Of a stretch of 27,050 bases of DNA, positions 1 to 27,050 are shown piece by piece. The DNA is taken from the IMG/VR virus record IMGVR_UViG_3300020469_000214, positions 1-27,050 of that record; one strand, given 5' to 3'. The DNA is from a virus. Numbering within the stretch: the first letter of the stretch is position 1; every line of letters starts with the position of its first letter. The notes under the pieces were generated by a model. The model saw only the letters and a program-made list of their open reading frames with translations, was not told the origin of the DNA and did no database searches. The translations under genes were made by a program, and so were the position numbers.

Positions 1-1790
1 TGTTGTTCGGCAATTGCCGCCGGAATTCCGGCCGTGTCCGCTTTTATTGCGTTTGTGATTGGCGTCATTATTCCGCCGGATCCTAAATCTACAACGCTAG
101 AAACAGCGCCACGGCCACCGCCACCGGCTCCGCTTGTTGTTATATCACCACCACCGGCCGCCGCTTGTCCGCTATCACTTGCCGGAACAACCTCAACCGG
201 AACCGTAATTTTTGGAATTTCCGCCTTCGCTTGTTCTTCTAAAACTGATTTGCGTTCCTTTAATAAAGCAATTTCATTTTTTAAACGTTCGTTTCTTGAC
301 TTTTGCGCGCCTATTGAATAACGACGTTTTGCTTCTAATGTGTCCATATAGGCTAATTCTTCTTCAGCAGCTTTTAAACGTTCGTCAATTGCCTTTGTGT
401 CCAATTGCGCAACTGACGCCGCCGTCGCTTCTTTTTGGGCCTTTGAATAACTATATAAAGCCGCAACAACCAACGCAATCGCGCTTGCGATTGCAATTAT
501 TGGATTTGCTGCCATTGCCATTGTTAAAACTCGAAATCCGGTTGCGGCAATTGTTAGAATTGGACCTAATGCGGTGATCCCGGTCATTAATTTGCCGAAT
601 ATAATAAGCAAAGGGCCGGCCGCCGCTAAAATTGCAGTAAATGTCAAAACAATTTTTTGAGTTTGTGGCGATAAATTTTTAAATCTATCTGCTAAACCTT
701 TGACAAATTCCGACAATTTTGTAACGGCTGTTATTACCGCAGGCAAAACAATTTGACCAATTTCTAACAAAGCGTTTTTTACTGTTGCCATTCCTTGAGC
801 AAATTTAAATGATGCGGATTCCGATGTTTTTTGAAATGCTTCGTCGGTTGCGCCAAGTGTGTTACCTAATGCCTCAAATATCTTTTGATTGTCCGCGGCC
901 CCTTTTCCGGTCAAATCCAAAACCCCTTTAAGCGCTCGAATGTTTGGAAAAATTGCCGTCGCGTCCATTCCGGTTGCCTTCAAACGTGCGGATAAATCCA
1001 TTAATGTCGGCATTAAACCCTTTTCGGCTAATGATTTGGAAATTTGTTCTTGCGACGTTCCAAGGGCCAACATAGCTTCGGCGCTTTGTTGTGTTGGTTT
1101 TTTTATTGACGCTAAAATCGCGGTCAATTGAGTTGCACCAACCGCCGCGTTTGTTCCGGTCCTTGACATTGCAGCCAATGCCGCGCCGACTTCATCAAAT
1201 CCAACGCCCATATTTGACGCGATTGGAATAACGCCCCCCATTGCGCCGGCTAATTCGGACGCTTCCAATTTACCTTCGCGGACCGAAGCAACCAAAATGT
1301 CGGTTGCGCCGGTTGCGTTCAAATTTTCAACGCCATAAGCGTTCATGGCCGACGTTGCCAAATCGGCAATTGTTTTTGTTTCGCCCAATCCAACCGCAGC
1401 AGCTTTTAAAGACGCGTTTAATGTGTCGGTTGCGTCGGCGCCCCTCAAACCGGCGGACGTAATGAAAAACAATGCTTCGCCGGCCTCGTTTGCGCTTCGG
1501 CCGGTTGCTGTTGCCATTGTTTTTGCGGCTTCGCCCATTTTTGCCACTTCATTTGCAGCAATACCCACCAATGATTCAATTTGTGTCATTGATTTATCAA
1601 AATCCAATGCTAATTTTGTTGCAGCAGTACCGGCGGCAACAAGCGGCAACGTCAAACTTGTTGACATTGATTTTCCAACGCTTTGCATTTTACCGCCAAA
1701 CGCTTGCAATTTTGAGGAAGCGCTTGAAAGTGCGTTTTTAAGTTTCGACGAATCGCCGGTAATATTTATTTTGAGATTTGATTCGGCCAT
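1..1790 (-). CDS. Phage tail tape measure protein, N-terminal part (runs off left edge)
   Basis: The tape measure protein sets tail length and forms the tail-lumen scaffold. The ATG is at 1788-1790 (MAESNLKINITGDSSK) and 596 codons are open to the edge with no stop. Residues about 8-35 have the repeated K-L-x-x-A/F-G-x-x-M-x-x-V-G-K pattern typical of TP901-type tape measures, followed by a long alanine-rich helical region. Hydrophobic segments lie at about residues 375-455, then a charged coiled-coil stretch and a Gly/Ser-rich segment near the edge. It follows the tail chaperone genes, which is the standard position. A TATTTTTG box lies 18 bp upstream of the start. The family call is secure; total length is unknown. 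Confidence 0.93.
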   Translation of the reverse strand, partial: MAESNLKINITGDSSKLKNALSSASSKLQAFGGKMQSVGKSMSTSLTLPLVAAGTAATKLALDFDKSMTQIESLVGIAANEVAKMGEAAKTMATATGRSANEAGEALFFITSAGLRGADATDTLNASLKAAAVGLGETKTIADLATSAMNAYGVENLNATGATDILVASVREGKLEASELAGAMGGVIPIASNMGVGFDEVGAALAAMSRTGTNAAVGATQLTAILASIKKPTQQSAEAMLALGTSQEQISKSLAEKGLMPTLMDLSARLKATGMDATAIFPNIRALKGVLDLTGKGAADNQKIFEALGNTLGATDEAFQKTSESASFKFAQGMATVKNALLEIGQIVLPAVITAVTKLSEFVKGLADRFKNLSPQTQKIVLTFTAILAAAGPLLIIFGKLMTGITALGPILTIAATGFRVLTMAMAANPIIAIASAIALVVAALYSYSKAQKEATAASVAQLDTKAIDERLKAAEEELAYMDTLEAKRRYSIGAQKSRNERLKNEIALLKERKSVLEEQAKAEIPKITVPVEVVPASDSGQAAAGGGDITTSGAGGGGRGAVSSVVDLGSGGIMTPITNAIKADTAGIPAAIAEQ

Positions 1791-1807
1791 TAAAAGAATA
1801 ATTTAAA

Positions 1808-1815
1808 CAAAAATA
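1808..1815 (-). promoter_or_regulatory. Promoter-like -7 box upstream of tape measure gene
   Basis: On the minus strand this reads TATTTTTG, matching the Bacteroidetes -7 consensus TAnnTTTG. It lies in the 42-bp gap between the chaperone extension and the tape measure start. No clear TTTG -33 element is visible, and AT-rich DNA yields such boxes by chance. Confidence 0.35.
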
Positions 1816-1832
1816 CAAAAAAAAAGACGCTT

Positions 1833-2168
1833 TTATTTTAAGGTTTTTTTATTGGTCATTTGTTTGACTTTGTTTTCAAACGCCAACATTTGTTCGCGTG
1901 TTGATTTTGGTTTGTCGCGATTTTCTTTGCGTTTTTTATCATTCGGTAATTGAAACAATTGTTCGGGTTTTAACATTTGCGAACGTTTTTGACATTGCAC
2001 ATTGTGAACCATTGCCGCCAAATATCGCGTTTGTTCCCATTGCAAATTTATATTATTGTGATAATGTTCGGCGATCAATCCATTTTCACGCCAGGTTTGC
2101 CGCCAAAAATCATCGGGTTTAATGCCAATCAATCCGATATAATAATCGGTCAAACTCTCAAAATCTAT
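1833..2168 (-). CDS. Tail assembly chaperone, frameshift extension (gpT-like part)
   Basis: This is the second reading frame of the tail assembly chaperone pair, like the T part of lambda gpG-T, which recruits tail tube protein onto the tape measure. The frame is entered by a -1 slip at 2168-2174; the first extension codons give I-D-F-E-S-L-T-D-Y-Y and continue to the stop at 1833 (about 111 residues). The frame has no ATG near its beginning; the only start-like codon is a TTG at 2151-2153, past the slip point, so independent initiation is possible but less attractive. It has a W/Y-rich first half (DDFWRQTWRENG) and a Lys/Arg-rich C-terminus. Its place between gpG-like ORF and tape measure fits. 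The fused product would be about 235 aa. Confidence 0.8.
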   Translation of the reverse strand: MDFESLTDYYIGLIGIKPDDFWRQTWRENGLIAEHYHNNINLQWEQTRYLAAMVHNVQCQKRSQMLKPEQLFQLPNDKKRKENRDKPKSTREQMLAFENKVKQMTNKKTLK

Positions 2169-2539
2169 TTTTTTGACGGCTTCACCTTTGCCGGTTTGAC
2201 GGCTTGTTGATTTAAAGAGTTGCCCAAAATTTTGGATTCTAACATTGTGTTGACAATTTCATTTATTGAATCCGGTTGCAAATCGTCCAACCAAGTGCCA
2301 ACTGTGAAAATATTATAATCAACATTTTTTCCGTTCTCTTGATCGTTTGCAAGTATTGCCGAATAAATAAGCGCGCGCAATCCTTTTATTGATATACCGT
2401 TTTCAAACGCGCTTCCAATGTCTTGAAGTGAAATCCCCATTTGTTCCGTGAATTCGGACCAAAAATTCATTGAAAAATGTAATGTTCTTTTTTTTCCACC
2501 GACATTGATGTCAATGAAACCTTTGTTTTTGTTTGCCAT
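2165..2539 (-). CDS. Tail assembly chaperone (gpG-like), 124 aa
   Basis: This small soluble protein lies between the tail tube and tape measure genes. By position and size it is the tail assembly chaperone, which binds the tape measure during tail assembly. It starts with ATG at 2537-2539 (MANKNKGFIDINVGGKKR), has a helical core with a conserved-looking WSEFTEQMGISL segment, and ends in a Lys/Pro/Ala tail before the TAG stop. The last sense codons are tca aaa aaa followed by tag, so the ribosome meets a heptamer suited to a -1 slip just before termination. It is the first gene after the terminator at 2566-2598, so it is either expressed by read-through or has its own unseen promoter. Assignment is by position and size more than by motif. 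Confidence 0.82.
   Translation of the reverse strand: MANKNKGFIDINVGGKKRTLHFSMNFWSEFTEQMGISLQDIGSAFENGISIKGLRALIYSAILANDQENGKNVDYNIFTVGTWLDDLQPDSINEIVNTMLESKILGNSLNQQAVKPAKVKPSKK
2168..2174 (-). promoter_or_regulatory. Programmed -1 ribosomal frameshift slippery heptamer A AAA AAA
   Basis: The minus strand reads tcA AAA AAA tag in the zero frame, an X XXY YYZ heptamer whose seven A's end one base before the stop. A -1 slip moves reading exactly into the frame that runs to 1833. An SD-like AAAGGTGA lies about 8-14 nt upstream and could stimulate the shift. A weak 5-bp hairpin (CCGAT/ATCGG) starts 18 nt downstream, further than usual for a stimulator. Frameshifting at this gene position is widely conserved in long-tailed phages. 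Confidence 0.85.
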
Positions 2540-2565
2540 TTGTGTTTTGTTTGTCGTTAATAAAT

Positions 2566-2598
2566 AAAAAAAGCCACCGCCAAAAAAATGACGGCGGC
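2566..2598 (-). terminator. Intrinsic terminator after tail tube gene
   Basis: On the minus strand, GCCGCCGTC and GGCGGTGGC form a 9-bp stem (two G-U pairs) with an 8-nt loop, followed by seven T's. It lies 22 bp after the tail tube stop. It may let the abundant tube protein be made in excess of the chaperones. Confidence 0.85.
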
Positions 2599-2620
2599 CA
2601 AAAATAATAAACTTTTAAAA

Positions 2621-3028
2621 TTAGTTTGTGCTTTTTACGATTGCGCCGGTAATAATAAGCGAACCGGAATAAGTGACGGCCGCTTCCATTTCGCCGGACA
2701 TTTCAACCGATGTCAAAAAAGCGTCAGCGGTATAAATTGAATCGCCACTTTCGGCGGTTCCAAATACACAAGTTAATTTTGTTCTGTTTAATAGATTGTC
2801 CGCGGCTTGTATTGCGTTGAATGAATCATCATAAGCAATTAAACCTTCAAATGAAATTTCGCCGCCTTTTATGCCGCCGATATATTCCGAAAATCCGGCC
2901 GAATCTTTTGTTGTTGCCTCTGGCGTGTCTAATGATAAAGACAGCGAACAAGATGTCGTATGTCCGACAGTTGTTCCGCCAATTTTTAAAAGTAAGTTTG
3001 TCCCGTTAAAAACTCCCGTTGTTGCCAT
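2621..3028 (-). CDS. Major tail tube protein (TP901-1 type)
   Basis: This 135-aa protein polymerises into the tail tube. The sequence has the features of TP901-1-type major tail proteins: an N-terminal MATTGVFNGTNLLLKIGGTT beta segment, the serine-rich CSLSLSLDTPEATTKDSAGF stretch, then IGGIKGGEISFEGL, and a C-terminal VTYSGSLIITG strand. Its length is usual for this family. It lies between the fibre genes and the tail chaperones and is followed at once by a strong terminator. A TATATTTA motif sits 23-42 bp upstream of the ATG, so it may be an independent high-level transcription unit. Confidence 0.9.
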   Translation of the reverse strand: MATTGVFNGTNLLLKIGGTTVGHTTSCSLSLSLDTPEATTKDSAGFSEYIGGIKGGEISFEGLIAYDDSFNAIQAADNLLNRTKLTCVFGTAESGDSIYTADAFLTSVEMSGEMEAAVTYSGSLIITGAIVKSTN

Positions 3029-3050
3029 TTATTTTTGTTTTAAGTTTATT

Positions 3051-3070
3051 AAATTTTTTGTAAATATACG
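3051..3070 (-). promoter_or_regulatory. Promoter-like motif upstream of tail tube gene
   Basis: The minus strand reads CGTATATTTACAAAAAATTT. The TATATTTA core is one base from the TAnnTTTG consensus, and the flanking ACAAAAA-T context recurs before other structural genes (12772-12790, 15902-15923, 9601-9625, 17754-17780). Confidence 0.45.
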
Positions 3071-3086
3071 AATTATTTATTTTATT

Positions 3087-3443
3087 TTATGGTATGTAAT
3101 CAACGCCCATAAATCGATGGACGCCTTGGTCTTCAATATTAATTTCATAATCGGACCAAAGAATATAATCTAAATCAACGTAATTTTCGGAATCATCGTC
3201 GCCAGGCAAAATCGAATTGTGCCAAAGTACGTCAACAGAATATTTTTTTGCATATTTTGGCGCTTTGATTTGTTCACCGTTTTCGTCAATTTCGCCGTCC
3301 TCAATACAAATAAAACCAATTTTAACAATTGAATTTTTGTGCGTTGGATATTCATTTCCTTCATCATCTTTTGCGTGCGGTAATTTTTTTATATATTCGT
3401 CGGCTTTTTTTTCGCTTGGAAATTCGTATTTTTTTACAATCAT
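3087..3443 (-). CDS. Hypothetical protein, 118 aa (structural region)
   Basis: I do not recognise this protein. It starts MIVKKYEFPSEKKADEYIKK at 3443 and is mixed alpha/beta, acidic in the middle and C-terminal half (PGDDDSENYVDLDY), with no signal peptide or membrane segment. It is translated 10 bp after the upstream fibre-like gene and precedes the tail tube gene, so a virion or tail-assembly role is likely by position only. Codon use resembles its neighbours. Confidence 0.75.
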   Translation of the reverse strand: MIVKKYEFPSEKKADEYIKKLPHAKDDEGNEYPTHKNSIVKIGFICIEDGEIDENGEQIKAPKYAKKYSVDVLWHNSILPGDDDSENYVDLDYILWSDYEINIEDQGVHRFMGVDYIP

Positions 3444-3453
3444 TTTTTTTTGT

Positions 3454-4740
3454 TTATATAGTTGTTAATGTTGTTAATTCGCTTGTTGTCAATGTTTCGT
3501 CAAAAATTGCGTGCGTGAAAACATCGCCGTTCAATTTGCCGTTTGCAATTCCAAAATCGGACGCAATCGCTTCGCCATTTAATACGTCAAAATTTCCGGT
3601 CACGGTTCCGGTTTTTATTTGTGATCCATTTAAAAATATTAAAAACTCATTGCCAAACAAACGGACCGCCAATTTATTTTGTTGGAAAAATGGTATTAAA
3701 TTTTCACTTGTTGTTATCAAAGTATTTGACGAACCATTGTTTGAAGTTGCCAAAATTAATACAAAATAATTTGTTCCGGATTTATACGATCTTAATTTTA
3801 AAGTTTTTGACGAATTAGAATTTTTAATACTTAATAAATCAATAAAATTATCATCGTAAGAATTGACCTTAAAATCCAAATAAAACGTCGCGTCGGCGCC
3901 TAATGTAAAAGTTGAAGTATTAATACAATCATCAAAATTTCGTGAAACCGCAATATTTTCCGTTTTAATATATGACGTTGCGCCGACCCCTTTTTCGACT
4001 TGACAGCCAAATAAATAAACAAACGATGTTGACGTCGAATTGGTTGAATCAACGGTCCCGTCGGACGCACGGGGTGAAAATAAACTTATTATTGACGCGT
4101 CGGCGTCTGTTGTGTATTCTATTTGTAAACGAAACCACCCGTCGCCGTATTCCTCAACCTTTGTTCGGCCGGCTGTAAATGTCCCGGTTGCGTCATATTG
4201 ATATATTTGTTTAGTGCTAAATCTGAATCGGGCGTCAACGCGGTTTGGAAAAACGCCTTGAGCGCGGATTGCAAAGTAATCGCCTTCGCCTTGTTTGACA
4301 AAAACCGATGTTGTCATTTGCATTGCGGCGGCTGACGGTTTTGCTGCAGCGTCACGAATGTAAGCGGCGGACGTTGCGGTCCTTAAAATTTTGTCGGCTG
4401 TTGTTGTTCCTTTTGGCGATGTTATTTGATTTGCGGTAACGGTAACGGCCAACGCGTCGGTTGTCCACGCGGAGTTTTCAAACTCTTCGGATCTTATTTG
4501 TAAATTTGCCCGGGTCTGTTCAATAAGTAATGACGGACAACCGTTGTTGTGATGATTCAAACGCGGTATATTTGCGGCCTTTGTTTCAATAATACCACTA
4601 ACATTTTGTCTTGTTGCGTCGTCACCAACGCGCGCGAATGTAAAATCAAAACCGCCGGCGCTTGGAAAAATAGAATATAATTTTGTCGCCTTATATCCCG
4701 AAGGAATCAATAAAAATTTTGCTTTGTCTAAAATTGTCAT
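3454..4740 (-). CDS. LamG/lectin-like fibre protein 1, 428 aa
   Basis: This is a predicted virion surface protein of the concanavalin-A-like/LamG type, likely to bind host-surface glycans. Residues 1-75 form a short N-terminal module (TILDKAKFLLIPSGYK, then GGFDFTFARVGDDATRQN and SLLIEQTRANL) shared with the next gene upstream. Two beta-rich domains follow (about 80-255 and 265-425); the second ends in a LamG-like strand, DVFTHAIFDETLTTSELTTL. There is no signal peptide. Upstream is a paralogue (4783-6039), so this is a tandem duplication that has diverged. Specific glycan and attachment site on the particle are unknown. Confidence 0.8.
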   Translation of the reverse strand: MTILDKAKFLLIPSGYKATKLYSIFPSAGGFDFTFARVGDDATRQNVSGIIETKAANIPRLNHHNNGCPSLLIEQTRANLQIRSEEFENSAWTTDALAVTVTANQITSPKGTTTADKILRTATSAAYIRDAAAKPSAAAMQMTTSVFVKQGEGDYFAIRAQGVFPNRVDARFRFSTKQIYQYDATGTFTAGRTKVEEYGDGWFRLQIEYTTDADASIISLFSPRASDGTVDSTNSTSTSFVYLFGCQVEKGVGATSYIKTENIAVSRNFDDCINTSTFTLGADATFYLDFKVNSYDDNFIDLLSIKNSNSSKTLKLRSYKSGTNYFVLILATSNNGSSNTLITTSENLIPFFQQNKLAVRLFGNEFLIFLNGSQIKTGTVTGNFDVLNGEAIASDFGIANGKLNGDVFTHAIFDETLTTSELTTLTTI

Positions 4741-4754
4741 TTTTGTTGTTTGTA

Positions 4755-4762
4755 CAAAAATA
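4755..4762 (-). promoter_or_regulatory. Promoter-like -7 box upstream of fibre protein 1
   Basis: The minus strand reads TATTTTTG in the 42-bp gap between the two fibre genes, about 15 bp before the ATG. It matches TAnnTTTG, but no -33 TTTG is evident. Confidence 0.35.
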
Positions 4763-4782
4763 CAAAATTTTGATGTGTTTTT

Positions 4783-6039
4783 TTATGAGGTTAAGGCAAT
4801 CAATTCCGCATCTGTTAAAGCCTCTTTGAATACTGCAACACATTTTACTTTGCCTTCAAAATCCCCACCTGCACCGCCTCTTTTTAGATTTAAAATTTGT
4901 AAAGATTCTGAAAAGGTAAAACTAGAGGTGTTAGAAAAAACTTCAGAACCATTTACAAAACATTTAATATCCCCGCTTTTATATTTTATAGCTGCTTTTG
5001 CAAATTGTGTTCTATCTGTTAAGGTTGTGGCTTGTAAAAAATTTGATGAATCATTTGAAGTTACTCTAAATTGTAATTTGTTGCTTCCAGTCGAGTAAAG
5101 TATATCGACCGAATTGTTATTATTGTTTGAATTTATTGAAATATGTCTCGCAATACTATCATTTGCCAATGCTGCTATCTCTGCATATAAAACCCCTTCT
5201 GTTGAGTTTATAAGGCTTGTATCTCCGCTGTTGTTTGCTTCTTCTTTGTTACGGGTCACAGTGCTTCCGCTTGTGGGGATATATGAGGTTGGAAAAGATT
5301 GCTCTTCTGATTGCATACCCCAAAGTAAAATTGATTGATTTCCGTTTCTTAAAATTGATGTTTGGTTTGAATCGTTGCAAATATTAAATAAAACGGCCCC
5401 GACTAAATCTGTTGTTGTGTTCATGGTGACCGAACATTTATACCACCCATTCCCAAAGTCTTCAATTGTTGATTGTGCGGTTCCGGATTTTGTGCCATTA
5501 GCTAAATTGAAAAATGCCGCGCGACCATTATCAAAACCCGTCATGTTGATCCTCAAAACATTCGCGCCGTCTTTTTTTGCGAAAACTGAAATTGTGGAAT
5601 CCGTTGCGGAAGTCAAATTTGTTGAAAAAAAGTTTATAGCTATGCTACCACTTGAACCGTCATTATTGTCAAGTAGTTTTTGAGCTGTATTAGTTCCGTC
5701 TGGTGCGGTGCCTTGGTTTGCACTCAATACGGCACCAGTCAAACTTGGGTTGCCACTACCACCAAAAATATCACCTTGCGAAAAGTCATTTGAATAAGTT
5801 GCCGTATTTGTTGAGGCCGGTTCCAATAAAATATGACCGGTTCCTCCTAAAAAATCAATCCTTGGCAAACCACTTGCAACATTTTGGATCAAGCCATTAG
5901 GGCCAACCCGGGTTGCTGTTGTTGCGCGTGTGAAATCAAAATCGCCGGTTGCCGTGTTTGGTTTTATGCAATGCAAATCGCCGCTTGAATATGCCGTCGG
6001 TGTTAATAAAATGCTTGCTTTGTCTAATAAATTGCTCAT
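4783..6039 (-). CDS. LamG/lectin-like fibre protein 2, 418 aa
   Basis: This is a paralogue of the 3454-4740 product and likely a second receptor-binding or decoration protein. The N-terminal module matches it: LLDKASILLTPTAYSSGDLH, then GDFDFTRATTATRVGPNGLI and GTGHILLEPASTNTATYSNDF. It is followed by a carbohydrate-binding-module-like beta domain (about 85-265, with DFGNGWYKCSVTM) and a C-terminal LamG-like domain (about 280-418, with KYKSGDIKCFVNGSEVF and CVAVFKEALTDAELIAL). The ATG overlaps the stop of the preceding 51-aa gene (ATGA), implying translational coupling. Its DNA has fewer of the cgg/gcc-rich codons seen in neighbouring structural genes, which hints at later acquisition or exchange. 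Confidence 0.82.
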   Translation of the reverse strand: MSNLLDKASILLTPTAYSSGDLHCIKPNTATGDFDFTRATTATRVGPNGLIQNVASGLPRIDFLGGTGHILLEPASTNTATYSNDFSQGDIFGGSGNPSLTGAVLSANQGTAPDGTNTAQKLLDNNDGSSGSIAINFFSTNLTSATDSTISVFAKKDGANVLRINMTGFDNGRAAFFNLANGTKSGTAQSTIEDFGNGWYKCSVTMNTTTDLVGAVLFNICNDSNQTSILRNGNQSILLWGMQSEEQSFPTSYIPTSGSTVTRNKEEANNSGDTSLINSTEGVLYAEIAALANDSIARHISINSNNNNNSVDILYSTGSNKLQFRVTSNDSSNFLQATTLTDRTQFAKAAIKYKSGDIKCFVNGSEVFSNTSSFTFSESLQILNLKRGGAGGDFEGKVKCVAVFKEALTDAELIALTS

Positions 6040-6191
6040 GAATCAATGTTTTCAATTTCTGTTAAAATTGTTGTTGTACCGGATTCATTTTCAAAAAAAG
6101 TTGCGCGCGCTTTTAAAGCGGACAACAATCCAGGAATTTCGCTAAAATCTAACGCGACGGTGTTTTGTATTTTTAAACCTAATCCAATCAT
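6036..6191 (-). CDS. Small protein, 51 aa, coupled to fibre protein 2
   Basis: The ORF runs from ATG at 6189-6191 (MIGLGLKIQNTVALDFSE) to a TGA at 6036-6038 that overlaps the next ATG. It has a short N-terminal hydrophobic strand and an acidic C-terminus and matches no family I know. Tight packing between the 90-aa gene and the fibre gene, and the ATGA overlap, support it as a real gene. A structural or fibre-accessory role is only inferred from position. Confidence 0.7.
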   Translation of the reverse strand: MIGLGLKIQNTVALDFSEIPGLLSALKARATFFENESGTTTILTEIENIDS

Positions 6192-6201
6192 AAATTGGTT
6201 T

Positions 6202-6474
6202 TTATCTTAAATAACAAATAACTTTGCCGGACGCACAATTGACGTCATCGAAATTGCCGTATATAATTACACCGGCCGGCAAACTTAATGACGTGATTGA
6301 AGCGTCACCGGCCGCCGTGTCAATATCGCACGTAATTACCGACGTTTCAATTGCTTGGATTGCGCAAAAGTTTTCGCCGGCGTTTGACGTTCCCGACGCC
6401 GGAACAATTCGCAAACCTTTGTCGCCAAAAGATAATTGTTGAAAATCGCTTGAAAAGTATAAATTTGAAGACAT
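6202..6474 (-). CDS. Hypothetical protein, 90 aa, structural region
   Basis: This small, Ser/Ala/Gly-rich beta protein starts MSSNLYFSSDFQQLSFGDKG at 6474. It has alternating polar and hydrophobic residues, two or three cysteines (FCAI, ITCDI, NCASGKVICYL), and no membrane segment. The composition resembles small virion decoration or baseplate-associated proteins, but I cannot assign a family. It opens the fibre gene group and has tandem TATTTTTG boxes 25-40 bp upstream. Confidence 0.75.
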   Translation of the reverse strand: MSSNLYFSSDFQQLSFGDKGLRIVPASGTSNAGENFCAIQAIETSVITCDIDTAAGDASITSLSLPAGVIIYGNFDDVNCASGKVICYLR

Positions 6475-6498
6475 AGAATTTTTTTTGTTTATTATTCA

Positions 6499-6514
6499 CA
6501 AAAATACAAAAATA
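6499..6514 (-). promoter_or_regulatory. Tandem promoter-like -7 boxes upstream of fibre operon
   Basis: TATTTTTG occurs twice in direct succession on the minus strand (6507-6514 and 6499-6506), in the intergenic gap before the 90-aa gene. Each matches the Bacteroidetes -7 consensus TAnnTTTG. This is the likely promoter of the 6474-to-fibre gene group. Confidence 0.45.
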
Positions 6515-6532
6515 AAAATTGTTTGATTTGCC

Positions 6533-6655
6533 TTAATTACGGCCTTGACCAATATATTTTTTTTTGCGTTGTGACAACGATTTATTTTTGGAATGGCGCC
6601 CCGGTCTTTTTTTTCTTTGCTTTTTAAAAAAGTTATTTATTTGTTTTTTTGCCAT
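6533..6655 (-). CDS. Small highly basic protein, 40 aa
   Basis: The ORF runs from ATG at 6653-6655 to TAA at 6533-6535. Almost half of the residues are Lys or Arg. It contains RPGRHSKNKSLSQRKKKYIG followed by QGRN, a pattern I recall from tiny conserved proteins in Bacteroidetes phages, often near lysis or tail genes. The function is unknown; nucleic-acid or membrane-surface binding is possible given its charge. It begins one base after the holin stop, so it is translated with the lysis genes. Confidence 0.75.
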   Translation of the reverse strand: MAKKQINNFFKKQRKKRPGRHSKNKSLSQRKKKYIGQGRN

Positions 6656-6656
6656 T

Positions 6657-7139
6657 TTATTTTTTCCAATTTTTTACAATCTTTTCGGCTGATCGCGCGC
6701 CAAAATAACCGCCATAAACAAGCAGCAACAGCGACGACAATAAATCAATCCATTGCGGCGCAATATTAAAACCGCCGATTGATGAATCCAAAATAATATA
6801 AATAAACAATGTGAGCGTTAAAAAAGCCAATACAAGCGGCCGAATGTTTTGCGTTAAAAATGAATCCGTTGCATTGTCTGAAACCCAACGCGTCGTCACT
6901 TCCTTCATTTCAATGACGTCAAATTCCAATTCCGCCAACAACATTTGTTTATCAGTTTCGGACAATTGACCGTCGGTTTTAATTTTATCACTTAACAAAT
7001 TGAATGATTCGATTCCCGTAAGGTTGCCGGCAATGTCCAAAATTTCCGGCGCAACATCTTTTCCGCGAGCAACCAACCAACGCAAAGCGTCACCAACGCG
7101 CGTTGTTCCGTTTTTATCTTTATAAGATTGTTTTGCCAT
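6657..7139 (-). CDS. Holin, GTA/3TM-type, 160 aa
   Basis: This is the predicted membrane protein that permits endolysin release at the end of infection. Residues 1-95 are polar and helical (amphipathic ALRWLVARGKDVAPEILDIAG near the start; acidic LLAELEFDVIEMKEVTTRW). Two strong membrane segments follow at about 99-117 (RPLVLAFLTLTLFIYIIL) and 131-147 (WIDLLSSLLLLVYGGYFGA), with a basic C-terminus (KIVKNWKK). This layout and the N-I-R-P-L-V/A motif match the 'holin of 3TMs, gene-transfer release' type. It is directly after the M15 peptidase gene. Confidence 0.82.
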   Translation of the reverse strand: MAKQSYKDKNGTTRVGDALRWLVARGKDVAPEILDIAGNLTGIESFNLLSDKIKTDGQLSETDKQMLLAELEFDVIEMKEVTTRWVSDNATDSFLTQNIRPLVLAFLTLTLFIYIILDSSIGGFNIAPQWIDLLSSLLLLVYGGYFGARSAEKIVKNWKK

Positions 7140-7141
7140 TA

Positions 7142-7537
7142 TTAAGTTGTTTTATCAAATCGGACCTTATTGTCGCGAATGTCAACGTGCGTGAACGTGT
7201 TGTATTTTCCAAGGCCGCCAAAATATAAAATTTTGCGATCAATTAATTCGTTGATTAAATTATAAAATTCCAACGGGTGTTTGGATTGGGCCACAATGTC
7301 CGCAGCTTTGCCAATTTTATGTTGTGAGTTTTTGGCGCCTTTTACGTGATTGTCATTGTATTCGGCGCAACGAAAACCGGAATTTATTTTGATTGGTTCG
7401 CCTATATAATCACGCAAAATTTGTAATTGTTCGGCTAATTTAGAAATATTATTTTTTACGTTTGCAGTCATTTTACATTCGCAGTCTTTTAAATTTCCTT
7501 TGCATTGAAATTCGGAAATATTAAAATTTTTAGTCAT
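7142..7537 (-). CDS. Endolysin-type peptidase M15A family, 131 aa
   Basis: This is a zinc D,D-peptidase-type enzyme predicted to cut peptidoglycan cross-links for lysis. The M15 metal ligands are visible: His73 and Asp80 in SQHKIGKAADIV, and His117 with Asp119 in FTHVDIR. The substrate-side INSGFRCAEYN is also typical. No signal peptide is seen, which fits release through the neighbouring holin. The length is usual for phage M15A enzymes. The start overlaps the stop of the small membrane gene (ATGACTAA) and the holin begins 2 bp after its stop, so the three genes form a compact lysis cassette. Confidence 0.9.
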   Translation of the reverse strand: MTKNFNISEFQCKGNLKDCECKMTANVKNNISKLAEQLQILRDYIGEPIKINSGFRCAEYNDNHVKGAKNSQHKIGKAADIVAQSKHPLEFYNLINELIDRKILYFGGLGKYNTFTHVDIRDNKVRFDKTT

Positions 7538-7691
7538 TCTCTTTGCCTTTGTTTTTGTTTAGATAATACCAACGTTGTGCGGTATAACCAACAGAAATCA
7601 ACAATAAAATAATTTTTAAAATTTCATCAACCGCCGTAAATGAAACAACAAAAGAGAAAGTATTCAATAAATATAGTTTTAAATCATTCAT
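7530..7691 (-). CDS. Small membrane protein, 53 aa, lysis cassette
   Basis: I chose ATG at 7689-7691 (MNDLKLYLLNTFSFVVSFT) because it directly follows the TAA of the tail completion gene; a longer in-frame version would overlap that gene. It has one or two hydrophobic segments (about residues 8-22 and 27-42, EILKIILLLISVGYTAQRWY) and a Lys-rich end (NKNKGKEND). It overlaps the M15 peptidase start, so a holin-accessory or second holin role is plausible by context. Confidence 0.78.
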   Translation of the reverse strand: MNDLKLYLLNTFSFVVSFTAVDEILKIILLLISVGYTAQRWYYLNKNKGKEND

Positions 7692-7692
7692 T

Positions 7693-8130
7693 TTAAATTT
7701 GTTCAATCTTATTTGACAATTCAATGATTGCACGAAAATACGTAAAATCCGAAAAATCATCTTCAAAATATTTTGTTCCCTCGTTTACGCTTGTATAAAC
7801 GCGAAAACCGTCACTTACTAAATCAATATAATTTGCGGACCTGGTTCGCAATTGCTGCAAACATTGATTGACCATTAAATTGCAATCTAATTCGCCGCCG
7901 TCATTATTTGAAAACCGCGTAATGCATTCAATCCGCGTGATTGTTTCGGTTATGAATGACGATTGATTTTGGTCCGTTTCGTCACTTGAAACCGAATAAA
8001 CCCGAATTAAGGGATAAACGGCGTTTGTTGGTATTCTATTATAAACCAAAACCGTCGCGCCGTCAATTGTCACGTTCCCGGTCAATTTTGTAATGATTCC
8101 TTTGCGCACGAAATGAATTGCTTCCTTCAT
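7693..8130 (-). CDS. Tail completion / terminator protein (DUF3168-like), 145 aa
   Basis: This protein likely caps the tail tube at the head-proximal end. It starts MKEAIHFVRKGIITKLTGN, followed by a V-x-x-x-P-x-x-x-x-Y-P-L-I-R-V-Y segment typical of DUF3168-type proteins, then a central strand-rich region (ITRIECITRF) and a helix with LMVNQCLQQLR. Length and order after the HK97-gp10-like gene match siphovirus connector clusters. Its ATG overlaps the preceding stop (TAATG). Confidence 0.82.
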   Translation of the reverse strand: MKEAIHFVRKGIITKLTGNVTIDGATVLVYNRIPTNAVYPLIRVYSVSSDETDQNQSSFITETITRIECITRFSNNDGGELDCNLMVNQCLQQLRTRSANYIDLVSDGFRVYTSVNEGTKYFEDDFSDFTYFRAIIELSNKIEQI

Positions 8131-8567
8131 TAATTTATTGCTTTGTTAATTTGACCGGTCAACCGATTCAATAAGTTTTTAAAACCAACGCGCGCCGAAC
8201 TGAAAAAAAACGGACGCGGCGGCAAATTCACCTTTCGGCCGGTTTTGCCTCTGAATTGTTCGGCATAACTTGGCGGAATCCCCAAACGCAACATATCGTC
8301 TAAATCAACGTCGTCACCGGTGCCAAATTCAACATAAGGCGAATATTTTGCATTGGCGACAATGTTTATAGTTTTGCCGCTTTTTTGTGCGCTGATTGAT
8401 TGGCGGAGAGTACCTTTATCAACCGGCGCCGCACGTTTTGCAAGTCTGACAATTTCCAGGCCGGTTTTTCCTAATTCATTTGAAACCTTTTGAGATTGAA
8501 ACGCGCGTAATTTATCTAACTTTTTGTTAAGTTTTGACAAATCGGATTGATTTATTTTTATATTCAT
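8130..8567 (-). CDS. HK97 gp10-like neck/tail protein, 145 aa
   Basis: This is a head-tail joining protein of the HK97-gp10/minor tail type. Key signatures are the N-terminal amphipathic helices, AKRAAPVDKGTLRQSISA (the V-D-T/K-G-x-L-R-x-S motif), then NAKYSPYVEFGTG and a C-terminal LPPRPFFFSSARVGF (P-x-R-P-F/W). All occur in the usual order and spacing. It overlaps the next gene by one base and follows the head-tail adaptor without a gap. Confidence 0.9.
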   Translation of the reverse strand: MNIKINQSDLSKLNKKLDKLRAFQSQKVSNELGKTGLEIVRLAKRAAPVDKGTLRQSISAQKSGKTINIVANAKYSPYVEFGTGDDVDLDDMLRLGIPPSYAEQFRGKTGRKVNLPPRPFFFSSARVGFKNLLNRLTGQINKAIN

Positions 8568-8894
8568 TTAGGTTGATTTTGTTGCTAAAAGTTTAGTATA
8601 AAAATCCAAATCAAATTCAAATTTGTCGTTTATCCTATATTTTTGAGTTTCGCCTTCTAACGTAAACACGTCGCCCAATTGAATTAAATCCGCGGTCTTT
8701 TTACGAATTGTTAATTCAATGTCGATGTCTTGTTGCCTTTTGCCGAATTTGTCCTTTATTTCGCCTTTTAATTGCGTTAAATTACACCAAACCGTTGCAA
8801 TGGTTGACAGCGTTGAATTAAAACCACCAAAACCGTCCGCAACCTTTGAGAAACGTTTTATTGTTATTTTAGAATCTAATTTTCCGGCTTGCAT
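8568..8894 (-). CDS. Head-tail adaptor (SPP1 gp16-like), 108 aa
   Basis: This small beta-barrel stopper/adaptor links connector and tail. It begins MQAGKLDSKITIKRFSKVAD with the hallmark M-x-x-G-x-L-x-x-x-I-x-I order, then an aromatic-containing VWCNLTQLKG segment, then a C-terminal KYRINDKFEFDLDFYTKLLA. Length is normal for the family. The ATG overlaps the previous stop by one base (TAATG). Confidence 0.85.
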   Translation of the reverse strand: MQAGKLDSKITIKRFSKVADGFGGFNSTLSTIATVWCNLTQLKGEIKDKFGKRQQDIDIELTIRKKTADLIQLGDVFTLEGETQKYRINDKFEFDLDFYTKLLATKST

Positions 8895-9406
8895 TAAACA
8901 AACATTGATTTAAATGACGTTAATATTTTTTTTGTATTTGTTGGAATTTCATTTAAGTTTGCGCCCGTGACAAAATCCGCGCGGTTGTCGTAATATGTTG
9001 AAATCAATTGCAACATTGCTTGTTTTATTAATGAATTGTTGATCCCGGTTGTCACATAGGTAATTAAAACGCGTTCGGCCGGTCCTTGGTCCAATTCAAT
9101 TGTTTCATTGTCCAAACCTAAAATCTCGAAATCTGTTGTTGCCGTTCCTTTAATTGTGATTTGTGAAATGCTCGCAATCGGTCCAAATGGCAAATCAAAA
9201 ATTCCGTTTGTTTCGTCTAAATAATAACTCCTATTTTTGGCGACAATATCGCGCGAAATATAATTTTCGGACCAAATCCGCGCTTGTGTGATCATTTCAG
9301 AAATCAACGTATCATCGGCGGTTGTGTCAATCCGAACGTAATCTTTGACGTTTTGAGTTGTCAATAATTCCGAACCGGTTGTTGTATTAATTTTAATTTG
9401 TCGCAT
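8894..9406 (-). CDS. Head-tail connector (gp6-like), 170 aa
   Basis: This is a ring-forming connector protein that sits under the portal. Gp6-like features include LTTQNVKDYVRIDTTADDTL (the V-K-x-x-L/V-R-I-D/x-x-x-x-D-D motif), ISEMITQARIWSENYISRDI, a strand-rich middle, and a C-terminal helix KQAMLQLISTYYDNRADF. Its start overlaps the end of the 68-aa gene by 14 bp. Family assignment is strong. Confidence 0.9.
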   Translation of the reverse strand: MRQIKINTTTGSELLTTQNVKDYVRIDTTADDTLISEMITQARIWSENYISRDIVAKNRSYYLDETNGIFDLPFGPIASISQITIKGTATTDFEILGLDNETIELDQGPAERVLITYVTTGINNSLIKQAMLQLISTYYDNRADFVTGANLNEIPTNTKKILTSFKSMFV

Positions 9407-9599
9407 TGTCTTTTGTTTCCTTGGATTCGATTTTCAATTCCTTTGTTTCAATTTTGGCCTTGCTTTGCTTTTTATTTATTGGCGAAGCGTAACCCCTGGA
9501 AATCCAAATTGTTGCAATATGGTCCGGCAAATCAATTTTGTCGCCGTTTTCGTATCGTTTGCCGTCCCTTAAAATTGATGTTTTGATTTTTAATTCCAT
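9393..9599 (-). CDS. Small lysine-rich protein, 68 aa
   Basis: I chose ATG at 9597-9599 (MELKIKTSILRDGKRYENGD) because the longer in-frame version would run back through the terminator at 9622-9651. The first 40 residues look like a small beta fold (ENGDKIDLPDHIATIWISRG, then YASPI), resembling short phage proteins found next to connectors; the rest is a Lys/Glu-rich charged tail. It overlaps the connector start, so the two are probably co-translated. Function is unknown. Confidence 0.75.
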   Translation of the reverse strand: MELKIKTSILRDGKRYENGDKIDLPDHIATIWISRGYASPINKKQSKAKIETKELKIESKETKDNATN

Positions 9600-9600
9600 T

Positions 9601-9625
9601 ATATAATATTTTTGTAAAGATAAAA
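9601..9625 (-). promoter_or_regulatory. Promoter-like motif at start of connector operon
   Basis: The minus strand carries TATCTTTACAAAAATATTATAT directly before the 9599 ATG and after the terminator hairpin. It shares the TTTACAAAAAT core with motifs at 3051-3070, 12772-12790, 15902-15923 and 17754-17780. Since it follows a terminator, the connector operon needs a start nearby. Confidence 0.4.
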
Positions 9626-9651
9626 AAAAAGCGCCACATAAATTGTGACGC
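9622..9651 (-). terminator. Intrinsic terminator after PD-(D/E)XK nuclease gene
   Basis: The minus strand folds as GCGTCAC/GTGGCGC (7 bp, one G-U) with a 7-nt loop and nine T's. It lies 32 bp after the nuclease stop. Confidence 0.85.
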
Positions 9652-9682
9652 CTTTTCCGAATGAAAACAATATGAAAAAACA

Positions 9683-10045
9683 TTAAAGTAGCGCAAAGTT
9701 ATTAAAATTTTTTGAATATTTTTCCATACCAAGTGTAAACGATTTTAAAATGCCGTCGTTTTTTATTATAAAAAAACCATTTCGTTGTTTTGAAAATATT
9801 GCAAAAAATTGAACGTCAGATGTTGAATACAAATTGCCGTTTCGATCACTTAAAATAATTCGTTTTCGCGTTCGGTTTGATTCGTCAATTGCTTTGATTT
9901 GTACTTTTGACAATCCGTTCGGCGTGTCAATAATACAATCATAAACCGAAGTGTGAAGCAAAGGAAAAGAAACCAAAAGATTGTTTTTCATCGCCTCAAC
10001 GGCGAAAAGGTATTCCGCGAAACAACCGAAACGACTTGCATCCAT
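9683..10045 (-). CDS. PD-(D/E)XK endonuclease-like protein, 120 aa
   Basis: This is a small nuclease-fold protein of the kind seen in I-SspI-like and resolvase-like PD-(D/E)XK families. The N-terminal helix carries Gly-x-x-Ala-Glu (FGCFAEYLFAVEAM), the catalytic core is VYDCIIDTPNG then KVQIKA (Asp in YDCIID, and Gln-x-Lys), followed by a strand-rich half with DVQFFAIFS. The key D...QxK arrangement is intact. The gene lies between major capsid and connector genes and has a terminator on both sides (10057-10085 and 9622-9651), so it behaves as a separate unit. It could be a free-standing homing-type nuclease, a resolvase or an exclusion factor; I cannot choose. Confidence 0.75.
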   Translation of the reverse strand: MDASRFGCFAEYLFAVEAMKNNLLVSFPLLHTSVYDCIIDTPNGLSKVQIKAIDESNRTRKRIILSDRNGNLYSTSDVQFFAIFSKQRNGFFIIKNDGILKSFTLGMEKYSKNFNNFALL

Positions 10046-10056
10046 TTTATAAAGTT

Positions 10057-10085
10057 AAAAAAAAAGCGCTTAAATTAATAAGCGC
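10057..10085 (-). terminator. Intrinsic terminator after small-ORF cassette
   Basis: The minus strand has a perfect 7-bp stem GCGCTTA/TAAGCGC, a 6-nt loop and nine T's, 26 bp after the stop of the small membrane gene. Confidence 0.88.
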
Positions 10086-10111
10086 CTTTTCAAACTAACC
10101 AATAAATAAAA

Positions 10112-10300
10112 CTAATCACCGTTGTAAAGGGCCAACGATAAACCCAAAAAGAAAAGGAACAACGTTCCAATAATATCGTTATAAAGAAACATTTGACGCG
10201 TTGCAAACACGAAAAATAAAATTGTTAAAACAAAGTTAATAAAATTGTTATAATTGGTCTGCATAAAAACATTGATTGCAACAATAATATTTGTCTTCAT
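10112..10300 (-). CDS. Small two-segment membrane protein, up to 62 aa
   Basis: The hydrophobic ORF has two membrane segments (FINFVLTILFFVFATRQMFL and IIGTLFLFFLGLSLALY) and ends NGD. The ATG at 10298-10300 gives 62 aa but overlaps the zinc-finger ORF by 53 bp; an internal ATG at 10262-10264 (MQTNYNNF) gives 50 aa with a 17-bp overlap and is equally possible. It is the last gene of the four-ORF cassette, with a terminator after it. No family recognised; an envelope-targeted accessory role (for example exclusion) is only a guess. Confidence 0.65.
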   Translation of the reverse strand: MKTNIIVAINVFMQTNYNNFINFVLTILFFVFATRQMFLYNDIIGTLFLFFLGLSLALYNGD

Positions 10301-10373
10301 TTATTGGCGCCTGACAAACCCGGCATTCAAATTCGGGTTCGTCGCCAGGAAAATAATCTAAACCCCAAGCCAT
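10248..10373 (-). CDS. Small zinc-ribbon-like protein, 41 aa
   Basis: The ORF runs from ATG at 10371-10373 (MAWGLDYFPGDEPEF) to TAA at 10248-10250. It has two cysteine pairs, Cys17-x-x-Cys20 (CRVC) and Cys32-x-x-Cys35 (CNQC, preceded by Cys31), the layout of a small treble-clef or zinc-ribbon. Its start overlaps the end of the 52-aa ORF by 16 bp and its end overlaps the membrane ORF, suggesting translational coupling. Role unknown; DNA, RNA or protein binding are all possible. Confidence 0.65.
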   Translation of the reverse strand: MAWGLDYFPGDEPEFECRVCQAPINEDKYYCCNQCFYADQL

Positions 10374-10516
10374 GACGCAATATTTAAAGGTTTTAAAATC
10401 TTATTGAAAAATTTATTGAATTTCGTTTGTGATTCAAAATTTTCTATTTCTTTTTTTGTGTACACATTGACGCGTTTTCCGTCGTGTATTATAGTCAATC
10501 CGGTTGTTGTTTTCAT
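10358..10516 (-). CDS. Small protein, 52 aa
   Basis: The ORF runs from ATG at 10514-10516 (MKTTTGLTIIHDGKRVNVYT) to TAG at 10358-10360. It has a short beta hairpin-like N-terminus, then a Lys-rich amphipathic helix (KKEIENFESQTKFNKFF). I recognise no family. It overlaps the zinc-ribbon ORF in another frame, and codon use is coherent with neighbours. Confidence 0.6.
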   Translation of the reverse strand: MKTTTGLTIIHDGKRVNVYTKKEIENFESQTKFNKFFNKILKPLNIASWLGV

Positions 10517-10561
10517 TTGTCTAAAATTGTGGCCGAGTTGCCCCGGCCGGTTAATGTTTTT

Positions 10562-10708
10562 TTATTTACAAAGAAATTGAATTAATAATGTTCTTAATTC
10601 GTCTTTGCTTAATGACATTAAATAGTCAGTTGTGCCTTCTGAATCCGTCATGTTTCTTTGTACTGATTTTACAATTTGTTCTTTGGATATTTTATTAAAT
10701 GTTTTCAT
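10562..10708 (-). CDS. Small protein, 48 aa, first gene of cassette
   Basis: The ORF runs from ATG at 10706-10708 (MKTFNKISKEQIVKSVQRNM) to TAA at 10562-10564, and ends in a helical LMSLSKDELRTLLIQFLCK. It is predicted to be all-helical and charged. A good TATATTTG promoter box lies 32 bp upstream. No function assigned. Confidence 0.65.
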   Translation of the reverse strand: MKTFNKISKEQIVKSVQRNMTDSEGTTDYLMSLSKDELRTLLIQFLCK

Positions 10709-10739
10709 AATTGTTTTATTTTATTGTTTTTGTTCCCTA

Positions 10740-10747
10740 CAAATATA
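10740..10747 (-). promoter_or_regulatory. Promoter -7 box of the small-ORF cassette
   Basis: The minus strand reads TATATTTG, an exact TAnnTTTG match, 32 bp before the first ATG of the cassette and downstream of the capsid-gene terminator. The 130 bp around it hold no gene. A -33 TTTG is not clear. Confidence 0.5.
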
Positions 10748-10846
10748 TAACACTTTTTATAATTAAAAAAATATTTTCACTTTTTTTTGAAAGTTTTTTT
10801 TGTTTTTTTTGTTTCTTATCTGTTGAGCGCCATAAAATAAAAGCAT

Positions 10847-10877
10847 AAAAAAAAGGCCCGGAATAAATCCAGGCCCT
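10847..10877 (-). terminator. Intrinsic terminator after major capsid gene
   Basis: The minus strand folds as GGCCTGGA/TCCGGGCC (8 bp, one G-U, extendable by two pairs) with a 5-nt loop and eight T's. It is 25 bp after the capsid stop. Confidence 0.88.
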
Positions 10878-10901
10878 TTTAATTGATTGATTTGCGTAAA
10901 A

Positions 10902-12074
10902 TTACGGCGTTTCCAATGCAGCTTTTGCAGTTGCAAAACTACCTTTTACAAACGCATTAGGCAAATAATTTGTAAGTGCAATCCTTTCAGAAACGCGGAC
11001 CGTTACAAAACCGTCACGGACGTTTGTTCCGTCTTCCTTAAAGAATTCAACATTGATTCCGTCACGGACCCAAAGTTGCGTCCCAACGCCAAAGTTTCCA
11101 ATTAAGAAATTTCCGGCGCTAATTGCGCTATTTAAAACAACCTTCACGCCCATGAAAACGGGTTGAAGACCGCTATAAACTTGGTCTTTTAAATAATTGT
11201 TTTGCGTATCTTTTAACAATAGTATTTTGTGAAAATCTGTTGGATTTAACAAAATTGTATCGGCGTTGTAATTTGCCAATGCTAATTGATTTAAAGACGC
11301 AACAATCACGTCAAATTCGTTTGCATTGTCAACGGCGTCGGCTAATGATCCGGCGGCGAATACAGTTGCAGAATTTTCAATACCGCCCAAAGTGTTACCA
11401 CTTAAAACGTGAGCATCTTCAACGTCCAACAATTTTTCGGGCGCACGGCTTGACAAATATGACGTCAATTGTGCGGTGTCGGCCAACATTTCCTCGGAAA
11501 TTCGGAAATAAGTTCCAATTTTCTTTACATTGGCGTCCGTCGCAGTCATGTCAAAATCGGATTGCGTAAACGTCGCGCCTTCGGCTGTAATGTCGGCGCC
11601 GTTGCTGTATCCACTTTCTTTAACATAGCGAACAACGTCCGATGTTGTTGAACCTTGGGCCAATAATTCGCGAATGTGCTGCGGTCTTGTTGGATCAAAT
11701 TTATATCCAGGAACGCGATCCGCTGCAATAACTGAACCGGTGAAATCGGCGCCGGTGGTCATATCCGCTTTAATTTCAAACGCTGCGCTTCTGGAATGGC
11801 CTTTTGTCAATTTTTCAATTGCGCCATTTTCAAAGGCTTCATTTAAAGCGCCTTTAAACGTCATTCGTTTTTTAGCGCTGAATTGCTTTTTGTTTGCAAC
11901 TTCAATCGCGTCCAAACGCTCATTTAATTTTGTTGCCATTTCGGTAACTTCATTTTTTACAATGTCATTAGCTTTCAATACAACAGTTTCAACCACCTCG
12001 TGATTGGATTTTTCGATTTTTGAATCAATGGCCGTGTTAAATTGGTCCAATTGATTTTTGATATTTTCTTCCAT
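10902..12074 (-). CDS. Major capsid protein, HK97 fold, 390 aa
   Basis: This is the main shell protein. Residues 1-70 are a charged coiled-coil delta/scaffold domain (MEENIKNQLDQFNTAIDSKI onward), expected to be cut off by the protease encoded just upstream. The shell domain follows, with TTGADFTGSVIAADRVPGY, IRELLAQGSTTSDVVRYVKE, KIGTYFRISEEMLAD (the classic R/F-x-x-S-E/D-E-M-L-x-D segment), and a C-terminal WVRDGINVEFFKEDGTNVRD then VTVRVSERIALTNYLPNAFV. Length and order (portal, protease, capsid) are canonical for HK97-type heads. A strong terminator follows. Confidence 0.95.
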   Translation of the reverse strand: MEENIKNQLDQFNTAIDSKIEKSNHEVVETVVLKANDIVKNEVTEMATKLNERLDAIEVANKKQFSAKKRMTFKGALNEAFENGAIEKLTKGHSRSAAFEIKADMTTGADFTGSVIAADRVPGYKFDPTRPQHIRELLAQGSTTSDVVRYVKESGYSNGADITAEGATFTQSDFDMTATDANVKKIGTYFRISEEMLADTAQLTSYLSSRAPEKLLDVEDAHVLSGNTLGGIENSATVFAAGSLADAVDNANEFDVIVASLNQLALANYNADTILLNPTDFHKILLLKDTQNNYLKDQVYSGLQPVFMGVKVVLNSAISAGNFLIGNFGVGTQLWVRDGINVEFFKEDGTNVRDGFVTVRVSERIALTNYLPNAFVKGSFATAKAALETP

Positions 12075-12077
12075 TTT

Positions 12078-12767
12078 TTATTTTTTTATGGAGTTAATAA
12101 TATAATTTAAGATTTCGGAATCATTGTTTTTTGCTTCAACATTCGGCAAAGTGATTTCATCAACCGGCTTTGTGAATTCAACAAATAATGATTTTAGTTT
12201 TAATAATTCCGCTTCGATTGCAAATCCCATTTCGTCGGAAATTGAACCCTTGCGAATTAGTTTACATAAATTGTCGTATCTCTTTGACAATTTATTGACG
12301 TCAATATTTCCTTTAACGTCTAAAATTTTTGCTTGATCATTAGCGGCTAAAGTAACGGCGCTAACTTCATACAATTTAACCTCTGTAATTTCGCGGTAAT
12401 TGTCTTTATTTTGTTTTTGAATTGGCATAATACCGACAGAATTTTCGGTAATGACGCCGGTTTTCATTAATTCAACAACGTCCATTCCCAATTGTGTTTT
12501 GGCAATTTCTGCGGTGAATACCAAACCCTTATCGTCTTCATATAATTCAACCATTTTTCCAATCGGTTGATTCATGTCGTGTTGATATAAGTATTTGACG
12601 CGGTCGCCATTTTCGGCGATTGTCTTTTTATATGCACCTTTCATAATTACGTCATTGTCGGAATCTTTGTTTCCGAAATAACTTCCATAACCTTTAATTA
12701 TTCCGGCCTTTTCGTCGGCATCAATTAATTCACCAACGGGCGCCGCTTTATATAGAATCGTGTTCAT
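12078..12767 (-). CDS. Prohead maturation protease, HK97 U35 type, 229 aa
   Basis: This serine protease cleaves the capsid delta domain during head maturation. The start region ends in GIIKGYGSYFGNKDSDNDVI; the catalytic His is His63 in YLYQHDMNQPIG and the Ser is Ser110 in GVITENSVGIMPI, followed by EVKLYEVSAVTLAAN, all typical for the family. The C-terminal 75 residues are helical and probably interact with the scaffold. It is 3 bp from the capsid gene. A promoter-like motif sits just before the ATG. Confidence 0.93.
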   Translation of the reverse strand: MNTILYKAAPVGELIDADEKAGIIKGYGSYFGNKDSDNDVIMKGAYKKTIAENGDRVKYLYQHDMNQPIGKMVELYEDDKGLVFTAEIAKTQLGMDVVELMKTGVITENSVGIMPIQKQNKDNYREITEVKLYEVSAVTLAANDQAKILDVKGNIDVNKLSKRYDNLCKLIRKGSISDEMGFAIEAELLKLKSLFVEFTKPVDEITLPNVEAKNNDSEILNYIINSIKK

Positions 12768-12771
12768 AAGA

Positions 12772-12790
12772 AAATTTTTGTAAATATACG
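12772..12790 (-). promoter_or_regulatory. Promoter-like motif upstream of prohead protease
   Basis: The minus strand reads CGTATATTTACAAAAATTT, almost identical to the motif at 3051-3070. It lies 5-23 bp before the ATG, in the short gap after the head morphogenesis gene. Confidence 0.45.
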
Positions 12791-12794
12791 ATTT

Positions 12795-13631
12795 TTAAAA
12801 ATTAGTAAATCCGCCGGCGGCAACGCCTAAACCAACGTTTTGAATTTCCTCAATGGTTTGCGCCCCTTCTTTTGGAATGTGAGCAATTGAACAACGGCAA
12901 TTAATTACTTCACTTGCCGGAGCGCTTGGATCGCCCGGAAACATCATTTGCGAACCACCAACCAAAAACGCCGCGTTTTGATCAACAATTTGTCCGTCCG
13001 CGTCTGAATGCGTATCGCGGACCCTATCGTCAAAACTTGCGATCCATTCCTTTTGTAATTGATCGCCCGGAAAAATAGTTGTTGCGGCCGCTGATGTCGC
13101 AAAATTAGCCGCCGCAGTTGCTTCGGTGCGGACCAATCGTTCGGCCTGGAATTGTGAATATCTGTTGAATTGGTTGCGTAATATACGCCCCTTTTCAATG
13201 GCGCCCAATGTCATAAATTCGGGGTCCGACATCAACCGTTGTGTTATTTTAATAAGCGTTTGTTTTGCAGTACCGGCGACCAACGAAACGCGTTGCGAAC
13301 CGACAGCGACGCCCAACGCTGCAAACCGTGCGGCCCAAATATCATTTAAATTTGTTGTATCAATTTTTTTTGTTAAATAGTTTTCAAAAGTTTTTGCGTA
13401 CCAATTAGCAAATCGGATTCCAATTTGTGTGTATAAATCGGAATAAATTTTCAACAATGGTTTGTTGTCAAATAAGTTTTGGAAATTGGTTTGACCGTCC
13501 GCAATAAACGATTCAATGCCTTTGTTGTATTCGCTTTTATAAAAACGCTTAACAATTGCAATTTGTTTTTTTTCGGAAATGTCCAATTGCTTTTCGAAAT
13601 CCGTTTGCCATTTGTCGCGATCTAACTTCAA
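12795..13631 (-). CDS. Head morphogenesis protein (SPP1 gp7 / Mu F-like), 278 aa
   Basis: This minor head protein associates with the portal. The C-terminal domain has the family signature DDRVRDTHSDADGQIV (R-x-T/D-H-x-x-x-D/G), followed by MMFPGDPSAPASEVINCRCS (N-C-R-C). The N-terminal 130 residues are helical. There is no ATG before about residue 133, and a TAA lies four codons upstream of TTG at 13629-13631, so the best start is TTG (MKLDRDKWQTDFEK), one base after the portal stop. This suggests translation coupled to the portal gene. Confidence 0.88.
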   Translation of the reverse strand: MKLDRDKWQTDFEKQLDISEKKQIAIVKRFYKSEYNKGIESFIADGQTNFQNLFDNKPLLKIYSDLYTQIGIRFANWYAKTFENYLTKKIDTTNLNDIWAARFAALGVAVGSQRVSLVAGTAKQTLIKITQRLMSDPEFMTLGAIEKGRILRNQFNRYSQFQAERLVRTEATAAANFATSAAATTIFPGDQLQKEWIASFDDRVRDTHSDADGQIVDQNAAFLVGGSQMMFPGDPSAPASEVINCRCSIAHIPKEGAQTIEEIQNVGLGVAAGGFTNF

Positions 13632-13632
13632 C

Positions 13633-15885
13633 CTAATCGTTTATTTTGTCCAACGTTTTATTGACCCAATTTCTCATCGCAGTTCCGCCCCAAAGGTTCC
13701 AGGAAACAAAACCATTGTCGCGCCAAGGCGTGTCTTTATAACGGTCCGCAACAATTTCGTTGCCTTCATGACGTGCAAAAAATGATTTGATTCGATTAAG
13801 CATTTCTAACGTAAGCGGATCGCGGTTTGCAATCATACGGGCGCGGCGCCAACCGGTCATTGTTCCGGCCGTCACTTCATCGCCGTATTTTTCGCGAAAT
13901 TCCAACATTCGTTTAGCGTTGTTGGTTGCGGTTTGCGGATAGTCTGAAAATGTTTTATCGTGATAATTTTTGTCACGGGTTGACATTGGGTGGCCTTCGG
14001 GCAATAAATCGGTGTCGTGTTTTCCGCTTCTAAATTTACCGTTTCTTAATGCAAAAATATAAGAGTTAACTCTTGCCATTGCCCATTGCTGCGGTGATGA
14101 TACAGACGGCCGAACGCTTTGGGGATTTGTTCTATATGCACCGATTCCGCGTTCGTAAACTTTAAAAAGCGTTGGAACGTTTGTTTTTTTGTCCGGGTTA
14201 TTGTTCACGGCTTCATTATGGTCGTCAGCTTTTTTTTTTAAGGCTTTTCGCAAACGTGCGGAAATTTGTTTTTTGTCGTTTTCGTCTTCATCATCATCGT
14301 GATAAAATTTTTCGTCTTCATCTTCATGATGATATTTTTGAGCCTCAATCGCGGCTTCATATTCTGAATGAGAATTAAAAGGCATAAACACTTTTTCGCC
14401 GTCAAAATTATGTTCGTGGTGACCGGATCCATTTAATTCGGCGGCGCGTGCCTCTGCTTCATCAACAGTTGTGAAAACGTCCGTCATTCCCGGAACCAAT
14501 TTTTTGCTTAAAAATTTATTGACATCAACGTCAACCGATTCCATTGGTATTTCAACGTCGTTTGATTTTACCGGAATAAGATTCGCCGGAACAAAATAAT
14601 CATCTAATTCGGGCGTTTGTTCGTCTTTTCCGTAACTCATCGCGGCGCGCTTTTCGTTTGGCGTGATCCACCAAGCCTTTGTAAGTTGGTCAACCACTTT
14701 GTCGGTCTCTTCCTGGAGTTCCGGAACGACCGAAAAATCAAATTCAATGCAAAGTTTGTCGCCGTATTTTGGCGCCAACCAACGATTTAATTCGTCTTTT
14801 ATTTTTAACAGTTCCGGAATGACGCAATTTTGATACAATGCCTTTTTTGCTTCCTTCATATTGTTATATGACGCGGATTCGGTGTTGTTTAGTAATTGTA
14901 CCGGAACGTTGTAAATATTACATAAGTCTTTTATTGAAGCGTTATATTGTTCAATCAATGAAACGTCCGCGGCGTTCAATCCAAAATTAACCCATGACAA
15001 TTTTTTCGGCGTGATGATAACATCGCCGGCGTTGTCTGATCCTTGGAATTGTTTGCGGAATTTGTCTTTTAATTGTTGCGCTTGGACCTCGTTGATGTCG
15101 CCTTCATCGGACATCAATAAACCGCGCGCCGTTTGATTTTGTAGGTATTTGACGCCCGTTTGTGTTGCCTCGTTATTTGTTGTCAATGATCGCATTCCGG
15201 CGCGCAATGGTGATTGTCCATAAAGGTGTGAACCGGTTCCGTCATAGTACGGGTTAAAGTCTTTAATGTGACATATTTCGTCGGCGTCAATCTCAAACGT
15301 TCCGTTGTATTCAACGCGATATTTTGAAACGGGTTCCATTATGCCATTGGAAACAATTTCCATTATTTGCGACGGCATTACATAAAGTTCGGTGTATTTT
15401 CCAACATTGGCCCCGGTGTCCGGTCCTATGCCGTAAATATAACGGTTGCCGGTTAATTTTCCGAATGCAATCAATTCCGAAATAAATGAATTGTAAGATT
15501 GCGCCGGATTTGGGCGTTCCAATACTTTATGCAATTCGGTGTCTTGTAATTCAACCATTGACCGCTTTTGTAAGATTGCGGCTTTGTGAATCGTTGAAGC
15601 GTCAAACGTTCCAGATGTGAGCGCCGAATAACGCTTATAATCATTTTCGTTTGTCTTTTCGTAAACTTGAAACGGAATTGTTGTCGCGGCTTTTGTTATT
15701 ATATTAATAAGCGAATAAATCGTCGCGTTTTTTCGATATCCTTCGGTAATATACGAATCATCATTTTCGGCGTTCCAAACAATTGAATTTCCGATGTAGT
15801 TATAAATCGCGCGGTTGTATTGCTGCGCGGTACTTTGTGAATTTTTTATCAATAGGGATTTGAAGCGGTCAAAAATAGAAGCCAT
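13633..15885 (-). CDS. Portal protein with long C-terminal extension, 750 aa
   Basis: This is the dodecameric DNA-entry pore at one vertex of the head. Residues 1-435 are an HK97-type portal (KNATIYSLINIITKAATTIP, GNRYIYGIG, SPLRAGMRSL, and a C-terminal YNVPVQLLNNTESASYNNMK). HK97-type portals are usually near 400-450 aa, so about 300 residues are extra. Residues 460-515 form a His-containing module (GSGHHEHNFDGEKVFMPFNS), 516-540 are very acidic with histidines (HHEDEDEKFYHDDDEDEND), and 570-750 form another domain (RGIGAYRTNPQSVRPSV, QWAMARVNSYIFAL, DTDLLPEGHP, TGWRRARMIA, GFVSWNLWGGTAMRNW). I have seen this last domain in other phage and bacterial proteins but cannot name a function. Confidence 0.92.
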   Translation of the reverse strand: MASIFDRFKSLLIKNSQSTAQQYNRAIYNYIGNSIVWNAENDDSYITEGYRKNATIYSLINIITKAATTIPFQVYEKTNENDYKRYSALTSGTFDASTIHKAAILQKRSMVELQDTELHKVLERPNPAQSYNSFISELIAFGKLTGNRYIYGIGPDTGANVGKYTELYVMPSQIMEIVSNGIMEPVSKYRVEYNGTFEIDADEICHIKDFNPYYDGTGSHLYGQSPLRAGMRSLTTNNEATQTGVKYLQNQTARGLLMSDEGDINEVQAQQLKDKFRKQFQGSDNAGDVIITPKKLSWVNFGLNAADVSLIEQYNASIKDLCNIYNVPVQLLNNTESASYNNMKEAKKALYQNCVIPELLKIKDELNRWLAPKYGDKLCIEFDFSVVPELQEETDKVVDQLTKAWWITPNEKRAAMSYGKDEQTPELDDYFVPANLIPVKSNDVEIPMESVDVDVNKFLSKKLVPGMTDVFTTVDEAEARAAELNGSGHHEHNFDGEKVFMPFNSHSEYEAAIEAQKYHHEDEDEKFYHDDDEDENDKKQISARLRKALKKKADDHNEAVNNNPDKKTNVPTLFKVYERGIGAYRTNPQSVRPSVSSPQQWAMARVNSYIFALRNGKFRSGKHDTDLLPEGHPMSTRDKNYHDKTFSDYPQTATNNAKRMLEFREKYGDEVTAGTMTGWRRARMIANRDPLTLEMLNRIKSFFARHEGNEIVADRYKDTPWRDNGFVSWNLWGGTAMRNWVNKTLDKIND

Positions 15886-15901
15886 AAATTAACGCGTAAA
15901 T

Positions 15902-15923
15902 AAATTTTTGTAAAAATACAAAA
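15902..15923 (-). promoter_or_regulatory. Promoter-like motif upstream of portal gene
   Basis: The minus strand reads TTTTGTATTTTTACAAAAATTT, 17-38 bp before the ATG, sharing the TTTACAAAAATTT core with the motifs before the protease and tail tube genes. It lies in the 51-bp gap after the terminase gene. Confidence 0.45.
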
Positions 15924-15936
15924 TTTAAAATAGTTT

Positions 15937-17115
15937 TTATACTACAAAAAATTGGGTTCGGTTTTTATATTTTGAATAAACCGCATATCGAAGCGCGTCC
16001 ATTAGGTGATTGTTTGCGTCAATCGGTTTGTTAATGATTGTATTGTCTTTTAAGCGCTGCCAAAAATACGTGTGTTGTTCGTGTTTAAGGTTTGTTGATT
16101 GGTCCGAAACAAATATTTCGTGTTCCTTTAATAAACTAATACCAGCGTTTATTGATCCGGGGCCTTTTGTTGCAGCTTTTGCCAATACGCCCATTTGTCG
16201 CAATTCAACAATTGATTTTGGTTCGGCTGAATCACAATAAGCCAACACGTCCGCTTTGCCTATATTTTTTAAAAAGTTTGCAATGTCGCGATTGGTCATT
16301 CCTTTTTTGTACATTAGTTCATTAATATAAAGTTTGTCGCGAATTTTACCGACTTCAAGAATCGCCAATTCGTCGTTTGTAAATCCAAAATCAACCCCTA
16401 AAATTGTTTCGTCAAACTCTGGAAATTCGCTCAATGGAATGTATTTCCAATTTGTAAATATTTGACGGTCTGAAAATACCGCGCGTTGTCCTTCACCATA
16501 AACGCGCCAATAATCCGGATCACGTAATTTAATGCGTTCTATTTCCTGGACCAATTCGGACGGCAAAAATTGATTGTCTTTGTAAGTTGTTATAAATAAA
16601 TCCGAATCATCGCGTTCAATCACTTCATTATACAGCCAATGCACCGGGTCCGACGGATTAAAGTCAATAATCAATTGACCGACGGTCCGCATATTTAATT
16701 GGCGAAAATCCTCAAACGTCAATTCGTTGGCCTCATTCAAAAAACAAATATCGTGTTTGGCGCCCCGAATCTTTTGCGGATCGTCAGTTGATAAAAATTG
16801 CACAATGGAACCATTGTATTTAAAAACGTTTTCCGCTTTGTTGTGTTCGCCTTTATAATAAACCCCTAATTTTGTAGCAATGCTTATAAAATCGCGCAAT
16901 ACCGAGCGTTTAAGCGCCGGCAATGTTTTCCGCACAATTGAAATTGTAATCGGCGTTTTGGTTGTTGTAAGTTTATAAATTAAGAATTGACAAATGGCAT
17001 AGGTTTTGCCGGATCGCGTTCCGCCTTGATGGACTTTAATTCGTGCCTTTGAATTTAACGTTTGATAAAATTGAACGTTGCAAAATTCTTTTATTTGTCC
17101 TTTGCCGGTGTCCAT
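15937..17115 (-). CDS. Terminase large subunit, 392 aa
   Basis: This is the packaging motor ATPase and nuclease. Walker A is HQGGTRSGKTYA (about 29-40), Walker B is DICFLNEANEL (122-132, catalytic Glu128). The nuclease domain has Asp242 in GVDFGFTND, Asp295 in YCDSAEPKS and Asp373 in HLMDALRYA, so all the acidic metal-binding positions are present. Length fits PBSX/Terminase_3-type enzymes. Its start overlaps the small-subunit end by 25 bp. Packaging type (cos or pac) cannot be told from this. Confidence 0.96.
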   Translation of the reverse strand: MDTGKGQIKEFCNVQFYQTLNSKARIKVHQGGTRSGKTYAICQFLIYKLTTTKTPITISIVRKTLPALKRSVLRDFISIATKLGVYYKGEHNKAENVFKYNGSIVQFLSTDDPQKIRGAKHDICFLNEANELTFEDFRQLNMRTVGQLIIDFNPSDPVHWLYNEVIERDDSDLFITTYKDNQFLPSELVQEIERIKLRDPDYWRVYGEGQRAVFSDRQIFTNWKYIPLSEFPEFDETILGVDFGFTNDELAILEVGKIRDKLYINELMYKKGMTNRDIANFLKNIGKADVLAYCDSAEPKSIVELRQMGVLAKAATKGPGSINAGISLLKEHEIFVSDQSTNLKHEQHTYFWQRLKDNTIINKPIDANNHLMDALRYAVYSKYKNRTQFFVV

Positions 17116-17441
17116 TCAATGATTTTTGATTCAATGCCGCCGTCCATTTGAATTTCTTGGCGCTCGATGAATCCGCGTTTTTTGCCTTTTGTTTTTAAAT
17201 AAAATATTGTTGCGGTTGTGTTGCCTTCTTTTATTTGTTCGTGCAATTGTGATTCAACAAAATCCAATGTGAGGTCTTGAAGTTCGTCAACCTTTGCCCG
17301 GAACACTTTGTCGTTTTTATAATATTTATAAAACGTTGATCGGTTACATTTGACTTTTTTGCAAGCGGTTGTAACTATGCCCAATGATTGTTCTAATGCT
17401 TCAATCAAATTGTTTTTTAATATGTTGGTTTTTGTTGCCAT
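17091..17441 (-). CDS. Terminase small subunit / HTH DNA-binding protein, 116 aa
   Basis: The predicted DNA-recognition subunit of the packaging machine. The N-terminal half holds an HTH (LIEALEQSLGIVTTACKKVK, then CNRSTFYKYYKND), like the Phe-Tyr-x-Trp/Tyr HTH of many small terminases. The C-terminal half is helical with TATIFYLKTKGKKRGFIERQ, a pattern frequent in Bacteroidetes small terminases. It is directly upstream of and overlaps the large subunit, and follows a terminator, so it opens the late operon. Confidence 0.88.
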   Translation of the reverse strand: MATKTNILKNNLIEALEQSLGIVTTACKKVKCNRSTFYKYYKNDKVFRAKVDELQDLTLDFVESQLHEQIKEGNTTATIFYLKTKGKKRGFIERQEIQMDGGIESKIIEWTPAKDK

Positions 17442-17471
17442 GTGACAAATTTAAACAAAATAAACGAGCAT

Positions 17472-17501
17472 AAAAAAAACCCTCTCATTTCTGAAAGGGT
17501 T
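17472..17501 (-). terminator. Intrinsic terminator at end of early region
   Basis: The minus strand folds as AACCCTTTC/GAGAGGGTT (9 bp, one G-U), 6-nt loop, eight T's. It separates the last early small gene (stop at 17564) from the terminase genes. Confidence 0.9.
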
Positions 17502-17563
17502 AAAAATGAATAATTGTTTGAGGTTATCTCATTTAAATTATTCCAACGCGTCCGTTGTTTTTA

Positions 17564-17746
17564 TTATTTTTCCGTGTACCAAACAAAAGAAATTCCAATA
17601 ATAAAAAAATGAAATTCAAAACAATGTTCGTCGGCGTCTTCAATTGGTGAATCAATTACAACGTGGTCCATTGTTGAGTTCCAATAATTAACGCCTAACA
17701 AGAAACCATAAATCGGATAAATAATTGTGTTAAAATTTAATCTCAT
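17564..17746 (-). CDS. Small membrane-associated protein, 60 aa
   Basis: I chose ATG at 17744-17746 (MRLNFNTIIYPIYGFLLGVN) since it directly follows the previous stop (17749). It has two hydrophobic stretches (about 8-20 and 44-57, EFHFFIIGISFVWYTEK) with an acidic loop (DSPIEDADEH) between. No known family. A promoter-like motif lies just upstream and a terminator 62 bp after its stop. Confidence 0.7.
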   Translation of the reverse strand: MRLNFNTIIYPIYGFLLGVNYWNSTMDHVVIDSPIEDADEHCFEFHFFIIGISFVWYTEK

Positions 17747-17748
17747 AA

Positions 17749-17967
17749 TCAATAATATTTTTTGTAAAGGTACAAATATAAATCCCAACATTTGTTGTTT
17801 GCTTTTATTTTACTGTAAGTTCCAGGCGATAAAATCCGGGTTCCGCGATTGTTTATTTCAATGCGCAAACCTTTTAATGTCGGATGTTGTGATACCTTTA
17901 TTTGGTTTTTTAAGCACCATTTAAGCGCCTTTTGGTGTTCTGGTGTTGGTTGTATTGCTTTTGCCAT
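17749..17967 (-). CDS. Hypothetical protein, 72 aa
   Basis: ATG at 17965-17967 (MAKAIQPTPEHQKALKWCLK) is preferred; it follows the methyltransferase stop by 2 bp, while the longer reading would overlap that gene. The protein is basic, with a helix then strands (GLRIEINNRGTRILSPGTYS) and a Tyr-rich end (YLYLYKKYY). I recognise no family; it resembles small early phage proteins. Confidence 0.7.
   Translation of the reverse strand: MAKAIQPTPEHQKALKWCLKNQIKVSQHPTLKGLRIEINNRGTRILSPGTYSKIKANNKCWDLYLYLYKKYY
17754..17780 (-). promoter_or_regulatory. Promoter-like motif inside the 72-aa gene end
   Basis: The minus strand reads TATATTTGTACCTTTACAAAAAATATT, combining an exact TATATTTG box with the TTTACAAAAA element seen before late genes. 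It overlaps the last codons of the 72-aa gene and precedes the 60-aa gene. Confidence 0.4.
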
Positions 17968-17969
17968 AA

Positions 17970-18620
17970 TTAAAACAATGAAGTTTGTTTTATATTTTGT
18001 TCTCTTATTATTCCGCAAGCTATTTCAAGAATTGTTTTTCCGGCTTCAAAATCAACTAAATTTCGTGCAATTTTTTTAATTGGTTGTTTGCCTTTATATT
18101 TTTTAAAATCGTATTTATGAAATTTACATAAGCCGTTGAATTCATTTTTTGCACTTGAAATTTTAAAACGCCTATCATTCAAATTGTTTGGTAATATAAA
18201 ATTAGTCCAATACAAATGCCGACCTCTTTTTTGCGCTTGAATTAATGGTTCATAATACGGAATAACATTTTCAACAACAAATTTTCCTTTAAAATAATGT
18301 TTCAAAAATAAAATTTCTTCATACAATTTCAAATCCGGAAAAATTGCATTTGTTTTTGTTTCATAATTACTACTGTTCCAATATCGCGCGCGCGAATGTG
18401 TCGGACAAGGCGGCGACGACCAAATAAAATCAAATTTTTTATAGTTATCCAATAAATATTGATGTGCGTCGGCAACAATAACATTGTCTTTTGGAAAACG
18501 TTGTTTATATAATTTTGCCAAATCCTCATCCCATTCAACCGCAGTCACTTCAACATTTGTCACTTCGTCCCATTTGTATCGGTTCCCGCCTAAACAAGCA
18601 TATAAATTTAGTATTTTCAT
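17970..18620 (-). CDS. C5-cytosine DNA methyltransferase, 216 aa
   Basis: Transfers a methyl group from AdoMet to C5 of cytosine in a specific DNA sequence. Motif I is a variant NLYACLGGNRYKW (5-17), motif IV SSPPCPTHSRAR has the catalytic Cys72, and motif VI FVVENVIPYY has Glu117. The enzyme is short (216 aa versus 300-400 typical for 5mC methylases), with a reduced target-recognition region (about 130-190). The protein ends IKQTSLF, a Q-x-x-L-F C-terminus. There is no obvious matching restriction enzyme alongside, so protection of phage DNA is the likely role. It is 11 bp after the primase-helicase stop. Confidence 0.88.
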   Translation of the reverse strand: MKILNLYACLGGNRYKWDEVTNVEVTAVEWDEDLAKLYKQRFPKDNVIVADAHQYLLDNYKKFDFIWSSPPCPTHSRARYWNSSNYETKTNAIFPDLKLYEEILFLKHYFKGKFVVENVIPYYEPLIQAQKRGRHLYWTNFILPNNLNDRRFKISSAKNEFNGLCKFHKYDFKKYKGKQPIKKIARNLVDFEAGKTILEIACGIIREQNIKQTSLF

Positions 18621-18631
18621 TTTTTTATTTT

Positions 18632-20305
18632 TTAAAACGGTATGTTGTCCTTTATTACCTCAAATTTTTTAGTTTCCAAGTCAATGTCTTTATAAATTCC
18701 GCCATTGTTAAAATCGGGGGCCAAATCAAAATCGCCCAATTGGCCGTTTTCTTTTCGTTTGACCTTTTCAATGTATATTTTTACAACGTCGGATTTGAAT
18801 TTTGTACGTTCACCAATACAACGGTAAACAATTAAACCGTTGTAAGCCTTATTAAAAAAGTCGGCTGAACCGCTTATATCATAAAGAGTTGGTTTTTTAT
18901 ACCGTCCATTTTCGGATTCTATTTTTCGGGGGTGCGCCACTAAAAATAAATGCGTGTTTGTTTGTTGACAAAATTGCGTTATTTCTGAAAGCGCGCGCCC
19001 AATATACGAATGATCGCGTTGCGCGGAGTGGTCCAACATATTCCAGGGATCAATAACACAAACATTGATTCCCTTTTGGAATACTAAATCCCGGAACGCA
19101 TTTAAAATACCTTTTAGCGTTAAATTTTCCAAATCTATTTTGACCCAAAAAAAATGGTCTTGAATGAAATCTTTTGTTTGGTTTAATTGGTCGTTGTTGC
19201 AATTGGTTTCGTTTAATTTGTTTGCAATTCTTTTAATATGGCCTTCATATGGAAAAGATTCCGGCGCAAACATAGCGCAACGCATATCGTATTTAAGCGC
19301 CATATTACAACAGATTTGATCCATGACGTCAGATTTGCCCGAATTAGGAATCCCGGTTACAACGGACCATTGTCCCAATTCCATTTTAAAATAATTATCG
19401 GCGTTTGGCAAACCGATTGAATAATTTTTGACGCCGTTTTCGTTATAAGTCAAAACACTTTGCCAAATATTGTCAAGATTTAAAACGCCTTCCAATGGAA
19501 AGTTTTTTGCGGTTTTAATAACGTTTCGCAAAGTTTCGGCCCCTTTTGTCGTCAATATCTCGTTAGCGTCCTTAAAAGCGCCGAAATCGACGTATTTACA
19601 ACGATACGCGCCGAAGCGTCGCGCCAATTCATTACGCAATTCAATCCCGGGGTTATCGTTATCGGTGCAAAGTATAATTTCTTTTTTGTCTTTAAAGTAT
19701 TCAAAACAATTGTCCAAATATTCCAAACGCTGATTTCCTTTTGACGCGCCGTTTGGCACGGAACAAACGGAATATATTCCGGCCTCGTGTAATGACAACG
19801 CGTCAATTTCGCCTTCAACAATAAATATTTTTTCCATTGTTTTAATATTGTCAAGGCCGTAAAATATTAACTCCGCGCCCGAAACCATTTTAAAATTCTT
19901 TTGCCCGTCACGATATTTGACATTCACCAATTCATTTTCGCGGTAATAATTGAAATTTATTGCGCGGCGTTTTTTTCCTACTTGCGGAAAATATTGCAAT
20001 GATTCGCCAATTTTCCAATGTTGTAGTGTTGGTTCGGAAATGCCGCGATTGACAAACCATTTGATAACGCGTTCGGTCAAATTGACTTTTATTTTTTCCG
20101 GGCGAATGAAGTCTTTTTTCTTTTCAAATTTTGTTGTTCCAGAAAATCCGCAGTTGTGACAATTGAATAAACCTTTGTCAATATCAACGGACAAACATTT
20201 ATCGCGTTTGTTTTTACGTGTGTTGCTGCATTGTGGACAATGGGTTTTAATTTTACCGGTTGTTTTGTTGCCGATATCAATTCCGAAATCGTGAAATGTT
20301 TTCAT
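18632..20305 (-). CDS. Bifunctional DNA primase-helicase (T7 gp4-like), 557 aa
   Basis: This enzyme unwinds DNA at the fork and makes primers. An N-terminal zinc-binding domain has Cys23-x-x-Cys26 and Cys49-x-x-Cys52 (HCPQC, FNCHNCG). The TOPRIM core has EGEID (164-168) and DNDNPG (215-220). A RecA-like helicase domain follows, with Walker A GIPNSGKSD (318-326) and Walker B VCVIDPWN (415-422), then VAHPRK. This is the order of T7 gp4. The last residues, VIKDNIPF, resemble the acidic-PF tip of SSB, an unusual end for a helicase. It precedes the C5 methylase and is the main replication enzyme here; no phage polymerase is visible in this window. Confidence 0.92.
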   Translation of the reverse strand: MKTFHDFGIDIGNKTTGKIKTHCPQCSNTRKNKRDKCLSVDIDKGLFNCHNCGFSGTTKFEKKKDFIRPEKIKVNLTERVIKWFVNRGISEPTLQHWKIGESLQYFPQVGKKRRAINFNYYRENELVNVKYRDGQKNFKMVSGAELIFYGLDNIKTMEKIFIVEGEIDALSLHEAGIYSVCSVPNGASKGNQRLEYLDNCFEYFKDKKEIILCTDNDNPGIELRNELARRFGAYRCKYVDFGAFKDANEILTTKGAETLRNVIKTAKNFPLEGVLNLDNIWQSVLTYNENGVKNYSIGLPNADNYFKMELGQWSVVTGIPNSGKSDVMDQICCNMALKYDMRCAMFAPESFPYEGHIKRIANKLNETNCNNDQLNQTKDFIQDHFFWVKIDLENLTLKGILNAFRDLVFQKGINVCVIDPWNMLDHSAQRDHSYIGRALSEITQFCQQTNTHLFLVAHPRKIESENGRYKKPTLYDISGSADFFNKAYNGLIVYRCIGERTKFKSDVVKIYIEKVKRKENGQLGDFDLAPDFNNGGIYKDIDLETKKFEVIKDNIPF

Positions 20306-20350
20306 TGTTTATTGTTTTCAAATGCTAAACTAAAAAAATATTTTCAAATA

Positions 20351-20974
20351 TTAAAATAATCTTTGTTGCGCTTTGTGTTGTTGAATTCTTTTTATTGAGG
20401 CATTATAATAATCTTTGTCAAGTTCGCACGCGGTCAAATCAAAACCTAAATTATGGCAAGCAATTGCAATCGAACCCGAACCCAAGTGGGTGTCTAGTAT
20501 CTTATCTCCCTCTTTTGCGTAGTTCATTAATAACCATTCATAAAGTTTGACCGGTTTTTGTGTTGGATGTATTCTTACTTTGTCAGCGCCTAAAAAACCT
20601 TTATATCTTATTTTCGCAATTCTTAAAACTTTATTAAAATTTGTCCAAGCCAATTCGCCATCTGCAAAACTACAATCTCCGTAAATGCCTTTGTCCCAAA
20701 AAATATAAGATTTCGATGGTTTTAATTTGTCGGAAAAATAATTTCCGCCCCAAATAATTTGATGTTTTGATATTCTTTGCAATTCTGTAAAATAATTTTG
20801 GCTTGGTGTTTTATTATCCCAATTTTTACTTCTGTTGTATTTTTTATTTTTACCACTACCCATGTCCATTTTAGAAGCACCAATCCCAAAAGGTGGGTCA
20901 ACTATTGCAAGGTCAAAATAATTGTCCGGATATCGCGCCATTAGTTTCATGTTGTCCTCGTTTGTTATTTTCAT
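20351..20974 (-). CDS. N4/N6 DNA methyltransferase, DPPF type, 207 aa
   Basis: An amino-methyltransferase acting on adenine N6 or cytosine N4. Catalytic motif IV is DLAIVDPPFGIG (DPPF at 26-29). The AdoMet region comes late, as ILDTHLGSGSIAIACHNLG (DTHLGSGS at 161-168, in place of DPFxGSG), after HPTQKP (136-141), an order matching the beta class. It ends KAQQRLF, a Q-x-x-L-F C-terminus shared with the other two methylases. It begins 5 bp after a PD-(D/E)XK nuclease gene, so a nuclease-methylase pair is possible. Recognition site unknown. Confidence 0.9.
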   Translation of the reverse strand: MKITNEDNMKLMARYPDNYFDLAIVDPPFGIGASKMDMGSGKNKKYNRSKNWDNKTPSQNYFTELQRISKHQIIWGGNYFSDKLKPSKSYIFWDKGIYGDCSFADGELAWTNFNKVLRIAKIRYKGFLGADKVRIHPTQKPVKLYEWLLMNYAKEGDKILDTHLGSGSIAIACHNLGFDLTACELDKDYYNASIKRIQQHKAQQRLF

Positions 20975-20979
20975 TTTTT

Positions 20980-21513
20980 TTAAATTTTTGGCATATAATA
21001 AAATAAATTTTCAATGTTTTTTAGATCGGTGTTTTTAATTTGATAGTTGTTTGTTTTCATAATAAACGACGTTCCATTGTCGCGGTGCATGGTATCGCCT
21101 TTTTTTATATAAACGGATTTTTGCAATAATTCTTTTTTGTGTAAATATCCGCAAATTGTTAATTCGTTTTTTTTCTTGTTTAGTGAGCAAAATATATAAA
21201 TATCACAATCAAATTTTGATTGGTGCGCCACGAAATTATTGACAAAATAATCTTTGACATCAACATTGCGACCCATTGTTTTAACGTCTATTTTAAGACC
21301 TTTGTAAACCAAATCAAAACCGCCGTCAAATCCATTTTTAAGTTCATAATCAAAACCAAACAAACGTTTTATCATTATTTCGCCAATCAATCCAACAAAT
21401 TGTTGTTCCTTGGTCCCGTTGAATTCAAAGCGGTTGCCGATATTATGTTGATTGACAAAATGCCAAACATCGTTTTTTATTTTTTCCAGGATATTGAATT
21501 TTTTATAATTCAT
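20980..21513 (-). CDS. PD-(D/E)XK nuclease-like protein, 177 aa
   Basis: The core of the PD-(D/E)XK fold is visible: a helix with Glu (GLIGEIMIKRLFG), then GGFDLVYKGLKIDVKTMGR, where the Asp of FDLVY and D-V-K form the catalytic site, followed by strands DCDIYIFCS and a C-terminal basic region. It overlaps the replication-initiator gene by 11 bp and is 5 bp from a DNA methylase gene. It may be a restriction-type nuclease guarded by that methylase, or a replication/recombination nuclease; sequence alone does not decide. Confidence 0.75.
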   Translation of the reverse strand: MNYKKFNILEKIKNDVWHFVNQHNIGNRFEFNGTKEQQFVGLIGEIMIKRLFGFDYELKNGFDGGFDLVYKGLKIDVKTMGRNVDVKDYFVNNFVAHQSKFDCDIYIFCSLNKKKNELTICGYLHKKELLQKSVYIKKGDTMHRDNGTSFIMKTNNYQIKNTDLKNIENLFYYMPKI

Positions 21514-22387
21514 TCAATACGTATTTTTTTAATTCTTCGAATTCGTTTGACATCATTAAACCCCGAATTTGAAATTCGTGAATATTGCTATTTTTAGTTT
21601 TTGCCCCAATTTCTTTTTTTCCGTTTGACGGATTTTTATATATAAAAAACTCTTTAAGGTTTTTAATTTTTGTAAATCCAACCGGTTTTTGTTTTGCCTT
21701 TTGCTGCAGCATGAAGCGATCAATATATTTGATTCCGTTTTTGTCGGTGTTTCTTAATTTTAGAATTGATAAAAAATTGTTTTGCCAGAATTCGTCATTT
21801 CGCAATTCTTTTGAAACGTTGTAAACTTCGCGTAAATCGTAACCGTCCAACCTTTGCAATTTATCCAAACAATCCAACCATTTAATTTTTTGGGTTTCGG
21901 ATTTGGGGCGATATTTTAAAGGAAATAATTCCATAAAATGCGGAAATGCGTTTTTGGTTTTTTCATCAAATTGGCGCTTTTCCGATTTTGTGGTATTATC
22001 TTTTTTTATTTTATTTATATAGTTATATATATTATCCTTTAACTTTTCTTCAAGGGGGGTCTTTAACTTTTTTTCAATACCTATTGAATTTTTCTTAAAG
22101 GGGTCCGCAATAAATATTCGGCGCTGTTTTATTTGTTTTGTGCCGGTGTGATATTTATATTTTATTTTTATAAAGTTGTTGTTTTCCAGGGCTGAAATCC
22201 ATTTTGAAACGCTTGTTTTTGTAACTCCATAAAGTTTTGAAAAGTATTCGTTTGAGGCATAGCAGTAACCGGAATCATTTGCCAAGGCCGTTATTTCGCC
22301 ATACATTAATTTTGCGTTTGGTTGTAGTTTTTTACAATATCGGACCGATGCCGGAATTACGGCGAAATAGTTTTTTTTGTTTTCCAT
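21503..22387 (-). CDS. Replication-initiation / HTH protein, 294 aa
   Basis: Residues 1-110 form a winged-helix domain like those at the front of phage replisome organisers: YFAVIPASVRYCKKLQPNAK, LMYGEITALANDSGYCYASN, YFSKLYGVTKTSVSKWISAL. This matches the 'HTH_36' pattern in replication proteins. The rest is a basic linker with a helical C-terminus (WLDCLDKLQRLDGYDLREVY, then DEFWQNNFLSILKL), similar in style to DnaD-like segments. It likely binds the phage origin and recruits the primase-helicase. The C-terminal part is my inference. Confidence 0.75.
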   Translation of the reverse strand: MENKKNYFAVIPASVRYCKKLQPNAKLMYGEITALANDSGYCYASNEYFSKLYGVTKTSVSKWISALENNNFIKIKYKYHTGTKQIKQRRIFIADPFKKNSIGIEKKLKTPLEEKLKDNIYNYINKIKKDNTTKSEKRQFDEKTKNAFPHFMELFPLKYRPKSETQKIKWLDCLDKLQRLDGYDLREVYNVSKELRNDEFWQNNFLSILKLRNTDKNGIKYIDRFMLQQKAKQKPVGFTKIKNLKEFFIYKNPSNGKKEIGAKTKNSNIHEFQIRGLMMSNEFEELKKYVLNEL

Positions 22388-22410
22388 TCATTCAAAAGTA
22401 AAAATATTTT

Positions 22411-22656
22411 TTACAAAATCAAATTATATTTTATTCCGTCACAAAAGGAACGCAATTCGTCAAATATTTTTTTAAGCTGATCCAATTGAATGTCTTCATC
22501 TTCAAATTTATACCAAAGTAATTCGACAAATAAATCAAATTCAACGCGCGTTGATTTGCCAATATAGTTGTAAGAAACCGCAATATCGTTAGGCGATGAT
22601 TGTGTAAATCTAATTTTTTGATTTTTATCATCGAAATAAATTGTTTTATACTTCAT
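22411..22656 (-). CDS. Hypothetical protein, 81 aa
   Basis: A small acidic protein (MKYKTIYFDDKNQKIRFTQS) with an N-terminal strand region and a C-terminal helix (IQLDQLKKIFDELRSFCDG). It overlaps the VRR-NUC gene end by 11 bp, so the pair is probably co-translated. No family recognised; early-region location suggests a role in replication or host takeover, not shown by sequence. Confidence 0.7.
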   Translation of the reverse strand: MKYKTIYFDDKNQKIRFTQSSPNDIAVSYNYIGKSTRVEFDLFVELLWYKFEDEDIQLDQLKKIFDELRSFCDGIKYNLIL

Positions 22657-23041
22657 TTTCTGGTTTTATGACTAATTCATTTTTAAAATATTTGTCGATT
22701 GTTTCAATACATTGATCCAAATCATTTGACCAAATCGCCGCCCAATTGCAGTTTTTAAGCCATTTAAGCCACTTTTTTTGCCTTTCCGTGGGTTTGTTAT
22801 ACTTGTATTTTAATTCGAGCGCTAAACCGCCGAAATTAGCGTTTGGCGTAAAAATCAATAAATCCGGGATACCTGGTTTTGTTCCTAAATATTTCATTTT
22901 GTATTGTTCAAACGGTGTTCGTTTGCCTTCATTCATTGGGTGCGTAAATACCGCGTCCGGGTGTTGCAATTCTAAATAATTAATAACCGCGCGTTGCAAT
23001 TTGTCTTCACCTTTTAAATATTTAGAATACGGATTGGCCAT
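22646..23041 (-). CDS. VRR-NUC domain nuclease, 131 aa
   Basis: I chose ATG at 23039-23041 (MANPYSKYLKGEDKLQRAV). The protein is the VRR-NUC nuclease fold: NYLELQHPDAVFTHPMNEGK, then GTKPGIPDLLIFTPN (Gly-x-P-D), then GLALELKYKYNKPTERQKKW (E-x-K with the typical P-T-x-x-Q), ending near NWAAIWSNDLDQCIETIDKY. This G-x-P-D ... E-L-K set is diagnostic. Many phages carry it in replication clusters where it may act on branched DNA (a resolvase-like role). Overlaps the downstream 81-aa gene. Confidence 0.9.
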   Translation of the reverse strand: MANPYSKYLKGEDKLQRAVINYLELQHPDAVFTHPMNEGKRTPFEQYKMKYLGTKPGIPDLLIFTPNANFGGLALELKYKYNKPTERQKKWLKWLKNCNWAAIWSNDLDQCIETIDKYFKNELVIKPENEV

Positions 23042-23128
23042 TGCTTTATTTTTTACGTTTTTTAAAATACAAATATCCAAAAAAACAAAGCGCCAAACAA
23101 ACCGGGCACGGGTGCAAAATAAACGGAT

Positions 23129-23266
23129 TCACGATTTTGATTTTTTATAAACAATAAATCCGTTGTTTTTAAGTATCTTTTGGGCCTCTTTTATTTGCTT
23201 CTGTTGTGTTCGGTACGCGTCAAACGTTTCGTTTTCAATCGCGTTGGTTTGGTTTTTATAATTCAT
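23129..23266 (-). CDS. Small basic protein, 45 aa
   Basis: ATG at 23264-23266 (MNYKNQTNAIENETFDAYRT), ending LKNNGFIVYKKSKS; a single charged helix followed by a strand. Its start overlaps the stop of the 78-aa gene by 11 bp. Function unknown. An 87-bp non-coding gap with a weak inverted repeat lies after it. Confidence 0.6.
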   Translation of the reverse strand: MNYKNQTNAIENETFDAYRTQQKQIKEAQKILKNNGFIVYKKSKS

Positions 23267-23492
23267 TTTTTTTGTTTTTAAAATTTTTAAAAAAATATTC
23301 GTCGGTAAAATCAATGTTTTCCAATAATTGGATTAAATTGGATTTTGTCAAATCTATGTAATCATATTTTTTTGTGTCTATTATTACCGATGATGTTGCA
23401 GCAAATTCACATCTAATAAAATCAAAATCGGCGTCAATAATATCGCAATAAATAGAATGTTTATTTTTTTTCAAATTGTTTTTAAGATTCAT
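23256..23492 (-). CDS. Hypothetical protein, 78 aa
   Basis: I prefer ATG at 23490-23492 (MNLKNNLKKNKHSIYC), just after the methyltransferase stop at 23497, to the longer form that would overlap it. The rest is acidic and mixed (DIIDADFDFIRCEFAATSSV, then a helix NLIQLLENIDFTDEYF). Very AT-rich codons, like the upstream methylase. No known family. Confidence 0.65.
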   Translation of the reverse strand: MNLKNNLKKNKHSIYCDIIDADFDFIRCEFAATSSVIIDTKKYDYIDLTKSNLIQLLENIDFTDEYFFKNFKNKKNEL

Positions 23493-23496
23493 TTTT

Positions 23497-24237
23497 TTAA
23501 AATAATTTTTGTTGTGATTTGTTTTCATTTAATTTTTTAATTGACATTTCAAAATATTTTGTTGAAATTTCGCTTCCAATAAAGTTTCTGTTATTGTTCA
23601 ATGAGGCGATTGCAGTTGTGCCGCTACCAATAAAAGGATCATAAACCAAATCGTTTTCATCGGTGCAACCTAAAACAAAATTGTTTGCTAATTGAATTGG
23701 AAATGGCGCCGGGTGTGGATTTTTGGTGTCGGCGCCAATTCTTATAATGCTATTTTTAAAAAACATTTTATTTCTGTAAAATTTAGTTTTTGAATTTTTA
23801 CTTTTTTTTATCCAAAAAACAAACTCGTTAATTGGAAAAAAATAACTTTTATCTAATTTTGGGGTGTTAAATCGGTCCCAAACCAAAACTTGTTTGACCG
23901 GAAAATTATAAATAAAACTTGGGTGAATTGTGTTGTGGTCGCTTAAAATGTCCATATGATTATAAAAAATGCTTCCAGTTTCTTTTAATATTCTGCAACA
24001 TTCATTTAAAATTTTGGTTTGCCATTGAGCATAATATATTGGCGATAAATTGTCATTATAGGAATCATAATTAATTGTTCTAAAATTTGACGAATCCTTT
24101 TTGCTGATTTTTTTTGTTTTTGTATAAAAGTTTTTATTGTAGGGCGGTGAAGTTATAATTAAATCAACCGAACAATCATCAATTTTTGACATTGTTGTCA
24201 AACAATTTTCATTATATATTTTATTATTTTCAATCAT
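23497..24237 (-). CDS. N4/N6 DNA methyltransferase, SPPY type, 246 aa
   Basis: An amino-methyltransferase with catalytic motif IV LIITSPPYNKNF (SPPY at 30-33) and a late AdoMet motif LVYDPFIGSGTTAIASL (DPFIGSGTT at 200-208), preceded by HPAPFP (175-180). SPPY is common in N4-cytosine enzymes but also occurs in N6-adenine ones. This is the beta-class order. It ends KSQQKLF, again Q-x-x-L-F. Its codons are more A/T-rich than those of the structural genes, suggesting a separate origin. It overlaps the DnaA-like gene by 4 bp. Confidence 0.9.
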   Translation of the reverse strand: MIENNKIYNENCLTTMSKIDDCSVDLIITSPPYNKNFYTKTKKISKKDSSNFRTINYDSYNDNLSPIYYAQWQTKILNECCRILKETGSIFYNHMDILSDHNTIHPSFIYNFPVKQVLVWDRFNTPKLDKSYFFPINEFVFWIKKSKNSKTKFYRNKMFFKNSIIRIGADTKNPHPAPFPIQLANNFVLGCTDENDLVYDPFIGSGTTAIASLNNNRNFIGSEISTKYFEMSIKKLNENKSQQKLF

Positions 24238-24611
24238 TTTGTGTGATTTTTAAGTTGTTTTTTTAAAATGTCGTTTTCAATTAATAAGGTATTGTATTTG
24301 TAAAGCAATGTTTCGGCGGTCATTTTTTCACTTTCGTAATTGCTTAAAACAATCATTTTAATTGTTTCGAAATCAATGCGGAAAAAATCATCAAACCGGA
24401 CCCAATTATCCAAATTGGCCAAACCGTATAAAACCGAAGCGTGATCACGACCAACGGCCGCTCCGATTTTTTTCATTGAGATTTTACAAACATTTTTTGC
24501 GAGCCAAAAATAAACCGCGCGCGCCATTACAATTTCGCGATCGCGTTTGTTTTGTCTGATGTCACAATTAAAATGTTTGTTTACTAATTTTATAATTTGT
24601 TTTAGTTCCAT
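24234..24611 (-). CDS. Stand-alone DnaA domain IV-like protein, 125 aa
   Basis: The protein is essentially the DNA-binding C-terminal domain of DnaA with no AAA+ ATPase part. Residues 1-70 carry the domain IV pattern: NKHFNCDIRQNKRDREIVMA, then RAVYFWLAKNVCKISMKKIG, then AAVGRDHASVLYGL, where G-R-D-H-A-S-V matches the DnaA signature G-R-D-H-T-T-V. The C-terminal 50 residues are a coiled-coil-like helix (LLYKYNTLLIENDILKKQLK). It could bind DnaA boxes of phage or host and redirect or block initiation. It lies between the exonuclease and a methylase. Confidence 0.9.
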   Translation of the reverse strand: MELKQIIKLVNKHFNCDIRQNKRDREIVMARAVYFWLAKNVCKISMKKIGAAVGRDHASVLYGLANLDNWVRFDDFFRIDFETIKMIVLSNYESEKMTAETLLYKYNTLLIENDILKKQLKNHTK

Positions 24612-24613
24612 TT

Positions 24614-25369
24614 TTATAATATTAAACTTCCATCGTCATGAAATTCATTCCAGGAATAACCCGAAACAATCCCCGTTTCGCAATAAATTTTCCAATCATC
24701 AAACGCCCGTTTCCACGCTTTGCGGCCTTGGTCAATCATTTCGTCGCTTAATGTGTAAACCTCAACCGTGAACGGATAATTTGTTTCAACGGCAATAAAT
24801 TTAAAATTGTCAACGCCGCATTGGTCCATATAAAAAGCCGCTTGCAAGTGATACGCATATTTATACACGTCACGGCGAAAAGCCGACGGCGCATTGTCTT
24901 GGCACGTTTTAACGTCCGAAATAAAACCCGAAACGCGATTCAAACAATCGGGGCGGACCCGAACGTCCAAACCTTCATGTTTTCCATAGTGCGACAATTC
25001 AATTTCGCCTTGACAATATTTTTGCGCCAAATCGTGTTTGCGAAAGTTTTCCAAAATTTTTGTAATTTTTTCATGATCGTCAAAAGAAACAATTTTTTTG
25101 CCTTCAGCCTTTTTTTGTTCAATTTTAAATTGTTCTTTTCCGGCCTTTGTGCGGCGATCAATTTTTGGTATAACGTGAAATTCTTTGTAATAAAGTTCGG
25201 GTTCTAGCATTGCGCAATGGACCGCCGTTCCAAGTGCCATTGCTGACGATTCAAACGGTTTTTGGTTAATGAAATGATAAACCGATTTTTTATAAATAGC
25301 CTTTAAACCCGACGCGCTGATCCCTGGCGTCGAATGATATTTTTCGTTAGTGTCAAATTGTGTTTTCAT
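24614..25369 (-). CDS. PD-(D/E)XK exonuclease (RecE/YqaJ-like), 251 aa
   Basis: I chose ATG at 25367-25369 (MKTQFDTNEKYHSTPG); a longer reading would need a TTG start inside the preceding small gene. It has the layout of phage recombination exonucleases: GISASGLKAIYKKSVYHF, MALGTAVHCAMLEP (44-57), RPDCL with Asp141, DVKT with Asp152 and Lys154, and the YAYHLQAAFYM helix (171-181). All catalytic positions are visible. With the annealing-type protein upstream it forms a two-component recombination set, making 3' single strands for annealing. Confidence 0.9.
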   Translation of the reverse strand: MKTQFDTNEKYHSTPGISASGLKAIYKKSVYHFINQKPFESSAMALGTAVHCAMLEPELYYKEFHVIPKIDRRTKAGKEQFKIEQKKAEGKKIVSFDDHEKITKILENFRKHDLAQKYCQGEIELSHYGKHEGLDVRVRPDCLNRVSGFISDVKTCQDNAPSAFRRDVYKYAYHLQAAFYMDQCGVDNFKFIAVETNYPFTVEVYTLSDEMIDQGRKAWKRAFDDWKIYCETGIVSGYSWNEFHDDGSLIL

Positions 25370-25379
25370 TTTTATTGTT

Positions 25380-25499
25380 TTATTCGTTTTCAATTATCAA
25401 ATAATTATTTATTTCATCAATTGTTGTTTCGAGTTTGTCAATTTTTTTTTGCATTGCCTCAATTCGCAGTTGTAAATATTTAATCATTAATTTTTGCAT
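25380..25499 (-). CDS. Small coiled-coil protein, 39 aa
   Basis: ATG at 25497-25499 (MQKLMIKYLQLRIEAMQKKI), TAA at 25380-25382. Heptad-like Leu/Ile spacing over almost its whole length suggests a single coiled coil. It is 10 bp before the exonuclease ATG. No function known; possible small regulator or partner of the exonuclease. Confidence 0.55.
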   Translation of the reverse strand: MQKLMIKYLQLRIEAMQKKIDKLETTIDEINNYLIIENE

Positions 25500-25553
25500 T
25501 TTCTTTAATTTGTCTAAAATTAAAAATATATTTTCAATTTACAAAATTATTTT

Positions 25554-25582
25554 AAAAAAAAACGGCCTCATATCTGAAACCG
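25554..25582 (-). terminator. Intrinsic terminator after SSB-tail protein gene
   Basis: The minus strand folds as CGGTTTC/GAGGCCG (7 bp, two G-U), loop of 6, then nine T's, 28 bp after the stop at 25611. Because the stem has two G-U pairs, efficiency may be partial, allowing read-through to the exonuclease. Confidence 0.7.
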
Positions 25583-25610
25583 CTTTTCGCTTTGTTTGTC
25601 GTTTTGTCGT

Positions 25611-25847
25611 TTAAAACGGCAAATCGTCGGACGTTTCGGCGACCGTTGCCGCTTCTTGTTTGACGTATGGATCGGACAATTTGATTGAAAAGAATTTGCC
25701 TTTTGCGCCGTCCTTGACCCAAGCGGCGATTTGTTGATTTGTTCCGTCTTGTAATTTGATCGAACCGGAATAATCGGGTTGATTGTCGTTTGTTTTGTTG
25801 GTGTTTTTAAATAAACTCCCATTTCCATTGTTGTGTTCGTATGCCAT
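25611..25847 (-). CDS. Small protein with SSB-like acidic C-terminal tip, 78 aa
   Basis: The fold looks like a small beta barrel: NGNGSLFKNTNKTNDNQPDY then SGSIKLQDGTNQQIAAWVKD and GAKGKFFSIKLSDPYV. The end is VAETSDDLPF, an acidic run closing with L-P-F, like the SSB tip D-D-x-x-P-F that binds partner proteins. The N-x-G-S-L-F-K-N motif matches small phage proteins of unknown function related to DUF736-like families. It lies between the annealing-type protein and the exonuclease, so an auxiliary ssDNA-binding or hub role is likely. Confidence 0.8.
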   Translation of the reverse strand: MAYEHNNGNGSLFKNTNKTNDNQPDYSGSIKLQDGTNQQIAAWVKDGAKGKFFSIKLSDPYVKQEAATVAETSDDLPF

Positions 25848-25858
25848 TTTATTTGATT

Positions 25859-26362
25859 TTATATATTAAATTTTTGCTTTATTTGTTCGCTGTATTGTTT
25901 TTTAATTAAAAAGCCGGCCAATACCTTTTCGGCTTGTTCTTTTGTTGCCTTCATTGTCGCATTGAATTGCGCGTCTGTAAGCCATTTTTTGCCCTCTTTT
26001 ATTTTAGGCTTTGCGGCGCTTTGATTTTTAACAGCGCTTTGTACTTCATTAGCCGAAGCAATTGACGTGTCAATCCCAATCCCCAAGTAACCCAACGCCC
26101 GGCCCAATGCCGAGGTGAAACCGTTTTCAACAAACGACGTTTTGTTTATATAAGACGAATCGCGGTACTCTTGCGAATGCGCCGAGGCAATTTTGACGCC
26201 TTTATTGTCGCTGATTGTGACTTTAAAAATACCTTCCTTTTCGTCAATGTGGATCAATGATTCTTTTATTTGCCAACCATTAAATTTTGATTCGCTTCTA
26301 AAATATTTTAGACGCTCATTAACTGTAATGTATTCGCGCCCTTTTATGTTAATTGTTTTCAT
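25859..26362 (-). CDS. Putative single-strand annealing protein (ERF/Rad52-like), 167 aa
   Basis: The protein has the N-terminal pattern of phage annealing or Rad52/ERF-like proteins: GREYITVNERLKYFRSESKF, then a GWQIKESLIHIDEKEGIFKV segment, then SSYINKTSFVENGFTSALGR and ALGYLGIGIDTSIASANEVQ, in which the T-S-x-x-x-R-A-L-G-x-L-G-I-G helix is typical. The C-terminal third is basic (KPKIKEGKKWLTDAQF, then AEKVLAGFLIKKQYSEQIKQ). The neighbouring exonuclease and SSB-tail protein support a recombination role. I am confident about the family group, less about the exact type. Confidence 0.75.
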   Translation of the reverse strand: MKTINIKGREYITVNERLKYFRSESKFNGWQIKESLIHIDEKEGIFKVTISDNKGVKIASAHSQEYRDSSYINKTSFVENGFTSALGRALGYLGIGIDTSIASANEVQSAVKNQSAAKPKIKEGKKWLTDAQFNATMKATKEQAEKVLAGFLIKKQYSEQIKQKFNI

Positions 26363-26383
26363 TCTATTAAATTTTAAGTGTGA

Positions 26384-26572
26384 TTAAATATCCAGGATTT
26401 CAGAAACCCCAAAACCGGCGTCGCTTAAAATAGTGACTTCGGCAATTGTGAATGAATCCGGATTTTGTAAACGTGATTTTAATGTCGGCATTGTACAATT
26501 AAGTAATTCGCAAACATCGTAACGTTTTAAATTTAAGCGTTTTAATTCCGCTTTGAATTTGTTTTCAAACAT
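26384..26572 (-). CDS. Small HTH regulator, Cro/CI-like, 62 aa
   Basis: I chose ATG at 26570-26572 (MFENKFKAELKRLNLKRYDV). An HTH is visible: YDVCELLNCTMPTLKSRLQN, then SFTIAEVTILSDAGFGVSEI. Size and early location fit a Cro-like regulator or anti-repressor-type switch. It has a TATTTTTG box 23-30 bp upstream and is the first gene of the early operon. Its operator sites cannot be located with certainty. Confidence 0.7.
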   Translation of the reverse strand: MFENKFKAELKRLNLKRYDVCELLNCTMPTLKSRLQNPDSFTIAEVTILSDAGFGVSEILDI

Positions 26573-26594
26573 ATTTTTCAAATTGTATTGACTA

Positions 26595-26602
26595 CAAAAA
26601 TA
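26595..26602 (-). promoter_or_regulatory. Promoter-like -7 box of early operon
   Basis: The minus strand reads TATTTTTG in the AT-rich gap between the right-edge gene terminator (26634-26673) and the HTH gene. It matches TAnnTTTG; a -33 element is not clear. It is the likely start of early transcription in this window. Confidence 0.45.
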
Positions 26603-26633
26603 AAAAATTTCTTTTAAATAAAAAAAATATTTT

Positions 26634-26673
26634 AAAAAAAAACCGCCGCAAATCATTTCAGAAATTACGACGG
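26634..26673 (-). terminator. Intrinsic terminator after right-edge gene
   Basis: The minus strand folds as CCGTCGTAA/TTGCGGCGG (9 bp, two G-U), loop of 13, then nine T's, ending the partial gene whose stop is at 26695. Confidence 0.8.
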
Positions 26674-26694
26674 CCGACAAACAAAGTAAATATT

Positions 26695-27050
26695 TTATTC
26701 CGTTGTGACAATAAAATCCAACGAAACATCATCATCGTCGTTTGGAATGTGTGACGTGACATTGAATTCGGCATTTTTTACATTGTATTTTAATTTGTCA
26801 ACAATTGCCGGTTGTGCCTCTGAAAGTACATTGGGCCAATCAAACAAAATTCGATTGTTCATTGCAAGTGGACGTGTTTGCGTGTCTCTGAATGAGCCTT
26901 GATATCTTGCAACAAAACTTCTGAAATCATTCATAATTGTTTGACTAACGATCCGATGTAAGGATTTGTAAAAATTACTTAAACCGGCGCCGGCGTTATA
27001 ATTATCGCGCGTACGATACCAATAAAATGTTTCCGGGTTTGGAAACATCA
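26695..27050 (-). CDS. Unidentified protein, C-terminal part (runs off right edge)
   Basis: The frame is open to the right edge; the first ATG inside is at 27046-27048, but the true start may be outside the window. The 117 visible residues have a helical, aromatic-rich first half (FYWYRTRDNYNAGAGLSNFY), a central RYQGSFRDTQTRPL segment and a C-terminal strand region ending NDDDDVSLDFIVTTE. I recognise no family. A terminator follows at once, so it ends an operon. If the genome is circular it could close the tail/structural operon that starts at the left side, but this is inference. Confidence 0.65.
   Translation of the reverse strand, partial: MFPNPETFYWYRTRDNYNAGAGLSNFYKSLHRIVSQTIMNDFRSFVARYQGSFRDTQTRPLAMNNRILFDWPNVLSEAQPAIVDKLKYNVKNAEFNVTSHIPNDDDDVSLDFIVTTE

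Follow-up and report, generated by a model that had tools for sequence, protein, structure and literature searches.

Two overlapping frames lie between the tail tube and tape measure genes

The window analysed here is the whole stretch of 27,050 nt of the virus record IMGVR_UViG_3300020469_000214 (IMG/VR, positions 1 to 27,050), and the features under study are encoded between a major tail tube gene and a tape measure gene (Table 1). At this place a 124 aa ORF ends with TCA AAA AAA TAG (stop at 2165–2167), and a second frame in -1 relation to it is open through this stop, starting 91 nt upstream of it and running uninterrupted to a TAA at 1833–1835. The predicted fusion product would be 235 aa long. 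The first ATG of the -1 frame is found 155 nt past the 0-frame stop, while a near TTG (at 2153, 14 nt past the stop) is not conserved. The initial annotation had described this gene order, the in-phase A_AAA_AAA at the stop and the open -1 frame with no near ATG in the same way.

Table 1. Features of the chaperone locus, in window coordinates.
Feature	Position	Strand	Basis
Major tail tube protein gene, upstream	2621..3028	-	Pfam Phage_tail_2, E 3.1e-13
Putative 0-frame tail assembly chaperone (gpG-like), 124 aa	2165..2539	-	ORF; PHROG 2115; low-confidence fold match
Most likely slip site GGCAAAG, read G_GCA_AAG	2186..2192	-	Homologous to GGGAAAG of relatives
A_AAG tetramer in GGCAAAG	2186..2189	-	Invariant in relatives
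Spacer between slip site and stem, 5 nt	2181..2185	-	5 nt in 127/127 close relatives, sequence variable
Stem 5' arm, GCCGUCAAAAA	2170..2180	-	11 bp in 127/127; 10 bp counted in 63/63 distinct rows
A7 at stop	2168..2174	-	A_AAA_AAA in phase; possible auxiliary slip site
-1 frame (gpT-like domain)	1833..2186	-	After slip, from codon GGT; homologous open frame in all relatives
Inner hairpin CCGAU/AUCGG within the 60-nt loop	2134..2149	-	97% of cells paired; pairing lost in some rows
Stem 3' arm, UUUUUGGCGGC	2099..2109	-	Codons 26–29 after slip, GAT TTT TGG CGG
Tape measure gene, downstream, cut by window edge	3..1790	-	Pfam PhageMin_Tail, E 2.3e-25; PHROG 1533 tape measure, E 2.2e-71

The 124 aa protein matches PHROG 2115, annotated as 'tail protein' (E 4.7e-7), and gave no Pfam match and no PDB match by sequence. 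Its AlphaFold model, which is of low confidence (pLDDT 58.5), displays a beta hairpin followed by helices; by fold it resembles a number of tail assembly chaperones of viruses (E 7e-4 to 6e-2), as well as a protein of phi18:2 and, weakly, N15 GT (E 0.08). A search of the PDB by fold returned nothing credible for the chaperone, an absence that does not count as evidence. The second frame yields an all-helical model (pLDDT 67). It matches PHROGs of unknown function, and a more remote match links it to the second frame in the tail genes of Cellulophaga phages. Gene place and architecture, together with these weak family and fold matches, point to a chaperone role. Two side observations concern the surroundings of the gene. 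At its start (2519–2539) 29 synonymous changes are seen against 72 expected, perhaps reflecting a start-region signal, and the neighbouring long ORFs at 3454–4740 and 4783–6039, of similar length and with the similar N-termini LDKAKFLLIPSGYKA and LDKASILLTPTAYSSG, seem to have arisen by duplication of a structural gene.

When annotated phages were searched, tblastn with the 124 aa protein gave no match and the tail tube protein a single weak one. The terminase and primase are nearest to those of Phocaeicola, Riemerella, Cellulophaga, Tenacibaculum and Flavobacterium phages, vB_RanS being presumably a Riemerella phage, as its name suggests. From these related phages, the host of this marine phage is probably a member of the Bacteroidetes. 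Bacterial genomes offered another assignment through two contigs from MAGs that carry the labels Rhodobiaceae and Gammaproteobacteria, which we distrusted since the terminase and primase kin point elsewhere. These phage contigs (L185, NYTN01000016.1; L186, NZGG01000029.1) are probably mis-binned free phage.

The -1 relation of the two frames is conserved

Relatives were collected by protein searches that returned 80 loci for the first frame and 80 for the second, with more obtained via distant queries. The loci overlap, the same contig having been fetched repeatedly, and removal of identical sequences left 128 distinct gene pairs. The -1 relation is kept in 262/262 loci that contain both parts and in 76 more distant loci, and no conserved start codon for the -1 frame was found among the relatives. 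Because all relatives keep the -1 relation and none needs a separate start for the second frame, the comparison strongly supports that a programmed -1 frameshift joins the two tail-chaperone frames, as the initial annotation had proposed. Such chaperone frameshifts are known from many long-tailed phages.

A probable slip core is conserved 18 nt upstream of the stop

The slip itself had been assigned to the A7 run at the stop, and this assignment was not supported by the comparison. Most of the 128 distinct relatives are without A7, and in most relatives its loss left the downstream frame intact, an outcome that had itself been put forward as speaking against the A7. The conserved core is NNA_AAG, present in 127/127 close relatives at a distance of 18 nt, sometimes 21 nt, upstream of the stop. 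Among the 128 distinct pairs it takes the forms GGGAAAG (95), GGCAAAG (20), AGCAAAG (5), CGCAAAG (5), GGTAAAG (1) and AAAAAAG (1), so that N_GCA_AAG totals 30 with the GGCAAAG of the window included; the distant L186 carries GGGAAAC. The window thus holds no canonical X_XXY_YYZ heptamer at the conserved slip position (GGCAAAG), and the canonical A_AAA_AAA lies 18 nt downstream of it.

Several observations suggest that this core is selected as nucleotide sequence. The A_AAG tetramer is invariant (127/127), yet AAG makes up 15% of Lys codons. In the GGGAAAG group the codon preceding GGA ends in G in 95/95 cases across six amino acids, reflecting selection that acts on the heptamer at the nucleotide level; where GCA takes the place of GGA, the preceding base varies (G, A or C), which is what one would expect were the A_AAG tetramer alone to matter. 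With expected counts based on rates drawn from outside the shift region, the slip codons show 3 synonymous changes against 32.9 expected and the dual-coded stretch 9 against 93.8. Moreover, about 30 N_GCA_AAG loci with neither a canonical heptamer nor A7 there still keep the frame.

In a DNA tree of 92 gene pairs, built by a quick search from which the junction was excluded, the lineage of the window (the window, L002, L004 and L005) is nested in a GGGAAAG clade, so the change from GGG to GGC is derived there. A 14-row group (support 98) unites this lineage with a sister clade having both GGGAAAG and A_AAA_AAG. A further set of GCA lineages, apparently branching more deeply, lacks both a heptamer at the slip position and A7, and the frame is kept.

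Two further candidates were considered and dropped. A second A_AAG (TCA_AAG) occurs inside the stem arm of many relatives, but it is lost in L163, L166 and L167 (TCA AGG) with the frame kept. The SD-like motif to which the initial annotation had drawn attention, AAAGGTGA, is indeed present in the window; its role as a stimulator is not upheld, since L004 and L005 have AAAGATGA and most relatives AAAGCCGA or AAAGCGTC at this place, and SD stimulation was abandoned as the mechanism of the family because the motif is not conserved. In L178, L184, L189 and L192 the GCA of the P site is preceded by AAC, and A_AAA_AAC, which may be the site used instead, is found nearby upstream.

A long-range stem lies 5 nt past the probable slip core

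The initial annotation had seen only a weak hairpin downstream. The comparison instead revealed an 11-bp stem (2170–2180 with 2099–2109) that encloses a 60-nt loop, starts 5 nt past GGCAAAG and upstream of the A7, and has its 3' arm ending at 2099. This stem was recovered independently by RNAalifold, and the RNA of the window folds at -24.1 kcal/mol with a z-score of -3.07. The best helix after GGCAAAG reaches -13.7 kcal/mol, compared to -2.0 kcal/mol after the A7 and a mean of -4.3 kcal/mol at random positions. Structure at 5–9 nt downstream is therefore found for GGCAAAG (5 nt) but not for the A7, where the best helix is that of -2.0 kcal/mol; a single-sequence helix search after the A7 likewise yielded nothing above background. 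The previously noticed weak hairpin corresponds to the inner hairpin and is at most accessory.

The 3' arm is under strong constraint. Its codons 26–29 show 0 synonymous changes against 42.9 expected, and its flanks are normal, with 163 against 155.9 in codons 15–25 and 72 against 72.6 in codons 30–35. The Arg codon of the arm is CGG in 91/91 sequences, compared to 6.4% of Arg codons elsewhere, while all six codons are used for the Arg located four codons beyond. Codons 8–14 after the slip (2124–2147, to ...TTG ACC GAT), outside the outer stem, also show fewer synonymous changes than expected (40 against 94.2), and the inner hairpin explains only part of this constraint.

Within the clade of the window no compensatory pair was found and changes in the stem are one-sided only; shuffles are uninformative there because the 3' arm is invariant and no covariation exists. 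Proof of pairing for this reason comes from distant relatives, in which GGGAAAG at -22 or -7 is followed by 5–6 nt and then by a 7-bp stem with a 36- or 40-nt loop, and the stems carry compensatory changes (GC to CG, AU to GC, CG to UA). In the first distant group 100% of cells are paired, 3/7 pairs are changed on both sides, and covariation (0.331, compared to 0.190) exceeds that of all shuffles (0/500), which ignore relatedness. In the second, 93.5% of cells are paired and covariation lies above all 500 shuffles, with the same limit regarding relatedness. In these groups pairing falls to 34–51% when the stem partner is displaced by a single base. No Rfam match was found, and no pseudoknot was detected by folding that allowed nested pairs only; the codons just past the 3' arm are unconstrained.

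Slip core NNA_AAG, 5-nt spacer and long-range stem are shown by comparison to occur together in every close relative. Judged from these sequences, the locus probably encodes a lambda G/GT-type tail assembly chaperone produced via a -1 shift at the upstream GGCAAAG, stimulated by the stem, with the A7 as at most a helper.

The A7 run is probably not the main slip site

The main alternative, which we regard as unlikely, is a -1 slip at the A7 just before the stop, with GGCAAAG as a dead relic of GGGAAAG and the signal having moved downstream via a two-site stage. The A7 is in phase, it lies 18 nt downstream of GGCAAAG within the same open stretch, which counts against the upstream site, and it is kept in five window-lineage contigs; a two-site stage does exist, as the sister clade carries GGGAAAG together with A_AAA_AAG. 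However, the A7 overlaps the 3' end of the 5' arm of the stem, and the conserved stem would be already melted during its decoding. The upstream site is favoured because the stem lies at the canonical distance from GGCAAAG, would be opened when the A7 is decoded, and because no helix better than -2.0 kcal/mol lies past the A7. In addition, the -1 frame between both sites is still open and identical or nearly identical to that of the relatives, the N_GCA_AAG lineages without A7 retain the frameshift, and in E. coli A_AAA_AAA shifts less readily than A_AAA_AAG (PMC5009743). Among close relatives the A7 is limited to the window lineage and L039, L040, L042 and L055, the sister clade having A6G, and the stop context in most relatives is TCA AAG AAA TAA, which is not slippery.

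The motif also recurs in the window. In-phase A_AAA_AAA occurs 22 times in about 7,600 codons, including an earlier copy in the same chaperone gene (2489–2495), and this occurrence at other coding positions weighs against a slip at the A7; A7 matches number 112 on both strands, fewer than in shuffles. The gene at 12078–12767 has an in-phase A_AAA_AAA at 12081–12087 directly before its stop, so an A7 at a stop is not diagnostic. Most of the slippage thus probably takes place elsewhere, with the A7 as an auxiliary site at most.

Six distant relatives (L307, L309, L311, L339, L343 and L271) lend the A7 reading some support, since they have 8–10 in-phase A's at the stop, neither GGGAAAG nor a strong stem, and must slip on the A-run because their -1 frame is open just 10–13 nt before the stop. 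They represent another mode, which may include transcriptional slippage. For the window, slippage of RNA polymerase on the A7, with an added A giving A8 transcripts in which the downstream frame is read without a ribosomal shift, appears very improbable. An extra A would yield the same downstream frame, the genome is AT-rich, and the A9–A10 at the stop of L307, L309, L311 and L343, with little stem, would suit such a process. Nevertheless, seven A's are short for transcriptional slippage, a conserved long homopolymer is absent, most relatives having AAAGAAA or other broken runs with the frame kept, and the codon-phased slip core and the stem would be left unexplained. Finally, it is very unlikely that the downstream frame is translated as a gene of its own, whether from TTG 2153 or through re-initiation past the stop: such a TTG exists in the window and the Cellulophaga phage phi18:1 pair is annotated as two genes, but TTG is TTA in most relatives, the first ATG, GTG or TTG often lies 89–155 nt inside the domain, and constraint on the -1 frame upstream of any possible start, the slip core and the stem are not accounted for.

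Proposed mechanism and its implications

For a shift at GGCAAAG, the 11-bp stem would stall the ribosome with GCA and AAG in the P and A sites; tRNA-Lys would re-pair from AAG to AAA, and reading would continue in the -1 frame as ...PAK-GEAVKKIDFESL..., giving the 235 aa fusion alongside the 124 aa chaperone. Judging from lambda, this fusion would connect the tape measure to the tail tube protein. The window lineage would descend from GGGAAAG-bearing ancestors and now have the A_AAG tetramer only at that site, which should be weaker than GGGAAAG because the change from GGA to GCA breaks P-site re-pairing. The A7 would chiefly be part of the stem arm and may contribute some slippage. The expected junction peptide is PAKGEAVKKIDFESL (also GEAVKKIDFESL) for the upstream slip and PAKVKPSKKIDFESL (also VKPSKKIDFESL) for the A7 slip, and a peptide GEAVKKIDF would contradict the latter. 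The peptide proposed in the initial annotation, KK-IDFESL, cannot discriminate, as KKIDFESL is common to both products and the residues before KK decide.

A broader reading, which we hold to be about evenly balanced, is that in widespread marine phages, probably of Bacteroidetes, the N_GCA_AAG tetramer and the long-range stem (60–63-nt loop) drive the shift, that on at least two occasions the tetramer came from, or alternated with, the heptamer of lambda, and that the A-run in the stem arm of the window lineage is a second slip site. If this is true, the chaperone ratio would be set by the stem and the tetramer and not by heptamer strength. Use of the tetramer would further provide a natural series (GGGAAAG, A_AAA_AAG and N_GCA_AAG, with and without A-runs) for testing the shift ratio and the evolution of tail assembly, as well as an example of a -1 signal read by Bacteroidetes ribosomes, a topic on which we found little in the part of the literature covered. 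Chaperone shifts are usually placed at the X_XXY_YYZ nearest the stop, a rule that here probably picks the wrong motif; a degenerate upstream site with a long-range stem is missed by single-sequence inspection and found by comparison. Slip core, 5–6 nt and stem form an annotation pattern for genes that databases list as two hypothetical proteins.

Comparison with known frameshift systems

The closest parallel is lambda G/GT (G_GGA_AAG), whose heptamer GGGAAAG is the same in most window relatives, whereas the window has GGCAAAG and a conserved long-range stem starting 5 nt downstream. In the part of the literature covered, we found no description of such a downstream stem for lambda. Lambda needs a ratio of about 30:1, i.e. 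a shift in about 1 in 30 cases (PMC5009743). The best heptamers in E. coli are C_CCA_AAG, G_GGA_AAG and A_AAA_AAG (PMC4066793), and A_AAA_AAA is weaker than A_AAA_AAG (PMC5009743), rankings that may not hold in Bacteroidetes.

With IS3-type signals the window family shares the A_AAG tetramer (127/127 relatives), the proposed slippage of tRNA-Lys and a structured stimulator shortly downstream (PMC4066793); it differs in being a phage gene of unrelated sequence and in its stimulator, which nested-only folding shows as a plain stem with a 60-nt loop and an inner hairpin, no 3' pseudoknot like that of IS3 being detected. A_AAG is the best tetramer in E. coli, with shifting in the range of 0.26–5.6% with an IS3 pseudoknot and about 0.15% without a stimulator (PMC4066793), which again may not hold in Bacteroidetes.

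In dnaX-type signals (A_AAA_AAG, an upstream SD and a downstream hairpin) the A-run is akin to the A7 of the window and the A6G of the sister clade, but the SD-like motif of the window is not conserved and its stem starts upstream of the A-run rather than after it. Finally, gp56/gp57 of phi18:1 (L082 2592–3303, NC_021790.1) lie between tail tube and tape measure and overlap in -1 relation at TCA AAA AAA AAG; the pair includes a protein with 29% identity to the second frame, a remote homology. Unlike the window, these genes have A9G where they overlap, and a stem matching that of the window is absent. They are annotated as encoding two hypothetical proteins but probably represent an unannotated chaperone frameshift.
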